Below are positions 1-64,000 of a stretch of DNA of 64,000 nt, piece by piece; the stretch's first letter is position 1, and each line of letters starts with the position of its first letter. The stretch is from Bryobacterales bacterium. GTDB taxonomy: Bacteria > Acidobacteriota > Terriglobia > Bryobacterales > Bryobacteraceae. Under the pieces are notes generated by a model. That model searched no databases and was not told the origin of the DNA. It saw only the letters and a list, made by a program, of their open reading frames with translations. The stretch lies in the NCBI GenBank assembly GCA_003164035.1, contig PLRS01000092.1, positions 1-64,000 on the forward strand. The letters are read 5' to 3'. The translations under genes and the position numbers were made by a program.

Positions 1-133
1 GGATCGCGCGGTTTCGGGGTGGATGGTTCGTAGGCCATGGTTAAAACTCTCCTGGGTGGTGGAACGTATTTAGTCCAGCAGCGGCGAGGCGCGTGGCGTT
101 CCCGCGTGGCATCACAGCCGATGCGAGACGGGC

Positions 134-179
134 GCCGGGAAGGAGTCCCGGCGTGGCAGACTGGGAGTCCGCTCCACGG
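134..179. repeat. dispersed repeat, GGCAGACTGGGAGTCC type, copy 1
   Basis: A stretch of about 45 bases beginning CCGGGAAGGAGTCCCGG and ending GTCCGCTCCACGG recurs near 25528-25572 and 45430-45473 with few changes. The first part is a small hairpin (CCGGGA/TCCCGG). All three copies are intergenic. Function unknown; it travels with other small palindromes. Confidence 0.7.
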
Positions 180-291
180 GACTTCCCGACTATACTGTAC
201 GACGCGGGTGGGGGGTGGAGGGGAAGGCGAGGGCTGTAAGTGGTTGAAGGGATGGGGTGAGATTTATTAGTATTTGCTGTGATTCAACTAC

Positions 292-311
292 ACGGCCCCG
301 GCGGGGGCCGT
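292..311. other. GC-rich hairpin
   Basis: Perfect inverted repeat ACGGCCCC / GGGGCCGT with a 4-base loop. There is no T-run directly after it, so a role as intrinsic terminator for a gene to the left is only a possibility. Confidence 0.4.
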
Positions 312-381
312 CACCGGGACGGATGAAAAAAGTGTTCCACGCCGGCTGGAATTAGTCGAGCGTAGGAACTCGTGGGCACAC

Positions 382-444
382 GGCCGGGCTGGCGCCCGGC
401 TGGACCGATTGACAATCGGTCCTTAGGTTGGCAACCTGCCCCAC
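382..444. repeat. triple mini-hairpin repeat, copy 1
   Basis: Three hairpins in a row: GCCGGGC..GCCCGGC, GGACCGATTG..CAATCGGTCC and AGGTTG..CAACCT. The same block recurs at 18920-18983 with changes mostly in loops and joints. Both copies are intergenic and both end in CCTGCCCCAC. Confidence 0.75.
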
Positions 445-629
445 ATCCGCGGCTCGAATTTCCGGGAGGTAGTGGAGCGTCCACAAAACAGGTGGGCAGG
501 TGGGCGAAGGGAAGATCCGCCTGAAAGGCGGCTGCAGCCATGATTGGCTGCCCCACGGAGCGGCATAGCGGCGCCGCGGACCGACAGTCCCTTCCGTTTT
601 ATACTGAAGAGGAACAAGTTCCTACTGGC

Positions 630-3437
630 GTGCAAGACTCGATCCGGATTCGTGGCGCACGGGTCCACAATCTCAAGAACATTTCGCTTTCCATTCCCCA
701 TAACGAGCTGACCGTCATCACGGGCGTCTCCGGTTCGGGGAAATCGTCGCTGGCCTTCGACACGATTTACGCCGAGGGGCAGCGGCGCTACGTGGAATCG
801 CTGTCGGCCTACGCCCGCCAGTTTCTGGAGCGGATGGAAAAGCCCGACGTGGACGACATCGACGGGATCGCGCCGGCGGTGGCCATCCGGCAGAAGAACA
901 CGACTCGCAATCCCCGCTCGACGGTGGCGACCTCGACCGAATGCTACGACTTTCTGCGGCTGCTCTACGCCCGCATCGGCCGCACTATCTGCCCCGACGA
1001 CGGCCGCGAAGTGCGCCGCGATTCGGTGGATGAAGTGGCCGCCCGCGCGCTGGCCCTGCCCGAAGGCTCGCGCTGGTACGTTCTGTTTCCGTGTCCCACC
1101 CCGGCCGGCGCCGAACCTCACGGGAACAGCCAGGCGCTCCGCGACCGCCTCTTCGAGCTGCGCAAGAAGGGTTTCAACCGCCTGTTTCAATCCGGCCGGC
1201 TGTTCGAGTTTTCCACCCCGGAATCGCTGCTGGAAATCGATTTCTCGATGCCCCTGTTCGTGCTGGTGGACCGGCTGGCGATTCGCCCCGACCTGCACCA
1301 GCGCGTGGTCGATTCGGTTGAGATCTGCTACCGCGAAGCCGGCGAGGTAATCTTCGAAAACGCCGCCACCGGCGAGCGCATCCGCGCCAACGAAAAGTTT
1401 CAATGTAAAACCTGCGGCCGCGAGTTCGCCCCGCCCGAGCCGATCCTGTTCAGCTTCAACTCGCCGGCCGGCGCCTGCCCGCGCTGCCAGGGGTTCGGCA
1501 ACACCATCGATTTCGACATGAACCGGGTGATTCCGGATCAATCGCTATCGCTCGAAGAGGGCGCGGTGGAACCCTGGACCAAGCCCAAGCACCGGTCCTG
1601 GCTCGGCAATTTCAAAAAAGCCGCCCCCGGCGTGCGCCTCCGCACGCCTTATTTCCAATTGACCGCGGAGGAACGCGAGCGCGTCGAGGAATTCGTCCAG
1701 CGCTTTTTCCAGTACCTGGAAACCAAGAAATACAAGCTCCACGTGCGCGTCTTTCTCAGCCGTTACCGGGGCTACGCGCTGTGCCCGGAATGCAAGGGCG
1801 CGCGCCTGCGCCCGGAAGCGCTGTGGGTGCGCGTGGGCGGCAACTCCATCGCCGCGGTGGCGCGCATGAACATTGCCGAGGCCTACCGGTTCTTCGGCGC
1901 TCTCGATCTCAGCCCGGAAGAAACCGCCATCGCCGGAAAGGTGCTGGTGGAAATTCAGCAGCGCCTGAAATTCCTCAACGACGTGGGACTGGAATATCTC
2001 ACCCTGGACCGGCTGGCCTCGACGCTTTCCGGCGGCGAAGCCCAGCGCATTCAATTGGCCACCTCGCTCGGCTCGCGCCTGGTGGGCGCCTGCTACGTGC
2101 TCGACGAACCTTCCATCGGGTTGCATAGCCGCGATACCGGCCGGCTGATTCGCATCCTGGGCGAACTGCGCGAGCTGGGCAATACCATCGTGGTGGTGGA
2201 GCACGACCCGGAAGTGATGCGCGCCGCCAGCCATATCGTGGACATGGGGCCGGGCGCCGGCGAACACGGCGGACGGATCGTTTTCGAAGGCTCGCTGCCG
2301 GAACTGCTGGCCTCGCCGGACGGCAGCGGCTCGCTGACCGCCCAATATCTGCGTGGCGATTTGCAGGTGGCGGCTGGGCGCCCGCGGCGGCCGGTCAATT
2401 CCAAACGCCTGCTCCGGTTCCGCGGGGCGCGCGCTCACAACCTGAAGAACATCGACGTGGAGATTCCGCTGGGGATGCTGGTGGTGGTCACCGGGGTCTC
2501 CGGCTCGGGCAAATCGACCCTGGTCCACGACGTGATTTACCGCTCGCTCGACGCCGTTCACAAGGCCATCGACGCGCCCTCGGAAGGGGAAGAACCGGAC
2601 AGCGCGCCGCGGCCCGCCATGGCGCGGGTGGAAGGAGCGCAATTCATCCTCCACACGGTGATGATCGACCAGTCGCCCATCGGCCGCACGCCGCGCTCGA
2701 ATCCCATCACTTATATCAAGGCGTTCGACCAGGTGCGCGCCCTGTTCGCCTCCACCCGCGAGGCCGAAAAACGCGGTTATACGGCCGGCCACTTTTCTTT
2801 TAATATCCCGGGCGGCCGGTGCGAAACCTGCCAGGGCGACGGCACCGTCACGGTGGAAATGCAGTTTCTGGCCGACGTGGAACTGGTGTGCGAAGAGTGC
2901 AAGGGAACCCGATACAAGAGCGGCATTCTGGAGATTCGCTACAACGGTTTGAACATCCACCAGGTGCTGGCTCTGACGGTGCGCGAGGCCATGGATTTCT
3001 TCCACGCGACCCCGCGCCTGGTGGACCGGCTCAAGGTGCTCGACGACGTGGGCCTGGGCTACCTGCGCCTGGGCCAATCGGCCACCACGCTGTCCGGTGG
3101 CGAAGCCCAGCGCGTCAAGCTGGCCGCTCACCTGGCCGCGTCGAGCTGCCGGGGCACGCTGTTTATTCTCGACGAGCCCACGACCGGCCTCCACTTCGAC
3201 GATATTTCGAAGCTGCTCACGAGCCTCCAGCGGCTCATCGAAAACGGCGGCAGCCTGGTGGTGATCGAGCATAATCTGGACGTGGTTCGCGCGGCCGATT
3301 GGGTGATCGACCTGGGACCGGAGGGGGGCGCGCGCGGCGGGGAAATCGTAGCCGCCGGCACCCCCGAGCAGATCGCCCAATGCGCCGATTCGTATACCGG
3401 CCGGTATTTGAAGGAGCGGTCAGCGGAGCCGGTCTAG
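630..3437 (+). CDS. uvrA: UvrA, excinuclease ABC subunit A
   Basis: Damage-recognition ATPase of nucleotide excision repair; with UvrB it scans DNA for bulky lesions and loads UvrB. I chose the GTG at 630, not the ATG at 540, because it gives 935 residues (E. coli UvrA is about 940) and the expected opening [13 protein letters not shown], with GAGGAA upstream. Two ABC modules are visible: Walker A GVSGSGKS near residues 32-40 and 622-630, signatures LSGGEAQR near 466 and 821, and Walker B ILDEP in each half. Zinc-finger cysteine pairs occur near residue 260 (CKTC..CPRC) and 731 (CETC..CEEC). It stands alone, followed by a palindromic repeat. Nothing unusual in the core motifs. Confidence 0.97.
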
Positions 3438-3469
3438 GCGACCGCCGATAGCTCCCGTCTTCTCCCTTG

Positions 3470-3630
3470 GCGCTTAATCGATCTGGGAATTTCGCGCTTT
3501 GAGCGCAGCCAACCGCTCCCTGACGGTCGCGGCTCGGTTACGGGCACCGCGTGTTTTCAGTCACTTACCGAGCCGCGACCGTCAGGGAGCGGTTGGCTGG
3601 GAGCTAACTTCCCCGGAACGGTTCATCGCC
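3470..3630. repeat. palindromic interspersed element, copy A
   Basis: A hairpin with perfect 33-base arms (3506-3538 and 3567-3599) and a 28-base loop. The arms carry the family core ACCGCTCCCTGACGGTCGCG and its complement. Outer ends (GGCGCTTAATCGATCTGGG on the left, a diverged match on the right) resemble the GGTGCTTAACCGAT ends of copies C, G and H. It fills most of the 275-base gap between uvrA and the Tad-like operon. Confidence 0.9.
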
Positions 3631-3712
3631 CCTACTCCCTTGGTTATCACTCCCACGACTAACCTTTTGCTATCTACCGAGACACTCGTTTTGAGCTGAT
3701 AATACACCTTGA

Positions 3713-4333
3713 ATGGTCAGCCTTCCGAACACATCGGGGACCATGCCCGCCGCGGACCTGGGTGCGCGCGGCCTCCGCCGCCGGCGTTCGAGCGGGTCGG
3801 AAGTACTGGAATTCACGTTTGCTTTCCTACCGCTGCTGGCATTCACCTTCGTGCTGGTGGATACGGCGTGGGCGGTGATGGCCAAAGCTACCGTACAGCG
3901 CGCGGTGCGCATAGCCGTCCGTACCGGTATTACGTTAACGGCTACTTCGCCGCAGATTACCAGCGGCGGCGGTACTCTTACCGGCGCCGTGAAGGGGCTG
4001 GTGCAGAGTAATTCCCTATGGCTGCTGAACGGCACCACCGGCCTGAGTTACATCAAGGTGAACTACTACTATCCGCCCGCCTCCGGCACGACCGGCTCGG
4101 TCACCGAGGTATCGACCTGTACCGCCGTGGCGCTGCCCTCGTGCCCCACCGTGGCCGATGCGTCGGGCAACATCATGCAGGTTTCGGTGCAAGGCCTGTC
4201 CATCGGCGCTCTGGTGCCGCGCATTTTCGGCCCCGGTAAGGGTGTCGATAACTCGCCCACGTCGGTAACCGTATATTCGGCGGACATTATCGAACCCAAC
4301 ACCAACCCGCCCCCCGTAGGGACGGCTCCCTGA
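3713..4333 (+). CDS. TadE-like pilus/secretion minor pilin protein
   Basis: First of three tandem genes of the TadE/TadF/TadG class (Flp pilus-associated pseudopilins). The 206-residue product has a short positively charged N terminus (LRRRRSSGSEVLEF), one hydrophobic segment near residues 32-55 with the conserved Glu at its start, and a long Ser/Thr/Gly-rich exported domain. This arrangement and the Glu after the Arg-rich patch are typical of TadE proteins. An alternative ATG at 3743 gives 196 residues and begins just before the Arg-rich patch; neither start has a strong ribosome-binding site. It lies 5 bases before the next gene. No Tad ATPase, TadB/C or secretin genes are in the window. 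Confidence 0.8.
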   Translation: MVSLPNTSGTMPAADLGARGLRRRRSSGSEVLEFTFAFLPLLAFTFVLVDTAWAVMAKATVQRAVRIAVRTGITLTATSPQITSGGGTLTGAVKGLVQSNSLWLLNGTTGLSYIKVNYYYPPASGTTGSVTEVSTCTAVALPSCPTVADASGNIMQVSVQGLSIGALVPRIFGPGKGVDNSPTSVTVYSADIIEPNTNPPPVGTAP

Positions 4334-4338
4334 TCGAG

Positions 4339-5031
4339 GTGGGAACGATGGACGGGAAAGCTATTCGCGGGAAGAACTCGGGCGGCGGGTCGGCCATCGA
4401 AATGTGTTTCGTTTTCCTGGTGCTCTTCCCTCTGTTCTACGGCACCGGCGCCATCGGGGTGAACCTGATCCGCACGCTGCAAACGATTCAGTTGGCGCGC
4501 GACCTGGGCCACATGTACGCGCGCGGCATCGATTTTTCGCAGTCGGCCAACCAGACGGTGATGTACCAACTGGGCTCGAGTCTGGGCCTGACCAGTTCGA
4601 GCAGCACCAGCGCCGCGGTCGTGATCCTATCCAACCTGATCTATGTGGATTCGGGACAGTGCCTCGCCGCCAACGCCTGGACCAACCCCAGCACGCCGGT
4701 GGGGCCCACCGGGATCGCGTGTACCAATTACCAGAAATGGGTTTTCACCCAGCGGCTGGAGTTCGGCAACACGAGCCTGCGCAGCAGTAACCTGGGCAAC
4801 CCCCTCAGTACCATCGTCAATTCGACCACCGGCCAGATCACTCAGGCCAACTACGTGACCAATGCCGGCGCGGTGGCGAACTTCAGCGCCATCAATCCAT
4901 ATAGCAACACCAGCGGGGTGATCAGCGGGCTGCCTTCCGGCCAGACTCTGTACTGCGCCGAGGCGGGTGCGCAGGCATGGGCCTGGATGTACTTCCAGAA
5001 TCATTCCACTTACGCGTTCGATTACTTTTGA
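4339..5031 (+). CDS. TadE/TadF-like single-pass exported protein
   Basis: Second gene of the Tad-like set, 230 residues. A hydrophobic segment (about residues 20-44, MCFVFLVLFPLFYGTGAIGV) preceded by the Glu of SAIEM is followed by a Ser/Thr/Asn-rich extracytoplasmic part with several Cys. The layout is that of TadE/TadF pseudopilins, but the long exported part has no domain I recognise. It sits 5 bases after the first gene and 9 before the third, so all three are probably co-transcribed and their products assembled together at the envelope. Confidence 0.75.
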   Translation: MGTMDGKAIRGKNSGGGSAIEMCFVFLVLFPLFYGTGAIGVNLIRTLQTIQLARDLGHMYARGIDFSQSANQTVMYQLGSSLGLTSSSSTSAAVVILSNLIYVDSGQCLAANAWTNPSTPVGPTGIACTNYQKWVFTQRLEFGNTSLRSSNLGNPLSTIVNSTTGQITQANYVTNAGAVANFSAINPYSNTSGVISGLPSGQTLYCAEAGAQAWAWMYFQNHSTYAFDYF

Positions 5032-5040
5032 GGTAATGCC

Positions 5041-6753
5041 ATGAAAATACCGGTTTCGCCCCGACGATTGCGGCAGCGCGGGTCCGTCATGATCATGTTC
5101 ACGTTGAGCCTGCCGGTTCTGCTGGGGTTGATTGGCATCGCCGTGGATGGCACCATTCTGTATGTTGTGGAGGCAAAGATTTCGGCCGCCGTGGATGGGG
5201 CCGCGTTGGGCGCCGGACGGCTGCTGGGAACCAATGCCAATACCACCGAAATCGCCGGCGAGTTCATCAAGGCCAACTTCTGCGGGTACGAGTGCAACAC
5301 CGGTTCCAGCGGCGGTCCCACCGGGGTCTGGGGCAGCTACAACCTCACCCCCACCATCAACTTCACCAATAATCTGGGAACTTACACGATCACCATTAAC
5401 GCGACCGTGCAGGTGCCGCTGCTGTTTCTGCGCACGGTGCCGAAGCTGGTCCCGCAAACCGTCGCAACGGTGGGGGCCAACGCCACGGCAACCCGGCGCG
5501 CGGTTCGCACCATCATGGTGCTGGACCGTTCCGGTTCGATGACGGGAACTCCCTTCACCTGGATGCAGAGCGGCGCCGAATCGTTCGCCGCCAATTTTCT
5601 GCCCGGCACCGATGAAGTGGGATTGGTTATGCTCGAAGGCAGTGCCAACGTGGGCTATCCCACAACTTATCCGCTGGTTTACCCCGTCAAAGGCAATGTG
5701 AGCGGAGGTCCGGACACTAACTTCAATACCAGCTCGGACCCTCCCACGGGCCCATTGTCGACCGCGCTGGCTAACATGGCGGCCGGAGGCGGCACGGGCA
5801 CCGCCGAAGCATTATCGCTGGCCTACGTCGAATTGCAGCAGGCCCACACTCGCGATCTCGCCGCCAACGGCGTGGATAGTATGCTAAATTCCATTCTGCT
5901 GTTTACCGACGGAGTCCCGGATTCAATCGCGGTCAGTCCGAATGCGACCCAGGTCTGGAACATCAACACCAACTCCTGGCTGACAGGCATCACCACCCAT
6001 TTCGCCAGTGGCAGCGGGTGTACGTACAAGTCTACCAGCAACCTGGCAGACACGATGATGGGCACAATCATCGCGTTCGGGAGCGGCCCGCCCTGGGACA
6101 CGCCCTACGGATTGTTCCTGCTTGGCGGCTACTACAACTCCAGCAGCAATACGAGTCTGAGCGATTGGGAGGCATCCCCTTCGAACGGGCAGGTCGGCTC
6201 GGGGGACCAGGTGCAATCCAATCCAACCGCGGCGCTGGCCGGCTGCAACAGTCTCGGCAAGAACGGCGGCAACAGCGCCAGCAATTACACGCTCAGCGAC
6301 CTGAGCCAGATTCCCGACTATACTATCTACGGTGTGTCCACCGGCGGAACGAATTATCAATATTCCACTCTGAACCTGTCCAATGGGACATCCTCCTCGC
6401 CTTACTCGGCGGGCAGCTACAACTCCTCGCAGATCAACTCCAACTGCGGCAGCAACGGCAGCACCTGCGGCACCAACGTCGCGATTGCCGCCTGGAATGC
6501 GGTAGACAACGTCGGCACGATGATTCGTTCGCAGACGGCCATGAACCAGATCACCATCTACAGCATTGGATACAGCGGCGACGGCGGTGTGGACGCCGGG
6601 CTGCTGAATCGCCTGGCCAACACGCCGCAGGCGCAGCCTTCCGGCACCGTCAGCGGGCAGTCGGTGGGGCAGTATGTCCAGGTGGACAGTGCCGACGGCC
6701 TAGCCAGCGCGTTCCAACTGATCGCGAGCTACATTCTGCACCTGTCGCACTAA
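5041..6753 (+). CDS. TadG-like protein with von Willebrand A domain
   Basis: 570-residue TadG-family protein. The N terminus is a TadE/G-type segment (RRLRQRGSVMIMF then a hydrophobic run near residues 16-42), followed by the usual TadG_N stretch AAVDGAALGAGRLL. A von Willebrand A domain starts near residue 155 with the metal-site motif DRSGS (162-166) and continues with FTDG near residue 290, so a MIDAS metal site is likely. Long Ser/Asn/Gly-rich insertions follow. In Tad systems TadG anchors or organises the pilus at the cell surface; here the rest of the pilus machine is absent locally, so an adhesion or surface role is inferred. Confidence 0.82.
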   Translation: MKIPVSPRRLRQRGSVMIMFTLSLPVLLGLIGIAVDGTILYVVEAKISAAVDGAALGAGRLLGTNANTTEIAGEFIKANFCGYECNTGSSGGPTGVWGSYNLTPTINFTNNLGTYTITINATVQVPLLFLRTVPKLVPQTVATVGANATATRRAVRTIMVLDRSGSMTGTPFTWMQSGAESFAANFLPGTDEVGLVMLEGSANVGYPTTYPLVYPVKGNVSGGPDTNFNTSSDPPTGPLSTALANMAAGGGTGTAEALSLAYVELQQAHTRDLAANGVDSMLNSILLFTDGVPDSIAVSPNATQVWNINTNSWLTGITTHFASGSGCTYKSTSNLADTMMGTIIAFGSGPPWDTPYGLFLLGGYYNSSSNTSLSDWEASPSNGQVGSGDQVQSNPTAALAGCNSLGKNGGNSASNYTLSDLSQIPDYTIYGVSTGGTNYQYSTLNLSNGTSSSPYSAGSYNSSQINSNCGSNGSTCGTNVAIAAWNAVDNVGTMIRSQTAMNQITIYSIGYSGDGGVDAGLLNRLANTPQAQPSGTVSGQSVGQYVQVDSADGLASAFQLIASYILHLSH

Positions 6754-6792
6754 ATCGCGGCGCGGGCTTGTCAAGCTGGCGAGCGGGTTCGC

Positions 6793-7010
6793 TAAGTTCG
6801 CTAACGTGTTTCCGGGCAACCGCTCCCTGGGAAGCTGTGAAAAGATCACAAATCGCAGGCGGAACCGCCTGCGCCACCAAAGCAGGTGCATTGTTTTCAG
6901 TGGTGGAGCAGGCGGTTCCGCCAGCTCAGCGCGTTTCGGAGAGTTTTTTCACAGCTTCCTAGGGAGCGGTTGTTCATTATGTGGCCGTAATTTCCAAATG
7001 GAGTACTTAG
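6793..7010. repeat. palindromic interspersed element, copy B, with a different hairpin cargo
   Basis: The outer ends match copy D: CTAAGTTCGCTAACGTGTTTC on the left, ATGTGGCCGTAATTTCC and GGAGTACTTAGT on the right, each next to the core CAACCGCTCCCT / AGGGAGCGGTTG. Inside, the usual ACGGTCGCGGCTCGG arms are missing. They are replaced by another nested set: GGAAGCTGTGAAAA (6830-6843) pairing with its perfect complement at 6946-6959, a GCAGGCGG-AA-CCGCCTGC hairpin (6855-6872), and a partial complement of that at 6901-6922. Confidence 0.8.
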
Positions 7011-7135
7011 TCACCGGATCGAGGGTTGTCCCGCGCGAGCCGGGTGTAGGGCAGGGTCGAAGACGTCTCCCGTCTGTGTAGGACATTGCCTCATAATGAG
7101 GAATTTTCATGCGCGGGCCGCAGGCCCCGAGACGA

Positions 7136-7159
7136 CAGACCACAAAAGACGATGGTCTG
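7136..7159. repeat. CAGACCA..TGGTCTG mini-hairpin, copy 1
   Basis: Seven-base arms (7136-7142, 7153-7159) around an A-rich loop ending GACGA. The same hairpin, with longer arms, recurs at 25400-25429, 25609-25636, 45369-45400 and 50796-50826. Confidence 0.65.
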
Positions 7160-7171
7160 CAACGGCGCCCT

Positions 7172-8326
7172 TCACCAGTTTCGTCGCAGCCGGTAGCGGC
7201 GGCCGCGCCACTCGATGGAATGGCCGAACGCGGAGCCGGCCAGGGCCAGCAGCCAGAGCCAGGTTGCCACCGGCGACAGCGCGGCGTGAGTCCAGCCCCA
7301 GCGCCGGAACCATTTGTCGTGGGCTGGCAGGCAGGCGCGCGCCAGCCTGGCTCGCTCGTACGCTTTCCACATCCCGGGAACCAGTTGCGCCGCCAGCGCC
7401 GCCAAAGCCAGCCGGTGGCCGCGCCCGATCGCAATCGCCGATGCCACCATCGCACCCGCGTAAAACACGTGTGCCGCCAGGCCCGGCCACCACAGCCGGG
7501 GGCAATAAACCCGCGTCAGCAGCAGTTGCCGCCGCGTCCACCGCAACAAGCCGCGCGCTGTAATCGGCTCGTGCGAAGCGGCCAGCGCTCCGGGCGCATA
7601 CGCGATCCGGAGTCCGGCGGCGCGCAGGGCTGCCGTCAGCGCGTAATCGTCGCTCACGGCCTCGCGCCAATAGTCCGGTACTTTGGCCTCAAAGTAGGTG
7701 TTCTTTAAGATGGCCATCGAGCCGCCCCAGGCGAACGGGCAGTTGCCCGCGCCCAGCATGCCGGCGGAAACCGCATCCCAGGCCGAGCGCAGCAGTGACC
7801 AGAATCCCCAGCCGCGCGCCGGGCCGGAAGCTTCGGGCAGAAACCAACGGTAGCCGGTGGAGGCGCCTACGCCCTCCTCGCGCAAGGGCGCGGCCAGAGC
7901 GCGCAGCCAGCCGGGTGCGACCCGCGCGTCGGAATCGGCGAATGCCAGCAACTGGCTGGAGATTCGGCTGGCGCGCACCGCTGCCGCCAGGTTCCGCACC
8001 TTTTCGCTGCCGCCGCTTTCGCCGGGGGCGCGCGCCAGCACCACCCGCACCCGCGCCGGCAGCACTCCGGCGGGGATGTCGGCGGCCGATTGCGCCACGA
8101 GCATGAGCTCGAAATCCGGATAGTCGAGCGAAGCCAGCGCCGCCAGGTTCTGCCGCAAACCGTAATCTTCGCCCTTTACCGGAACAATCACCGTGGCGGG
8201 AGGGAATTTCGCCGGAGCTTCTCTCAAACGGGAACGAATGTAGCGGGATCGCCTCGGTGCGTTGCGCACCGAAAGCGCCGCCAGCAACAGCGCCGGCCCC
8301 ACCCAGAACCAGTACCAGAACACCAA
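7172..8326 (-). CDS. membrane-associated glycosyltransferase, GT2/GT21 (HpnI/ceramide glucosyltransferase-like)
   Basis: 384-residue processive-type glycosyltransferase. It starts with a membrane anchor (FWYWFWVGPALLLAAL), then a GT-A domain with TVIVPVKGED, the sugar-nucleotide/metal motif FADSDARV near residue 143, the acceptor-side acid in SDDYALTAAL, and WTRRQL in place of the QxxRW motif, and ends with two to three hydrophobic segments. This is the layout of the ceramide glucosyltransferase/HpnI group, which glycosylates membrane lipids; the actual acceptor cannot be told from sequence. It is a single gene facing the Tad-like operon, with palindromic copy C upstream. Confidence 0.8.
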   Translation of the reverse strand: MVFWYWFWVGPALLLAALSVRNAPRRSRYIRSRLREAPAKFPPATVIVPVKGEDYGLRQNLAALASLDYPDFELMLVAQSAADIPAGVLPARVRVVLARAPGESGGSEKVRNLAAAVRASRISSQLLAFADSDARVAPGWLRALAAPLREEGVGASTGYRWFLPEASGPARGWGFWSLLRSAWDAVSAGMLGAGNCPFAWGGSMAILKNTYFEAKVPDYWREAVSDDYALTAALRAAGLRIAYAPGALAASHEPITARGLLRWTRRQLLLTRVYCPRLWWPGLAAHVFYAGAMVASAIAIGRGHRLALAALAAQLVPGMWKAYERARLARACLPAHDKWFRRWGWTHAALSPVATWLWLLALAGSAFGHSIEWRGRRYRLRRNW

Positions 8327-8377
8327 GCGTCAGGATAGCGCTTCTTGGCTGTTCGATTGCGGCCACGGGCCTCGTCA

Positions 8378-8510
8378 GGTGCTTAACCGATCTGGGGAAG
8401 TCCTTTCCGGGCAACCGCTCCCTGACGGTCGCGGCTCGGTAAATGATTGAAAACACGCTCTGCCCGTAACCGAACCGCGACCGCGAAAACCCCCAAATCG
8501 GTTAAGCACC
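8378..8510. repeat. palindromic interspersed element, copy C (one arm decayed)
   Basis: Ends are an inverted pair, GGTGCTTAACCGAT at 8378 and ATCGGTTAAGCACC ending at 8510. The left core reads CAACCGCTCCCTGACGGTCGCG; the right arm keeps CCGAACCGCGACCGCG but has lost the GGGAGCGGTTG part. It occupies the space between the glycosyltransferase and the permease gene. Confidence 0.85.
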
Positions 8511-8549
8511 CGGCAGCGCCAGCTCCGCCGCCGGCTCGGATTTCCGAAG

Positions 8550-9530
8550 TCAGGCGTTGTAAGCCAGCGCGATCAGACCGATGGCGGCGATGTACGACGC
8601 GAACATCAGCTTCAGAAAAGTCCACGCCTTGTGATCCGCGCCGGCGAATTCCTTCCATACCACCACGCCCCATAAGGCGGCGATCATGGGCGCCGATTGG
8701 CCGATGGCGTAAGAGATCGGAACCCCAACCAAGCCGGCGGCGGAAAAATTCAGGCACATGCCGCAGCTCCACAGGATTCCACCCGCGACGCCCAGCAGGT
8801 GGTTGCGGGCTCCGGCTCCGGGAAAACCGGCAAACGTCACCGGCGGGCCGACCAGCGGATGTTTCATGAAGTAAATGTTCACCACGAAGCAGCAAGCCAG
8901 CGCGCCCGACGCGAACAGCACCATCACGCCATAGGGGGTCATGGCATGGCCCGCCGTCATCGACCGGGTGACAAAGGGCGCGAAGGTTCCCATCAGCAGC
9001 CCGGAAACGACATTGACGATAATCCCCTTACGGGACACCGCCGCGCCCGCCCCGGTGAGCCTGCGATACGCCGCCGCATCGAACAGAATTGCCGCCACCG
9101 CCAGCGCCAGCCCCGCGCCGAGGTAGGCCGGGTTACCCTTCGGCTGCAAAGCGTAGCTCAACAGAACGCCCTCCACCACGGCGATGCCGATGGCGATAGG
9201 GAAGGCAATGGCCAAGCCGGCGATATCGATTCCCGCCACCAGCAGCAGGTTGGCGGCATTAAAGATGATGCCCGCCACCGCGGCCAGGGCGATGTTCGAA
9301 GTATCGGTGGCACGCAGATTGACGAGGAAACTTTCGCCGGCGCCGCCCGTGCTGCCCAGCGTGAAGGCGAACGCCAACGCGCAGATCAACACGCCGATGA
9401 TGTAGTCCCAATAGAACAGCTCAAAGGGATACCGCCTGGTGCCCTTGTAGGTATTGGCCCATGACCCCCAGAACACGGCCGTCAGGATGGTCATCAACAA
9501 CGCGGTTGAAAACGAACCAGGTGTGTACAT
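8550..9530 (-). CDS. GRP/DMT-superfamily sugar-transporter-like permease
   Basis: 326-residue integral membrane protein with about ten hydrophobic segments. FWGSWANTYKG near the N terminus, the glycine-rich FPIAIGIAVVEG stretch and the C-terminal YAIGQSAPMIAALWGVVVWKE are like the glucose/ribose (GRP, RhaT-like) branch of the drug/metabolite transporter superfamily. Substrate unknown; a sugar or sugar-like metabolite is an inference from the family. It lies 24 bases downstream of DAHP synthase on the same strand. That gap is a run of TCAGCGGTCAGCGATCAGCG, so co-transcription is possible but functional linkage is not obvious. Confidence 0.75.
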   Translation of the reverse strand: MYTPGSFSTALLMTILTAVFWGSWANTYKGTRRYPFELFYWDYIIGVLICALAFAFTLGSTGGAGESFLVNLRATDTSNIALAAVAGIIFNAANLLLVAGIDIAGLAIAFPIAIGIAVVEGVLLSYALQPKGNPAYLGAGLALAVAAILFDAAAYRRLTGAGAAVSRKGIIVNVVSGLLMGTFAPFVTRSMTAGHAMTPYGVMVLFASGALACCFVVNIYFMKHPLVGPPVTFAGFPGAGARNHLLGVAGGILWSCGMCLNFSAAGLVGVPISYAIGQSAPMIAALWGVVVWKEFAGADHKAWTFLKLMFASYIAAIGLIALAYNA

Positions 9531-9540
9531 AAGAGAGCTC

Positions 9541-9567
9541 TCAGCGGTCAGCGATCAGCGGTCAGCT
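9541..9567. repeat. short degenerate tandem repeat TCAGCGGTCAGCGATCAGC
   Basis: Three imperfect TCAGCGG/A units span the end of the DAHP synthase gene and supply its last codons and stop. A similar run, arranged as two inverted halves, lies at 59757-59862. Confidence 0.6.
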
Positions 9568-10925
9568 TCATTCTTCATTTTTCTGGCAATCAGAAAGGCC
9601 AGCTCCAGCGATTGTTCGTAGTTCAGGCGTGGGTCGACTTCGGTTTCATAGGCGCGCGCGAGGTGGCTCTCGGTGGGAACGCTCGCCCCGCCGATGCACT
9701 CGGTGACGTTTTCGCCGGTCAGTTCGATGTGTACGCCGCCAAGCTGCTGGCCGAAGGCGCGGTGAATTTCAAAAGCCTGCTCCACCTCGCGATAGATGTC
9801 CTCGAAGCGCCGGGTTTTGAGGCCGCTGGCGGTGGTCTCGGTGTTGCCGTGGACGGCGTCGCAAATCCATGCCGCCCGGCCGCCTTCGGCGCGCGCCGCT
9901 TCGATCAAGCCCGGCAGCCCGTCGGCGATCTTTTTGGCGCCGAAGCGGTGAATTAGGGCGAGCCGGCCCGGAGTCCGCTCGGGATCGAGCGCTTCGAACC
10001 AGCGCACCACCTGCTCGCGCGTGGTGGCGGCGCCCACTTTGATGCCGATGGGATTCGAAATGCCGCGCAGGTACTCGATGTGCGCGCCGGCCGGGCGGTT
10101 GGTGCGTAAGCCCACCCAGGGGAAGTGCGTCCCCAGGTTGAACCAGCCATCGCGGCGCGGCACCTGGCGGGTCTGGGCTTCTTCATAGGCCAGGTGGAGG
10201 GCTTCGTGAGAGGTGAAGAAGTTGATGCGGTCGGTCTCTCCGGCCCGCACTCCCAGCACGTGTTCCATAAAGCGGAGGGATTCGCCGATGGTTTCGACGG
10301 TGCGATGATACTCGGCGGCCAGGGGCGAGTGCGCGGCCCAATCCAGGTCGAAGTATTCGGGATGGTGGAGGTCGGCAAATCCGCCCTTGATGAGCGCGCG
10401 GATGAAGTTCAGGGTGAGCGCGGACCGCTCGTAGCCGCGCAACAGGAATTGCGGGTCCGGGGTCCTGCCTTCGGCGGTAAATTCGGAGCGGTTGATCAGG
10501 TCGCCGCGGTAGGCCGGAAGCGTCACCCCTTCGCGGGTTTCCAGGTTCGAAGAGCGCGGTTTGGCGTACTGGCCGGCGAAGCGCCCGATGCGCGTCACCG
10601 GCCGCTTGGCACCCACCACCAGCACCAGGCTCATCTGCAGCAAGACCTTGAGCAGGTTGGCGATGCGCGGCGACTGGCAATCGGCGAAGCGCTCGGCGCA
10701 ATCCCCGCCGTGCAGAATGAAGCGTTCCCCGCGCGAGGCCTCGGCCAGTTCCTCCCGCAGCAGCAGGATCTCCCAACTGGTCACCAGCGGCGGCAGGAGG
10801 CGCAGTTCTTCGAGCACTCGCTCCACCGATGCCTGGTCCGGGTAATCCGGCTGCTGCAGCGCTTCACGCCCGCGCCAGGAGCGCGGCGTCCATTCGGAAA
10901 TTTGCGGAAGGCTGGAAATCGGCAT
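9555..10925 (-). CDS. class II (plant-type) DAHP synthase
   Basis: First enzyme of the shikimate pathway: condenses phosphoenolpyruvate and erythrose 4-phosphate to 3-deoxy-D-arabino-heptulosonate 7-phosphate in the cytoplasm. The 456-residue product shows the class II signatures: an N-terminal SEWTPRSWR, GGDCAERF with the metal-binding Cys, the GRFAGQYAKPR motif, THFPWVGLRT, GIKVG and HGNTE. An upstream in-frame start at 10964 would add 13 residues, but the ATG at 10925 fits family N termini better. The last residues come from a short TCAGCGG repeat, so the C terminus may have been slightly altered. No other aromatic amino acid genes adjoin it. Confidence 0.93.
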   Translation of the reverse strand: MPISSLPQISEWTPRSWRGREALQQPDYPDQASVERVLEELRLLPPLVTSWEILLLREELAEASRGERFILHGGDCAERFADCQSPRIANLLKVLLQMSLVLVVGAKRPVTRIGRFAGQYAKPRSSNLETREGVTLPAYRGDLINRSEFTAEGRTPDPQFLLRGYERSALTLNFIRALIKGGFADLHHPEYFDLDWAAHSPLAAEYHRTVETIGESLRFMEHVLGVRAGETDRINFFTSHEALHLAYEEAQTRQVPRRDGWFNLGTHFPWVGLRTNRPAGAHIEYLRGISNPIGIKVGAATTREQVVRWFEALDPERTPGRLALIHRFGAKKIADGLPGLIEAARAEGGRAAWICDAVHGNTETTASGLKTRRFEDIYREVEQAFEIHRAFGQQLGGVHIELTGENVTECIGGASVPTESHLARAYETEVDPRLNYEQSLELAFLIARKMKNEADR

Positions 10926-11051
10926 GCAGTTTACGGTAACACGCGGTTTTCGTGGCGCACGCACTCCTGCTTGCCGCGTCGAGACTCATCTCGACGCCCG
11001 TGCTCCGCCAGGAAAACCATGCCGCTGTGCGACGGCCCTGCTGGCCTCTCC

Positions 11052-11693
11052 CTACCTCTCCAAAATTTTCTCCACCGCCTTGGCCAGGGCGCGGAACTCT
11101 TCGTGGGCGGGCGAGCCGGGCGCGTACTCGGCCACCGTTAACCCTTGCGCCACCGCTTCGGCCACCACCACCCGCAGGCAGATGGGCGGCAGAACCTTCT
11201 TGCCCATTTGCTCCAGCGACGACGCCAGCGTCCGCCCCAGGTTCGTGCTCATGACCACCCTGGACGGCACGAAACGCACCCGCGGCTTTTTCGAGCGCCT
11301 TTCGGCCCGCGCCTTCAGCGCGAGCGACAGCGCTTCCTTCAAGGCAAACAGGTCGAGCGGCGAGGGTCCGCAGGGCAGGAGCACCAGGTCGGCCGCCAGC
11401 GCCGCCTGGTAGGCGATTTCGGGGTCGCCCGGTGGCGTGTCGATCAGCACCACGTCGGTTTCCTTCGCGGCGGCGCGCGCCCGCGCCCGCAGATCGCCGG
11501 TGGGGGCCACTTTTTCGACCACGCGCGAGAGCAGTCCCTGGCCCTCGGCGGCCCAGGCCGCCATGCTGTGCTGCGGATCCGCGTCCAATACCAATACGCT
11601 GCGGCCCTTGGCGGCGAATTCGCCCGCCAGATTGCCGGCCACGGTGGACTTGCCCACGCCACCCTTGCGCCCGCTTACGGCAATGATTGCCAT
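11052..11693 (-). CDS. orphan ParA/MinD-family ATPase
   Basis: 213-residue P-loop ATPase with the deviant Walker A GRKGGVGKST near residues 8-17, DADPQ, and DTPPGD as Walker B region. It is in the short ParA (ParF/VirC1-like) group without a DNA-binding N-terminal extension. No parB-like gene, parS-like repeat or flagellar/chemotaxis partner is next to it, so its cargo is unknown; positioning of a plasmid, protein cluster or pilus is possible. The start is the ATG at 11693 directly before AIIAVSGRKGG; a longer open frame upstream overlaps the divergent gene and lacks homologous features. Confidence 0.85.
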   Translation of the reverse strand: MAIIAVSGRKGGVGKSTVAGNLAGEFAAKGRSVLVLDADPQHSMAAWAAEGQGLLSRVVEKVAPTGDLRARARAAAKETDVVLIDTPPGDPEIAYQAALAADLVLLPCGPSPLDLFALKEALSLALKARAERRSKKPRVRFVPSRVVMSTNLGRTLASSLEQMGKKVLPPICLRVVVAEAVAQGLTVAEYAPGSPAHEEFRALAKAVEKILER

Positions 11694-11765
11694 AAAGAGT
11701 ACTATAGGCGATTTTGGCGGCGCGGGCCGGAATTTTGAGCCGTTCCGCCCGCCGATCGGGCGTAT

Positions 11766-12254
11766 ATGGGCATGACGAAGCTGATTCTTCTTTCCGCTCT
11801 TGCGGTGCCCGGGATCTGGGCGCAGAGCCATGCCGCCTGCGATCTGGTGCACCAGGACGAAGCCAACCAGTTGCTCGGCGGCGAGGCGCTCGAAATCAAA
11901 GTCGGCCCCTTGGGCTGCGGCTACTCGGTGCGCGCTCGCGGCATCCGCCTGACGATTACGCTGGTCGATGTCGGCTCTACCGTGAAGGACTTTTGGGCGG
12001 GGATGAAGGCCCAGTCCGCCAAAAGGGGATTTCTGGTAGGCGACGAACCCGGCATGGGCGCCGCCGCCTATGCCGAAATGATCAAACGCAGCGCCCAAAG
12101 CTCCGCGGGTAAAGCCGGCTTCGTGGTGGTGAAGGGAGAAACCCTGCTGCAGATCTTCGTCACCGATGCGGCCGAAAAAGAAGACTTCGCCGGCAAGAAG
12201 GAGACGCTGGATAAGTTGCGGCCGCTGGCGAAGAAGGCGGCGGAGAGGATTTAG
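11766..12254 (+). CDS. small exported protein of unknown function
   Basis: 162 residues with a clear signal peptide (MTKLILLSALAVPGIWAQS, cleavage likely after WAQS or SHA). The mature part has two Cys (CDLV, GCGY) that could form a disulfide, and alternating beta-like strands. I do not recognise the family. A second ATG two codons downstream (11772) is an equally good start. It is divergent from the ParA gene with 72 bases between. Confidence 0.65.
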   Translation: MGMTKLILLSALAVPGIWAQSHAACDLVHQDEANQLLGGEALEIKVGPLGCGYSVRARGIRLTITLVDVGSTVKDFWAGMKAQSAKRGFLVGDEPGMGAAAYAEMIKRSAQSSAGKAGFVVVKGETLLQIFVTDAAEKEDFAGKKETLDKLRPLAKKAAERI

Positions 12255-12263
12255 GGCGGGGGA

Positions 12264-12283
12264 TTGTGGGGCAGGCCCCACAA
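12264..12283. terminator. hairpin after the small exported protein gene
   Basis: TTGTGGGGC / GCCCCACAA, perfect 9-base arms with a 2-base loop, ten bases after the stop codon. No clear T-run follows. Part of this sequence is also in the local duplication that reappears near 12960. Confidence 0.4.
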
Positions 12284-12470
12284 ATTCCGGAGCAATGCGG
12301 AGTGTTCTTTAGCGGCTTTCGGCAACCGGGGCGCGTGAAAACAGATGCGTCAGTCCCGCCGGGACCCTCGGCGGAGCGTCAAAGGCTTTGACGAACGCAG
12401 CCCACGCCTCGGGCGGCAGCACAAAATGATTCTCGTTCGCAAGCTCCATCTCAGTCAGCGTACGGGTCGA
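12270..12470. repeat. local duplication, copy 1 (matches 12962-13142)
   Basis: From CCCCACAAATTCCGGAGCAA through the antitoxin-tail sequence to about AGCTCCAT, this stretch repeats at 12962-13142 with roughly one change in ten bases. The conserved unit covers the last ~45 codons of a DUF1778-like antitoxin tail plus its downstream flank. Confidence 0.8.
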
Positions 12471-12491
12471 AACCACGATGCAGTCGTTCAT
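12309..12491 (-). pseudogene. toxin start joined to an antitoxin tail (recombination scar)
   Basis: A 60-codon frame opens MNDCIVVS, which looks like the first beta strand of a DUF3368/PIN toxin, the usual partner downstream of UPF0175 antitoxins. After a few residues it switches to ELANENHFVLPPEAWAAF and the rest of a DUF1778-type antitoxin C terminus ending RAPVAESR. The tail is nearly identical to the end of the gene at 13000-13356. No PIN acidic residues remain. I read it as the residue of a toxin gene replaced from near codon 9 by a duplicated antitoxin tail; it probably makes no functional toxin. Confidence 0.6.
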
Positions 12492-12510
12492 CCCACACTC
12501 GTCGCGGCGG

Positions 12511-12783
12511 TCACCCGGCCTTGGTTGCCAGCAGCCGGTCCAAAGTGGCCATATCCTTATCGAGGTCCTCGACAGTGTAGTCGTAGATTTCATGCTGCCG
12601 AAGAAAGGCATCCACCTGAATGCGCGTCCCGAAGCCGAGGATCTGGCGCACCTGTTCCATCGTCAGCCGGCCGTCCCGGTACGCTCCGGCCACGGACTCT
12701 TCCAAAAGGGAACGGGACGCGTCTTGGCCCGGCGGCACGAGGTTCTGGAAAAAGCGGTCGGGGATTTCGACGGTGACCTGCAT
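12511..12783 (-). CDS. UPF0175-family antitoxin
   Basis: 90 residues, full length for the UPF0175 family of small antitoxin-like proteins: MQVTVEIPDRFF at the start, a central helix-turn-helix-like region (GRLTMEQVRQILGF), and the family ending VDAFLRQHEIYDYTVEDL. These normally precede a DUF3368/PIN-type RNase toxin. Here only the first codons of such a toxin remain (12309-12491), so this antitoxin is apparently solitary. Confidence 0.75.
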   Translation of the reverse strand: MQVTVEIPDRFFQNLVPPGQDASRSLLEESVAGAYRDGRLTMEQVRQILGFGTRIQVDAFLRQHEIYDYTVEDLDKDMATLDRLLATKAG

Positions 12784-12999
12784 GGATTGAGGTTAGCAAA
12801 GCCGGCCGAAAGATACCACCCGCAAACGCGCCTAGCCAGGTCGCCAAGCTGCGGCCAGAGCGATCAAGTAAGCGGAGGGTCCGGAAAGGGGGCTCCTTTC
12901 CGGTCGCGGTGTGGATGATGCAGTGCGCCGGGGCGGCCTGGGAGGCCGCCGCAGGCCAAGGGCCTGCCCCACACATTCCGGAACAATGTGGAGTGTTCT
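12784..12999. other. intergenic region with hairpins and start of duplication copy 2
   Basis: No gene seen. It holds a GGAAAGG..CCTTTCC hairpin near 12886-12903, a GGCCGCCGCAGGCC segment, and from about 12962 the duplicated block that runs into the antitoxin gene. Confidence 0.6.
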
Positions 13000-13142
13000 T
13001 TAGCGGCTTTCGGCGACCGGGGCGCGTGAAAACAGATGCTTCAGTCCGGCCGGAATCTTCGGCGGGGCGTCGACGGTCTTAACGAATGCGGCCCACGCCT
13101 CGGGCGGCAGCACAAAATGATTCTCGCCGGCAAGGTCCATTT
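12962..13142. repeat. local duplication, copy 2
   Basis: See copy 1 at 12270-12470. In this copy the repeated tail is fused in frame to a complete ParD-like N terminus. Confidence 0.8.
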
Positions 13143-13356
13143 CAGCTCTCTCGACGTTAGCCCACACTTCTTCGTGCTCCACGAACTCGCCACGGCCGGC
13201 AGCCGCTAGGCCCAGGTTCACCGCTTCGATAAACCGGGCATCGTCCTCCAGACAGCCGCTTAGGACAAACTCCGCGAGCTCGTCCGTCTTCAGTCCCCTC
13301 TGCGCGGCGATTTGGGCGAGCAGGGCTTCCTTTTCTGAATTGAGGTGTACTTCCAT
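13000..13356 (-). CDS. chimeric antitoxin: ParD-like N terminus, DUF1778-like C terminus
   Basis: 118 residues. Residues 1-72 (MEVHLNSEKEALLAQIAAQ..., EFVEHEEVWANVERAEM) look like the short ParD-type RHH antitoxins that open MEVHL and end near HEEV. From about residue 75 the sequence becomes FVLPPEAWAAFVKTVDAPP and ends LKHLFSRAPVAESR, the C-terminal tail of DUF1778/TacA-type antitoxins, which binds GNAT toxins. Normally these are separate families. The join lies at the edge of the duplicated block. No toxin gene follows it; the frame is open and could be expressed. I chose the ATG at 13356 because the 33 extra upstream residues have no family match. Confidence 0.6.
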   Translation of the reverse strand: MEVHLNSEKEALLAQIAAQRGLKTDELAEFVLSGCLEDDARFIEAVNLGLAAAGRGEFVEHEEVWANVERAEMDLAGENHFVLPPEAWAAFVKTVDAPPKIPAGLKHLFSRAPVAESR

Positions 13357-13402
13357 GCCTGCCAGTGTAGGGATAGCGGCGCGTAGGGTCAACGGGGAGG
13401 GG

Positions 13403-13522
13403 TGCTCGGAATTGTAACCGCACGGCGACACTGGAGAACAGGTACACCACGCCAAACTCGTTTTCGGGTGCGTATCGAAGCGGAGCGTTCTTCAACGGCA
13501 GCGGTCGTTCGGAGGGCTTCAT
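13403..13522 (-). pseudogene. possible N-terminal gene fragment (NEFGVVYLF motif)
   Basis: About 40 codons starting MKPSERPLPLKNAPLRYAP followed by ENEFGVVYLFSSVAVRLQFR read like the conserved start of a family of small uncharacterised, possibly nuclease-like proteins with an N-E-x-G-V-V-x-L-F motif. After LQFR the frame runs into the antitoxin gene's upstream region with no resemblance. I infer a truncated remnant; the family assignment is from memory of the motif only. Confidence 0.35.
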
Positions 13523-13618
13523 TTAGCGCAATTCTAATTGCTCGACTCGGTCGAGATCAATGGCGCTGCTCGGGTGGTGGCAACGCCAAGTTCCAAGGCT
13601 GTCCGCTTAGTACACAGC

Positions 13619-13754
13619 TTCATAAGTTCGCTAACGTATTTCCGGGCAACCGCTCCCTAACGGTCGCGGCTCGGAAACGCGCGAAACCGAGCCGCGACCG
13701 TTTAGGGAGCGGTTGCTTGATATGTGGCCGTAATCCCGAAATGGAGTACTTAAC
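13619..13754. repeat. palindromic interspersed element, copy D
   Basis: Core arms GCAACCGCTCCCTAACGGTC... (13646-13674) and its complement (13687-13716), with one extra T in the right arm (CCGTTTAGGG against CCCTAACGG). The outer ends differ from copies A, C, G and H and match copy B: TTCATAAGTTCGCTAACGT on the left, TATGTGGCCGTAATCCCG and AATGGAGTACTTAACT on the right. Confidence 0.88.
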
Positions 13755-13816
13755 TCCCTCCAAAGAAAAACCGAGATGGCTCTCGGCTCTGCAGGTTTGA
13801 CAAGTCAGCGCCTTCT

Positions 13817-15139
13817 TCATCGCTTCTTCTTCGCCGCTGCCCCTTCTCCCGCGAACACCAGCTCTATCGCCGCAGTATGAGTCTTCTCGTCTACCTGCAC
13901 GTTGGCCTTAGTCTTGCCTAAGTGCTCGAAGATGCCTTCCTTGTGAACTATGTCCAGGAAGTAATCGGGGTAATCGGGGTTGAACGGGCGGCCGGGTTTC
14001 ATGATCCACATGCGCAGGATCTCGGTTTCGCCCTCTATGTCGAGGCCGCTGATGGTCAGCTTGCCCATGTGATATTGCGGGCCGGAGTCAAAGCGGACGG
14101 TCACGTCGACGGTCTTATTGCCATCGTCGATCTTACGGTCGGCCGTGGCGCGGGCTTCGAGGTAACCGTTGGTGCGCACGGCCTTGCGCATCGCCTCTAG
14201 GCCCTGGTTGACGCGCTCGAAATCGGCGATATCTCCGGTCTTGATATTGGCGGTGCGCAGCAACTCTCCGGTGCTCATGGGGGTGGGGCCTTCGATGGTC
14301 AGTTTGCCCAGGGTGTAACTGTCGCCTTCTTCCACTGTCACATACACGCGCAGGCCTGCCACGCCCTGCGCCGGCTCGGTGCGCAGCTCCTTAAACGCTA
14401 CCCGCAGGCGGCCGCGGGCTTCATACAACGGCCGGATGGAGGCGTTCAGGATCTCGCGGAAACGGTCCTCGGTATAGGGTGTGCCGATGGCGGCCAGCGA
14501 AACCGCGTCGTGCAAGACCTCGCTGGGGATCACGCTATTGCCGCGGAAGGTGACCAGCGCCACCGGCGGCAGGTTGCGAGCCGGGTGGAAGACGATGGCG
14601 AATTCGTTGGTCACGGTCTTGACCACCGAGCCCGAGATTTTCTCATTCTGCCCGTGCGCGGCCAGGAAGTCCTGAATCCATTTGGAATAGCGGTCGAAAA
14701 CCGGCTGCGCGGCGGGCAACCGGTCGGAGGAGAAGAGCGGATCGCGGGCGGCCAGGTCGGCGCGAAGGTCTTTTTCGGAGACGTGCAACTGCTCGAATTC
14801 CACCGGGTAGCACTGCTCGAATTCGGCCACCTGGAACACGGCCGTGTAGCCTTTGCCATCGGCCGCCCGCTTGAATTGGTAACCCACGGTTTGAAATGCG
14901 CCGGTGGCCACCAGGCGGTCGCGCGCGGCCTCGAATTCCGGCTTGCCGGCGACCTGCCCCATTTTCAACCCGGCGATGGCCAGCACCTGGTTCGCCGAAT
15001 AAATCCGCGTGCCTTCCACGGTGAGGCTTTCGATGACCCAACGCTGCGGGGCCGCCGCCGATTTTTTCTGCGCCGGCGCCCCGGCTTGGGTGAATCCCGG
15101 CAAGGCTGCCGCCATCCATAATACACAGAGCCGCTTCAT
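13817..15139 (-). CDS. exported POTRA-domain protein lacking a beta barrel
   Basis: 440 residues with a signal peptide (MKRLCVLWMAAALPGFTQAG). WVIESLTVEGTRIYSANQVL, PPVALVTFRGNSVIPSEVL, SYTLGKLTIEGPTPMSTGEL and QYHMGKLTISGLDIEGETEI mark at least three to four POTRA-type repeats. BamA/Omp85 proteins have POTRA repeats followed by a 16-strand barrel; here the protein ends soon after the last one (GEGAAAKKKR). It may work in the periplasm as a chaperone-like or adaptor partner of the Bam or a two-partner machine; that is inference. The ATG at 15139 gives the signal peptide; the gene is divergent from lpdA with 47 bases between. Confidence 0.8.
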   Translation of the reverse strand: MKRLCVLWMAAALPGFTQAGAPAQKKSAAAPQRWVIESLTVEGTRIYSANQVLAIAGLKMGQVAGKPEFEAARDRLVATGAFQTVGYQFKRAADGKGYTAVFQVAEFEQCYPVEFEQLHVSEKDLRADLAARDPLFSSDRLPAAQPVFDRYSKWIQDFLAAHGQNEKISGSVVKTVTNEFAIVFHPARNLPPVALVTFRGNSVIPSEVLHDAVSLAAIGTPYTEDRFREILNASIRPLYEARGRLRVAFKELRTEPAQGVAGLRVYVTVEEGDSYTLGKLTIEGPTPMSTGELLRTANIKTGDIADFERVNQGLEAMRKAVRTNGYLEARATADRKIDDGNKTVDVTVRFDSGPQYHMGKLTISGLDIEGETEILRMWIMKPGRPFNPDYPDYFLDIVHKEGIFEHLGKTKANVQVDEKTHTAAIELVFAGEGAAAKKKR

Positions 15140-15186
15140 CTGGTTGTTCGCATGTTTGACGCACGCACGCCAGGGACGCGGGTACA

Positions 15187-16590
15187 ATGAAAAAAGTGCC
15201 CTACGACTTGATCGTGATCGGGAGTGGTCCCGGCGGCTACTCCGCAGCCATACGCGCCGGCCAATTCGGATTGAAGACCGTGCTGGTCGAGAAACAGGCC
15301 AAGCTCGGCGGCACCTGTCTGCTGGTGGGATGCATCCCCACCAAGAGCCTTTTGCAGACAGCCGACGTCTGGGACCGGTTTGTGCACTCGGACCGGGAAG
15401 GAATCCATTGCGAGAACCCGCGTCTTGATTATCCCAAGGTCAAGGACCGCAAGGATGGCATCGTCAACAAACACTCCAGCGGGGTGGGCCTGCTGCTGAA
15501 GCGCGCCAAGGTGGAGCGGCTTTCGGGCTACGCCACGCTGCGGGGCAACGGCAAGGTGGAGGTGGCTTCCGAGAGCGGCACCCAGACGCTCGAAGCGCGC
15601 AACATCATTATCGCCACGGGCTCGGAAGCGCGCATGCTGCCCGGTCTCGATCCCGATCCGGAATTCATCCTCACGAACGTCGAAATCCTGAACCTGACGG
15701 AGGTGCCGAAGAGCCTCATCATCATCGGCGCCGGCGCGGTGGGGGTGGAATTCGCTTCCATTTTCCGGCGTTTCGGCAGCGAAGTGACGGTGCTCGAAAT
15801 GCTGCCGCGCATGGTGCCGGTGGAAGACGAAGACATTTCCAAGGAACTGGAGCGCAACTTCCGCAAGCAGAGCATTTGGGTGGAAACGGGGGCGCGCGTC
15901 GAGCGGGTGGAAAAAACCGGCCAGGGCGTGAAGGTGCAGGTCACTTTGAAGGACGGCAAGCAGCAGGCGCTCGAGGCCGAAAAGCTGCTGGTAGCGGTGG
16001 GCCGCAAGCCCAACACCGAAAAGATCGGCCTGGAGAACACCAAAGTCGAACTGGACCGCGGATTCATTAAGGTGGATGCCAACCAGCGCACCGCCGAGCC
16101 GGGCGTCTACGCCATCGGCGACGTGGTGGCCGGCACGCCCCAACTGGCCCATGTGGCTACGCGGGAGGGCATGATCGCGGTGGCGCACATGGCCGGTAAA
16201 CCGGCCGTGCCCATCAACAAGCGCCGCATTCCGGGCTGCACCTACACCGAGCCCGGCATCGGCAGCGTGGGCCTGACCGAGGCGCAGGCGAAGGCTGAAG
16301 GCTACAAGGTAAAGGTGGGGCGCTTCCCCTTCGCGGGCAACAGCCGCGCCACCATCCTGGGTCACCACGAGGGCTTCGTCAAAGTGGTGGCGGAGGAGAC
16401 CTACGGCGAGATTCTGGGGGTGCACATCATCGGCCCGGAGGGTTTCGAGCTGATCGCGGAAGCCGTAGCCGCCATGGAAGCCGAAGCCACCGTGGACGTC
16501 ATGATGCAAACCATTCATGCCCACCCCACCCTGTACGAAGCGGTGGGCGAGGCTTTCAACGCCGTTTACGGGCTCTCCATCAATGCCTGA
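15187..16590 (+). CDS. lpdA: dihydrolipoyl dehydrogenase (E3)
   Basis: FAD/NAD disulfide oxidoreductase that reoxidises the dihydrolipoyl groups of 2-oxo-acid dehydrogenase complexes. 467 residues, standard length. Visible are the FAD-binding GSGPGGYSAAIRAGQ, the redox pair GGTCLLVGCIPTK, the NAD-binding GAGAVGVEFASIF, the second FAD motif YAIGDVVAG and the C-terminal His-Glu dyad in HAHPTLYEAVGEA. First of three overlapping genes with lipB and the E2 acyltransferase; lipB starts 8 bases before its stop. Confidence 0.96.
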   Translation: MKKVPYDLIVIGSGPGGYSAAIRAGQFGLKTVLVEKQAKLGGTCLLVGCIPTKSLLQTADVWDRFVHSDREGIHCENPRLDYPKVKDRKDGIVNKHSSGVGLLLKRAKVERLSGYATLRGNGKVEVASESGTQTLEARNIIIATGSEARMLPGLDPDPEFILTNVEILNLTEVPKSLIIIGAGAVGVEFASIFRRFGSEVTVLEMLPRMVPVEDEDISKELERNFRKQSIWVETGARVERVEKTGQGVKVQVTLKDGKQQALEAEKLLVAVGRKPNTEKIGLENTKVELDRGFIKVDANQRTAEPGVYAIGDVVAGTPQLAHVATREGMIAVAHMAGKPAVPINKRRIPGCTYTEPGIGSVGLTEAQAKAEGYKVKVGRFPFAGNSRATILGHHEGFVKVVAEETYGEILGVHIIGPEGFELIAEAVAAMEAEATVDVMMQTIHAHPTLYEAVGEAFNAVYGLSINA

Positions 16591-17245
16591 GCGGCGCCGC
16601 TGCGAAGTGCGCGAGCTGGGCCGGATCGGCTACGCCGAAGCTTTGGCGCTGCAACAGCAGTTTTGCGAAGAGCGCAAACGCGGCGAGGGCGTGGACCGGC
16701 TGCTGCTGCTCGAACACCCCCACGTCATCACGCTGGGCCGCAATGGGCACCTGGAAAACCTGCTGGCCGGAGACGAGATTCTGGAGCGCGCCGGCATCGA
16801 ATTTTTCCCCACCGATCGGGGCGGCGACGTCACTTATCATGGGCCGGGTCAACTGGTGGGTTACCCGATTCTCGACCTGAAGCTGTGGAACCGCGACGTG
16901 GGGGCGTATGTGCGCGCGGTGGAACAGACCATCATCGATACCCTGGCGGACTACGGCATCGAGGCCGGGCGCATCCCCAAGCTGACCGGGGTCTGGGTGG
17001 GCGACAGCAAGATCGCCGCCATCGGAGTACACTTGAGCCGGTGGGTGACGTCGCACGGTTTCGCCCTGAACGTCTCGACCGACTTACACTATTTTGAGTA
17101 CATCGTGCCATGCGGATTGAGCAAGCCGGTGACCTCGATGGCCGCGCTGGGCGTTGGCGCAAGCCTGCAAGAAGTGGGACAGAGACTGGCCGGGCATTTC
17201 GGCCGCATATTCGATTGTGAGATAACGGAACTGACCTATGACTGA
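16583..17245 (+). CDS. lipB: octanoyl-ACP:protein N-octanoyltransferase
   Basis: Transfers octanoyl groups from acyl carrier protein to lipoyl domains, the first step of endogenous lipoate assembly. 220 residues. The family signature RGGDVTYHGPGQLVGYPI, the catalytic Lys in GDSKIAAIGV and Cys in VPCGL are all present. The ATG at 16583 lies within the end of lpdA, and the stop overlaps the start of the E2 gene, so translation is probably coupled. Its place between E3 and E2 makes sense: it modifies the lipoyl lysine of the E2 encoded next. lipA is not in the window. Confidence 0.96.
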   Translation: MPERRRCEVRELGRIGYAEALALQQQFCEERKRGEGVDRLLLLEHPHVITLGRNGHLENLLAGDEILERAGIEFFPTDRGGDVTYHGPGQLVGYPILDLKLWNRDVGAYVRAVEQTIIDTLADYGIEAGRIPKLTGVWVGDSKIAAIGVHLSRWVTSHGFALNVSTDLHYFEYIVPCGLSKPVTSMAALGVGASLQEVGQRLAGHFGRIFDCEITELTYD

Positions 17246-18563
17246 CGTCGTGATGCCCCAAATGGGCGAAAGCATTGTCGAAGGTACCCTCACCAAGTGG
17301 CTGAAGAAGCCGGGACAGCGCGTGGAGCGCGACGAGCCGTTGTTTGAGATCTCCACCGATAAAGTGGATACGGAGATCCCTTCGCCCGCGGCCGGCGTAG
17401 TGAGCGAAGTTCTGGTCGAAGAGGGAAAGACAGTCGCCATCAATACGGTGGTGGCGCGCATTGAGGAAGGCGCCACGGCAGCCGCCGAACCAGCCGCTTC
17501 GGCGGGCGCTTCGGTAACCCAGGCGCCCGCGCCGGCCGCGGTGGAGGCGCCCGCGCCTACTCCGGTTGCCGCGGCACCACCGCCGTCACCGTCCCCCGTG
17601 CCCTCGCCGGAAGCTCCCGCCGAGCCAGGCGGCCCCATGTCGCCGCTGGTGCGCAAAATGGCGCGCGAGCACAACATCGATCTGAGCGAGGTGAAAGGGA
17701 CCGGCGCGGGCGGGCGCATCACCAAGCAGGACGTGGAAGCCTACCTGGCGCAGTCGGCGGCCGCTCCGGCGCCACCAGCCGCTCCGCCCGCGCCGGCTCC
17801 TGTGGCTGCCGCGCCGGTGGCCCCTGCCCCCGTACCGCAATCCCTGCCGCCTTTACCGCCTCCCGGTACGGCTAAAACCCGTGTCGAACCGCTCAGCACC
17901 ATGCGCACCAAAATTGCCGAGCACATGGTTCTCTCCCAGCGCACCTCCGCGCACGTCACCACCATTCATCGCGTGGATATGACCGCGATCGCCAAGGTGC
18001 GCGAGCGCAGCAAAGCCAGTTTCCAGGCGAACTACGGCCTGCCGCTGACTTACCTGCCCTTCGTCACCCGAGCCGCGGCGGTAGCGCTCCGCCACTTCCC
18101 CCTGCTCAACGCTTCCCTCGACGGCGCCAATATTCTGTACCATAACGAGGTCAATATCGGCATCGCCGTGGCGCTCGAAAACGGTCTCATCGTGCCGGTA
18201 ATCCGCAACGCCGACGAAAAGAACGTGTTGGGGCTGCAGCGCACCATCGTTGACCTGGCGGCTCGCGCCCGCTCGCGCCAGCTCAAGCCCGACGAAGTCG
18301 CCGGCGGCACGTTCTCCATCACCAACTTCGGCAGCTTCGGAAGCCTGGTCGGCACGCCCATCATCAACCAGCCGCAAGTGGCCATCCTGGGCGTGGGCAC
18401 GGTGGACAAAACTCCGGTGGTGGTGAATGACGCCATCGCCATTCGCTCCATCTGCCATCTCTCGCTCAGCTTCGACCATCGCCTGATCGATGGCGCGCTG
18501 GCCGATCAGTTCCTGGGCAAGCTCAAGAGCGTGCTCGAGGACTGGGCCGAAGAAGTCCTCTGA
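17238..18563 (+). CDS. dihydrolipoyl acyltransferase (E2) of a 2-oxo-acid dehydrogenase complex
   Basis: 441 residues. N-terminal lipoyl domain (about 1-75) with the lipoylated Lys in TDKVDTE; a long Ala/Pro linker; peripheral subunit-binding domain (about 133-170, SPLVRKMAREHNIDL and GRITKQDVEAYL); Pro/Ala linker; catalytic domain from about 205, with the active-site motif FDHRLIDG near the C terminus. The second-subunit motif and LTYLPFVTRA are typical of succinyl- or branched-chain acyltransferases, but I cannot decide the substrate. The E1 component is not encoded nearby, so E1 must come from another locus. Confidence 0.9.
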   Translation: MTDVVMPQMGESIVEGTLTKWLKKPGQRVERDEPLFEISTDKVDTEIPSPAAGVVSEVLVEEGKTVAINTVVARIEEGATAAAEPAASAGASVTQAPAPAAVEAPAPTPVAAAPPPSPSPVPSPEAPAEPGGPMSPLVRKMAREHNIDLSEVKGTGAGGRITKQDVEAYLAQSAAAPAPPAAPPAPAPVAAAPVAPAPVPQSLPPLPPPGTAKTRVEPLSTMRTKIAEHMVLSQRTSAHVTTIHRVDMTAIAKVRERSKASFQANYGLPLTYLPFVTRAAAVALRHFPLLNASLDGANILYHNEVNIGIAVALENGLIVPVIRNADEKNVLGLQRTIVDLAARARSRQLKPDEVAGGTFSITNFGSFGSLVGTPIINQPQVAILGVGTVDKTPVVVNDAIAIRSICHLSLSFDHRLIDGALADQFLGKLKSVLEDWAEEVL

Positions 18564-18581
18564 CGGTGAAGGCCGGCGGCG

Positions 18582-18882
18582 TCACCCCAGCACCAGGGAA
18601 ACGCCGCCGTGCTCCTTGCGGGCCGGCCTCACGGTGACCTCGACATCCTGCCCCAGCGCGGTCAAAAAGTCCATCAACCGCTCGACGGAAAAGTTGCCGG
18701 ACCCGCCACGCATGAGGGCGGAAACGTGCGGCTGCCTGATGCCCAGTACCGCCCCGGCCTTCGCCTGCGTCAGTCCCCGGCCCTTGATCAGCTCCCGCTC
18801 GGGGGTGGGGAAGCCGAGGTCGGCAAAGACGTTACCGCTGCTCTCTTTCCCGCGGCCAGCCGCGGAACTCGTGGGCGGTGGA
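18582..18882 (-). pseudogene. XRE-family antitoxin remnant
   Basis: Reading the minus strand from about 18840 gives SSGNVFADLGFPTPERE, then LIKGRGLTQAKAGAVLG, IRQPHVSALMRGG, FSVERLMDFLTALGQDVEV and a stop at 18582. This is the common XRE/HigA-like antitoxin pattern, but the helix normally between PTPE and RGLTQ (about 14 residues) is missing, and no start codon lies upstream in frame before a stop at about 18883. I infer an internal deletion plus loss of the start. No toxin gene is adjacent. Confidence 0.65.
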
Positions 18883-18919
18883 ATTTAGGTTGAGCCATGT
18901 TTCGGGCTCGCCGGCGAAC

Positions 18920-18983
18920 GGCCGGGCTGGCGCCCGGCAGGACCGATTGAAAATCGGTCCGCAGGTTGGATAACCTGCCCCAC
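18920..18983. repeat. triple mini-hairpin repeat, copy 2
   Basis: Same order as the copy at 382-444: GCCGGGC..GCCCGGC, GGACCGATTG..AATCGGTCC and CAGGTTG..AACCTG, ending CCTGCCCCAC. Confidence 0.75.
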
Positions 18984-19004
18984 AGCAAAAGGATCGGCGC
19001 GGCG

Positions 19005-19916
19005 CTACGGCTTCAGGTTCACAAATTCCGAGCAGCAGGGTTTCTGGACCGGTTTCGGCTCCATCAGCTCCGTGCGGGTAAGATCGGGGTCGTAGAGGTT
19101 CAACTGCCACTTGCCGTCGCGGCCGATCTTGGGTTTTTCGGTCTTCAGATCGACACTGCGGTCTAACAGCTTCTTGTAGCCGGCATCCACGCTGGGAACT
19201 CCGAGGGCCAGGTGGTGCATTACGCCCAGCGTCTTCGGCGAGGGGTTGGCGACGTTGCACATGTACTCCAGCCAGTCGGTGCCCTCCGGCACGCGCATAT
19301 CGATCCAATCGGTGCGGTCGTCGCGCATGCCGCCGTGCCAGGTTTCGCGGAAGCCCAGGATGTCCCGATAGAATTTGTCCGCCGCGGCGCGGTCGGCCAC
19401 CGTCACGCCCACGTGAATGATGTGGTCGGAGATGCGGGCCTCGGAAAGAAACTTGCCGAAATTCCGGCTGTGCAGCGAGCCCGGCATATACTGGACGAAT
19501 TCCACGTTGTGCCCGTCCGGATCTTTCAGCATCATGCTGAGATTGCCGTCCAGGCCAGGCTTCAGCTCGGCGGGAACCTGGACGCCGCGGCTGGCCAGGT
19601 AATCGCGGAGTTTGCGGACGTCGGTGGTCTCGAAGGCTATGTGAGAGAGCCGGTCTTCGGCGGCGTCGCGCAACTCCGGAAACACTTCGATGTACTGATG
19701 GTCGTTCACCTTGAAATAGGTCAGCATCAAGCCGCCGGCCGGCTTGTCGACGGTGAAGGGCTCCAGGAACCCGAGGTCGTGGCCATAGAACTTGCGCGCC
19801 GCCTCCAGGTTACTGGTTTTCAGGCCGATGTGCGCCACGCCGACGATGGGAGGACGATCGGCGCCCGCGGCTGTCAACGCCGTCAGCGCCAGCAGGAACG
19901 AATAACGCTGCAACAT
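19005..19916 (-). CDS. exported protein with two VOC (glyoxalase-fold) domains
   Basis: 303 residues beginning with a signal peptide (MLQRYSFLLALTALTAAGA). Two vicinal-oxygen-chelate domains follow: one opening PPIVGVAHIGLKTSNLEAAR, with LSHIAFETTD and DPDGHNVEFVQY; the second opening SDHIIHVGVTVADRAAADKFY, with MHHLALGVPS and YDPDLTRTELME. His and Glu metal ligands are visible in both. VOC proteins include glyoxalases, dioxygenases and resistance proteins; an exported version has no assigned substrate. I start at the ATG at 19916 because it gives the signal peptide; the longer frame runs into the kinase gene. It lies 46 bases after the kinase gene on the same strand. Confidence 0.82.
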   Translation of the reverse strand: MLQRYSFLLALTALTAAGADRPPIVGVAHIGLKTSNLEAARKFYGHDLGFLEPFTVDKPAGGLMLTYFKVNDHQYIEVFPELRDAAEDRLSHIAFETTDVRKLRDYLASRGVQVPAELKPGLDGNLSMMLKDPDGHNVEFVQYMPGSLHSRNFGKFLSEARISDHIIHVGVTVADRAAADKFYRDILGFRETWHGGMRDDRTDWIDMRVPEGTDWLEYMCNVANPSPKTLGVMHHLALGVPSVDAGYKKLLDRSVDLKTEKPKIGRDGKWQLNLYDPDLTRTELMEPKPVQKPCCSEFVNLKP

Positions 19917-19962
19917 GCGGTCAGTATATCGCGGGGCAATCAAAACCCCAATCGGCGAAACC

Positions 19963-22653
19963 TCACCGCGCGCCGCGGTATTGAGCCAGGGTCTTTTCCA
20001 GCGCGCGGCGGGCCGGAGTCGGCGCGGGCTCAATGAGGGCCAGCGCCTGTTCGATGGCTTCGACCGCCGATTGCCGATCGCGGTTGAGCCAATACGCTTC
20101 GCCTAGAATTTCCTGCACTTCGGAATCTTTGGGATCGAGGGCGGCGGCCCGCTTGGCAAGCTCCAGGCCCAGCTTCGGATCGGCCATCGCCCCAACCCTG
20201 GTTTCCAGCAGCGCCCGCGCCGCCACGGCCAACTCTACCGGAGACGCTTGCGGCACCGCTGCGATCGCTCGCAGCGTGCCAATGCCCGCCTGCGCCAGGC
20301 GCAGCGCTTCGGCGGGCCGTCCCGCGTTCGCGCTGAGACCGGCGGCATCGGCCTCCAGCTCGGCCTGCGCGAAACGGTACGCCTTGTTGGCCGGATTCTT
20401 CGCCCGCAGCCGGTCGTAGATCTCGATGGCGATTAGAAAATAGCGCAGCTTCGCATCCGCGTGGCCCGCGTAGCCGCTGACGATTCCCAGATCCCGGTAC
20501 GGGATCGCGCGGAAATAAAGGGCCATCACGTTAGCCGGATCCTCATCCGACATGCGGTCGCGGATTTGCCGGGCTTCCTCCAGAGCCGCCAGCGAAGCTG
20601 TGAAGTCGCCCAGGTTGCCCAAATTCCAGCCCAGCCCGAGCAGCGCCGAAGAGCGGGCGTTGCGCGCCTGCGGCGTGTCCCGTTCCTTTTCCGGAATCTG
20701 TTCCAGAACCGCTTGCGCCTGGCGAAAAAAAGCCGTCGCCGCAGGCCGGTCGCGCAATTCCGTCAGGTCGCCCATGCGCTTGTAATTGCTCCCCAGCGCG
20801 GTCAGCACTTCGGCTACACCCGGATGGAGCCGCGCCGCCGCGGTGGCATTGTCGATGGCTTTCCGCATCGCCGCCAGGCCCGCGTCCAGGTTCTGCGCGT
20901 TGACATAGCCGTTGTTGACGCTCAGCGCGGAAGCGAGGGATTGGAAGGCGACAGCGGCCTGGCTGCGGACCTCGAAATCGGCTGGCCAGTGGGCGGCCAG
21001 CCCGTCGAATTCCCGCGCGGCATCCTCCACCAGCCTGAGCCCCGCCGGCGCGCTTCCGCCGAAACCGATGCTGCGCCCCAGCTCCAGTTTCGACCGTGCC
21101 AGGCTTACCCGCGCGCGCAGATTGTTGGGGTCCCGGGCGGCCAGCGGCTCCAGAATCGCAATCGCCTTGCGGAAGCTATCCCGCGCCTTGGCGGTTTCGC
21201 CCAGATTGGGCTGAAATGGGCTCCCCAGCACGGCGCCCAGATCGGCATACCCTTCGCCCACCTCCGTGCGTAGAACCGGGTCGTGGATCTTCTGGGCCGA
21301 CAGCCGGTCCAGGTAGTCCAGGGAGTGGCGGGCCATGTCGGCCTCCACCGGTGTGGAACCGGGCAGCTTCGCCACCGACTTGCGAAGATCGTACTGCAGA
21401 TAGCGCGCCAGCTCGTGGGCATCCGCGAACCGCCGCTCCGCCACCCGCGCTTCCCACAGCGTCGCCACCAGGCCGGCCACCAGCGAGAGCGTCACCAGCA
21501 TCACCGTCGCCACGACGGATTTGTGCCGCGTTACGAACTTCCGGGCCGGGTACAATCGCCCCCTGGAAGCGGCCTGCACCGGATGGCCATCGAGGTAACG
21601 GAGGATGTCGTCGGCGAACTGCTCCACCGAAGCGTAGCGGTCGGCCGGGGAGCGCGCCAGCGCCTTGGCGGCGATCGCCTCCAGGTCGCCCCGCAGAAGC
21701 CGCGCCAGTGCGGCGGTGCCCACCCCGCGCGCCGCCGCGCCCTCCCCGGTCAGTCCATGGCTGAGAGCCGGCGCATCCGAGGAAAGCACCGCCTGGATGA
21801 TCTCCGCCGGCGTAGTCCCGCTCGCCCCGAAAGGGCAGGTGCCGTTCAATAACTGGTACAGCAGGACCCCCAGCGAATACACGTCGGCGGCCACCGAGAC
21901 CGCCTGATTCCGCAGCACCTCCGGGCTGGCGTAGAGCGGCGTGAGAAATAAATTGGAGGTAGCCTGCGCGCTGTCGCCATCCGCCTCCAGGGTTCGGGCA
22001 ATGCCGAAATCGAGCAGCTTCGGCTCGCCGGCCGGCGTTACCAGAACGTTGCCCGGCTTCAGATCGCGGTGTACGATCAGGCGCTGGTGCGCAAAGCTCA
22101 CGGCCGCCGCGACCTTCAGAAACAGGTGCAGGCGCCGCTCGATGGAGAGCCGCCGGGAATCGCACCAGGTATCGATGCGCTCGCCCTCCACGTATTCCAT
22201 GACCAGGTAGGAAAACCCTTCGTCGGTGACGCCGCCGCCCAGAAACGCGGCGATGTTCGGGTGGTAGAGCTCGGCCAGAATCTGGCGTTCGCTTCGCAGC
22301 CGGTCCTCCAGCAAGGGAGAGTGATAGGGCGAGGCGATGGCTTTGACGGCCACCCGCTGCCGCACTTCACCGTCCTCGCGGGTTGCCAGGTAGACCGCGC
22401 CCATGCCGCCGGCGCCGATTACCTCCCGCGCCTGGTAGATCCCGAAACGGGGCAGCCGAGCCGGCGCCGGGGTCCCCCGCTGCCGTACCGTCGCGTCCGA
22501 CGCCAGCAAACGGGCGACTTCCTGGCGCAGCCCCGCGTCGCCGCCGCACCGCGAATCCAGCCACGCCTCCCGCTCCGTCCCGGTCGGCAGCGTCACGGCC
22601 TCCTGAAACAGCCGGGCCAATTGCCGGAATCGCTCTTCGGGGTGGGCAGTCAT
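19963..22653 (-). CDS. Ser/Thr protein kinase with membrane segment and TPR-like sensor
   Basis: 896 residues. An N-terminal helical segment is followed by a PknB-type kinase domain: Gly loop GAGGMGAVYL near residues 80-89, VAVK Lys 104, HRDLKPGN near 195-202, DFG 215-217 and YASPEV. All catalytic residues are present. A transmembrane segment (VATVMLVTLSLVAGLVATLW, about 390-410) leads into a long alpha-helical TPR-like C-terminal half, probably outside the cytoplasm. GGAGG sits 11 bases before the ATG at 22653, which I prefer over 22677. Acidobacteria commonly pair such kinases with ECF-like sigma factors, as here (23072-23680). Confidence 0.9.
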   Translation of the reverse strand: MTAHPEERFRQLARLFQEAVTLPTGTEREAWLDSRCGGDAGLRQEVARLLASDATVRQRGTPAPARLPRFGIYQAREVIGAGGMGAVYLATREDGEVRQRVAVKAIASPYHSPLLEDRLRSERQILAELYHPNIAAFLGGGVTDEGFSYLVMEYVEGERIDTWCDSRRLSIERRLHLFLKVAAAVSFAHQRLIVHRDLKPGNVLVTPAGEPKLLDFGIARTLEADGDSAQATSNLFLTPLYASPEVLRNQAVSVAADVYSLGVLLYQLLNGTCPFGASGTTPAEIIQAVLSSDAPALSHGLTGEGAAARGVGTAALARLLRGDLEAIAAKALARSPADRYASVEQFADDILRYLDGHPVQAASRGRLYPARKFVTRHKSVVATVMLVTLSLVAGLVATLWEARVAERRFADAHELARYLQYDLRKSVAKLPGSTPVEADMARHSLDYLDRLSAQKIHDPVLRTEVGEGYADLGAVLGSPFQPNLGETAKARDSFRKAIAILEPLAARDPNNLRARVSLARSKLELGRSIGFGGSAPAGLRLVEDAAREFDGLAAHWPADFEVRSQAAVAFQSLASALSVNNGYVNAQNLDAGLAAMRKAIDNATAAARLHPGVAEVLTALGSNYKRMGDLTELRDRPAATAFFRQAQAVLEQIPEKERDTPQARNARSSALLGLGWNLGNLGDFTASLAALEEARQIRDRMSDEDPANVMALYFRAIPYRDLGIVSGYAGHADAKLRYFLIAIEIYDRLRAKNPANKAYRFAQAELEADAAGLSANAGRPAEALRLAQAGIGTLRAIAAVPQASPVELAVAARALLETRVGAMADPKLGLELAKRAAALDPKDSEVQEILGEAYWLNRDRQSAVEAIEQALALIEPAPTPARRALEKTLAQYRGAR

Positions 22654-22772
22654 GGTGAGACGCACCTCCGACGGCACCCCGCTTCACAGACGACGGCAAC
22701 CCGCATTTCGCAAATCATACACTAAATCGACCGCCATCGCCAAAGCGGGCCGGGACTATTGGGTGGGAAGTA

Positions 22773-23027
22773 TTATCGCTCCAGCCGGGTGATCCCGTTA
22801 TCGAGCTCGGCGATTTTGGAAATGATGTCCATCCGGTACGTCGCCATCTGGGAGAGGATGGCGGCGTCTCCAGCCTTGATCTCAGCCCGGAGGGTGTCCT
22901 TGATGCCGCCCAGCCGGTCCTTCATATCGTCTAGCCGGTGATTGTTCAGGAGAATCCCAATGGCAACCAACAGGATGGTTGGGACCGTGGCGAGTGCGAT
23001 GGTGAGAAGTTGCGTTTCGCTCAACAT
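22773..23027 (-). CDS. small single-pass membrane protein with coiled coil
   Basis: 84 residues: one transmembrane helix (LLTIALATVPTILLVAIGILL, about residues 7-27), then an amphipathic, probably coiled-coil tail (RLDDMKDRLGGIKDTLRAEI and onward) rich in heptad-like hydrophobics. I do not recognise a family. It lies between an ECF-like sigma factor and a membrane kinase on the same strand (44 and 119 bases apart), so it could be part of that signalling unit. Confidence 0.65.
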   Translation of the reverse strand: MLSETQLLTIALATVPTILLVAIGILLNNHRLDDMKDRLGGIKDTLRAEIKAGDAAILSQMATYRMDIISKIAELDNGITRLER

Positions 23028-23071
23028 CCGCTTTCTATTCTCGATTTTACCAGTTCACCGGTGACCCCACT

Positions 23072-23680
23072 TCACCCCGGCGCACTCAGCCGCTGGTGCA
23101 GCCACGCCAGTGAGAAACGCACGCCGCGATCCACCGTCGAAGGCGAGATGCCCAGCACTCCCGCGGTTTCCTCCACCGTGCAACCCAGAAAGTAGCGCAG
23201 TTCCAGCGCGCGGGCCTTCTCCACGTCGGTGGCTTCCAGTTCGTCCAATGCCAGCGAAAGATCGAGCGTGTCCGTGCCCGCCGGACCCACCCAGCAAAGC
23301 TCGGCATTCAGCGGGATCCGGTCCAATGCCAACCACCGTTTGGATGCCTTCAACCGGCGGGCGTGATCGATCAGGATCCGGCGCATCAGTTTTGCCGCGA
23401 AGGTGAAAAAGTGAGCCCGGTCGCTGAGCGTCACGCGATGGAGATTGACCAACTGTAGAAACGCCTCGTGCACCAGGGCGGTCGGTTGCAGCGTGTGGTC
23501 CAGCCGTTCGTGGTGCAGCAGCCCGTCGGCCACCTTGCGCAGTTGGTCGTATACCAGCGGCGCGAGCTGCTCCAGAGCTTCCGTCTCTCCCTTCGACCAG
23601 CGCTCCAGCCAGACCGTCACTTCCCCGGGAGCGTCCGCCACGCCTTCGATTTTATCATTCGCGGCTGGCGCGATTTGCAT
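23072..23680 (-). CDS. ECF-like RNA polymerase sigma factor (Acidobacteria-type)
   Basis: 202 residues. Region 2 is visible in ALEQLAPLVYDQLRKVADGLL and HTLQPTALVHEAFLQL, with AHFFTFAAKLMRRILIDHAR, a signature of the ECF-subfamily sigma factors frequent in Acidobacteria and planctomycetes. Region 4 is a helix-turn-helix (CTVEETAGVLGISPSTVDRG). No anti-sigma factor with zinc motif is next to it; a downstream membrane kinase on the same strand is the likely regulator by analogy with other such pairs. I chose the ATG at 23680; it is divergent from the exported protein at 23717 with only 36 bases between. Confidence 0.9.
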   Translation of the reverse strand: MQIAPAANDKIEGVADAPGEVTVWLERWSKGETEALEQLAPLVYDQLRKVADGLLHHERLDHTLQPTALVHEAFLQLVNLHRVTLSDRAHFFTFAAKLMRRILIDHARRLKASKRWLALDRIPLNAELCWVGPAGTDTLDLSLALDELEATDVEKARALELRYFLGCTVEETAGVLGISPSTVDRGVRFSLAWLHQRLSAPG

Positions 23681-23716
23681 CGGGATTACGCCGTATTCGA
23701 TAGAGGAGAATGCGAT
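23681..23716. promoter_or_regulatory. short divergent spacer between sigma factor and exported protein
   Basis: Thirty-six bases separate the two start codons, with GAGGAG at 23703-23708 serving as ribosome-binding site for the plus-strand gene. Promoters of each gene must lie at least partly within the other's 5' coding region, which suggests linked control. Confidence 0.45.
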
Positions 23717-25360
23717 ATGAAAAACCGTTGGAACCACTTGGCCTGTCCGTGGCTGGTTCGTCTTACCGCGCTCGAGTTCATCGGTGCCGCCGCCCTGGCT
23801 GCCGCCCCGGCCGTTACCGGGGTCTATAATACCGCATGGGTTGCTCCCGGTTTGCCCAACTCCGGGATTGCGCAGGGCGCTTTCTTCGCCCTTGTTGGGA
23901 CCGGGCTCGGCCCCTCCACTCCGCAGCAGGTCCAGGCCTATCCCCTGCCTACCACGCAGGGACTAGGCGGAACCACGGTCCAGGTCACGGTCGGCAGCGT
24001 AACCAAGACCTGTATTATGGACTACGTCAGCGCCACCCAGGTCAACGCGATTCTTCCTTCGGCTACGCCCACGGGAACCGGCACGATTACGCTCTCCTAC
24101 CAGGGCGGAACCAGCTCGATTTCGGTCCAGGTCCTGGCCGCGAACTTCGCCATGGATACGTTGAATGGCGCCGGCACCGGGTCCGGAGTGGTCACCGATC
24201 TGAACTACAACGTGATCACCATGATCAACCCCGCGCATCCGGGCGAGGACTTGATTCTGTGGGGCAGCGGCCTGGGCGCGGTGACCGGCGACGAGACCGA
24301 GCCGCCGGTGCAGGTCGACTTGGGCACCGGCGTGCAGGTCTTCGTCGAAAACCAACCGGCTACCGTGCTCTACGGCGGACGGGGCAGCTCTCCGGCGCTC
24401 GACCAGATCGACTTCACCGTACCGACAGGAATCAGCGGCGGGTGCAGGACGTCCATTGCCGTTCTGGTCAAGGGAGTGACAGGCAACGTCACCAGCATGT
24501 CCGTCGCCCCGGCCGGGCAAAGCACCTGCAACGACGGTTTTGGCTTCCTGACCGCGGCTAACCTGCAAAAAGCGGTTACTAACGGTTCTCTGAATATGGG
24601 CGGCGTCGTCGTCAGCCGCATCGCCACCGGTAACGACACCCTGCTCGGATATTTCGGGAACTACCCGCTCAACAGCCTCATTCGGTCCTACGGAGGCTAC
24701 TACGGCCCATCCATCGGCAGTTGTGTCGCCTATGAAGTTGGGGGAAGTTCGATCGAGACGGCACTTGTGGATCCGGTTCAGCCGGCCTATCTGAATGTGG
24801 GCGCGGACATGGTGATTACCGGGCCCGGGGGAACCCAAACCATCCCGGTGAGTTCGGCCGGATACTTCGCGGCGGATCTCGCCGTCGCGCCGTCCACCTA
24901 TATTCAGCCCGGAAGCTATACGGCCACAAACGGCTCGGGCGGATCCAATGTGGGAGCCTTCACCTGGAACTTGACGCTTCCGGCCTCCGTCGTGCCCACC
25001 AATATCCCAGCCACCGTCAACCGCGCGCAGGACCTGAAACTGACCTGGACCGGAGGCTCGGCATACCAGGTGGCGAGCATCTTCCTGATCAGCGGTATTC
25101 CACTGGCGTCGTCTCTGAACTCCTGGGCCTTTATCGTATGCGACGCCGATGCGTCCTCGGGAACATTCACGGTTCCCTCCGCGATTCTCAATCTGCTTCC
25201 CACCAACGGCTATGGAAGCTCAAGCCCGATCAAGCGTGGAGTCAACGTCTCGATCGCGGGCGTTCCCGAGGCCACCTTCACCGTGGCCGGCTCGCCGGGA
25301 CTCGATGCAGGCATCTTTACCGTGTTTGTATCGAACAACTCGGTGGCGACAATTCAGTAA
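23717..25360 (+). CDS. exported Solibacter-type repeat-domain protein (TIGR03437-like)
   Basis: 547 residues with an N-terminal signal segment (WLVRLTALEFIGAAALAAAPAV). Two tandem units follow: VAPGLPNSGIAQGAFFALVGTGLGPST with VTVGSVTKTCIMDYVSATQVNAILP, then INPAHPGEDLILWGSGLGAV with VFVENQPATVLYGG and ALDQIDFTVPTGI. This PGe-x-l-x-G-x-G-L-G and q-i-N/D-x-x-v-P pattern matches the C-terminal domain found many times in Solibacter usitatus. The remaining C-terminal 270 residues are beta-rich. It is probably a surface or secreted protein; function unknown. RBS GAGGAG is 8 bases before the ATG. Confidence 0.8.
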   Translation: MKNRWNHLACPWLVRLTALEFIGAAALAAAPAVTGVYNTAWVAPGLPNSGIAQGAFFALVGTGLGPSTPQQVQAYPLPTTQGLGGTTVQVTVGSVTKTCIMDYVSATQVNAILPSATPTGTGTITLSYQGGTSSISVQVLAANFAMDTLNGAGTGSGVVTDLNYNVITMINPAHPGEDLILWGSGLGAVTGDETEPPVQVDLGTGVQVFVENQPATVLYGGRGSSPALDQIDFTVPTGISGGCRTSIAVLVKGVTGNVTSMSVAPAGQSTCNDGFGFLTAANLQKAVTNGSLNMGGVVVSRIATGNDTLLGYFGNYPLNSLIRSYGGYYGPSIGSCVAYEVGGSSIETALVDPVQPAYLNVGADMVITGPGGTQTIPVSSAGYFAADLAVAPSTYIQPGSYTATNGSGGSNVGAFTWNLTLPASVVPTNIPATVNRAQDLKLTWTGGSAYQVASIFLISGIPLASSLNSWAFIVCDADASSGTFTVPSAILNLLPTNGYGSSSPIKRGVNVSIAGVPEATFTVAGSPGLDAGIFTVFVSNNSVATIQ

Positions 25361-25399
25361 GGATCGGTCAGGGAAATAACCCTGCGGACGATCGCCGTG

Positions 25400-25429
25400 G
25401 GGCAGACCATCGGTTTTTGTGGTCTGCCC
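25400..25429. terminator. GGGCAGACCA..TGGTCTGCCC hairpin, possible terminator
   Basis: Perfect 10-base arms around CGGTTTTTG, 39 bases after the stop of the exported protein gene. The T-run is in the loop instead of after the stem, so termination is only possible; the hairpin also belongs to a dispersed family (see 7136, 25609, 45369, 50796). Confidence 0.5.
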
Positions 25430-25527
25430 TACACTCTGGCACTCGACCACGCTCATTTGTTCTCGTCATTCGCCACTCGCACGGAACCGCTCCCGGACCA
25501 GTGGTTTGGGGGCAGGGTCGAAAACGC

Positions 25528-25572
25528 GCCGGGACGAGTCCCGGCGTGGCAGACTGAGAGTCCGCTCCACGG
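25528..25572. repeat. dispersed repeat, GGCAGACTGAGAGTCC type, copy 2
   Basis: Matches 134-179 and 45430-45473 across about 45 bases; begins with the small hairpin CCGGGACGAGTCCCGG. Confidence 0.7.
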
Positions 25573-25608
25573 TTTTCATGAGCTTGCGAGGGCCGAAGGC
25601 CCCGAGAC

Positions 25609-25636
25609 GGCAGACCACGAAAAACGATGGTCTGCC
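25609..25636. repeat. GGCAGACCA..TGGTCTGCC mini-hairpin, copy 3
   Basis: Perfect 9-base arms around an A-rich loop. The preceding GGCCGAAGGCCCCGAGACG is shared with the copy near 7120. Confidence 0.7.
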
Positions 25637-25656
25637 CAGGTCTGCCCCACTTCCCA

Positions 25657-27189
25657 TCACCGCGCCGACGGCGGTAGCGCCGGTTGGCAGACGGTGCCGG
25701 CAACCGCGGCGAGCCGTTGAAACAGCGGCTCGCCGATCCGGACTTTCAGAACTTCGGCGATCCCCTGCGTCCAGCCGTGGAGGAAATAGAGCCAGCCGTC
25801 CTCGACGCGCACTTGCCGGGTTTCGCGCTGAGCCAGCGCCTGGTGCAGGAATGGAAGCTCGCCGCGATAGTTCAGCTCCCACGCCACGCCACCGATGGGA
25901 AACAGCCCCCGATCGGTGATGGGCGATCCCGGCAAGTCTTTCCCCATCCCGGTGGCGTTGATCACCACCGAGGCCGGCGGCAACCTGCCCATCAACTCGT
26001 CGTTGAACTCCGGCAGAACGTTGCAGTGGTACTCGAACCCGATATCCGTGTCGAGCCCGGCCACCATTCGCGCCAGCGAGTCCAGCCGCCCCGCGGAGCG
26101 GTTCACCACGACGATACGCCGCGGCCGGTCCGCGCGGTCCGGCTTGCGGGCGAGATGCAAGGCGATGGCGGTGGTCGATCCACCCGCCCCGAAGCACAGC
26201 ACCTGCGCGCCGGTCCTGCCGAAATAGCCTTCGCCCAGTACTGAATCCAGGCTCAGCCCGGAGGTGACCGGATCCTTGGCATGGCCGGCCAGCGACGTTC
26301 CGTCCTTCGATATGCTGGACACCTCGCCGCAGATTGCCGCAAAGGGGTCGAGGGTATCGAACATATCGCGGGCGGCTTCGAGCAGATTGACCTTGTGGGT
26401 GGTCACCAGCGCTCCGAGCGAAAGCGGATCGTACTTGATTTGCGCCACCGCGCGCCGGTAGTTTTGCGGATCGTCGTGAAGCTTGAAATCGACGCCCTCA
26501 ATGACGGCATCTTCCCGGCCGAGCTCCTTCATCCACAGGGGAAAGACTTTCATGATGGACGATTTGGCCGTGGTGACGCCGAAAAAATACATGGTGGGGC
26601 GGGTCTTGGTAACGCGCGGCGGCAGCCAATTAAAGTTGTCGACCACCTGGTATCCGCCCTCGCGGCTCACCACCCGCTTGCGGAAGCCGTGCCGCTCGAT
26701 GGTGCCATAATCGTGCCCCGCGCCGGCCGGGTAGGTAAATAGCGTCGCCAAGTCTTCTTCCTCGCCGGTGTTGATCGAGCGGTGTGCCCAGCCCGGCGCC
26801 ACGTACACGGCGCGGCCGGGCAGCAGTTCCTCAACGTGCCAGTCCCCCTGCAGGTTCTCCATCAGCAGCAACCCGCGTCCCTTGACGCAGTAATAGGTTT
26901 CCGCCGTATCGACGACCGCGTGGAAGTGCCCCTTGGTCATGAAATACTCGTCGCCCACGCGGCCGGCGTGAACCACCGAGAGCCCCGTGCGCAGCTCGCC
27001 CGCGACCTCCGGCCGTGCGATCTCGTAAACTTCGTAGATGGTCGGGTCGCCGGATTCGATCAGGCGCCGGCAGGCGTCGGGATTCGAATACTGGCCGTCC
27101 ATCGAGGAGAGGCGCCGCTCGATGTGACGGTCGAACCGCGACAGGCGGCTCGCTTCCGGCAGGACGTCGAAGGCAAATGGCAGGTTCAA
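25657..27189 (-). CDS. fusion: cupin-type phosphoglucose isomerase + shikimate-dehydrogenase-like domain
   Basis: 510 residues. Residues 1-195 are the archaeal-type, metal-dependent glucose-6-phosphate isomerase cupin: GHFH (87-90) with Glu 97 and Tyr 99 in the GHxHx6ExY motif, WAHRSIN (His 136) and AGHDYGTI. Residues 200-495 are a shikimate-dehydrogenase-like domain: FFGVTTAKSSIMKVF replaces the usual SLSP substrate loop, VTTHK contains the catalytic Lys (266), Asp 306 sits in AKDPVTSG, the NAD(P) motif is GAGGS (334-338) and NATG is at 411-414. All core catalytic residues of both halves appear present, but the altered SLSP loop suggests the second substrate is not shikimate. The start is a TTG at 27189 with AGGA 8 bases upstream. 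Divergent from a GntR regulator. Confidence 0.88.
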   Translation of the reverse strand: MNLPFAFDVLPEASRLSRFDRHIERRLSSMDGQYSNPDACRRLIESGDPTIYEVYEIARPEVAGELRTGLSVVHAGRVGDEYFMTKGHFHAVVDTAETYYCVKGRGLLLMENLQGDWHVEELLPGRAVYVAPGWAHRSINTGEEEDLATLFTYPAGAGHDYGTIERHGFRKRVVSREGGYQVVDNFNWLPPRVTKTRPTMYFFGVTTAKSSIMKVFPLWMKELGREDAVIEGVDFKLHDDPQNYRRAVAQIKYDPLSLGALVTTHKVNLLEAARDMFDTLDPFAAICGEVSSISKDGTSLAGHAKDPVTSGLSLDSVLGEGYFGRTGAQVLCFGAGGSTTAIALHLARKPDRADRPRRIVVVNRSAGRLDSLARMVAGLDTDIGFEYHCNVLPEFNDELMGRLPPASVVINATGMGKDLPGSPITDRGLFPIGGVAWELNYRGELPFLHQALAQRETRQVRVEDGWLYFLHGWTQGIAEVLKVRIGEPLFQRLAAVAGTVCQPALPPSAR

Positions 27190-27291
27190 GATTCGTCCTA
27201 TAATGCTATAATCACAGGATTAAACGGTAGCAGCCTGCGAATCCCGCTGTCAAATGCCGCCCGGGCTGCAGGCGCAAAGGGAACGGCGAGA
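27190..27291. promoter_or_regulatory. divergent promoter region, isomerase-dehydrogenase fusion / GntR regulator
   Basis: 102 bases between the divergent starts. Two TATAAT hexamers on the plus strand (27199-27204 and 27207-27212) are good -10 candidates for the regulator gene. AGGA on the minus strand near 27196-27199 is the ribosome-binding site of the fusion gene. A GntR-family operator is likely here, but I cannot single out a clear palindrome. Confidence 0.5.
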
Positions 27292-28089
27292 ATGAACGCG
27301 ACGCCCGCGAGGGAACCGAAAATCGCTCCAAGCGTGCCATTCGACGGTGCGGGAGTGATCCAACAGCGAGACCCGGTCCCGTACTATTTTCAGCTCAGCA
27401 CCTACATTGCCGCCCGGGTGAAGTCCGGCGATTGGCGGCCCGGCCAGTTCCTGCCGAGCGAGCAGGAGATGTGCGCCGCGCTCGGCATCAGCCGCACGGT
27501 GGTCCGCCAGGCCCTGGTCGACCTGGAGCGCAAGGGATTGGTGGTCAAGCAGAACGGCAAGCGGACCAAAGTCGCGTCGCCGAAGTACGAGGGCGGCCTG
27601 ATGCAGAATCTCCAGGGGTTCCAACAGGACGCCGCGGCGCACGGGCGGAAGACCTCCACCAAGGTCCTCGGCTGCGAGGTTGTCCCGGCGGACGCCGAGG
27701 TCGCCGAGGCTTTGAAAATTGCGCCCGGCGATTCGGTCCTGATGCTGAACCGGCTGAGATTCCTCGATGGCGAACCGCAAGTGCTGGTGGTTTCGTATTT
27801 GCCGGGAAGGCTGTGCACCTCGCTGGCCCGCGAGGACCTGACCGACCGCTCGCTCCACGAGACCCTGGCTGTCGAATTCGGTTTGAGAATCGTTCGCGGT
27901 TTTCGCACCATCGAGGCGATCGGCCTGGACCGGGCCGACGCCCGCCTGCTCCGCCTCAAGCCAGGCAGCCCGGCCCTGCTGCTGAAAAGCATCGGCCTCG
28001 TGGCCGATGGCACGCCTCTCGAATACTTCGTCGCCAAGCACCGGGGCGACCGCACCAAGTTCTACGCCCAGCTTGTGCAGCCGGAATAA
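27292..28089 (+). CDS. GntR-family transcriptional regulator, HutC/UTRA type
   Basis: 265 residues. A winged-helix GntR domain (about 25-95: YFQLSTYIAARVKSGDWRPGQ, LPSEQEMCAALGISRTVVRQAL, ERKGLVVKQNGKRTKVA) is followed by a UTRA ligand-binding domain (LMLNRLRFLDGEPQVLVVSY, TRL-like core, and the ending TPLEYFVAKHRGDRTKF). UTRA domains usually bind sugars, sugar phosphates or related metabolites. Being divergent from the isomerase-dehydrogenase fusion with 102 bases between, it most likely controls that gene. A longer upstream frame overlaps the fusion gene and is not homologous. Confidence 0.9.
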   Translation: MNATPAREPKIAPSVPFDGAGVIQQRDPVPYYFQLSTYIAARVKSGDWRPGQFLPSEQEMCAALGISRTVVRQALVDLERKGLVVKQNGKRTKVASPKYEGGLMQNLQGFQQDAAAHGRKTSTKVLGCEVVPADAEVAEALKIAPGDSVLMLNRLRFLDGEPQVLVVSYLPGRLCTSLAREDLTDRSLHETLAVEFGLRIVRGFRTIEAIGLDRADARLLRLKPGSPALLLKSIGLVADGTPLEYFVAKHRGDRTKFYAQLVQPE

Positions 28090-28094
28090 CCGGG

Positions 28095-28160
28095 GCACGT
28101 TCCCGGGATATCGCGGTTTAGGCGCGGCAACCGCTCCCTCGCGGTCGCGGCTCGGTAAAA
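28095..28160. repeat. palindromic interspersed element, copy E (half element)
   Basis: CGGTTTAGGCGCGGCAACCGC then TCCCTCGCGGTCGCGGCTCGGT. It matches the left half of copy G and the reversed right half of copy H, including the GTTTAGGC spacer, but the second arm is missing: amidohydrolase upstream sequence follows directly. Confidence 0.75.
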
Positions 28161-28175
28161 TAAGCAGAACCCGCC

Positions 28176-29450
28176 ATGAAACTGCGTCTTCTTGTTTATT
28201 GCGCCCTGGCCGCTGCCGCCTGGGCCCAGCCCGGCAGCCGTCCCACGGTGCTGCATGCCGCCCGCCTGGTGGATGTGGAGAACGGCAAGGCGATTATCCC
28301 CGGTGAAGTGCTGGTCGAGGGCGACCAGATCGTCGCGGTGGGCCCGAGCGTCGATCGGCCCGCTTCGGCCGAGGTGATCGATCTCGGCGGCCGCACCCTC
28401 GTCCCCGGCCTGATCGACGCCCACGTGCATCTGTTCCTGCACCCCGGCGCCGAAGACCTCCAGACCGTTCAGGAATCGGTGCCGCAGCGCACCATCGGCG
28501 CCGTCCTGGCCGCGCGCGACGACCTGATGGGCGGCTTCACCGCCGAGCGCGACATGGGCACCGAGGGCGCCGGTTCGGCCGATACCGCCGTTCGCAACGC
28601 CATCGAGCGCGGCCTGGTCCCCGGCCCGCGCCTCCGCATCAGCGGCAACGCCGTCGATATCCTCGGCGGCCACGAAGACGCCGCCGGCTACAATCCCGCT
28701 CAACACGTGCTCTCCAACGCCGACATCGCCAATAATGCGCTGGAGCTGGTCACCGTCATCCGCCAACAGTTCAAAGAAGGCTCGGATTTCGTCAAGATTT
28801 ACGAAACCGGCCGCGACTCGGTGGTTGGCGGCAAGCTGCACACGCCCTATCAATACACCGAAGCCGAGCTGACGGCCGCCGTTCAGGAGGCCGCGCGCGT
28901 CGGCAAGCGCGTTGCCGTGCATGCCAGCGGCGAACCCGGCACGCTCTACGCCGCCCGCGCCGGAGTGGCCTCCATCGACCACGCCAACCAGCTCAGCGAC
29001 GAAACCATGCGCCTCATGCATGAGCGCGGCATCTTCGCCGTCCCGACCTTCGCCATTGTGACTTACTTCGCCGAACAGGCCGCCGACTCGCGTACCGCCG
29101 AGCGCGAACGCCAGTCGATCTCTCTCCACGCCGCCGAATTCCGCAAGCAACTCGCCGCCGGCGTGCCGATGGCGATGGGCTCCGATGTCGGCCCCTTCCC
29201 GCACGGCACCCAGGCGCGCGAGTTCGTGCTGATGGTCGAATACGGCATGAGCCCGCTCGAAGCTCTCCGCGCCGGCACCTTAAACGCCGCCAAGCTGCTC
29301 GGCTGGGAGGGCCGGATCGGCGCTCTCCACGCCGGCTACCTGGCCGACATAGTAGCCGTCTCCGGCGATCCGCTGGCCGATATCGCCGCCCTTCAGCGGG
29401 TCGACTTCGTCATGAAAGGCGGCGTGGTGTATAAAAGGCCGGCGAAATAA
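28176..29450 (+). CDS. exported amidohydrolase (imidazolonepropionase/Sgx9355-like)
   Basis: 424 residues with a signal peptide (MKLRLLVYCALAAAAWAQPG). Metal-site motifs in order: DAHVHLF (first His pair), VKIYE with the bridging Lys, VHAS and DHAN histidines, and the catalytic Asp in MGSDVG. This is the amidohydrolase subfamily often annotated as imidazolonepropionase-like or Xaa-Arg/Xaa-Pro dipeptidase; in exported form it may cleave cyclic or N-acyl dipeptides, but the substrate is not evident. It starts 86 bases after the GntR gene, with half-element E between. Confidence 0.87.
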   Translation: MKLRLLVYCALAAAAWAQPGSRPTVLHAARLVDVENGKAIIPGEVLVEGDQIVAVGPSVDRPASAEVIDLGGRTLVPGLIDAHVHLFLHPGAEDLQTVQESVPQRTIGAVLAARDDLMGGFTAERDMGTEGAGSADTAVRNAIERGLVPGPRLRISGNAVDILGGHEDAAGYNPAQHVLSNADIANNALELVTVIRQQFKEGSDFVKIYETGRDSVVGGKLHTPYQYTEAELTAAVQEAARVGKRVAVHASGEPGTLYAARAGVASIDHANQLSDETMRLMHERGIFAVPTFAIVTYFAEQAADSRTAERERQSISLHAAEFRKQLAAGVPMAMGSDVGPFPHGTQAREFVLMVEYGMSPLEALRAGTLNAAKLLGWEGRIGALHAGYLADIVAVSGDPLADIAALQRVDFVMKGGVVYKRPAK

Positions 29451-29454
29451 AGTA

Positions 29455-29876
29455 AGTGCTCAATCCAGGAATTACGGCCACATACTAACCAACCGCTTGC
29501 CGCGACCGTTCTGCCGGGAAATAACCATGTCAATTCCGGCGTGGCGCGGCCATTTTGGCTGCAGCGCCACGAGACGAATCTCCGAACTCTCCTGAAGTCG
29601 TGGAATTTGAGTTGAGCCAGTTTCGGCGACCCAGAGGTGGGACAGACGGGACAGACGATCGTTTTTCGTCGTCTGTCAGGCCTCGACACGCCGCCCGCGC
29701 CTGACAGACGACAAAAAACGATCGTCTGTCCCACCTGGCTCCCGCGCGGGTCCCCGTCAGTTGGGTCAGCCTATTTTCCTCAGCACCAGAAAACCGCCGG
29801 GGCGACTCAGGAGTTCGGAATCTCGGCGCGACCGTCAGGGAATGGTTGCCCGGAGTGTGTTGGCGAACTTATGAAG
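29455..29876. repeat. palindromic interspersed element, copy F, split by an insertion
   Basis: Read backwards, this has the ends of copies B and D: GGAATTACGGCCACAT near 29469 (complement of ATGTGGCCGTAATTCC) and TGGCGAACTTATGAAG near 29862 (complement of CTTCATAAGTTCGCTA). Core remnants CAACCGCTTGCCGCGACCG (about 29489) and GCGACCGTCAGGGAATGGTTG (about 29827) flank 320 bases of other sequence that includes the 34-base-arm palindrome. The core has diverged more than in other copies. Confidence 0.7.
29648..29732. repeat. long inverted repeat inside copy F
   Basis: Arms of 34 bases (29648-29681, 29699-29732) with a single mismatch around a 17-base centre. The motif GACAGACGATCGTTTTT is related to the smaller CAGACCATCG-type hairpins elsewhere in the window. 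Confidence 0.85.
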
Positions 29877-30014
29877 CAGGCGAAAACCGCCGCTCCATCC
29901 CGGGCGGTTGGATGTATAATTGACCACCTACGGAGCAAACCGTGGAATTCGGATTCGCGTTCCGGCACGCTGCCGGGCGCCGGGCCGAATCGAGTGAAAG
30001 GAGAACCGGACGGC

Positions 30015-30443
30015 ATGGACATCGGATGGATGATCCTCATCGTGGTTGTTTGCGGAGCCGCGGGCGGCTTCGTCAATGTTTTCATAGGGGACAACGGGCT
30101 GCATCTGCCAAAGGTCGAAAACGGCGTGCTCCAGCCGGGCTATATGGGGACGGTTTTTGTAGGCGCCGCGGCCGCGCTTGCTTCCTGGGGAATGGCGAAA
30201 GCATTTGTCTTTTCCGGCTCAGCCGCCGTCCCTCCGCCCACCTTCTCGACGGCCGACATTGCCAACGCGCTTCTGCTGGGATTCGGCGGCGCGAAGTGGT
30301 TTAAGAGCGAGAATGAAAAGGACGTGCTGCAAAAGACCGCGGCGATTGCGGCCGGCAAGCCGGCCGACGCCAACGCGGCACTCATGATTGCTTCGGCAAC
30401 GCCCAATCAGGCCCTCGCCGCCGCGGCGGGAATGCACCAGTAA
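30015..30443 (+). CDS. small membrane protein of unknown function
   Basis: 142 residues. An N-terminal transmembrane helix (MDIGWMILIVVVCGAAGGFVNVFI) and a second hydrophobic segment (MGTVFVGAAAALASWGMAKAFVF) with a Gly-rich patch (LLLGFGGAKWF) resemble small DUF4257-like membrane proteins, though I cannot confirm the family. The C-terminal third is Ala-rich and probably helical. GGAG lies 11 bases before the ATG. A longer upstream frame runs through the repeat F and is unlikely to be coding. Confidence 0.6.
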   Translation: MDIGWMILIVVVCGAAGGFVNVFIGDNGLHLPKVENGVLQPGYMGTVFVGAAAALASWGMAKAFVFSGSAAVPPPTFSTADIANALLLGFGGAKWFKSENEKDVLQKTAAIAAGKPADANAALMIASATPNQALAAAAGMHQ

Positions 30444-30595
30444 CATTGGAGAGCCGATGACACCCGATAAGCGCCCATAGAGAAATCGAGGGACTGATCG
30501 GTGGTCATCGGCGCCTGTAACTTGGTTGTTCACGGCTCCAAAACCGTGGATGGCGCGAGGCTCCATCGACCCGGCGCGCGGCCGCGGACCCTTGC

Positions 30596-33001
30596 TCAGC
30601 TTCGCATGCGCAGCAGCAGGTACAGTCCCGCCAGTCCGAAGAGCACGTCGGGCGAGAAGGCGGCCATGGTCGGCGGCAGCAGGTTCGCGTCCCCGACCTT
30701 CTCGAACAGGATGCCCAGGCCGCGGTAAGAAACTCCGATCGCCAGGCTCTGCCCGATGCCCGCCATGGCGCCCCGGTTCCCCACCCGGAATCCGAAAGGC
30801 ACCGCGATCATGGCCATGATCAGCGCAAACAGCGGCGCCGCGAACTTCAGGTACAACTGCACGTGCTGCTTTACGGTCGGGTAGCCGCGCTGCTCCAGCT
30901 CGCCGATCAGCCGCTCCAGTTGCAGGAAGGTCATCTGCTTCTCCTGCATTCCCTGCGGCAGAAAATAGTCGGGAGGCTCGGTCAGCTCCGGAAACGTCGC
31001 CACCTGGTTGGGGTCGTTTTCGCTGAACGGGGTGAAGTGGCTGCAGGAGGTGTTTTCGAAGGTGCAGCTCCAGCCGTTTTCGAACACCCACGTCCGGATC
31101 GAAGGGTTCCAGGTAGCCCGCTGGGCGACGATTTCCCGCTGCAACCGGAACGCTCCCGGCCGCGGGTCCAGCTCGAACACGTTCACCCCCAGCATCACGT
31201 GCGCCGAGGTGTCGAAATAGCGGTAGTAGTAAATCCGGTGCGCCCCATAGCCCATGATCCACTTGCGGTCGGTGCGATAGTAGGTTTGCGTGGGCCGGTT
31301 CTTGATCACGTCCCGCAGCGCGTCCTGCTTGAGGTTGGCCCCAGGCACGTAGTAGTGATCGAAGGCGAACAGACCTCCCGAAAACAGCACCCCCGCCACC
31401 AGGATCGGCGTGGCCAGCCGGTACAAGCTCACCCCGCAGGCGCGAAACGCCGTGATCTCGTTCTGTTTGCTGAGCACCCCCAATTGCACCAGCACCGCCA
31501 CCAGCACCCCGAACGGAAAAAGTTCGTAGATTAGCTCCGGCGTCAGGAAAAACAGGTAGGTGAACATCTTGCTGAGCGGGATCCGGTTCTTGACCATGTC
31601 GCCCATCAGATCGAAGAAGTTGTACACCAGCAGCATCGACACCAGGCTGGCCAGCATCACGGCCAGGTAAAACAGGAAGCTCGACAACAGGTAGGTGTCC
31701 AGAATTTGCGGCAGCAGCGGGAGGCGCCGGCGCATGGTACGCGGCTCCGCCCGCACTTCGCTAACCGCCGCCGGCTCGTTCCCCGGGGCGACCTCTTCCA
31801 CGCGCGGCGCGCTACGCTTCGCCCGGAACAGTCCGGCCACGCGTCCGAAAACATCGTTCAGCCCGCCCAACAGATCGCGGTCGCCCGGCGATTCCATCCG
31901 GTACAGAAAGATGACGCCGGCCACGAAAAACGCGGCGTTGGGCAGCCATAGCGCCACCGGCACCGGCAGGGTGTGCTGTTTGGCCACCCCGATCAAGGCC
32001 AGCGACGACAGGTTGTAGCAGAAGAACCCCAGAAACAGCGCAATCACGTACCCGGCCGATTTGCCGCCCTTGCGCGTGGCCACGCCCAGCGGAATCCCCA
32101 CCAGCGCCAGCGTGATGCAGGCCAGCGGGAGGGAAAAGCGCTTGTGCAGCTCGATCTGGACTTCGGTATAGTCCGGCCCGCTGCGCGGATACCGCATCAG
32201 CTCGCGCGTATTCATGGCGCTCGATCGCAGCGTCTTCAAATCCGGCGGCGAAGCGTCCAGCGCCTGCACTCCGTAGGGGGCGGAACTGTCGTTGGCGCGC
32301 CGGTCCTTGCCCATTTCGTGCTGGGTGTAATCTTCCAGGGTCAGCTCGATGCGGTTGTGGCGCGGGTCGGAAACGGCGACCGCCTCCCGCGCCAGCGTGA
32401 TCATGGGCCCATCGGCTTTATCGCGCATCCCGTTCTGGCGTTGCTCCGGCGGGGTGATGTCGGCTACGAACACCCTTCTCCACTTGTCCACCGACCCGGT
32501 GACGACGTCGTCCACGTACAGAATCTTATTGGGGAAGTTCTCATTGAAGACGCGCGGCTCGATGGCCGCCGAAAGCTGCGTAGCCAGAATGTCGTTGAGG
32601 ATGTGCGTGCTCTGGCGATATGCCAGCGGCGTCAGCCGCAGCTCGGCATACCCCGCCAGGGCCGTCCCCAGCGCCGCGAATGCCAACACCGGTGCGATCA
32701 CCGTGCGGCTGGAAACTCCGGCAGCCCGCATGGCCACAATTTCGCCATCCGCCGCCATCCGCCCCAGCCCGATCAGAATCCCCACCAGCACGCCGAACGG
32801 AATGGTCAACGGCAGCACCGGCGGCAGCGTCCACCCCAGCAGCGCCAGTACCGTCCCCGCGCTCACGTTGTTCGAGCTCACCAGCGCCGCGAACAGCTTA
32901 TCCGCGTATTGCAAAAAGATGATGAACGTCGCCAGCAGCGTGCCCAGCAGCGCGCTCTCCACCACCTCGCGGAAGACGTATCTGCCCAGGAGACGGAACA
33001 C
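30596..33001 (-). CDS. LptF-LptG fusion, LPS export permease
   Basis: 801 residues, about twice the length of a single LptF or LptG. The first half (MFRLLGRYVFREVVES, FIIFLQYADKLFAAL, ADGEIVAMRAAGVSS, RKGGKSAGYVIALFL) is LptF/YjgP-like with three plus three helices around a periplasmic beta-jellyroll. The second half restarts near residue 430 (LLPQILDTYLLSSFLFYLAVML) with SKQNEITAFRACGVS, a second periplasmic part and MAMIAVPFGFRVGNRGA, as in LptG/YjgQ. LptF and LptG pair with LptB ATPase to push LPS to LptC; here the pair is one chain. GTG start at 33001 with AGGA upstream, 7 bases after the TldE-like gene. Confidence 0.92.
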   Translation of the reverse strand: MFRLLGRYVFREVVESALLGTLLATFIIFLQYADKLFAALVSSNNVSAGTVLALLGWTLPPVLPLTIPFGVLVGILIGLGRMAADGEIVAMRAAGVSSRTVIAPVLAFAALGTALAGYAELRLTPLAYRQSTHILNDILATQLSAAIEPRVFNENFPNKILYVDDVVTGSVDKWRRVFVADITPPEQRQNGMRDKADGPMITLAREAVAVSDPRHNRIELTLEDYTQHEMGKDRRANDSSAPYGVQALDASPPDLKTLRSSAMNTRELMRYPRSGPDYTEVQIELHKRFSLPLACITLALVGIPLGVATRKGGKSAGYVIALFLGFFCYNLSSLALIGVAKQHTLPVPVALWLPNAAFFVAGVIFLYRMESPGDRDLLGGLNDVFGRVAGLFRAKRSAPRVEEVAPGNEPAAVSEVRAEPRTMRRRLPLLPQILDTYLLSSFLFYLAVMLASLVSMLLVYNFFDLMGDMVKNRIPLSKMFTYLFFLTPELIYELFPFGVLVAVLVQLGVLSKQNEITAFRACGVSLYRLATPILVAGVLFSGGLFAFDHYYVPGANLKQDALRDVIKNRPTQTYYRTDRKWIMGYGAHRIYYYRYFDTSAHVMLGVNVFELDPRPGAFRLQREIVAQRATWNPSIRTWVFENGWSCTFENTSCSHFTPFSENDPNQVATFPELTEPPDYFLPQGMQEKQMTFLQLERLIGELEQRGYPTVKQHVQLYLKFAAPLFALIMAMIAVPFGFRVGNRGAMAGIGQSLAIGVSYRGLGILFEKVGDANLLPPTMAAFSPDVLFGLAGLYLLLRMRS

Positions 33002-33008
33002 AGGCTTC

Positions 33009-34778
33009 CTACTTCACCGGCTCCGCCGCGATCAATTCGGGCGCCGGCACCACCGGCAGCTTGGGCAGCTCTTCCTCAACCGGACGAAGCTCCAGATCGT
33101 CGACCAGCACCGATGGCGCCACCACGCACGCTTCGATGTTGAACGAGCCGGCGCCCAGCACCGCCAGCGGCCCGCCGTTGTCCATGTACTCGAAAACGTT
33201 GGCGTCGTCGCCCGCCGCCAGAATGTCTTTCAGCGAGCGGGCGTTCAATCCCTTGAACTCGACCCCGCGAATCAACTCCTCCCGCCCGTCGGGATATACC
33301 TTGTACGCCAGCACCGGTGCGCTTACCGGCTGCGCCATACCCGAAGTCTCGCTCAACAGGCGCCGCACTTCGTCGAACGGCGCCGACGAGGGAAAATCGA
33401 GCTTCCGCACCAGGATGCCGTACGGCTTGCTCCGCGCCTGAATCGCCTCGATCAGCTTGCGCTTCAGCTCGCCCGCCGGCGTCGCCTCGCTGGAACGCAC
33501 AAAAAGATTGCCGATCCCGGCTTCGGCCGCGCCGTAGGCCCCGGGCAGACGCCCATGTCCGTTCGAACCCGGCATGCCTTTCACCGGCTGGCGCGTCAGA
33601 AGAAACGTCTTCAGCACACCCTTTTCGATCAGGCTCACCGGTTGCGCCGCCACCCCTTCCCGGTCCACTTCATAGGCGCCGAACAGCGGCCGGCCGCGCC
33701 ATACCTTCTGAGTGGGATCGTCCACCACGTCGAACGATTCCGGCAGCACCCGCGATCCGACCCGCCCTTCGTATTCGCTGGCCAGAAATGCGCCGTTCCG
33801 TCCGCCTTCGGGCTTGCGCGCCAGGACCAGGTTACGGCCCACCACCTCGGCCATCAACTGCGCCCCAGCCGTTCCCTCGAACAGCACCGGCCCATTGTAA
33901 TCTTCGCCCTTGGGCGCCGCCGCCAGCGCGGTTACATTCTTGGCCAGCTCGCGCGCCGCCGCCATCAGGTCCGGCTCGCCCGGCATTCCGGCCGGTTCGA
34001 TGGCGTGAAAGCCGGCCAGATCCCGTACCGCCGCCCCATCCGCGCTCAGTGCCATGGCGCGCATGCGAAGAAACGTTACGTCTTCCGGCACCCTTACCTC
34101 GGTGCCTTCGGAATTCACCACGTAGTAGCCGCCCGCGTTGGCTTCCAGGTCGACCCGCGAATCCTTCACCGCCGGGTAGCCCGCGAACACCGCCGAAAGA
34201 CTGCGCACCCGCGCCGCCCAGCCGTCCTCGTCGATCGACAAATGGCCCAGTTCGCGCACCGCGCGCAGCGGCGTCACGCGGCCGAAATCGTCCAGCCGGT
34301 CGCCGCTCTCCGATACGTTCCGCAGCGCCGCCCGCTTGCGCGCAATCGCTTCCACCGCGCTTTTGTAAGCCGCGTCGGTGGCCAGCCAGAAATCGCGCCG
34401 CACCAGGTCGTAGGACGCTTCCAGCGGCAGACGGCCCTGAAACCTTCCACCGAATCCCGCTCCGGCGAAGTTGCCGTTGTCGAACCTGTAGTCGCCCACC
34501 CGCACGTGTACTTCCGGCGCCCGAAGCTGTTCCCGGTTGCGCGACAGCAATCCGCCCAGGGTCGCCGACACGCTGAACACGTCCTCCTGGTCCAGCAGGT
34601 ACTCCACAAAGTACGGCTTTTCCAGGTTCGCCACCGCCAGCGTCAACGAGCGAATGGCTTCGTCGTGCATGGCTTTCAGCGTCTGGCCGGAATCCGCCGC
34701 CTGGGCGTAAATCGCGCCCGCGGCCGCCATTGCCATCGCCGTGCCCGCGGCCATCCGCTTCAACCCCCGGCGGTTCAC
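33009..34778 (-). CDS. exported TldE/PmbA-like protein, catalytic motif lost
   Basis: 589 residues. Export signal MAAGTAMAMAAAGAIYAQA; then the TldD/PmbA fold: LTLAVANLEKPYFVEYLLDQED near the start, GPVLFEGTAGAQLMAEVVG where TldD has HExxxH, and the C-terminal MPGSNGHGRLPGAYGAAEAG plus ELIRGVEFKGLNARSLKDIL. The zinc-binding His residues are replaced (LMAEVVGRNLVLAR), so it should not be a protease alone, as in TldE. Its GTG start overlaps the stop of the TldD-like gene by four bases, with GGAGG upstream, so the two are probably a heterodimer, here in the periplasm. Followed 7 bases later by lptFG. Confidence 0.85.
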   Translation of the reverse strand: MNRRGLKRMAAGTAMAMAAAGAIYAQAADSGQTLKAMHDEAIRSLTLAVANLEKPYFVEYLLDQEDVFSVSATLGGLLSRNREQLRAPEVHVRVGDYRFDNGNFAGAGFGGRFQGRLPLEASYDLVRRDFWLATDAAYKSAVEAIARKRAALRNVSESGDRLDDFGRVTPLRAVRELGHLSIDEDGWAARVRSLSAVFAGYPAVKDSRVDLEANAGGYYVVNSEGTEVRVPEDVTFLRMRAMALSADGAAVRDLAGFHAIEPAGMPGEPDLMAAARELAKNVTALAAAPKGEDYNGPVLFEGTAGAQLMAEVVGRNLVLARKPEGGRNGAFLASEYEGRVGSRVLPESFDVVDDPTQKVWRGRPLFGAYEVDREGVAAQPVSLIEKGVLKTFLLTRQPVKGMPGSNGHGRLPGAYGAAEAGIGNLFVRSSEATPAGELKRKLIEAIQARSKPYGILVRKLDFPSSAPFDEVRRLLSETSGMAQPVSAPVLAYKVYPDGREELIRGVEFKGLNARSLKDILAAGDDANVFEYMDNGGPLAVLGAGSFNIEACVVAPSVLVDDLELRPVEEELPKLPVVPAPELIAAEPVK

Positions 34779-36496
34779 CGCGCCCCTCCCTTCGGCTCCA
34801 TGGAGGTCGGCTGCGGCAACAATGGGGGCCGGTCGTTGGCCTTGGCTTTTTTCTCGATCTCGATTTCCGACACCAGAATCGCCGGCGACACCGCCGACAC
34901 CGGCACACTGCCCGACTCCGCTCCGCAGTAGCCGTTGAAAACCTCCGCATGGTCGCCCGTCGCCAGAATCTTGGCGAAGCTCGCCAGCGGCGTGCCCACA
35001 ATATCCGCGCCCCGCACCAACTCGTCCGGCCGGCCGTCCACGTATACCCGGTACACCACGATGGGAATCACCTTGAAGGCCTGCAGGCCGGCCCGCGCCG
35101 TGGTCGTAAATCCACCGGTGATATCCCGGAAATAGAGTCCGTACGGCTTGTGCTGCCGCTTGGCTTCTTCGATCAGCATGGCCCGCAACCGGTCGTCCGA
35201 AACCGCGTGCGCGCTTTCCACGATCAGGTTCGATTGCCGTGAAACCGGCTCCAGCCCCGGTTGCCGCCGCCCGTGGCCGTTGGAATGATCGAAGCCCTGA
35301 ATCGGCGAGCGCGACATCAGAAACGTCTTCAACACCCCGTTCTCCACCGCCATTACCGGCCGTGCCTTCGCCCCTTCATCGTCGTAGTCGTACCAGCCGT
35401 TCAAATCCACCCCGCCGATCTTCTTTTTGGTCGGGTCGAACACCACCGATAGAAAATCCGGCAGTACCTTTTCCCCCACGCTCTTGGTAAACGTCTGGCC
35501 TTCGCTCTCGTCCTTCTGCCTGTGCCCTTCCACCCGGTGCCCGAAAATTTCGTGGAAAAACACGCCCGCCGCCTTGCCCGAGAAAATCGCCGGCCCCACG
35601 AACGGCTCCGCTTCCGGCGCCTGCAGCAGCGCCGCCACGTCGCCGGCCACGCGGTCTATCGCCGCCTCTAACACTTTATCGTCGGGTAGCCCGTCCGGCT
35701 GTAGGGCTTCGAACGTCTCGAACTGGCTCACGTCCGTCCCATCGGCCGCTTTGCCCGATGCCGAAATCAGCACCCGCGCGTAGCCCCGCCCGAAAGCCAG
35801 CCGCGAACCCTCCGTGTTGACGAAATAGCGCGTCTCGTCCTGGCACCATACCGTCACCCGCGAGTTCAGCACGCTCGAATAGTTACCGAACCGCGCCGAA
35901 AGCCGCCGCACGCGCTCGGTCCAGTTTTCCCGGTCGAACTGCAGCTTGTGCACCTGCTCCACCTGCACCGAAGGCGGCTCGCTCGAAAAATCCGCCGAGG
36001 TATCCCGGCTCGCAACCTGCACCTGGCTATTGGTCTTGATCCGGATGAAGCGCTCGGATGCCGCCCGGTAGGCGCGATCCGTATCGAGCCACAGACGCTG
36101 GCGAATCGCGTTGGGGTTATCCTCGAACGTGAGCATCGCCCCCGACGTCACCTGGCCGCTGCCCGAGCCCCGCCCGCCCAGGTTCACCCGATGATAGTTA
36201 TCGAGCTCCGGCGAGCCCACCCGCACCGAGGTGTCCAGGGTCCGGCTCCTGGTCCGATTGGTCCCCTCGATCGCGCCCAGCGTGCCCTCGATGGTGGCGT
36301 AATCGGTCTCGGTCACCTCGTAGCTCAGAAAGTACGGCGGCGGATCGGCCTTTTGCTTCAGAATGTTGAAGTTCCGGCTTAACTCGCCAGCCATCGTGTC
36401 GAGCAGAACATTGCTTTCGGCAGCCCTCGATCGGGCAGCCGCGGCGAGGGCGGCCAGGACCAGAATCGCCACGCGGAAAAAACGAGAAGGGATCAA
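34775..36496 (-). CDS. exported TldD-like metallopeptidase
   Basis: 573 residues. A signal peptide (FRVAILVLAALAAAARSRAA) precedes a TldD-family protein. The metal-binding motif FFHEIFGHRVEGHRQ (HExxxH) is intact near residue 315, with the C-terminal NGHGRRQPGLEPVSRQSN and ELVRGADIVGTPLASFAKIL typical of the family. TldD/TldE in E. coli degrade unfolded peptides and mature microcin/CcdA in the cytoplasm; this pair is exported, so the substrate is likely periplasmic. The start is a TTG at 36496; a GTG nine codons in would weaken the signal peptide. First gene of the TldD-TldE-LptFG run. Confidence 0.87.
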   Translation of the reverse strand: MIPSRFFRVAILVLAALAAAARSRAAESNVLLDTMAGELSRNFNILKQKADPPPYFLSYEVTETDYATIEGTLGAIEGTNRTRSRTLDTSVRVGSPELDNYHRVNLGGRGSGSGQVTSGAMLTFEDNPNAIRQRLWLDTDRAYRAASERFIRIKTNSQVQVASRDTSADFSSEPPSVQVEQVHKLQFDRENWTERVRRLSARFGNYSSVLNSRVTVWCQDETRYFVNTEGSRLAFGRGYARVLISASGKAADGTDVSQFETFEALQPDGLPDDKVLEAAIDRVAGDVAALLQAPEAEPFVGPAIFSGKAAGVFFHEIFGHRVEGHRQKDESEGQTFTKSVGEKVLPDFLSVVFDPTKKKIGGVDLNGWYDYDDEGAKARPVMAVENGVLKTFLMSRSPIQGFDHSNGHGRRQPGLEPVSRQSNLIVESAHAVSDDRLRAMLIEEAKRQHKPYGLYFRDITGGFTTTARAGLQAFKVIPIVVYRVYVDGRPDELVRGADIVGTPLASFAKILATGDHAEVFNGYCGAESGSVPVSAVSPAILVSEIEIEKKAKANDRPPLLPQPTSMEPKGGAR

Positions 36497-36537
36497 GACT
36501 TAAGGATAACAGAGGCGGCGCAGCCGCTCCCCGCGCG

Positions 36538-36698
36538 GGTGCTTAACCGAGCTTGGGGTCTTCGCAGTTTAGGCCTAACAACCGCTCCCTCGCGGTCGCG
36601 GCTCGGTAACGGGCGCCTCGTGTTTCCAGTCACTTACCGAGCCGCGACCGCGAGGGAGCGGTTGTCGGGAACTAATTCCCTCAAATCGGTTAAGCACC
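36538..36698. repeat. palindromic interspersed element, copy G
   Basis: The cleanest copy: perfect terminal inverted repeats (GGTGCTTAACC at 36538, GGTTAAGCACC ending at 36698) and perfect 30-base hairpin arms (36578-36607, 36636-36665) with the core CCCTCGCGG / CCGCGAGGG. Loop CACTT-type 28 bases. Confidence 0.92.
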
Positions 36699-36750
36699 CT
36701 GGCGTAATCCGGGTGAATCGCCGGTGGCAACACTGCACTAGAATCGAGAG

Positions 36751-37467
36751 ATGGAATCGCTATCGGGTAAAATTGCCGCGGTCACGGGCGGCACGCGCGG
36801 CATCGGCCGAGCCATCGCCGAGCGCCTCCTCCGCGACGGAGTGAAGGTGGCCATTTGCGGCCGCGGGCGCGACAGCGTGGAGCGCGCCGTGGACGAGCTG
36901 GGAAAAATCGGTCCTCTGTTCGGCTATCCGGCCGACGTCTCGCAGCCGGAAGCCGTGGCCGATTTCTTTCACGCCGTGGATGAGGCGCTGGGTGGCCTCG
37001 ATATCCTGGTCAACAACGCCGGCGCGGGAGTTTTCCGCAAGACCGGCGAAATGACCATCGCCGAGTGGCGGCACAACATCGACCTGAATCTCAACGGCGT
37101 GTTCTATTGCTCCCGCGAGGCGCTGGCCCGCTTCCGCCAGCGCGGCGGCGGCCACATCGTGAACATCTCGAGCCTGGCCGGCAAGAACCCGTTTTCCGGA
37201 GGCGCCGGCTATAATGCCTCCAAGTTCGGCCTCAACGGATTTAGCGAAGCCATGCTGCTCGACCATCGCCACGACAACGTGCGGGTGTGTTCGATTGCCC
37301 CCGGCAGCGTGGCGACCGAGTTTGGCGGCCCATCCCACCGGCAGGGCGACGTCTCCTGGATGATCGCGCCCGAAGATGTGGCCGAGGTCGTAGCGCTGGT
37401 GCTGCGCATGCCGGCGCGCACCATGGTCAGCTACCTGGAAATGCGTCCCGCGAGGCCGAAAAAGTAG
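36751..37467 (+). CDS. short-chain dehydrogenase/reductase
   Basis: 238-residue classical SDR: cofactor motif TGGTRGIGRAIA (about 12-23), NNAG, catalytic Ser in NISSLAG, YNASK with catalytic Tyr and Lys, and PGSVATEF. Arg in CGRGRDSV after the second strand favours NADP. The substrate cannot be inferred. It is alone on its strand; the DUF4276 gene ends 27 bases away on the opposite strand. Confidence 0.9.
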   Translation: MESLSGKIAAVTGGTRGIGRAIAERLLRDGVKVAICGRGRDSVERAVDELGKIGPLFGYPADVSQPEAVADFFHAVDEALGGLDILVNNAGAGVFRKTGEMTIAEWRHNIDLNLNGVFYCSREALARFRQRGGGHIVNISSLAGKNPFSGGAGYNASKFGLNGFSEAMLLDHRHDNVRVCSIAPGSVATEFGGPSHRQGDVSWMIAPEDVAEVVALVLRMPARTMVSYLEMRPARPKK

Positions 37468-37494
37468 TGCGCGGCGCCAGCGGTTACCGAGCGA

Positions 37495-37941
37495 TTATCC
37501 CTTAGGACAGTCGCTAAAGAGCAGACCTTCGAATTCGTGCATGACCACGAAAGGAACAAAGCGCCGCGGGTCGAAACGCCCACCCATGGCTTCGATCACT
37601 TCCCCCAGCAGAGCATCCTCCACCATGCCCGCCTTTCTGTCGCTCTTTGCTTGCGCTGCCTCCGCGCGTCCGGGCCATGCGGCACCGCCTTGCTGAGGCA
37701 ATGCGTAGAAATCGACCATGGTCGTGGCGATACATTCCGGATCTTCCCTAAGGTGCTTGACGATGTCGCCTTTAACGGAGGGCCAACCGCGAATGCCGCC
37801 TCGCCGCCGGCGCAGGCGCGCGTTGCCGACGATTCGGGCGCTAACGCTGTCGTAACCCTTTGCCAACAAATGATCCCTAAGCGCTTCGTTTACGAAGTCT
37901 TCCTCCGTCTGGCCTTCGACATGCACAAGGAGGCGGGGCAT
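37495..37941 (-). CDS. DUF4276 (Toprim-like) protein, C-terminally shortened
   Basis: 148 residues. The N-terminal HVEGQTEEDFVNEALRDHL carries the Toprim-type catalytic Glu, TTMVDFYALP the Asp, and the end reads FVPFVVMHEFEGLLFSDCPKG then stop. DUF4276 proteins usually continue some 60-80 residues beyond the MHEFEGLLFSD motif, so the C terminus appears to have been lost at a stop 27 bases from the SDR gene. It starts 4 bases after the AAA ATPase gene. DUF4276-ATPase pairs resemble OLD-type nuclease systems split into two genes and are often defence-associated; that role is inferred. Confidence 0.75.
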   Translation of the reverse strand: MPRLLVHVEGQTEEDFVNEALRDHLLAKGYDSVSARIVGNARLRRRRGGIRGWPSVKGDIVKHLREDPECIATTMVDFYALPQQGGAAWPGRAEAAQAKSDRKAGMVEDALLGEVIEAMGGRFDPRRFVPFVVMHEFEGLLFSDCPKG

Positions 37942-37945
37942 CGCT

Positions 37946-39073
37946 TTACTCCCGGACCGGGCGGCCGGCAAACTCGTTCTTCTCCCAAAGCTGGCCGAGA
38001 CTGTATTCGCTCAGCCACGCGCCCAATTGCGCCGATTCCAGTCGCGTGAGCTGGGTAGCTCCATCCACGCGGTTCGCCACCAGCACATCCTCCGGCGCGA
38101 AATGATCCAGCAGCAGAGACGACTGCGTGGACACAATTACCTGCGTGCCCGCCGACGCCTGCCGAATCAAAGACGCCAGCATCTCGATCGCGTAGGGATG
38201 GAGCCCCAACTCAGGCTCGTCCACCAGGATCACCGACGGCCGGTATTCTTCGGGCTGAAGAAAAAGCGTTGCCAGCGCCACGAAGCGGAGCGTACCATCG
38301 GAGAGCGACGATGCGTCGAAGTACTGGTCCGAGCTTCTGTGCCGCCATTCCAGCCTGATGTCGTCCGGCTTCAGCTTCAGAGGCTTCAACTGGAAGTCGT
38401 CGAAGAAAGGCGCCACCCTCTGTACCGTCCGTTGTATCAGGCTGTAGGAGGCTTCGTGCTTCTCTCTGAGGTAATACAGAAAAGCGGCGAGATTCGATCC
38501 ATCCGGACGCAGGAAATCGTTGTCGTCAACTCTCGCCGTCTTGCGCATGGGCGAAGACAAACTGGTGTCATGCAGGTGGTAAAGCCGCCAACTACCCAGG
38601 CGAGAATGAACCCGCCTGGCAACTCTGTCGCCGGGCTTCGGATCGCTGATCCCGGCCTCGCGGCCCTGCTGCGCTGGTAGGAGAACGGTATGAAGATAGA
38701 TCGGGTGGGGGTGCCGTGCCTTGTCCCAGTAATCGGCCCGTTCCTCGGTCGGGAATAGACCGTCATCCGCGGTAGGAGAAAGCGTCAGCCTATACTGATT
38801 CACCTCGCCCTCAAATGAGAGCTGAAAGCGGATCTCCTTCGTCGTTTTCGAGCCGAAGTGCAGCACCTTCTCCGCGCCGCCGGCTCTCGTCACATACTCC
38901 CTGAGCCGAGCTTCGCGAATTTCGTGCAGAAAAGAAAAGACGCCAATGAAGTTCGACTTCCCGGAGCCATTCGGACCAATCACGATATTGATTGGCCTAA
39001 GCGCCAGCTTCTCCACCGACGCGATGCTCTTGAAACCTTGAATCGTGATGTAATCGAGGGCGTTTGAGGGCAT
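37946..39073 (-). CDS. AAA ATPase (AAA_21/OLD-like), partner of DUF4276
   Basis: 375 residues with an SMC/OLD-like ATPase: Walker A GPNGSGKSN near residue 33, signature SLSDGTLR near 260, Walker B VILVDEPELGLHP with the H-loop in STQSS region. The opening LDYITIQGFKSIASVEKL is typical of AAA_21 proteins. Encoded next to a DUF4276 gene with four bases between, a common two-gene unit that probably works as an ATP-gated nuclease. Because the partner looks shortened, the unit may be inactive. Confidence 0.85.
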   Translation of the reverse strand: MPSNALDYITIQGFKSIASVEKLALRPINIVIGPNGSGKSNFIGVFSFLHEIREARLREYVTRAGGAEKVLHFGSKTTKEIRFQLSFEGEVNQYRLTLSPTADDGLFPTEERADYWDKARHPHPIYLHTVLLPAQQGREAGISDPKPGDRVARRVHSRLGSWRLYHLHDTSLSSPMRKTARVDDNDFLRPDGSNLAAFLYYLREKHEASYSLIQRTVQRVAPFFDDFQLKPLKLKPDDIRLEWRHRSSDQYFDASSLSDGTLRFVALATLFLQPEEYRPSVILVDEPELGLHPYAIEMLASLIRQASAGTQVIVSTQSSLLLDHFAPEDVLVANRVDGATQLTRLESAQLGAWLSEYSLGQLWEKNEFAGRPVRE

Positions 39074-39254
39074 TAGATCAAGTCGGCAACTGCTCGACGC
39101 ACCGGGGGGCCCTCATTCGGTCTCGATACCACGCGATGTCGTCGAAGCGCTGCATCGTTCCTATTCTGATACATTCCGAAGCGGCCCACATCTTGTTCCG
39201 GCGTATAGAGAGACAATAATAGGAACGGAAGCGGCCTGTGGTGCGTAGGCCCGC

Positions 39255-40796
39255 ATGGAGAGAGACCGGATGGGCGACGAATCAAACGCGATGGCGCCGG
39301 GTAGCCGGCGGCCCATCGCTGCCGGCTCGCTCGCGGTGTCGGGAATCGCAGCCGCGGTCGCGATCGTCCACCTGCTGACGAACAATCGCTACGGCTTTCA
39401 CCGCGACGAGCTCCAGTTCTTGAGCGATGCCCGGCACCTCGATTGGGGCTTCGTGGCGTATCCTCCGTTGACGCCTTTTCTGGAGCGCATCGGCCTGGGG
39501 ATCTTTGGCGTTTCGCTGGTGGGGCTGCGCCTGTTCTCGGTAATCGCGCAAGCCTTGGCCATCTTGGTAACCGGGCTGATGGCGCGCGAACTCGGCGGCG
39601 GAAGGCTGGCCCAGGCCGCCGCCGCTCTGGCGGTGGCGCTCTCGCCGCTGCCCCTGTTCCAAGGGACCGAGTTCCAATACACCTCCTTCGATTACTTGTG
39701 GTGGGTGCTGATTGCGTACTTCCTGATTCGCCTCCTGAAGACCGGGAACCCGAGGTGGTGGCTGGCGGCTGGCGCAGCCGTGGGCCTGGGCCTGATGACC
39801 AAATATACGATCCTGTTCCTGGCGGCCGGAATTCTGGGCGGGCTCTTGTTCACGCCCGCGCGCCGTTTTCTCCGCACCCGGTGGCTCTGGGCCGGGGCCG
39901 CGCTCGCGCTGCTGATCTTTCTCCCCAATCTTCTATGGCAGGTGCGGCACGGATTCATCTCGCTCGACTTCCTCAGGCATATTCATGCGCGCGACGTAGC
40001 CGAGGGGCGGGCCAATGGGTTTGTGCTTCATCAGTTCCTGCTCTGCACCAATCTGTTTGCCGCGCCGCTGTGGATCGCCGGCTTGCTCTGTTTCCTGCGC
40101 GATAAGCGATATCGCCCGCTGGCGTGGATGTACCTGGTCCCGCTCGCGCTTTTCTGGTTTGGCAAGGGACGCGGCTATTATCTGGCGGCGGCGTATCCCA
40201 TGTTGATGGCGATGGGCGCGGCCGCGGGCGAGCGCTGGGTCGCGTCGCTGCCGAGTCTCCGGCGCCGGGTCGTGGAGGCCGCCTTCTTCCTCGGGGTGGC
40301 GCAGTACGGCCTGTTCGTGGCCGCGGTCGTTCTGCCGCTGGCGTCCTCCGGCCCGCTTCGGGATTTCGCCCTCCGCAACAACGACGGTCTGCGCGAGGAG
40401 TTCGGTTGGAACGAACTGGTCGAAACCGTCGCCGGCATTCGCGATTCGCTGCCTCCGGCGCAGCGGGCAAGCGTCGGCGTGTTGGTGGGGAACTACGGCG
40501 AGGCGGGAGCCATCGAGATTCTCGGCCCGGCCTACCACCTGCCCACGCCGATTAGCATCACCAATTCAGCCTGGCTGCGCGGATATCCCGCGCCGCCTCC
40601 GTCGACCCTGATCGTGCTCGGCTTCTCGCGCCGGGCCGCGGAAAGGGCGTTTACGTCGTGCCAGGTGGCCGGACATGTCGCCAATCCCTACGGCGTTAGC
40701 AACGAGGAGAGCCGGGACCACGCCGACATTTTTGTATGTGCCGGCCCGCGCCAGCCCTGGCCTCAGTTTTGGAAGGCATACCAGAACTTCGGCTGA
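39255..40796 (+). CDS. GT-C membrane glycosyltransferase (GT39/ArnT-like)
   Basis: 513 residues with about ten transmembrane segments. The first periplasmic loop carries YGFHRDELQFLSDARHLDWG with the catalytic acid (DE) typical of dolichyl-phosphate mannosyl/ArnT-like enzymes, followed by YPPLTPFLERIG. Such enzymes move a sugar from a polyprenyl phosphate to protein or lipid on the outer side of the inner membrane. Donor and acceptor unknown. An ATG five codons downstream (39270) is an alternative start. Stand-alone gene. Confidence 0.85.
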   Translation: MERDRMGDESNAMAPGSRRPIAAGSLAVSGIAAAVAIVHLLTNNRYGFHRDELQFLSDARHLDWGFVAYPPLTPFLERIGLGIFGVSLVGLRLFSVIAQALAILVTGLMARELGGGRLAQAAAALAVALSPLPLFQGTEFQYTSFDYLWWVLIAYFLIRLLKTGNPRWWLAAGAAVGLGLMTKYTILFLAAGILGGLLFTPARRFLRTRWLWAGAALALLIFLPNLLWQVRHGFISLDFLRHIHARDVAEGRANGFVLHQFLLCTNLFAAPLWIAGLLCFLRDKRYRPLAWMYLVPLALFWFGKGRGYYLAAAYPMLMAMGAAAGERWVASLPSLRRRVVEAAFFLGVAQYGLFVAAVVLPLASSGPLRDFALRNNDGLREEFGWNELVETVAGIRDSLPPAQRASVGVLVGNYGEAGAIEILGPAYHLPTPISITNSAWLRGYPAPPPSTLIVLGFSRRAAERAFTSCQVAGHVANPYGVSNEESRDHADIFVCAGPRQPWPQFWKAYQNFG

Positions 40797-40955
40797 AGCC
40801 ACGTGCTCTTGCCGGCGAATCCCTTTGCGCCTCGCGACGGCGTTGCTCTCCCTCGTAGCGCCGGCGATCTTTGGCTGCCGCTAGCCGCTCCGTGGGCCGA
40901 CCATCGTTTTGTGGGCCGCCCGGTGCCCGGCTCCTACCGTGGAGCAGCCGTCGAT
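40797..40955. other. convergent intergenic spacer
   Basis: 159 bases between convergent genes. A CGACCATCGTTTTGTGGGCC segment near 40897 resembles one arm of the CAGACCATCG-type hairpins. No gene seen. Confidence 0.5.
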
Positions 40956-42116
40956 TTACGCCAACGCTCGCCATCGCGCCACTGCCACCCGCACTTTCGC
41001 CAGCACCTCCTTCGGGTCTGGCCGATCCACCCGAATCACCACCGCCCGCGGACCCACCGGCCTCCAACGCTCGAACATGCGCGCCGAAGGGAACCCGGCG
41101 AAGATACAAATCAGCGGCACTCCCGATGCCGCTGCCGCGTGCTGGCCCGCCGAATCGTAGCCCACGTATAAGCGGCTCTGCGCCACGATGCCGGCGAACC
41201 CGGCAAAAGAACCTTCCCAGAAACGCACCTTCACCCCGGCCCTTGCCACCGCCTTGTCCACCCGCGCGGCTTCGGCCCCGCCGGCTCCTTTATCCACGCA
41301 CAGTTCGAGCCCGGTGGCTGCCAGAACGCGCAGCAGTTCCGCCTCGAACGGGTCCGGCAGCCGCTTGTTCGGGTTGTCGCCCACGCCCAGGCTGACCGTG
41401 ATCGGCGCCCGCTCAGCCGGCGACTGACCCAGCGCCAGGTACGGTCGGGCCGCCGGAACTCCGAACGTATCCGCCGCCCAACGCGCCGCCAGTTCGCTCA
41501 GCCCGCGGTCGCTGTCCCCGCCATAGGCGCGGCTTTCGAACAGGTGATACCGCTCCTCGGCGCACACCGGCAGCAATCCAAGCTGGGTCAGGCGCGAATC
41601 CGGGTCGATCACCAGCGCCGTTTTCCCGGCCACTATGTCGCGCAACTCCTTCCACCCCGCCAGCCGCTCGCGCAGGCTCCCGCGCCGGTATTCCACCGCC
41701 ACGTGCCGCAAACGCGGATCGCCCGCAAATAACTCGAAGTTCTTCTCGGGCCCCGCGAAGACGATCGCCGAGCGGGGAAACCGGTTTTTCGCCGCGGCCA
41801 GCAAAACGCTGGTCACGGCTACGTCCGCGCCCAACGTCACCCGCGAAAGCACGAACACCTGCCGCGGCTCCTTGGCCACCGGCCGCGGTCGCCGCACGCG
41901 CTCATACCGCGCCACCAACGCGGCCGCCTCCAGACCCGGCTCGGTGTGCTCCAAAGCCTGCGCGAACAATCTCGCGTACACGTCGCACAGACGCGGGTCG
42001 AACCGGTCCGCCAGCCCTTCGGCCAGCACGCCGAACAGCGCTCGACTGCAATGCTCCTCCACCAACGCGCGGGGCAGCAGCTTGGGAGCCCTTCCCGCCA
42101 CCGCGCCGGCCAGCAC
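40956..42116 (-). CDS. glycosyltransferase family 9-like (heptosyltransferase-like) protein
   Basis: About 386 residues. Late motifs fit GT9: VSLGVGDNPNKRLPDPFEAELL, VGYDSAGQHAAAASGVPLICIFAGF and the final VIRVDRPDPKEV. The first domain has VFVLSRVTLGADVAVTSVLL. GT9 enzymes add heptose or similar sugars to LPS core. No ATG lies near; I chose the GTG at 42116 (VLAGAVAGRAPK), just after the mtnP stop, giving coupled translation. A frame upstream of that overlaps mtnP and is not homologous. Confidence 0.75.
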   Translation of the reverse strand: MLAGAVAGRAPKLLPRALVEEHCSRALFGVLAEGLADRFDPRLCDVYARLFAQALEHTEPGLEAAALVARYERVRRPRPVAKEPRQVFVLSRVTLGADVAVTSVLLAAAKNRFPRSAIVFAGPEKNFELFAGDPRLRHVAVEYRRGSLRERLAGWKELRDIVAGKTALVIDPDSRLTQLGLLPVCAEERYHLFESRAYGGDSDRGLSELAARWAADTFGVPAARPYLALGQSPAERAPITVSLGVGDNPNKRLPDPFEAELLRVLAATGLELCVDKGAGGAEAARVDKAVARAGVKVRFWEGSFAGFAGIVAQSRLYVGYDSAGQHAAAASGVPLICIFAGFPSARMFERWRPVGPRAVVIRVDRPDPKEVLAKVRVAVARWRALA

Positions 42117-42132
42117 CTCGCGCGCAATGGAG

Positions 42133-42993
42133 TTACACGAAGTACTTGTCAACCAGTATCCCCAGTTTGCGGCGCGTCGGCTCGGGCACCAGCTTGCGGT
42201 CGGTAAGAATCGCATGGGCCAGCGCCGAGCCGCACTTGCAACCGCGTTCGGCCGGCGTCCGCGCCACCGCTTCCGCCACCACTTTACTCGCGTTCTCCGC
42301 GTTCTTCGTCAGCGTGGCGATAATCTGCGTCACCGTCACCGCATCGTGGTCCTCGTGCCAGCAGTCGTAATCCGTCACCATCGCCACTGTCACGTAACAG
42401 ATTTCCGCTTCCCGTGCCAGCTTCGCCTCGGTCAAATTCGTCATCCCGATCACGTCCATGCCCCAGCTTCGGTATAGGAACGATTCCGCTTTCGTCGAAA
42501 ACGCCGGGCCTTCCATGCACACGTACGTCCCGCCTCGCGCCGCCGATACCCCGGCTGCCTGGCACGCGTCCCGCACCACCTCGCTCAACTGCGGGCACAC
42601 CGGCTCGGCGAAGCTCACGTGCGCCACCAGCCCCTCCCCGAAGAACGTCGACGCGCGCCCCTGTGTACGGTCCATAAATTGGTCGGGAATCACGAAATCG
42701 AGAGGTCTGTGCTCCTCCTTGAGCGAGCCCACCGCGCTCAGCGAAATGATGCGTTCCACCCCCAGCCGCTTCATCCCGTAAATGTTGGCGCGATAATTGA
42801 GCTCCGAAGGCGATATCCGGTGCCCCCGCCCGTGCCGCGCGAGAAACGCCACCTTCCGGCCCGCCAGCCTCCCCACCACATAGTTGTCCGAGGGCGCGCC
42901 GAATGGCGTCTCCAGCACGACTTCCTCCTGCGCTTCAAATCCCGGCATCGCATATAGCCCGCTGCCGCCGATGATTCCGATTTCCGCTTCCAA
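42133..42993 (-). CDS. mtnP: S-methyl-5'-thioadenosine phosphorylase
   Basis: 286 residues. Phosphorolysis of methylthioadenosine to adenine and 5-methylthioribose-1-phosphate in methionine salvage. Visible: IGIIGGSGLY, phosphate-site ARHGRGHRISP, RANIYGMKRLGVERI, CMEGPAFSTKAES, GMDVIGMTNLTEAKLAREAE and VTDYDCW. Length is standard. It follows meaB by 3 bases and precedes the GT9-like gene by 16 bases, suggesting one transcript, though the functions look unrelated. Confidence 0.96.
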   Translation of the reverse strand: MEAEIGIIGGSGLYAMPGFEAQEEVVLETPFGAPSDNYVVGRLAGRKVAFLARHGRGHRISPSELNYRANIYGMKRLGVERIISLSAVGSLKEEHRPLDFVIPDQFMDRTQGRASTFFGEGLVAHVSFAEPVCPQLSEVVRDACQAAGVSAARGGTYVCMEGPAFSTKAESFLYRSWGMDVIGMTNLTEAKLAREAEICYVTVAMVTDYDCWHEDHDAVTVTQIIATLTKNAENASKVVAEAVARTPAERGCKCGSALAHAILTDRKLVPEPTRRKLGILVDKYFV

Positions 42994-42996
42994 AAT

Positions 42997-43767
42997 TCAG
43001 TCTCCTGTCGGGGCCGGTCGCCGCCTGCCGCCGGCCCAGGCTTTCTCCATCGCTTCCCACAACTCGCCAATTCCCCGGTCCTCGCTGGCCACCGTCCGCA
43101 CCACCGCCGGCCGCATGGCCCGGTCGCCGCCGGTCCCCAGATCCAGCATCCCCCGCACTTCCGCCGCCACCCGGTCCGCTCCCGGCAGGTCCGACTTGTT
43201 CACCGCGAAGACGTCGGCGATTTCCATGATGCCCGCCTTGAGCGTCTGCACCTCGTCGCCCATCCCCGGCGCCAGCACGACCACCGTAACCGGTACCAGC
43301 CCGGCGATTTCCGTCTCGTCCTGACCCACCCCTACCGTCTCCACCAGCACCGCGTCCCGCCCCGCCCCATCCAGCAGCCGTACCAGCTCCGCCGTCGCCC
43401 CCGCTACCCCGCCGGAGTTCCCGCGCGTGGCCACCGACCGAATGAACACCCCCGCGTCGCCCGAGTGCCGCTGCATGCGGATGCGGTCGCCCAGAATCGC
43501 CCCGCCCGTGATCCGGCTGCTAGGGTCGATGGCGAGTATCGCCACGGTCTTCGACTGCCGGCGTAAATGCCGCGCCAGCGCGTCGATCAGCGTACTCTTG
43601 CCCGCTCCCGGCGGCCCCGTGATGCCGGCAACGCGCGCCTGCCCGGCCAAGGCCCCCAGCTCCGCCAGAATCGCGGCGCCTTCCTCCGTGCGGTTTTCCA
43701 CCGCCGTCATGGCGCGCGCCAGCCTCCGCAAATCGCCACCGCGAATCTGTCGGGCCAGCTCGGTCAT
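42997..43767 (-). CDS. meaB: MeaB-like G3E GTPase, compact version
   Basis: 256 residues. A GTPase chaperone that protects and reloads methylmalonyl-CoA mutase or related B12-dependent mutases. Motifs: AGITGPPGAGKSTLIDAL, AIDPSSRITGGAILGDRIRM, FIRSVATRGNSGGVAGAT, VETVGVGQDE and NKSDLPGA. The usual C-terminal dimerisation arm is short: family members are often 310-340 residues and this ends at AGGRRRPAPTGD. No mutase gene is adjacent. First gene of the meaB-mtnP-GT9 run. Confidence 0.9.
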   Translation of the reverse strand: MTELARQIRGGDLRRLARAMTAVENRTEEGAAILAELGALAGQARVAGITGPPGAGKSTLIDALARHLRRQSKTVAILAIDPSSRITGGAILGDRIRMQRHSGDAGVFIRSVATRGNSGGVAGATAELVRLLDGAGRDAVLVETVGVGQDETEIAGLVPVTVVVLAPGMGDEVQTLKAGIMEIADVFAVNKSDLPGADRVAAEVRGMLDLGTGGDRAMRPAVVRTVASEDRGIGELWEAMEKAWAGGRRRPAPTGD

Positions 43768-43923
43768 CTACGGAGTTTCACGTCGTGATAGTCAACTGCC
43801 ATATCCGCTAGCCTATGTCCCGCCGACGCGGAAGCTTGGTAGGGCGGACCCCCTGGTCCGCCTTCCTTCGACGAGGACTCCGCTATTGCCTGGGCTTGGC
43901 TCGCTCCCTCCAGCCCCTCCCCC
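43768..43923. other. intergenic spacer with a GGCGGACC..GGTCCGCC hairpin
   Basis: 156 bases. GGGCGGACC (about 43842) pairs with GGTCCGCCTT a few bases later (loop CCCT). No gene seen. Confidence 0.55.
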
Positions 43924-45132
43924 CTACACGATCTCCCCGCGTGCCGCGTCCCACGTCACGCTCCGCTGTTCCCGGTAGCTCTCGACCGACATCCGGCAGG
44001 CGATCGATACCCGGTATCCCAACTCGAACGGACAGTTCACCTGCCGCGCCGGCCCGCGAATCGCGTCGAGAAAGTTCTGCATGTGCGCCTTCGGGTCCGC
44101 CCGGCTCGTCCCCTGCATTTCCACCCCGTCCCGCCGGTTCACCTTCTGCGGCGCATACCGAATCCCCTGCGGCGTGTGCGAAATGCTTCCGTCGGTCCCG
44201 AGTACGCTTTCCTCCACTCCCAGCGAGTCGTTGCCGAACCCCGATACCCAACTGAACAGAATCTCCTCCTCGTGTTCCATCGCCACGCTCATCGTGTCCG
44301 GCACCTCGCGGCCGTCCTTCCATAGGTACAGCCCGCCAGTCATGGTCACTTTCCGCGGAATCTCCAGCTTCAGCGCTTTGTACCAGAACGCCAGTTGGTG
44401 GCACATGTTCTCGTATACGTTGCCCCCCGAATAGTCCCAGTAGAAGCGCCAGTTGATGTACCGGTTGGCGTCGAACGGGCGCTCCGGCGCGTCCCCCAGA
44501 AACGACTTCCACATGATGTTCTCCGCCGTCATATCGGGATAGACCGGCCGCGACCACTGGGGCTTGCCCCGCGGCGTGTTCCTGTACATGTGGGCTTCGA
44601 TCGCCGTGATCCGCCCCATCAGCTCCGGCCGCAGAAACCGCGCCGCGTCCACTGCCGGGCCGCTCGAGGTCCACTGGTGCCCGATCTGCACCACCCGTCC
44701 CGCCCCCGCCCGCTCCACCGCCGCCCGCATCCTCCGCCCGTGTTCCGGCGTGAACGCCATCGTCTTTTCCTGGTAAACGTGCTTGCCCGCGTCGAGCGCC
44801 GCCGTAAAATGTTCCGCGTGCAGATGCTGCGGCGTCGCAATCAGCACCGCGTCGATCGACGTGTCTTCCAGCATCCGCCGGTAGTCGAGATACGTCTTCG
44901 AGCCCGCCGCGATCCCTTTCACTTCCTCCAGCCGCCGTGTGTACACGTCCGCCGCGCCCACGCACTCCACGTTGCCGCACTCGATCGCCTGCCGCAGTAT
45001 CTCCGACCCGCGCGCCCCCGCGCCAATGATCCCGATCCGAATCCGGTCGTTGGCGCCAAGCACCCCCGAAGAGGCCAGCGTGCCCGCCAATCCCGTGGCT
45101 ACCTGGCTGATAAAAATTCGCCGTGACTGCAT
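43924..45132 (-). CDS. Tat-exported Gfo/Idh/MocA-family oxidoreductase
   Basis: 402 residues. The N terminus MQSRRIFISQVATGLAGTLA has a twin-Arg (SRRIFI) followed by a hydrophobic stretch, the Tat export pattern common for this family in acidobacteria and planctomycetes. Then the NAD(P) Rossmann motif IGIIGAGARGSEIL, ATPQHLHAEHF, and the family EKTMAFTPEHGRRM with the catalytic Lys. Such exported enzymes carry the cofactor across and often act on sugars in the periplasm; substrate unknown. The ATG at 45132 begins the Tat signal; earlier in-frame sequence is repeat. Confidence 0.88.
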   Translation of the reverse strand: MQSRRIFISQVATGLAGTLASSGVLGANDRIRIGIIGAGARGSEILRQAIECGNVECVGAADVYTRRLEEVKGIAAGSKTYLDYRRMLEDTSIDAVLIATPQHLHAEHFTAALDAGKHVYQEKTMAFTPEHGRRMRAAVERAGAGRVVQIGHQWTSSGPAVDAARFLRPELMGRITAIEAHMYRNTPRGKPQWSRPVYPDMTAENIMWKSFLGDAPERPFDANRYINWRFYWDYSGGNVYENMCHQLAFWYKALKLEIPRKVTMTGGLYLWKDGREVPDTMSVAMEHEEEILFSWVSGFGNDSLGVEESVLGTDGSISHTPQGIRYAPQKVNRRDGVEMQGTSRADPKAHMQNFLDAIRGPARQVNCPFELGYRVSIACRMSVESYREQRSVTWDAARGEIV

Positions 45133-45368
45133 GAGGAACGCTCCGTCAGTAAACCCGATTATAGCGTTTGGCCGAACCTGGGGACTCTCCCGCCGCAACG
45201 GCTTTTTTGTGGCGCGGACTCTCAGTCCGGATCGACGCCGGGATATGCCGGCATGGAGTAGCGAATGAGGATTGGCGCTAAGGCGATGAGGCGGAAGGGG
45301 AATAAACAAATCGCGGGCCGAAAGGCGGACTCCGAATCGCGGCAAGCCGCAACAAGCAGCCAATTGCG

Positions 45369-45400
45369 GGGCAGACCACAAAGAACGATGGTTCTGCTCC
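45369..45400. repeat. GGGCAGACCA mini-hairpin, copy 4 (imperfect)
   Basis: GGGCAGACCA pairs with TGGTTCTGCTCC with one bulge and one mismatch around a CAAAGAACGA loop. Confidence 0.6.
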
Positions 45401-45429
45401 GCGGAGGAGTATAGCGGCGAGCAAGAACG

Positions 45430-45473
45430 CCCGGAGGTGTCCCGGCGTGGCAGAGTGAGAGTCCGCCCCACGG
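45430..45473. repeat. dispersed repeat, GGCAGAGTGAGAGTCC type, copy 3
   Basis: Third copy of the sequence at 134-179 and 25528-25572. Confidence 0.65.
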
Positions 45474-45547
45474 AAAACAGTGGTGACGGGCGCGGCACGC
45501 TGAGCCGTACTACCATGTAGGTTCATTCGCGCTTTGGCTGGTATCCC

Positions 45548-46294
45548 ATGCGGTTCAAGCTGATCAGTTGCGAAGTTCTCTTACGCGAAATGTGCGACGC
45601 CTGCGCGCATTCGCCGCACCAGGTGGACGTGGAGTTTCTGCCCAAGGGGCTGCACGACCTGGGAGGCAAGCCGATGGCGGCGAAGGTCCAGGAAGCGGTG
45701 GACCGCGCGCCGGAGGGCATGTACGCCGCGATTCTGCTGGGATACGGGCTGTGCGGGCTTGGGCTGGACGGGGTGGCGGCGCGGCATACGCGGCTGGTGC
45801 TGCCGCGCGCGCACGACTGCATCGCGCTGCTGATGGGCGGGCGCGACCGCTACCAGGCGTACTTCGATACCAATCCGGGCACCTATTACCGCTCGACCGG
45901 GTGGCTCGAGCGCGGCAAGGGCTTGCAGCAGTTGACCCACAACACGGTGGGAATCGACGCGCCGCTCCAAGCGCTGATCGACAAATACGGCGAGGACAAC
46001 GGGCGCTACCTGTACGAGGAGATGACGCGCTACCGCTCGCAGTACCGCAAGCTGGCGTTCATCGAGACGGGGTTGGAGGCCGGCGGGAAGTTCGTGGCCG
46101 AAGCGGAGGCCGAAGCCGGCGAGAACGGCTGGAGCTTCGAGCGGCTGACGGGCGACCTGGGGTGGCTGCGGCGCATGGCGGATGGCGAGTGGGCGGAAAC
46201 CGAGTTCGTGGTGACCGAGCCGGGCCAGCGCATTGCGGCCACCTATGACGACAGCGTGGTGAAGGCCCGGGACGGCGCGCGCAGCGGCTCGTGA
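45548..46294 (+). CDS. DUF1638 protein
   Basis: 248 residues of the DUF1638 family: KLISCEVLLREMCDACA opens with the conserved CEV(L/M)xRE, YGLCGLGLDGV and LPRAHDCIALLMG (HDC motif) follow, then GTYYRSTGW and ETGLEAGG. Conserved Cys/His hint at metal or corrinoid binding. DUF1638 genes often lie in corrinoid methyltransferase loci. Here the stop overlaps the GTG start of the reactivase-like gene by four bases, so the two are translated together. Confidence 0.88.
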   Translation: MRFKLISCEVLLREMCDACAHSPHQVDVEFLPKGLHDLGGKPMAAKVQEAVDRAPEGMYAAILLGYGLCGLGLDGVAARHTRLVLPRAHDCIALLMGGRDRYQAYFDTNPGTYYRSTGWLERGKGLQQLTHNTVGIDAPLQALIDKYGEDNGRYLYEEMTRYRSQYRKLAFIETGLEAGGKFVAEAEAEAGENGWSFERLTGDLGWLRRMADGEWAETEFVVTEPGQRIAATYDDSVVKARDGARSGS

Positions 46295-47730
46295 AGCTCG
46301 AACTCCAACACAACCGGCGGCAGACGATGGCCGATCAGCTCTTCGAAGCGGGCGTGGAATTCCCCTGCGGCGGCGAGAGCGCCTGCGGCGGCTGCAAGGT
46401 GCGGGTGCTGGAAGGGGAAGTACCGGCGACCGTGGCCATGCGCCAGGCGCTCAGCGAGGAAGAGATCCGCGACGGATGGCGCCTGGCCTGCTGCGCGGGG
46501 TGGGCACCCGGAGCGGAACGCGTGGTGGTGGAGGTGGAGCAATGGTCGCTCGACGTGCTCACCGACGAAGCGCGGGTGCCGATCGAACCGCGCGCGGGAC
46601 GGGGGGCGGCGATCGACCTGGGTACGACCACGCTGGTGGTTCAGGTGGTGGACCTGGGGACGGGCGAAGTGCTGGGAGTGGAGACCGGCATCAACCCGCA
46701 GGCGCGCTATGGGGCCGACGTGATGAGCCGGCTGCAGTACGAGCTTCGGCACGCGGGCGAACTGGGGCGCTCGATCCGCGAAACGCTGGGGAGGATGCTG
46801 GGCGGCGAGCCGCTACGCGAGGTGCTGGTAGCGGGCAATACGGTAATGCACCACCTCTTCTGCGGCCTGGATGTGGAGCCGTTGACGCACACGCCGTTCC
46901 TTTCGCCGACGCCGGGCGGCTACCGCTTCGCCGACTGGGAGTTGGGATGGCCGGGGCCGGCCGAATTCCTGCCTTGCCTGGGCGGATTCGTGGGCAGCGA
47001 CCTGCTGTGCGGCATCGTGGCCACGCGTCTGGACGAGCAGGCGCGGCCGCGTGCGCTGTTCGACATCGGCACCAATGGCGAGGTGGTGGTGGGGTCGGCG
47101 CAAGGGATTGTGTGCGCGTCGACGGCGGCCGGCCCGGCCTTTGAGGGCGGCCGGATTAGGGCGGGAATGCGGGCGGGCGCCGGGGCGATCGACGGGGTAC
47201 ACGTGCGCGACGGCAGCCTCGATTGCCACGTGATCGGCGGGGGCGCGGCGCGGGGAATTTGCGGCAGCGGGCTGGTGGACGCGGCGGCGGGCGGCATCGA
47301 ACTGGGCTGGATCGGGGCCAACGGGCGGCTGACGAACGCGGAGAAGCGCTTGCCGCTGGCCGATGGCGTCGCGCTGGCGCAGAGCGACATCCGCGAGTTG
47401 CAACTGGCCAAAGGCGCGCTGGCGGCGGGCTTGCGCATGCTTGCCGGCGGAGGCGTGGAAAAGCTGAACCTGGCGGGCGCGTTCGGCAACTATATCCGCC
47501 AGGCGAGCGCGCGCGCCATCGGGCTGTTGCCCGAGGATTTACCGATAGAGCCGGTGGGCAACAGCGCGCTGCGCGGCGCGCGCATGCTGCTGCTGGCGCC
47601 ATCCACCCGTTCGGCGCGGTTGCGGCGCATTCGGGCGCTGGCGCGGCACGTGGAGCTTGCCGCCGATCCCGATTTCCAATACGTTTACGCGGAGAGGATG
47701 GCGCTGGCGCGATACTCGTTGAGCGGATGA
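46291..47730 (+). CDS. corrinoid-protein reactivase-like (RACE/DUF4445, ASKHA) with 2Fe-2S domain
   Basis: 479 residues. N-terminal ferredoxin: PCGGESACGGCKV with the fourth Cys in RLACCA; then a DUF4445/ASKHA ATPase-like domain with GAAIDLGTTTLVVQVVD, ETGINPQARYGADVMSRL, AGNTVMHHLFCG, FDIGTNGEVV and AGPAFEGG. These proteins use ATP to reduce inactive Co(II) corrinoid proteins back to Co(I). No corrinoid protein or methyltransferase is nearby, so the client (possibly MetH, a mutase or a distant Mtt/Mtv-type system) is unknown. GTG start at 46291 overlaps the DUF1638 stop. Confidence 0.88.
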   Translation: MKLELQHNRRQTMADQLFEAGVEFPCGGESACGGCKVRVLEGEVPATVAMRQALSEEEIRDGWRLACCAGWAPGAERVVVEVEQWSLDVLTDEARVPIEPRAGRGAAIDLGTTTLVVQVVDLGTGEVLGVETGINPQARYGADVMSRLQYELRHAGELGRSIRETLGRMLGGEPLREVLVAGNTVMHHLFCGLDVEPLTHTPFLSPTPGGYRFADWELGWPGPAEFLPCLGGFVGSDLLCGIVATRLDEQARPRALFDIGTNGEVVVGSAQGIVCASTAAGPAFEGGRIRAGMRAGAGAIDGVHVRDGSLDCHVIGGGAARGICGSGLVDAAAGGIELGWIGANGRLTNAEKRLPLADGVALAQSDIRELQLAKGALAAGLRMLAGGGVEKLNLAGAFGNYIRQASARAIGLLPEDLPIEPVGNSALRGARMLLLAPSTRSARLRRIRALARHVELAADPDFQYVYAERMALARYSLSG

Positions 47731-47771
47731 GCGGGGCACGTAGTCGTCTATCGCCGGGGGCAAAGGGCCCG

Positions 47772-48926
47772 TTACCGAAAGTTCGCTTTGATTTCCGCGT
47801 AGGCCCAATCGAGCCAGGGGAGCAGGGCTTCGATGTCGGCTGTTTCGACGGTTGCGCCGCCCCAAATCCTCAGGCCGGCCGGGGCGTCGCGGTAGGCGCC
47901 GATGTCGTAGGCTGCTCCCTCTTTATCGAGCAGCGAGACGATGGCTTTGGCGCTCTTCGCCTGCTCTTCGGCGGGGAGCGCGAGATAGGCGGGGTCGACA
48001 ATCTTCAGACAAATCGAGGTGCTCGACCGGATGGCTTTTTCCTCCGCCAGAAACCCGGCCCAGGAAGAGCGCGCGACCCAATCCTCGATCGCCTTCAGGT
48101 TGGCCTGGGACCGCGCCAGGAGAGCCGGCAGGCCGCCGATCGACTCGGCCCACTTCAGCCCGTCGAGGGCGTCTTCCACGCACAGCATCGAGGGGGTGTT
48201 GATGGTGTCGCCCTCGAAGATGCCGGCGATCGGTTTACCGCCCTTCGCCATCTGGAAGATTTTGGGCAGCGGGCGATCGGGCGTGTATTCTCCCAGCCGC
48301 TTGACCGCGCGCGGGCCGAGGGCGATCATGCCATGCGCCGCCTCGCCGCCCAGCACCTTCTGCCAACTCCAGGTGACCACGTCCAGCTTGTGCCACGGTA
48401 CGTCCATCGCATAGACCGCCGAAGTGGCATCGCATATGGACAGGCCCTGGCGATCGGCGGCGATCCAATCCCCATCGGGAACCTTCACGCCCGAAGTGGT
48501 CCCGTTCCAGGGGAAGACCACGTCGCGCGACCAGTCCGCCTGGCTCAGGTCCGGCAGCTTGCCATAGCCGGCCTGAAAGAGGCGCAGGTCTTTCAGCTTG
48601 AGTTGGCTCTTGCAATCGGCCGCCCAACCGGCGCCGAAACTCTCCCACGAGAATACGTCGGCGCCGCGCGGGCCAATCAGCGACCAGAGCGCCATCTCGA
48701 CCGCACCGGTATCGGAAGCCGGCACGATCCCGAGTAAGTAACCCTCCGGCATGCCCAGCAGCTTCTTACTCCGCTCGATCGCTTCCGCCAGCTTTTTCTT
48801 GCCGATCTTAGCGCGGTGAGATCGCCCAACGGCGGCATCCTTCAGTGCGTCGAGAGACCAGCCGGGCCGTTTGGCGCACGGTCCGGAAGAAAAACAGGGA
48901 TTGGTAGGAGTTAGGGATGGCTTCAT
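47772..48926 (-). CDS. serC: phosphoserine aminotransferase
   Basis: 384-residue fold-type I PLP enzyme that turns 3-phosphohydroxypyruvate into phosphoserine. [48 protein letters not shown] and the PLP Lys in [15 protein letters not shown] are the signatures of the SerC branch found in acidobacteria and alphaproteobacteria. It follows serA by 16 bases, giving the two consecutive steps of serine synthesis in one unit. The ATG at 48926 gives [16 protein letters not shown], the usual start; a longer frame overlaps serA. Confidence 0.95.
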
Positions 48927-48942
48927 ATACTTACTCGACCAC

Positions 48943-50532
48943 TTATTCGAATTCCACCGCGCGGGCGAATCGGACCGCCGGATTTTCGCGCAGTTGCGCC
49001 AGCACGGACTCGGGCACCAGGCCATCGGTCGAAACCAGAGCCACGGCATCGAGCGGACGGCCGGGAGCGGTGGGTGCATCGCGGCGGCCGAGGGAGAAAT
49101 TGGCGATATTGATCTGGTTCTTGCCCAGCACGGTACCGACATGCCCGATGACGCCGGGCACATCGTGGTTCTTCATGAAGATCAGGGAGCCGGAAAGCGC
49201 CGCTTCGCAGTAGATTCCCTCCACCTGGAGGAGCCGGGGCTTTTCCAGCACCACGGCGCCTTCCACCGAGGTGGTGCCGGCATCGGTGATCAGGTCGAGA
49301 CGGATGGTGTCGATGTGGCCGGTGCGGCGGTGGCGGCTCTCCTGCACGTTCCAGCCGCGCTGTTCGGCGATCGGCATGGCGTTCACCAGGTTGGCGCGCT
49401 TCGACGTGGACCGGGCCAGGACGCCGGCCAGTCCGGCATTGCGCAGCAGGTTGGTGTTGCCGTCGCCGATGCGGCCGAAGTAAGTCAGGCGCACGGTGCG
49501 CGGGTTGCCGGTGGCGATGTAGGCGGCGAAAATGCCCAGCCGCTCGGCCAGGGTGATATAAGGGCTGATGGCGCGGTACTGTTCGGGAGAAAGCGCCGTC
49601 ATATTCACGGCATTGATCGCCACGCCGGTGGAAAGATACTCCACCACCTGTTCGGCGATGCGCACACCGACGATTTCCTGCGCTTCTTCGGTGGATCCGC
49701 CGATGTGCGGTGTCGCCAGCACGGCTTCGGATGCGAAGGGCGGGTAGTCGGCTTTGACCGGCTCGTTAGCGAACACGTCCAGCGCGGCGTCCGCCACTTT
49801 GCCGGAAGCGACGGCCTCGGCCAGGGCGGCCTCATCCACCAGCTCGCCACGCGCGCAGTTCACGATGCGCACTCCGGGTTTCATGCCGGCGAACGCCTCG
49901 CGCGAGAGCATGCCGATAGTTTCCTCGGTAGCGGCGACGTGGAGGCTGATGTAGTCGCTGGCGGCATAGAGCGCGGCCCGATCGACCAGTTCGACCCCCA
50001 GATCGTCGGCAGTCTTCGAGGTGACATACGGGTCGTGCGCCACCACGCGCATTTCAAACGCGCGGGCCCGCTTCACCACTTCCCGGCCGATACTGCCGAG
50101 CCCCACCACGCCCAGGGTTTTGCCGCGCAGCTCGTTGCCCATGAATTTTTTCTTTTCCCACTTGCCGGCGCGGGTGGAGGCGTTGGCCTGGGGAATATGG
50201 CGGGCCATGGCCAGCATCAGCGCGAGGGTGTGCTCGGCCACCGAAATGGCGTTGCCGCCGGGGGTATTCATGACCACCACGCCGGCGGCGGTAGCGGCGT
50301 CCAGATCGACGTTGTCGACGCCCACGCCGGCCCGGCCGATCACACGCAGTTTGGGCGCCTTTTCGAGCACGGCGGCATTCACCTGGACGGCGCTACGCAC
50401 CACCAGCGCTTCGGCTTCGGCCAGGTGCGGGGCGTACTCCTTGGGATTCGAAACGATGACGTTCCAACCTGCCTGGGCGCGAAACAGCTCCACGGCGGCG
50501 GGGGCGATAGGCTCGGCAATCAGTATATTCAT
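48943..50532 (-). CDS. serA: D-3-phosphoglycerate dehydrogenase
   Basis: 529 residues, the long (type I) form: oxidises 3-phosphoglycerate to 3-phosphohydroxypyruvate. [16 protein letters not shown], Rossmann [12 protein letters not shown], catalytic Arg in [10 protein letters not shown] and His in [13 protein letters not shown]; a C-terminal ASB domain (about 320-450, SGVLARSTS and VSV-like [10 protein letters not shown]) and an ACT domain at the end ([21 protein letters not shown]) for serine feedback. Start ATG at 50532. Upstream of serC, which supplies the next enzyme. Confidence 0.96.
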
Positions 50533-50835
50533 TTTAGAAACTTGGCGACGGCAAAGGTGGGCTTCGCGGCCGCGCGGCATGGCCGCGGGCGCGTGGAATC
50601 GCGGGAAGGCGTCGGGCCGGCGGACAATAGACGATTCTCTTCGATGGGCATAGAAACGGCCCGTTAATCAGAGTAACAGACTCCATGCCCCCGGATCGAT
50701 TCCGGAGGGTCCGAGCGCCGGAATGTGGTGGCAGAGTGAAAGCCATTGCACCCTATGTCTGCGTGGGTGAAAGGGCATGCTCTATGAAAGGGGCAGGGCA
50801 GACCACAAGAAAACGATGGTCTGCCCCACAGTTGT
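50533..50835. other. intergenic region upstream of serA
   Basis: 303 bases. No gene seen. It holds the serA promoter region and, near the right side, a perfect 10-base-arm hairpin (50796-50826). Confidence 0.6.
50796..50826. terminator. GGGCAGACCA..TGGTCTGCCC hairpin, copy 5
   Basis: Perfect 10-base arms around CAAGAAAACGA, 9 bases after the stop of the unknown gene at 50836 (minus strand). It could serve as a terminator; it also belongs to the dispersed hairpin family. Confidence 0.55.
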
Positions 50836-51573
50836 CTACCAGTACTCGCCGCCGCTGAACAGGGGAGCGACCGGGTTGACGAGATTGGCCGGCGGGGCCA
50901 CCTTATTCAGCCCCCGAGTCGCCCATTGAGCGCGCCAGTCGAGGCTGAAGGCCTGCGTCCAGGTTGCCGGCAATGCATTGGCGTCGACGTGCAGATGCTG
51001 TTCCGCCTTTAGCTTCAAGGCGCCGCCTTCCACGCCTACGTTGAACATGAGGTAGCGATCGACGTGTTCGTTCGGCGACAAGGGCAGTGAGATATTGGGG
51101 ATGTCGTGCACTTCGATGGCGAGGATGCCGCCGTTCTTTTTGAGGAAGCTCCGGACGGCGTTGGCCTTTTCGTCGCCGGTCGTTTTGTTGACCCCCAGCT
51201 TGGCGACCGGAACGGGTGAGCCGGACTTGTCTAGAAGCTTGCTGCTCCCCTTGAAACCGCCCACCACCACGGGCGGCGGCAGGCCGGCCGCGGCGTTGTA
51301 AGCTTCGATGTAGCGCCTCGACCAGACCAGGTAAGTGTTGCTCTGGGGCTTGACGAGGTAGTAGTTTACCTCGACTTCATACCACTGGCCTGTGTTGTGC
51401 TCCAGCTTAATGATCCTCTCGTGCCAATCCAGCCGCGGCGTTTCAACCCAGGTGTCGAACGTCGATGGCTTGTAGACCAGCCGATAGTCGGCGTAAAAAT
51501 CATGGCCAAACTGGTGTCCTGTGTTCAGGGCGCTGAACCGCCCCGCCAATCTCTCCAGCGTCCACGTTCCCAT
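50836..51573 (-). CDS. protein of unknown function, aromatic-rich
   Basis: 245 residues, no signal peptide and no membrane segment seen. Rich in Tyr, Trp and His (YKPSTFDTWVETPRLDWHER, WYEVEVNYYLVKP), with beta-like strands; PNEHVDRYLMFNVGVEGG near the middle. No family recognised. A strong ribosome-binding site (GGAGAGGAG) lies 8 bases before the ATG. It follows the other unknown gene on the same strand with 64 bases between. It lies in the same-strand run that starts with the borosin-like genes, but nothing in the sequence ties it to them. Confidence 0.6.
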   Translation of the reverse strand: MGTWTLERLAGRFSALNTGHQFGHDFYADYRLVYKPSTFDTWVETPRLDWHERIIKLEHNTGQWYEVEVNYYLVKPQSNTYLVWSRRYIEAYNAAAGLPPPVVVGGFKGSSKLLDKSGSPVPVAKLGVNKTTGDEKANAVRSFLKKNGGILAIEVHDIPNISLPLSPNEHVDRYLMFNVGVEGGALKLKAEQHLHVDANALPATWTQAFSLDWRAQWATRGLNKVAPPANLVNPVAPLFSGGEYW

Positions 51574-51637
51574 GTTCTAAACTCCTCTCCAATGTTCTCC
51601 AAATTCTCCAAAGGGCCGGAGGCCGTAGAGCCGAAAA

Positions 51638-52561
51638 TCAACCCGTGGCGATCACGCGGCGGGCGTATTGCTTGATGTCGCCGGCATATTCCATCCCCTT
51701 GTTATAGTCCGCTTCGGTTCGCGGGAGATACTCGGGCAGCGGTCCGACGGTGTACTCCACTTCGAAATGGAAACTCTTCTTGTTGTGCGGGGCCCAATTG
51801 GTTTTCTTGAAACTGAAGACCCAATCGTTTCCCACCTGGCGAACCTTCTTTTCGAGGAGGAACTGTCCGTTGTCCATATCCACCCAGGTCGTGCCGTTGT
51901 CCACGGAATATTGATATTTTTGCTCCGCCTGCAGCAGGCCCGCCTGCCTGGGATAGACGCAGATCAGAGACGGCAGCTTGGTGCTGTGATCGTCAATGCC
52001 TGAGGTTTGGCCGGTGGCGCCCTGGGTTCCCGGGGCGTAAAACTCGCGGTCCGGATCCTGGATGACATTGAAGGGAGGCGCCTGGGTGTCGGTGAGGAAC
52101 TTGACGTACTCGCGCGTGCGGACCTGGCCCAGCGAGGCCACCGAGCCGTCGCTGCTCGACCACGTCAGCGTGTGCCTGTGAATGAACGAGCTGGGGCCGG
52201 GACTTCCGACGGTGCGCTCGTCCAAAGGGACGATCTTCGATTCGCCGCTCGTCTTATAACCCTTATAATTTCCCCGCATGACCCGGAACGCATCGAACTT
52301 CATGACCGTGTTGGCGGGAATTGCGCCGATGCTCACCTGAAGCTGTAAATGCAAGTACGCCAGGGAACGGCTGTACCTGGCCTTCTTGGCGTGGGGCAAG
52401 AATGCGATGATGCGTTCGATTCTGGCCTTGCCCGGCGCCGTTGCCCAAGTGTTGGTCTTGAGTTCCTTAATCAATGGATCGAGGCTGCTCGTGACAGCCC
52501 AATTCTTGAAAGCCGGGTTGTCGATCTGCACCGTCGCCAGGAACGTATTGAGGTTGAACAC
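51638..52561 (-). CDS. protein of unknown function
   Basis: 307 residues with no signal peptide. It starts at GTG 52561 with GGGAG six bases upstream. Beta-rich middle (HRHTLTWSSSDGSVASLG, YQYSVDNGTTWVDMDNG) and a basic, aromatic end (KKSFHFEVEYTVGPLPEYLP, then KQYARRVIATG). YSVDNGTTWVD loosely resembles repeats of bacterial exoglycanases or fibronectin-like folds, but I would not assign one. No close relative recognised. Followed by the second unknown gene. Confidence 0.6.
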   Translation of the reverse strand: MFNLNTFLATVQIDNPAFKNWAVTSSLDPLIKELKTNTWATAPGKARIERIIAFLPHAKKARYSRSLAYLHLQLQVSIGAIPANTVMKFDAFRVMRGNYKGYKTSGESKIVPLDERTVGSPGPSSFIHRHTLTWSSSDGSVASLGQVRTREYVKFLTDTQAPPFNVIQDPDREFYAPGTQGATGQTSGIDDHSTKLPSLICVYPRQAGLLQAEQKYQYSVDNGTTWVDMDNGQFLLEKKVRQVGNDWVFSFKKTNWAPHNKKSFHFEVEYTVGPLPEYLPRTEADYNKGMEYAGDIKQYARRVIATG

Positions 52562-52976
52562 AGTCTTCTCCCGATTTGAGGGTGTGCGTCAAAATGGAGA
52601 GCGCTGGACGGCACTTTGCTCAAGGCCGGATTTCGCCGGAGCGATCTCTGCATTCAGTCAAACGGGCACCCTCGAACTTCTCTGAGTTATTTGGATCCAT
52701 GCTCCATCCCACGGAGCCTCGAGCCGGTCGCGGTGGAAAGGCCAATTGGCTAGCAGCCCCCAGATCCGTGCGAGCGCTGTTAAGCGCGTACGGCTCTACT
52801 TTAAGCCGGGAATTCCGCTTCGGCTCCCAGATAGGGCCTAGCTTATCACAGGCCCCGAAGTTCTGGCTCTCCGAGGCGCAATAATTTTTGGAAGAGTGGT
52901 CTAGCAGTTTGGTACTCAGTTGTTGCTATTGCGAAATTCACCGGTTCTGCCAGAAACGAGCAGAAATGGAGCCCGT
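52562..52976. other. intergenic region between unknown genes and the methyltransferase
   Basis: 415 bases without a convincing gene. A segment near 52775-52805 (CCGTGCGAGCGCTG..AGCGCGTACGG) can fold into a hairpin that loosely resembles a group II intron domain V, but the AGC triad and tetraloop are missing. Likely holds the promoter of the unknown gene pair. Confidence 0.5.
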
Positions 52977-53783
52977 TCAGGAACGGGTGATGCTTCGCAA
53001 GTGTTCCACGCTCGACAGGTTGGCGAGTACCTGGTAATCCTGAATCGGCCGGGACGCCGCCGGCGGCACGTAGAGGGTGAACCCGGCGTGGATCCGGTGG
53101 GCATACCCGCCCATGTCTTCCAGGGCAAATCGGAAGATGGCTGGCGGCAGAATCGGGTGAGGGGAGCAGTAGATGGCTACCACCTCATGGCGTGGCGGAT
53201 AATACTGGCGCAGGTGAGAGATCAATCGCGAGAACCGCTCCGGCCGCGACACCGCCAAGCTGTGCAGGCAGGTTTCGAGCGGGCCGATCTGCCAGATCAA
53301 CGCGGGCACCTCGGGATCGAGGGGCCGGCGTCGCAACAGCAGGTCGGTAGCCTCGTACATTTGCAGTCCGTGGACCACCGGGTCGAGCCGCAGGTCGGCC
53401 AGAATCGCGTCGAAAGCGGAGATGCCTGGCAGTACCATGACCTGCAGATCCAGCGCGTTCGCCAGTTCCAGGACCAGGAACGGCGGATGCGCCGCGACCA
53501 AAGGGTGGCCGTGAATGGCGAAGGTAACCGGCGGATGATCGAGAGCCGCGTCGACCACACGGGCGGCCATGTGCTCGTAGGCGTTCACCCGCGGTCTCTG
53601 GTTGGAATAACTCTGTTCGTACAGGGAGGTGACGCGCGGGCACAGCGGTTCCAGAAAAGACCCCGTGCCCACGCCGGTGTCGAGATAGAGAACTTCGCGC
53701 GAGGAGCGGATGACCAGTTCCACTTCGCGAGTCACCTGAGTGACGGTCTGTAGACCGAGCCCGGCGATCCAGATGTCGGTCAT
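52977..53783 (-). CDS. borosin-type SAM-dependent peptide N-methyltransferase (split form)
   Basis: 268 residues of the tetrapyrrole-methylase fold. IWIAGLGLQTVTQVT opens the SAM domain. The borosin signatures follow: RPRVNAYEHMAARVV (Arg 65, Tyr 69, matching the SRLNTYTQM region of OphMA), GHP (92-94) after AIH, VLPGISAFDAILADLRLDP (118-135), YEATDLLLR (143-151) and WQIG (164-167). In OphMA the residue before GHP is Tyr; here it is His 91. Borosin enzymes methylate backbone amides of a peptide substrate. Corrin methylases share the fold but lack YEATD/WQIG. ATG at 53783 overlaps the stop of the preceding gene by four bases, so translation is coupled. Confidence 0.82.
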   Translation of the reverse strand: MTDIWIAGLGLQTVTQVTREVELVIRSSREVLYLDTGVGTGSFLEPLCPRVTSLYEQSYSNQRPRVNAYEHMAARVVDAALDHPPVTFAIHGHPLVAAHPPFLVLELANALDLQVMVLPGISAFDAILADLRLDPVVHGLQMYEATDLLLRRRPLDPEVPALIWQIGPLETCLHSLAVSRPERFSRLISHLRQYYPPRHEVVAIYCSPHPILPPAIFRFALEDMGGYAHRIHAGFTLYVPPAASRPIQDYQVLANLSSVEHLRSITRS

Positions 53784-54505
53784 CGCCCGACTCCGCCGCC
53801 GAGGGCGTGCAGCAGGTCGATCAGCTTGCCGTATCTTTCGCCGCTGGGAGCGCTGCGCACCGCGGTCACGGCCGCCCGCACCGATTCGGAAGCCAGGCCG
53901 CTTCCAAAGGGAGACCCGCCAGGTCTTCCAGCGGCCTCCGGCCGGGGTGGGGCGGTGACGTTCGAGGATTGCCGAAAGGAGGCACTCAGGTTGACCCGCG
54001 GGCCACCGGCGGCGTCTTCGGTCTGGACGGCGCAAACCTGAATCACGGCGTGCAACGGCGTCAGCGGCTGGCCGGGGAGTGCGGCGCCCTGGGGCGGCGG
54101 CAGGCTCGAGGGATCGGCGCCCTGGGGCAGCGGATTCACCCACGCCGCGTAGGCGATGGCGTGGAGCCGGCCGTTTTCGTATTGCGCGCAGGGAACCAGC
54201 GTCAGCGCCAGCGAAATATCGGGCAGAGTGCGCGCCCGGATTACGGCGTGAGGCTGCGGCGCGGCGGTGGACGCTTTCGTCTCGGCGCGGGAATCCCGCT
54301 CGCGAGCCAGCGCCGCTCCCAATAAGGGAAGCAGGCGATGATCGGGCCGCCGCAGGAGATCTTTTTCCTCCTCGGTAAGGTCGAAGCCCTGGAACGCTTC
54401 CTCCGGAGATTCGACCAGCCGCCGGCGCAGTTCCGCATCGAACGCCGAGGCGACGAGGAACCGGTCGATACCAGGTTTCGATCCGGCAGGCGCGGGCTCA
54501 GTCAC
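53780..54505 (-). CDS. candidate split-borosin substrate protein with borosin-binding-like N-terminal domain
   Basis: 241 residues. Residues 13-65 (IDRFLVASAFDAELRRRL, SPEEAFQGFDLTEEEKDLL, RRPDHRLLPLLGAAL) look like the helical binding domain of borosin precursors: compare the DP-x-ALADY.. and DLTPQERAALELGD region of OphMA. A Pro/Gly/Ala-rich region follows, then beta-like strands (ISLALTLVPCAQYE, HAVIQVCAVQ) and a hydrophobic end (KLIDLLHALGGGVG). The core segment to be methylated is not obvious; the C-terminal tail is one candidate. GTG start at 54505 with GGAGG six bases upstream; the upstream frame is palindromic repeat. Stop overlaps the methyltransferase start (ATGA). Confidence 0.65.
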   Translation of the reverse strand: MTEPAPAGSKPGIDRFLVASAFDAELRRRLVESPEEAFQGFDLTEEEKDLLRRPDHRLLPLLGAALARERDSRAETKASTAAPQPHAVIRARTLPDISLALTLVPCAQYENGRLHAIAYAAWVNPLPQGADPSSLPPPQGAALPGQPLTPLHAVIQVCAVQTEDAAGGPRVNLSASFRQSSNVTAPPRPEAAGRPGGSPFGSGLASESVRAAVTAVRSAPSGERYGKLIDLLHALGGGVGR

Positions 54506-54605
54506 CGGGCACCTCCGGCGTGAAAACGCACGACACCTCGGTCGGGTAGCAGCATGCACGCATGGTACTACCGGAGGGCATTGGGATCCAAACGCAGTGA
54601 CCGCG

Positions 54606-54766
54606 GGGCGCTTAGCTGCTCCGGGGAAATCCGTTCCAGTCCAGCGCTCCCTCACGGTCGCGGCTCGGTAAGTGGCCGCAAACACGCGGTGTCCGTAACC
54701 GAGCCGCGACCGTGAGGGAGCGGTTGTCGCGCCTAAACCGCCAAATCCCAGATCGGTCAAGCACCC
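54606..54766. repeat. palindromic interspersed element, copy H
   Basis: Ends GGGCGCTTAGCTGCTCCGGGG (left) and GATCGGTCAAGCACCC (right); perfect 25-base core arms (54645-54669, 54698-54722) with CCCTCACGG / CCGTGAGGG. Spacer CGCGCCTAAACCGCC on the right matches copy E. Confidence 0.88.
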
Positions 54767-54792
54767 ATGACGGCTGAGCAACGTAACTCTCC

Positions 54793-54809
54793 GGTAGCAA
54801 TATGCTACC
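54793..54809. promoter_or_regulatory. palindromic operator candidate for the ParD/zeta pair
   Basis: GGTAGCA-ATA-TGCTACC, perfect 7-base arms, ending two bases before the first ATG at 54812. Antitoxins of this class usually bind such palindromes to repress their own operon. Confidence 0.6.
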
Positions 54810-54811
54810 CT

Positions 54812-55204
54812 ATGACTATGAGCCAGCCGGTGAAGCTTTCCGACAGCCTCGTAATCGATGCCCGGGTGGCCGGGGCAGTGGTGGAGCGCTCGATTGCGGG
54901 GCAGGTCGAGTTTTGGGCGCGATTGGGGCGGTCGGTCGAGCTGCTCCTGGAAGGGGGACAGGTGCTGGCATTATGCCGCGCGGGCGCCGCTCGTCCGCTT
55001 TCCGCATGCATCGAATCGGTGGATTCCGCGGAAGGTCGTCAGCGCGTGGCCGATTTCCTCGAGAGCCGGCCGTTCCCTCACTACCAGCCGCATCCGGATC
55101 GTCCCGGCCTGCTGGTGCGTATCGATGCGAACGGCAGCCGCACGGTGGGCCGGTTCGTGAAGCGCCAGTTCCGGCCCGTCAAGGCGAAGACCGGGCGGCG
55201 ATGA
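54812..55204 (+). CDS. ParD-like antitoxin
   Basis: 130 residues. MSQPVKLSDSLVIDARVAG and RSIAGQVEFWARLGRSVE are the conserved N-terminal motifs of the ParD-like (RHH) antitoxin family; the C-terminal part (residues 60 on, including FPHYQPHPDRPGLLVRID) is longer than in the minimal family and would bind the toxin. The start could be the ATG at 54812 or two codons later (54818). Its stop overlaps the zeta toxin's ATG by four bases. The operator palindrome sits directly before it. Confidence 0.82.
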   Translation: MTMSQPVKLSDSLVIDARVAGAVVERSIAGQVEFWARLGRSVELLLEGGQVLALCRAGAARPLSACIESVDSAEGRQRVADFLESRPFPHYQPHPDRPGLLVRIDANGSRTVGRFVKRQFRPVKAKTGRR

Positions 55205-55803
55205 GCCTGCCGCTCGACCGGCGCCCGGTCATCGTCGCTCTGGCCGGGGCAAATGGCGCGGGGAAAACGACGTTCTACCACGCCCACCTCAAATCCGCCG
55301 GGCTGCTCTTTGTGAACGCGGACGTGCTGGCCCAGGAACTCCAGATCGAGCCTTATGCCGCCGCCCGTGTGGCCGATGCCCTCCGGCGTGAGCTTGTGAA
55401 ACAGCGGGAGAGCTTCATTTTCGAGACGGTCTTTTCCGACCCCGCTGGCGAGAAGCTTGCCTTCCTCAAAAGCGCGGCGGAGGCAGGCTACAAGACCATT
55501 CTGTGCTTCATCGGAATTGCCGCGCCGGAGGTGTCCGAACAACGTGTGGCGATGCGCGTCTCCCAGGGCGGACACGATGTTCCGACTGAGAAGCTGGTCG
55601 GGCGTTTTCCACGCATCCAGGACAACCTCAAAGCGGCCCTCCGCGAGTTGCCCAGCGTGTGGGTCTTCGACAACAACGACCTGCGGACTCCGTATCGCCT
55701 GGTCGCCATCTTTGAAAGCGGACGCCCGGTGAAGCTGCGGCGGCCGGTTCCGCGGTGGCTGAAGCCGCTGCTGCCGGGGGCGGTGAAACCGGACGGTGGG
55801 TAG
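55201..55803 (+). CDS. zeta-like kinase toxin
   Basis: 200-residue zeta/AAA-type kinase: GANGAGKTT Walker A near residue 15, FVNADVLAQEL and FIFETVFSDPAGE carrying the substrate-binding acidic residue, and RVSQGGHDVPTEKLVGRFPR with the Arg residues of the lid. Zeta toxins phosphorylate UDP-N-acetylglucosamine, blocking wall synthesis; relatives may act on other substrates. It has an intact Walker A and lid, so the pair appears functional. Coupled to the ParD-like antitoxin by an ATGA overlap. Confidence 0.85.
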   Translation: MSLPLDRRPVIVALAGANGAGKTTFYHAHLKSAGLLFVNADVLAQELQIEPYAAARVADALRRELVKQRESFIFETVFSDPAGEKLAFLKSAAEAGYKTILCFIGIAAPEVSEQRVAMRVSQGGHDVPTEKLVGRFPRIQDNLKAALRELPSVWVFDNNDLRTPYRLVAIFESGRPVKLRRPVPRWLKPLLPGAVKPDGG

Positions 55804-55904
55804 AGATCCCGGGTTTTCGGTTCGCCGTAGCTTCCGGAGAGCCCCCATACCTACCAGGATGCTCCAATCAAAACAGTTGCGTGGTGCTAGATTAGGGCGA
55901 AGGT
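55804..55904. other. intergenic spacer
   Basis: 101 bases between the zeta toxin and the next gene; no feature recognised beyond a GAAGG near the start of the next gene. Confidence 0.5.
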
Positions 55905-56423
55905 ATGCACAGTGCAAGCCAGCCGCACAGTCGCCCGACGTTTTCGACCGCTGGCCTTATACTGCTCATGAGCGCCTGCGGCTCGCTGTCAGGCCAGGGG
56001 GTATTGCGCCCAACCGCACAATTGACAGATGTCCGTCTTGTGAGGTCGGTCTCAGTCCAGATTCGGCTATTCTCGGCCGCGAAGGATCTGGTTGTGCCCT
56101 ACTGTGGAGAAGGCGAAGGCGGTACTGAGGCGCTATGTAACCTGCCGACGCACCTGGAGCGCGAGGTTCGCCAGGGCTGGCAGCGGGTAGGGCTCAGGAC
56201 CAAAGACGCCGTACTCGGCGGCGTGCCTGCCGAGAAATGGAAATTTCGGATCATCCCTGCGGGGCACTGGCGCGATTTTTCCTTCTGGTTCCCGAGAGAC
56301 GATTTTGCGATCGAACAGGGACCACGTCTGCGGGTCGTCGTCGACGCATGGCCCGATGAGCAGTCCATGCGATCAGGCGGACCAGCAATCCGCCTTGCAA
56401 GCTCAGCGTTTGCCTGTCCGTAG
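55905..56423 (+). CDS. possible lipoprotein of unknown function
   Basis: 172 residues. The N terminus LILLMSACGSLSG resembles a lipoprotein signal (Cys after M-S-A), so it may be a surface or periplasmic lipoprotein. Two Cys pairs (PYCGEGEGG, ALCNLP) and a Trp-rich middle (WKFRIIPAGHWRDFSFWFPR) suggest a small beta domain. No family recognised. The start is uncertain; the first ATG has GAAGG only one base upstream. Confidence 0.5.
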   Translation: MHSASQPHSRPTFSTAGLILLMSACGSLSGQGVLRPTAQLTDVRLVRSVSVQIRLFSAAKDLVVPYCGEGEGGTEALCNLPTHLEREVRQGWQRVGLRTKDAVLGGVPAEKWKFRIIPAGHWRDFSFWFPRDDFAIEQGPRLRVVVDAWPDEQSMRSGGPAIRLASSAFACP

Positions 56424-56449
56424 GACGAGCGCGAATCCCCTTCAGCACC
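56424..56449. other. short spacer between convergent genes
   Basis: Twenty-six bases between a plus-strand lipoprotein-like gene and the minus-strand toxin remnant; no feature recognised. Confidence 0.5.
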
Positions 56450-56751
56450 TCACCGGAAACCCCGGTCAGAGGGGAAGCGCACACCCAACAGGCCCGTACC
56501 CGGATCTTTCTCGAATTCCGAAATCCGAATGGCGTTCTCCCGCAGAAGTTGTTCGATCACGCGTAGCGGAGATCCACGAAATCGGCGTCCGTGGTGACAA
56601 TGGTGAAGCTTTTCCTGCCCGCCCATTCCCAGATGACTTCATCGGAAGCCTGCTTCAAACCAAGGTCCCGCACGTGGATCATGCCTGGAAACAGCGACGA
56701 CAGCCGCCCAATCAGGCGTGGAGAGAGATTCTCGTCCAGAAGCAGGCTCAC
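56450..56751 (-). pseudogene. DUF5615 (PIN-like) toxin with internal deletion and frameshift
   Basis: The first 64 codons (MSLLLDENLSPRLIGRL, VRDLGLKQASDEVIW, FTIVTTDADFVDLRYA) are a DUF5615 N terminus and end in an early stop at 56557. One base over, the frame continues RVIEQLLRENAIRISEF and EKDPGTGLLGVRFPSD to a stop at 56450, matching the normal DUF5615 end. The stretch that usually lies between (about 20 residues, the ...PKVIWLRLGN... section) is absent. So a deletion of about 60 bases with a frameshift has broken the toxin. It overlaps the DUF433 antitoxin start by four bases. Confidence 0.7.
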
Positions 56752-56969
56752 CCGGTCTTCGCTTTGCGCCCCGTCTCGGCGGCGAACTGGTACACAGCGG
56801 GGAAGTCGTCCTTTTCGAGGTCGGGATGTTCATCAAGGATCTCGGCCTCGGTCATTCCGGCGCCCAGCCATCCGAGAATATCCCAAACTGTGATGCGCAA
56901 ACCGCGAACGCACGGCTTACCGCCCCGCTTGCCGGGCTCAATCGTAATCCTTGCGGCTGCTGTCGGCAT
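56748..56969 (-). CDS. DUF433 antitoxin
   Basis: 73 residues, typical length for DUF433: RITIEPGKRGGKPCVRGLRITV, DILGWLGAGMTEAEIL and EHPDLEKDDFPAVYQFA. These are small winged-helix-like antitoxins paired with DUF5615 PIN-like toxins. The toxin next to it (56450-56751) is broken, so this antitoxin probably persists without a partner. Confidence 0.85.
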   Translation of the reverse strand: MPTAAARITIEPGKRGGKPCVRGLRITVWDILGWLGAGMTEAEILDEHPDLEKDDFPAVYQFAAETGRKAKTG

Positions 56970-57010
56970 GTTCTACCTAGACCATTATTATGGCACTTCA
57001 CGCCCGGGGT

Positions 57011-58324
57011 TCACGAAACTGGCCCGGCCTGCGGCTTCTTCTTCCGCTTCTCCCGGATTTCCGCCAGCCGCGCGGCGATCCTCTGCTCCATGCCTCTGTC
57101 CGTCGGGAAATAATATTGCCGGCCCTGGAGCGACGGCGGCAGGCAATCCATATCCACGATGGCATCTTCGAACTGGTGCGCGTGTTGATAGCCCTGGCCG
57201 TAGCCCCACTCTTTCATGTGGCGGGTGGGAGCGTTGCGCAGGTTCATGGGAACGGGTTCGGCCACCGTCTGGGCCACATCTTCGGCCACGGCGTTCAGGG
57301 CGCGGTAGCTGGCATCGGACTTGGGCGCGGCGCAAAGGTAGATGGCCAACTGGGCCAGCGCCAGGTCGCCTTCTGGGGTTCCCAGAAAATGCACGGTCTG
57401 CATGGCGGCGATGGCTTGCTCCATGGCGCGCGGGTCGGCCAGGCCAATATCCTCGATGGACATGCGCACCATGCGGCGCGCGATATACATGCGGTCTTCC
57501 CCGCCTTCGAACATGCGCCCCAGCCAGTAGAGCGCCGCATCGGGGTCGCTCGACCGCACGGATTTGTGCAACGCCGAAATCAGGTTGAAATGTTCTTCGC
57601 CGCTCTTGTCGTAGAGCAGCACCTTGCGGGCGATGGCGTCCTCCACGGCCTGCGCGGCGATCTCACTTCCTTCCGATGCCGCGGCCGCGGCTTCCAGCGT
57701 GTTGTAGGCCTGGCGCGCGTCGCCGTTGGAGTAAATGGCAATCTGTTCCAGCAGGCCGTCCGCCGCGGTCAGCTTCAGCACCGGCAGCGCCCGTTTTAAC
57801 AAGTTCATCAGCTCGGGCACGCTCAGGCTGCGCAACAGATAAACGCGCGAACGCGAGAGCAGGGCCGAATTCACCTCGAACGACGGGTTTTCGGTGGTAG
57901 CGCCGATCAGGATGATATCGCCGCGTTCGACGTAGGGCAGAAAGGCGTCCTGCTGGGCTTTGTTGAAGCGGTGAATCTCGTCGATGAACAGGATGGTGCG
58001 GCGTCCGGCGCGGCGCAAACGTTCCGCATCCACCATCACTGCCTTGATTTCCTTGATTCCCGCCAGCACGGCGCTGAAGGGAACGAATTCGCAGCGCGTC
58101 AGCCGCGCGATCAGGCGCGCCAGGGATGTCTTGCCCACGCCCGGCGGTCCCCACAAGATGATGGAGCTGAGCTCGTCGCGCTCGATCTCGCGGCGGAGGG
58201 GCTTTCCCGGCCCCAGAATCCGCTCCTGGCCGACCAGGTCTTCGAGGCGCTCCGGCCGCATGCGCTCCGCTAGCGGACGCTTCACGTTTCCGGCTTCGAG
58301 CGGCGCCAGGTCGAACAGGCTCAT
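57011..58324 (-). CDS. rarA: replication-associated recombination protein RarA
   Basis: 437-residue AAA+ protein (RarA/MgsA) acting at stalled replication forks. LAERMRPERLEDLVGQERIL, Walker A LWGPPGVGKTSLARLIA, Walker B ILFIDEIHRFNKAQQDAFLP, ATTENPSFEVNSALLSRSRV, and the C-terminal DLGLADPRAMEQ and PKSDASYRALNAVAEDV are characteristic. Its start overlaps the stop of the TrmH-like gene by four bases. Confidence 0.95.
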   Translation of the reverse strand: MSLFDLAPLEAGNVKRPLAERMRPERLEDLVGQERILGPGKPLRREIERDELSSIILWGPPGVGKTSLARLIARLTRCEFVPFSAVLAGIKEIKAVMVDAERLRRAGRRTILFIDEIHRFNKAQQDAFLPYVERGDIILIGATTENPSFEVNSALLSRSRVYLLRSLSVPELMNLLKRALPVLKLTAADGLLEQIAIYSNGDARQAYNTLEAAAAASEGSEIAAQAVEDAIARKVLLYDKSGEEHFNLISALHKSVRSSDPDAALYWLGRMFEGGEDRMYIARRMVRMSIEDIGLADPRAMEQAIAAMQTVHFLGTPEGDLALAQLAIYLCAAPKSDASYRALNAVAEDVAQTVAEPVPMNLRNAPTRHMKEWGYGQGYQHAHQFEDAIVDMDCLPPSLQGRQYYFPTDRGMEQRIAARLAEIREKRKKKPQAGPVS

Positions 58325-59127
58325 AACGGCAATGCCCGCTGCCGGCGCGCTTCGTAGAGCAGAATGCCGGCGGCCACCGACGCGTTCAACGATTCCACCA
58401 CAACCGTGGGAATGGTGATCGCCAGCGCGGCCGCCCGCAGTTCGGCGCCCACCCCGCGGGCTTCGTTGCCGATGATGAGGGCCACCGGCCCCGACAGATC
58501 CACCTCGGCCAGCGAGCGCGCTTCCTCACCCGGCCGTGCCGGAACCGCGGCAAACGCATTCACCCGATTCTGTTCGAGCGCCGCGCGCACTACGGCCGCG
58601 TCCATGCCATGCAGAAAGGGCACCCGGAACAGCGAGCCGGCCGAAGCCCGGACCGTCTTGGGGTTGAATGGGCTCACCGTGCCTTTGACGAAAATCGCGC
58701 CCGTTGCTCCAAACGCTTCGGCCGCGCGCAGGATGGCGCCGGCGTTGCCGGGGTCCTGCAAGCCGTCCAGCACGACTACCAGCGGCGAGCCGCGAAACAG
58801 GTCCGGCAAGTTCCACTCCGGCGGTTTCACCAGCGCCATCACGCCCTGCGCCGCCTCGGTGCCGCTCACGCTGGCGAACAATTCGTCCGGCAGAACCACG
58901 ATTTTGATCCCGTTTCGCCCGCGCACGCATGCTTCGGCCGCGGCTTCCACCGAAGCCGCCACCAGCACCGCCTTCACTTCGCAATCGCTGCGCAGCGCCT
59001 CTTCCAGCAGGTGGAAAGTCTCCGCCACGCAGCAGCCATCGGTGGTGAGGCCGCCTCGCCCGATGGCCCGCCGCACGTCTTTGATCAGGGGGTTGGCCGC
59101 GCTGGTTATCGTCTCCGCTCGGGGCAT
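58321..59127 (-). CDS. SpoU/TrmH-family RNA 2'-O-ribose methyltransferase
   Basis: 268 residues. N-terminal substrate-binding part (ITSAANPLIKDVRRAIGRGG, with the CVAETFHLLEEAL motif), followed by the knotted SPOUT domain: VVLDGLQDPGNAGAILRAAEAFGATG, ALIIGNEARGVGAEL and IPTVVVESLNASVAAGILLYEA. Target is tRNA or 23S rRNA and cannot be told. The ATG at 59127 begins MPRAETITSAANPLI. Overlaps rarA by four bases (ATGA). Confidence 0.93.
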   Translation of the reverse strand: MPRAETITSAANPLIKDVRRAIGRGGLTTDGCCVAETFHLLEEALRSDCEVKAVLVAASVEAAAEACVRGRNGIKIVVLPDELFASVSGTEAAQGVMALVKPPEWNLPDLFRGSPLVVVLDGLQDPGNAGAILRAAEAFGATGAIFVKGTVSPFNPKTVRASAGSLFRVPFLHGMDAAVVRAALEQNRVNAFAAVPARPGEEARSLAEVDLSGPVALIIGNEARGVGAELRAAALAITIPTVVVESLNASVAAGILLYEARRQRALPL

Positions 59128-59163
59128 CTTACAATAGGAGTTCGCACGATCAGCATAGCGCAG

Positions 59164-59751
59164 ATGAAACGAGCGGTTTGGATGGGTGCGGTGGCGGGGT
59201 TGACCGCCTTGGGCGCGTACGTCGCCGTTACCGCCGTAAGAATCGACCGCCAGGCGGCGATCGATGAAGCGCAGCCTTCCGACGTCATCATGGTTCTGGG
59301 CGCCGCCGAATACAATGGCCGGCCTTCGCCTGTGCTGCGCGCGCGCCTGGACCATGCCCTGGAGCTTTACCGCGGGAAGTTGGCTCCCCGCATCCTCACC
59401 ACCGGCGGCGCCGGCGGCGACCGCCTGTTTACCGAAGGCGGCGTCGGCCGCTCCTACCTCATCGGCCACGGCGTGCCTGCCGAATCCATCATCGTCGAAA
59501 ACGAAGGCGATTCCACCATGACTTCCGTCGCCCGGTCCGGCGAAATCCTCGACCGCATGGGCCTGCACTCGGTGGTAGTAGTGAGCGACGGCTATCACAT
59601 CTACCGCGTCAAGAAGATTCTGCAATCGCGCGGTTTTGCGGCCTACGGATCCCCGCGCAAGGAAACCGGCCGCGCCGCTTTCCGCGACCCCTGGAACTGC
59701 TTCAAACAAGCTATTGGGTATGTGCTTTGGAGGGCGGGCGTGGCGGTGTGA
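59164..59751 (+). CDS. DUF218 (YdcF/SanA/ElyC-like) membrane protein
   Basis: 195 residues. One N-terminal transmembrane helix (AVWMGAVAGLTALGAYVAVTAV), then DUF218 signatures: VIMVLGAAEYNGRPSPVLRAR, ILTTGGAGGDRLFTEGG, IIVENEGDSTMTSVARSG and VVVSDGYHIYRVKKIL. Such proteins act on cell-envelope precursor metabolism and vancomycin sensitivity in E. coli, mechanism uncertain. Divergent from the TrmH-like gene with 36 bases between. Confidence 0.85.
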   Translation: MKRAVWMGAVAGLTALGAYVAVTAVRIDRQAAIDEAQPSDVIMVLGAAEYNGRPSPVLRARLDHALELYRGKLAPRILTTGGAGGDRLFTEGGVGRSYLIGHGVPAESIIVENEGDSTMTSVARSGEILDRMGLHSVVVVSDGYHIYRVKKILQSRGFAAYGSPRKETGRAAFRDPWNCFKQAIGYVLWRAGVAV

Positions 59752-59869
59752 CGGGAGCGTTCAGCACTCAGCTTTCAGCGTTCAGCTCTTGCGGCAACTC
59801 CGGGCAAGCGAATCGCCCACCCCGCGGTATTAGCTGACCGCTGAGCGCTGACTGCTGAAAGCTCCCAAA
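59752..59869. repeat. TCAGCACTCAGCTTTCAGC inverted repeat cluster
   Basis: Two blocks face each other: CAGCACTCAGCTTTCAGCG (about 59761) and GCTGACTGCTGAAAGC (about 59845). They form part of a long imperfect stem. Related to the TCAGCGGTCAGC run at 9541-9567. No gene seen in this spacer. Confidence 0.6.
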
Positions 59870-61138
59870 TCACTCTCCCAGCGCTGCCCGGATTCGCTCC
59901 GTCAACGTATCCACAAACGTCTCTACCACGTAACCCGTCAAGCGGCTGAACACCTTACCGTCCTTGCCGACGATCAGGGTGGTGGGGATCGACATCACCG
60001 TCAGGGCGTGCGCCAGGCCGTCTTCGAAGTACACCGGGCCGGTCCATTTTTCTTGCGCCAGAAAGGGCTTCACCAGGGCGCGGTCCTCGTCGGCATTCAC
60101 CGAAAGGAACACGACCCCGGCGTTGGCGGCGAAGCGCTTTTCCACCTCGGCATAGAGCGGATGCTGCTCGCGGCAAGGCCCGCACCAGGTGGCCCAGAAA
60201 TCGAGTACCAACACCTTCCCCTTCAGCGAATCCAGGCGCAGGGAGGGTCCGTCGAGGCGGCTGAGGGTGAACTCCATCGCGTTCTTCAATTGCGCGTTGG
60301 GATCTTCGGCGCGGAGGCGCAACTGGCGCGCGCGCAACCCGGCCTGGTTGCGGTCGTACGCTTCCAGCACCACGTCGCCCAAACCCGCTTGGGAGCCCGT
60401 CGCGCGGCGATACAAGTCACCCATGCGCTGGCGGTCCCGCGCCCGATCGTCGTCGGTATTCCTGGGGTCGGTCACGGTGAAAGCGTCCGCTAGCGCGCGG
60501 GCGGCGTCGGCGAATTTCCCCATGCGCTCGTAGCAGCGGGCCACCTCACGCGCCGATTCGGCATTGGCGTAAGTCTCGAAGGACCGCCGCGCCAGCGTCA
60601 GGGCTTGATCGGCGCGGCCCAGGGTGCCGGCGGCTCGCGCTTCGTAGCAGAGCGCGCGAGCCAGGGCGCGATCGGTGCGGTCGCGCCACTCGGCCACGGT
60701 AACGCCGCCATGCGCCGGGTCGGCCTGCATCTGCCGCAGCAATTCCTCGAAATGCCGCGCGTACTGCAACGTCCGCCCAGCGGCGTCCTTCCTTTCGGAG
60801 AGCGAAAGCGCGCGCGCCACGCGGTCGAGCGTCTCCACGTCGTCGGGCTGGCGGGCCAGCACGCGCTCGCCATAGAGAATGATGGCGGGATCGTCGCCGG
60901 CTTCGATCGCCGCCCGCGCTGCCGCCCGCTCCAGCTCGGCGCGCCGCGGCGTATCGGGATACTTGGCGAGATGCCTTTCGAGTGCGCGCAGGTATTCGAG
61001 CGGATTGGCGCCGGCCTCGGAAAGGGCGCTGGCCAGGTCCTGCTGCTCGGCCGCGGCTTGCGCGGCGGGTTGCCGCGCGCCGCAGTCCAGCACAGTTCCA
61101 ACCAGCGCCACGGCGGCAAGAAGAAGCAGGCCCTTCAT
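59870..61138 (-). CDS. exported TPR protein with TlpA-like thioredoxin domain
   Basis: 422 residues. Signal or lipoprotein-like N terminus (LLLLAAVALVGTVLDCGARQ); TPR-like helices from about 45 to 285; then a TlpA/ResA-type thioredoxin domain: VLVLDFWATWCGPCREQHPLYAEV with the CGPC active site, FLSVNADED and TVMSIPTTLIVGKDGKVFSRLTGY. Likely a periplasmic thiol reductase in cytochrome or protein maturation, with the TPR part recruiting partners. Start overlaps the next upstream gene's stop by four bases. Confidence 0.85.
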   Translation of the reverse strand: MKGLLLLAAVALVGTVLDCGARQPAAQAAAEQQDLASALSEAGANPLEYLRALERHLAKYPDTPRRAELERAAARAAIEAGDDPAIILYGERVLARQPDDVETLDRVARALSLSERKDAAGRTLQYARHFEELLRQMQADPAHGGVTVAEWRDRTDRALARALCYEARAAGTLGRADQALTLARRSFETYANAESAREVARCYERMGKFADAARALADAFTVTDPRNTDDDRARDRQRMGDLYRRATGSQAGLGDVVLEAYDRNQAGLRARQLRLRAEDPNAQLKNAMEFTLSRLDGPSLRLDSLKGKVLVLDFWATWCGPCREQHPLYAEVEKRFAANAGVVFLSVNADEDRALVKPFLAQEKWTGPVYFEDGLAHALTVMSIPTTLIVGKDGKVFSRLTGYVVETFVDTLTERIRAALGE

Positions 61139-61803
61139 TTGTTGGCGGCGCGAATCGCATCGGCCAGTTCAGCCGCGCGCACGCGCGCCGTATGCATATA
61201 GCTTTCGTTCTTGGCCACCCGATCGAGCATGGGCAGGAACTGCTCCGGCGCCACCAGGCGGTTCCCTTCCATGGCGGCTTCGAGCGCGGTGACGGCTTGG
61301 AACACTCCCAGGTGGTCGTACTTGGCGGTTCGCTCCAGGTCGATGCGGGCGCGCGCGGACTCTCCCATGCGCTCAAACCAGTCCAGAAGGGCCAGCGCGT
61401 TGGCGTCTTGCGAGTAATTGAATTTCACTTCGGTCTTTTGCGCGCCGTTCTCGTAGCGAAACGTCTTGGTGCCCATGAAGGCCACCTTGACGGGTGCTTC
61501 CAGCGGGTGATCGAAAAAGCCGAGCTTCTCCGCCAGACCGAAAACCGCGCCCAGTGCGTTTTCGTCCAACTTGAACTTGACTGGCAGGTCGTCGTCCACC
61601 GCCTCGCGGTACTCGGCGTTGCCATCCTTGCTTAACGCGACCTGGAAATAGGGCGGCACGCTGCCTTTGAAATCGCGCGAATAGAACACGCGGGCCGGCG
61701 CGGCCGGCGCGTTTTGCTGCGCGGGAATCGGGACGGCACCCAGGAGCGCCGCGGCGGCGACCAGCGGCAACCAGGGGTGCATCCTGGAACGGTTCGGTTT
61801 CAT
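61135..61803 (-). CDS. exported protein of unknown function, co-encoded with ruvC and TPR-thioredoxin
   Basis: 222 residues with a signal peptide ([19 protein letters not shown]). The mature part has no recognised domain: [19 protein letters not shown] near the start, [41 protein letters not shown], and a helical C-terminal third ([20 protein letters not shown] and [16 protein letters not shown]). ATGA overlaps with ruvC on one side (61800-61803) and the TPR-thioredoxin on the other. Confidence 0.7.
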
Positions 61804-62300
61804 TTCATCGCTCCCGCCAGGCGCCGGCTGGTAAACGCGTGGGTGGCATGGCAAATGGCTACCGCCAGGGCGTCGGAGGCGTCCTCGGATTCGATCGGCT
61901 CGTCCAGCTGAAGCAGTTCGCACACCATCATTTGCACTTGCGATTTCTCCGCCCTGCCATAGCCCACCACGCTGGTTTTGATGGTGAGCGGGGAATATTC
62001 GGCGAACTCCACCGCGCTCTCCGCCACCGCCGCCAGCGCCACCCCGCGCACGTGCGCCAGTTTCAAGGCGGTCTTTACGTTGGCCGCGTAGAAGACTTCC
62101 TCGACGGCGGCCGCCTGCGGCGCGTAGCGCACCAGAAGCTCGCGCAAGGCCCTGGAAATCTCGGCCAGGCGCGTTTCGAAAGGCCGCTTCGGGCTGGTGC
62201 GGATTACCCCAGCGGCCACCAGCCTGTGCGCGCTGCCGTCGCTGTCGATGACGCCGTAACCGGTTCGCTCCGATCCGCAATCGATCCCCAGCACGCGCAC
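61800..62300 (-). CDS. ruvC: crossover junction endodeoxyribonuclease RuvC
   Basis: 166 residues. Holliday-junction resolvase with all four acidic residues: [16 protein letters not shown] (first Asp), [18 protein letters not shown] (Glu), and [13 protein letters not shown] (two Asp). Downstream two genes overlap by four bases, upstream YebC is four bases away, so the run YebC-ruvC-unknown-TPR/TlpA is probably one operon. ruvA and ruvB are not in the window. Confidence 0.95.
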
Positions 62301-62304
62301 AGGT

Positions 62305-63048
62305 TTACGACAGAGCCTCCAGCTCCTTCTCGTCGATGTCGAAATTGGAATAGACGTTCTGCACGTCGTCGTGTTCTTCCAGCGCCTCGTTGAGCCGGAG
62401 CATGGCGGCGGCGTTCTTACCCTCCAGTTTGACCAGGTTCTTTGGCACGAAAGCGATGCTCGCCTCCGGGGTCGGAATGTGGCTCGCCTCCAGCGCTTTC
62501 AGCACGGCTTCGTGGGCCTCGGGAGGCGAAAGCACTTCCCACTGGTCGCCGAGGTTGCGCAGATCGTCGCCGCCGGCTTCGAGCACCACGTCCATGAGCT
62601 GATCTTCGGTGGCCTTGTCGCCGGGTATGAAAATCTGGCTCTTGCGTTCGAACATCCAGGCGACGCTGCCCTGCTCGCCCATGTTGCCGCCGTTCTTCGA
62701 AAAGACATGGCGGATATCGCTGACGGTGCGATTGCGGTTATCGGTGGCGACGTTCACCAGCACAGCCGCGCCCCCCGGCCCGTAGCCTTCGAACATGACT
62801 TCGTCGATCTGCCCGCCTTCCAGCTCGCCGGTGCCGCGCATGATCGCCTTCTTGATGTTGTCCGAGGGCATGCTGACGGCCTTGGCGGCCACAATGGCGG
62901 TACGCAGCCGCGGGTTCCCATCCGGGTCGCCGCCACTGCGCGCGGCGATCATGATTTCCTTGATGATGCGCGTGAAACTCTTCCCGCGCTTGGCGTCCAG
63001 CGCCGCCTTCTTGTGCTTAATGGTGGCCCATTTGGAATGGCCTGACAT
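62305..63048 (-). CDS. YebC/PmpR-family DNA-binding regulator
   Basis: 247 residues, full length. [59 protein letters not shown] and [19 protein letters not shown] are the family hallmarks. YebC proteins have been shown to act as regulators or as ribosome helpers at stretches of proline. Adjacent to ruvC, a common arrangement. Confidence 0.95.
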
Positions 63049-63157
63049 GTTACCTCTCGAGGGTAGGCCCAGCCAACATGGCCGGGATTCTTGAACTTAA
63101 TGATTGCAACTACTAGAGAATAACAGAACCCTCGACAGCGCTCAACGGGCAGGCCGT
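63049..63157. other. intergenic spacer
   Basis: 109 bases between the P5C dehydrogenase end and the YebC start; no distinct feature recognised. Confidence 0.5.
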
Positions 63158-64000
63158 TTACAGCCGCGCACCTACCGCCTTCGCCTGCAAAAACAGCAGC
63201 AGATAGTCCGGGCCGCCGGCTTTGGAATCGGTGCCCGACATGTTGAAACCTCCAAACGGATGGGCCCCCACCATGGCACCGGTACACTTCCGGTTGAAGT
63301 ACAGGTTGCCCACGTGGAAGCGCTCGCGCGCTTCGGCGAGATGCTGCCGGTTGTTGGAAAACACCGCTCCCGTGAGGCCGTATTGGGTATCGTTGGCCAG
63401 CGCCAGGGCGTGCTCGAAATCGCTCGCCTTGGTTACCGCCAACACCGGGCCGAAAATCTCTTCCTGGAAAATGCGCGCGCCCGCATCCACGTCGGCGATC
63501 ACCGTGGGCGCGATGAAATATCCGTCGCCCGGCGCGGCACTGCCTCCGGCCACCAGACGGCCTTCGGACTTGCCGGTCTCAATGTAAGAGAGGATGGTCT
63601 CGCGGGCGGCCCGATTGATCACCGGCCCCATGTAATGCGCGGGATCGTCGCACGGGCCCACAGTCAAAGCGGCCACCTTCGGCGCCAGTTTCTCCAGAAA
63701 GGCGTCGTACACCTTGGCATCGACGATGGCGCGGGAGCACGCCGAGCATTTCTGACCCTGGTAACCGAAGGCGGAGGCCACGACGCCGTCGACGGCTTTG
63801 TCGAGGTCGCAATCGCCGTCCACCACGATGGCGTCCTTGCCGCCCATTTCCGCTACCACCCGCTTGATCCAGATTTGTCCCGGCTGGGTCTTGGCGGCCA
63901 GCTCGTTGATGCGCAGGCCCACGTCGCGGGAGCCGGTGAAGGCGATGAAGCGGGTCTTGGGGTGCGCCACCAGGACGTCGCCGACGGCGGCGCCGCTGCC
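63158..64000 (-). CDS. pruA: L-glutamate gamma-semialdehyde (P5C) dehydrogenase, C-terminal part
   Basis: The 3' 281 codons of an aldehyde dehydrogenase, the start lying beyond the right edge. [20 protein letters not shown] reads to the edge; then [11 protein letters not shown], the catalytic Glu in [10 protein letters not shown], catalytic Cys in [23 protein letters not shown] and [17 protein letters not shown]. The KCSACSR and CTGAMVG motifs match the RocA/PruA type. It oxidises glutamate semialdehyde to glutamate in proline and arginine catabolism. It runs to the edge and so is incomplete here. Confidence 0.93.

Follow-up and report, generated by a model that had tools for sequence, protein, structure and literature searches.

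The fusion gene and its divergent regulator

In the window, i.e., the whole 64,000-nucleotide stretch of DNA that was analyzed, one gene joins a cupin-type phosphoglucose isomerase (PGI) to a dehydrogenase similar to shikimate dehydrogenase (SDH), and a gene for a regulator of the GntR/HutC type runs divergently from it (Table 1). The first-pass annotation had described a fusion of this kind under a divergent GntR/UTRA regulator, and this description is borne out by the single frame, by PF06560 in the first half, by the SDH-like character of the second half, and by PF00392/PF07702 in the regulator. The motifs and residue numbers that it had read in the 510-residue protein are also right, namely GHFHAVVDTAETY, K266 and D306, AKSSIM, GAGGS, and NATG. 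The fusion starts with a TTG codon, 102 bases away from the ATG of the regulator at 27292. The host is a soil-type bacterium with a genome of about 8 Mb, available as a draft assembly of 169 contigs.

Table 1. Features of the fusion locus and their positions in the window.
Feature	Position	Strand	Remarks
Fusion gene, cupin PGI + SDH-like dehydrogenase, 510 aa	25657..27189	(-)	one uninterrupted frame
C-terminal SDH-fold dehydrogenase domain (predicted), residues ~195-497	25699..26607	(-)	K266, D306, GAGGS, NATG; AlphaFold, Foldseek, VIA-align
N-terminal cupin PGI-type domain, residues 1-188	26626..27189	(-)	ligands H88, H90, E97, H136; PF06560, phmmer
Operator-like site TAATCCTGTGATTA	27209..27222	read on (-)	divergent intergenic region; kept in Chloroflexota operons whose regulators are homologous
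GntR/HutC-type (UTRA) regulator, 265 aa	27292..28089	(+)	PF00392, PF07702; divergent from the fusion

Since separate homologues of both halves exist, reaching 58% identity to the PGI half and 69% to the SDH half, the fusion is beyond chance. The PGI half finishes near DNFNWLPP and the dehydrogenase starts some ten residues further on, and this short gap indicates that neither half was cut. The model of the full-length fusion (pLDDT 77, pTM 0.56) is too poor for judging contacts between the domains.

The cupin isomerase half

The first half belongs to the cupin PGIs, with a PF06560 (GPI) match over residues 25-179 (3.4e-25, 88.8 bits, above the cut-off of 20.7) and a phmmer alignment of residues 23-188 with solved cupin PGI chains, the best at 4.4e-47. 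PMC6627849 gives His88, His90, Glu97, and His136 as the metal ligands of cupin PGI, and H88, H90, E97, and H136 of the fusion carry the same numbers, with all four residues kept. These ligands are invariant in the eight PGI proteins aligned (8/8). The half thus resembles the Pyrococcus furiosus-type cupin PGI in its whole domain, its metal ligands, and the TKG ahead of the first His, and differs from it in being joined to a dehydrogenase. Most likely, it interconverts a ketose phosphate and an aldose phosphate at the metal site, and its substrate may be another sugar phosphate because the domain groups with the PGIs of the operons described below.

The dehydrogenase half

Family models recognize the second half poorly: PF01488 matches weakly over residues 326-378 (17.2 bits, under its cut-off of 24.3), and the aroE model TIGR00507 (NCBIfam) gives 39.8 bits, or 41.3 in the genome search, far below its cut-off of 200.2. 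The AlphaFold model of this half alone is of high quality (pLDDT 95), and in it, the two-domain SDH fold is predicted to be complete, with a VIA-align Z of 28.5 to 3tnl (rmsd 2.8, 274/309 residues). By E-value, the best Foldseek match is 7col, a 5-ketofructose reductase, at 5.6e-16, the first 50 rows lying close together (5.6e-16 to 3e-13) among SDH-family structures; the VIA-align Z is 26.4 to 7cok versus 28.5 to the shikimate enzyme 3tnl, and in a profile search of solved sequences, 5-ketofructose reductase came second (6.7e-10). The half shares with 7cok/7col the SDH fold in an enzyme with a sugar substrate, but the identity is 20-24%.

All 37 SDH-like proteins aligned carry the catalytic K266 and D306 unchanged, at positions K78 and D118 of the alignment. 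Together with the metal ligands of the PGI half (8/8), this conservation agrees with the earlier statement that both active sites look intact. The carboxylate-binding motif of shikimate dehydrogenase is SxSP; in the same 37 of 37 proteins, it is absent and replaced by xSSxx with an invariant SS, as read by eye, and the alignment also contains the family-specific motifs NYRG and DGWxYFx(H)GW. The host genome carries a separate true AroE that scores over the cut-off and lies within a 517-residue open frame, the front part of which we read as AroD-like. The half is like AroE/YdiB in its whole-domain fold, its catalytic Lys and Asp, and its GAGG nucleotide site, but unlike them in having no SxSP, and it has AKD where the AroE of its own genome has NTD. 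The loss of SxSP, the low AroE score, and the separate AroE make shikimate an unexpected substrate, which is what the first reading had proposed. Behind the nucleotide site, an NRSxxR stretch resembles that of NADP-type SDHs, and from it, our guess for the cofactor is NADP.

Occurrence of the fusion and its operon relatives

The fusion is the sole match in its own genome when its contigs are searched, and the fused halves were found in none of 80 loci (the best 80 of 580 confirmed) nor in 11 further loci (L010-L020). Among 151 genomes (its own and 150 relatives), 8 contain either half, its own included, and only its own contains both; in a phylum draw of 396, there were 6 with a match, again counting its own, which is the only one where both halves are covered. 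Being found in no relative searched, the fusion appears to be a single-genome event. The first-pass annotation had named absence from all relatives as a point against its reading, and the fusion itself is indeed absent from them, the recurring unit being a two-gene operon.

A few candidate fusions were discarded on inspection. In the Rhizobium records H14 and H15, one BLAST piece spans both genes, and in H14 (L104), a stop codon stands between them; the frame that would join an SDH to a 440-residue protein at L043 passes through a run of N; and the long open frame at L019 adds just 39 residues ahead of the SDH start, with no PGI. At L040, the SDH-like gene runs in frame into the same 440-residue protein family, with an internal start codon kept. 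This neighbor family gave no Pfam match, as searched with the frame at L043 and one partial member, and no convincing PDB match.

The operon neighborhood was counted in the best 80 of 580 confirmed SDH-like loci, so the counts lean to close relatives; a gene was taken as present at a BLAST threshold of 1e-15 over half of the query, and full 10-kb flanks were available at 45 of the 80, some contigs being short. PGI is found at 54 of these 80 loci and missing at 26; among the 45 whose flanks are full, the corresponding numbers are 40 and 5. Wherever present among the best 80, it lies on the same strand as the SDH-like gene (54/54), upstream of it in 44 cases. The two genes are direct neighbors in the order of the fusion at four of the best 80 loci (L053, L064, L073, and L093) and in the reverse order at eight. 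In annotated alphaproteobacterial plasmid loci, PGI precedes the SDH-like gene in one run in five of six, with an aldolase between them in four, and in the sixth (Shinella), the SDH-like gene comes first. No PGI stands beside the SDH-like gene in the five Acidobacteriota stretches L016-L020, three of which are on contigs under 11 kb and in which the gene lies amid seemingly unrelated genes, nor in two Planctomycetota loci.

The other neighbors in the best 80 of 580 loci are a 2-hydroxyacid dehydrogenase (54/80, and 39/45 with full flanks), an FGGY kinase (52/80), a KDPG/KHG aldolase (46/80), and a lactonase-type gene (43/80), the latter being of the PTE family in 29 and of the MBL family in 14, never both. 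Against phosphofuranose lactonase, with its cut-off of 630, the PTE family reaches 86.7 bits, and against ascorbate-6-phosphate lactonase, with its cut-off of 306, the MBL family reaches 42.3 bits. At 29 of the 80 loci, the whole set of PGI, kinase, hydroxyacid dehydrogenase, aldolase, and lactonase occurs together. Given that Gfo/Idh and zinc dehydrogenases are both missing at 21 of the 43 lactonase loci in this set, the SDH-like protein is left as a constant candidate for the lactone-forming dehydrogenase. Two neighboring dehydrogenases score with the IolG and IolM families, under the cut-offs. Phosphorylated sugar-acid routes usually hold a dehydrogenase/dehydratase pair; the present operons resemble such routes in having kinase, lactonase-like, and KDPG-type aldolase families in one operon, and differ in having an SDH-like dehydrogenase, a cupin PGI, and a 2-hydroxyacid dehydrogenase.

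The regulator, its predicted operator, and a second locus

Both domains of the regulator score above their cut-offs, GntR (PF00392) with 2e-16 and 59.8 bits versus 27, and UTRA (PF07702) with 1.1e-38 and 132.6 bits versus 23.8. Compared with the GntR proteins encoded at other SDH-like loci, the protein shows 41-44% identity for 11 loci of Chloroflexota and 33-40% for four more. An operator, TAATCCTGTNATTA, is common to the window and to Chloroflexota operons with homologous regulators, where the motif lies ahead of many of these regulators, or else in front of the SDH-like gene or the kinase gene. The earlier view that the regulator belongs with the enzyme is thus upheld by the homologous regulators and the shared predicted operator. 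Like other HutC-type GntR regulators, it has GntR and UTRA domains over the cut-off and an operator adjoining its own gene, but it appears to differ from them in this operator and its target set.

In the best 80 of 580 loci (1.38 Mb), the operator with at most one mismatch gave 21 matches at 15 loci, and the reversed motif gave 3; three pairs of the 21 overlap, leaving 18 separate places. A homologous regulator is encoded at 15 loci, 11 of which have an operator match, and four of which (L057, L062, L074, and L100) have none. The expected number of 13-base operator matches with at most one mismatch in the window is 0.01. On the strand of the regulator, a -10-like TATAAT precedes the site in the 102-base intergenic region by five bases; promoter-like sites in this region number 1 versus 0.4 in shuffles, which is weak by itself. 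In its own genome, the 14-base operator with at most one mismatch occurs twice, both times exactly (reversed motif, 1), where 0.018 exact sites are expected from the base composition of the window. With one mismatch, the 13-base form and its reversed control are equally frequent there (6 versus 6).

One of the two exact sites is that between the fusion and the regulator, and the other is at G000:C29:66867, within TTTAATCCTGTAATTACAG. Downstream of the latter, on the (+) strand, lie genes for an SMP-30/gluconolactonase-like protein, two DUF6905 membrane proteins, an FGGY kinase, and a zinc dehydrogenase. The best homologues of the zinc dehydrogenase (72%) and the SMP-30-like protein (57%) are in one Planctomycetota run that also has a RhaT-like transporter and a kinase (32% identical to the C29 kinase) and ends in an SDH-like gene. 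The zinc dehydrogenase is also 61% identical to the gene just before the SDH-like gene of a Chloroflexota locus, and the kinase is 56% identical to a homologue in a run of PTE, PGI, hydroxyacid dehydrogenase, and SDH. These SDH-like neighbors, as far as gene content and homology indicate, are evidence independent of the operator and in agreement with it, and the pathway seems to be split over two loci tied by one regulator. We read the start of the SMP-30-like protein as lipoprotein-like, so this protein may act outside the cytoplasm on an unphosphorylated sugar.

Searching the same genome for the remaining operon enzymes at 1e-6 gave no homologue of the PTE-type or operon-MBL-type lactonase, and none of its aldolase homologues (the best at 43%) has an exact operator site nearby. 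The EDA homologue at G000:C15 adjoins a gene for a 412-residue SerA-like protein and is therefore probably outside the pathway; a one-mismatch match to the 13-base operator 6.4 kb from it was counted as chance.

Proposed pathway and alternative explanations

The 510-residue protein is probably a two-step enzyme in the regulated breakdown of a phosphorylated sugar. The fusion, the conserved catalytic residues, the SDH fold, the operon association, and the shared operator with its two exact sites come directly from computation, and the exact substrates, the oxidation at C1, the repression, the inducer, and the cofactor are inferred. The zinc dehydrogenase would oxidize an incoming sugar or polyol, and the kinase would phosphorylate it, to give a ketose phosphate, which the cupin half would convert into an aldose phosphate at its metal site. 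We propose tentatively that the SDH half may then oxidize the ring form of this aldose phosphate at C1, with NAD(P), to a lactone that a lactonase would open; the lactone is proposed because lactonase-type genes of unrelated families recur and 21 of 43 lactonase loci are without Gfo/Idh or zinc dehydrogenase. In the full operons elsewhere, the last steps would fall to the 2-hydroxyacid dehydrogenase and the aldolase. The divergent GntR protein presumably binds at both operator loci and represses them, and a sugar or sugar phosphate of the pathway would lift this repression.

By extension, there could be a widespread undescribed oxidative pathway, a possibility short of an even chance, with a kinase, a cupin isomerase, an SDH-fold lactone-former, varied lactonases, a 2-hydroxyacid dehydrogenase for the C2 position, and a KDPG-type aldolase that would cleave a 2-keto-aldonate phosphate, under one type of GntR protein and operator in at least two phyla; here, its second and third enzymes would be one chain. 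The first-pass annotation had suggested a new step in sugar or cyclitol metabolism; the neighboring genes for a kinase, a lactonase, a hydroxyacid dehydrogenase, and an aldolase agree with the sugar part, and the cyclitol part has weak hints only, the IolG and IolM scores under the cut-offs. Its interpretation as a whole is, in consequence, partly supported.

The fusion is very unlikely to be an assembly or sequencing error that lost the stop between two adjacent genes: its absence from every relative searched and the draft state of the assembly, with 169 contigs, would suit an error, but the single frame is clean, with no unknown residue and no leftover stop, both domains are complete with a short linker, and a promoter region with the conserved operator precedes it. 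It is still more improbable, to the point that we reject it, that the SDH half is an ordinary replacement for AroE or a spare shikimate enzyme, with which it shares the fold and the catalytic Lys/Asp, and as which plasmid records name its relatives; 39.8 bits versus 200, the missing SxSP, the other AroE in the genome, and the sugar-type neighbors all speak against it.

Two further alternatives concern the chemistry. SDH enzymes act on ring alcohols, and the SDH half could act on a sugar acid or a cyclitol (or its phosphate) at an earlier or later step, rather than on what the PGI half produces, and the fusion would then merely join two enzymes of one operon. The 26 of the best 80 of 580 loci that have the SDH-like gene without PGI would fit this, as would the IolG and IolM scores of the neighboring dehydrogenases, under cut-off as they are; we hold it to be rather doubtful in view of the common strand in 54/54 and the direct adjacency in the fusion's order (4) and in reverse (8) in that set of 80. 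An SDH half that reduces a dicarbonyl sugar (or its phosphate) in the manner of 5-ketofructose reductase, before the PGI half isomerizes the ketose (phosphate), seems unlikely. PMC7954740 reports a 5-ketofructose reductase related to SDHs, which favors such a reduction, as well as an SDH-like protein that shows no activity on 5-ketofructose. The top Foldseek place of 7col (5.6e-16) and the second place in the profile search (6.7e-10) point the same way, but SDH-family structures score almost alike in Foldseek and VIA-align, and the lactonase, hydroxyacid dehydrogenase, and aldolase neighbors suit the oxidative route better.

Labeling of the family and origin of the two halves

The enzyme families are known. 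What looks new is their combination, along with the operator and the fusion, and no description of the gene set was found in the openly licensed PMC literature. In Chloroflexota, Bacillota, and Alphaproteobacteria, genes of the SDH-like family mostly accompany those for sugar kinases, isomerases, lactonases, and aldolases, yet public records label members of the family "shikimate dehydrogenase". Which genes work together can be told from the fusion and from the operator that the two loci share; these yield a testable gene set, a regulator site, and an order of enzymes for a so far unassigned catabolic route, besides a way to correct the mislabeled family.

With regard to origin, the SDH half falls in the tree within a set of 45 rows, of which 41 are Chloroflexota (support 99/97). 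In a quick tree, the PGI half stands beside the PGI of a genome of the same family, G038, with a support of 82, below the mark for firm support in that tree, and both are inside a mainly Chloroflexota set. It is possible, from these placements, that the halves were gained by transfer. The G038 copy lies in a row with the end of a kinase gene, Gfo/Idh, and zinc dehydrogenase genes followed by PGI.

Other genomic contexts of the SDH-like genes

Homologues of the C-terminal half of the fusion (SDH-like genes) were also found away from a PGI gene, and the Caldilineaceae arrangement (loci L067, L077, L078, L083, and L096), in which the SDH-like gene is accompanied by an FAA-hydrolase-family gene and by genes that we read as ABC-transporter-like, with PGI absent from these loci, is a second conserved SDH-like context. 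In Chloroflexota, a family of 440-aa proteins lies downstream of the SDH-like gene (L030, L051, L052, L054, L055, and L056), and in L040 the two share one reading frame; the members of this family that were scanned gave no Pfam match. In Acidobacteriota, a shorter and more distant SDH-like branch of 43–46% identity (L017–L020, from genomes G093, G075, G091, and G038) has seemingly unrelated neighbours, and therefore may have a different role.

Surroundings of the second operator site

The second exact operator site of the window's own genome (stretch L131) is flanked by a sugar-acid-dehydratase-like gene of the enolase superfamily (MR/MLE), a GH31 glycosidase gene, and a gene that we interpret as receptor-like, and these neighbours hint at where the sugar comes from.

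Features discussed in this part
Feature	Location	Strand	Pfam
ECF sigma factor, then large Ser/Thr kinase with TPR repeats	window 19963-23737	-	
LptF/LptG frame, 801 aa	window 30596-33001	-	PF03739 (two stretches)
Two adjacent TldD/PmbA-type peptidase genes	window 33009-36496	-	PF19289
Genes flanking the second operator site	L131 1-3766 and 8774-11203		
440-aa family protein in frame with SDH-like	L040:504-2840		

Other genes in the window

Roughly 2 kb and one plus-strand gene separate the ECF sigma factor and kinase genes from the fusion, and no connection between this pair and the fusion was seen. The lipopolysaccharide export permeases LptF and LptG are usually encoded by separate genes, and here they appear to be joined in a single frame; in order of transcription, the peptidase pair is immediately upstream of it.
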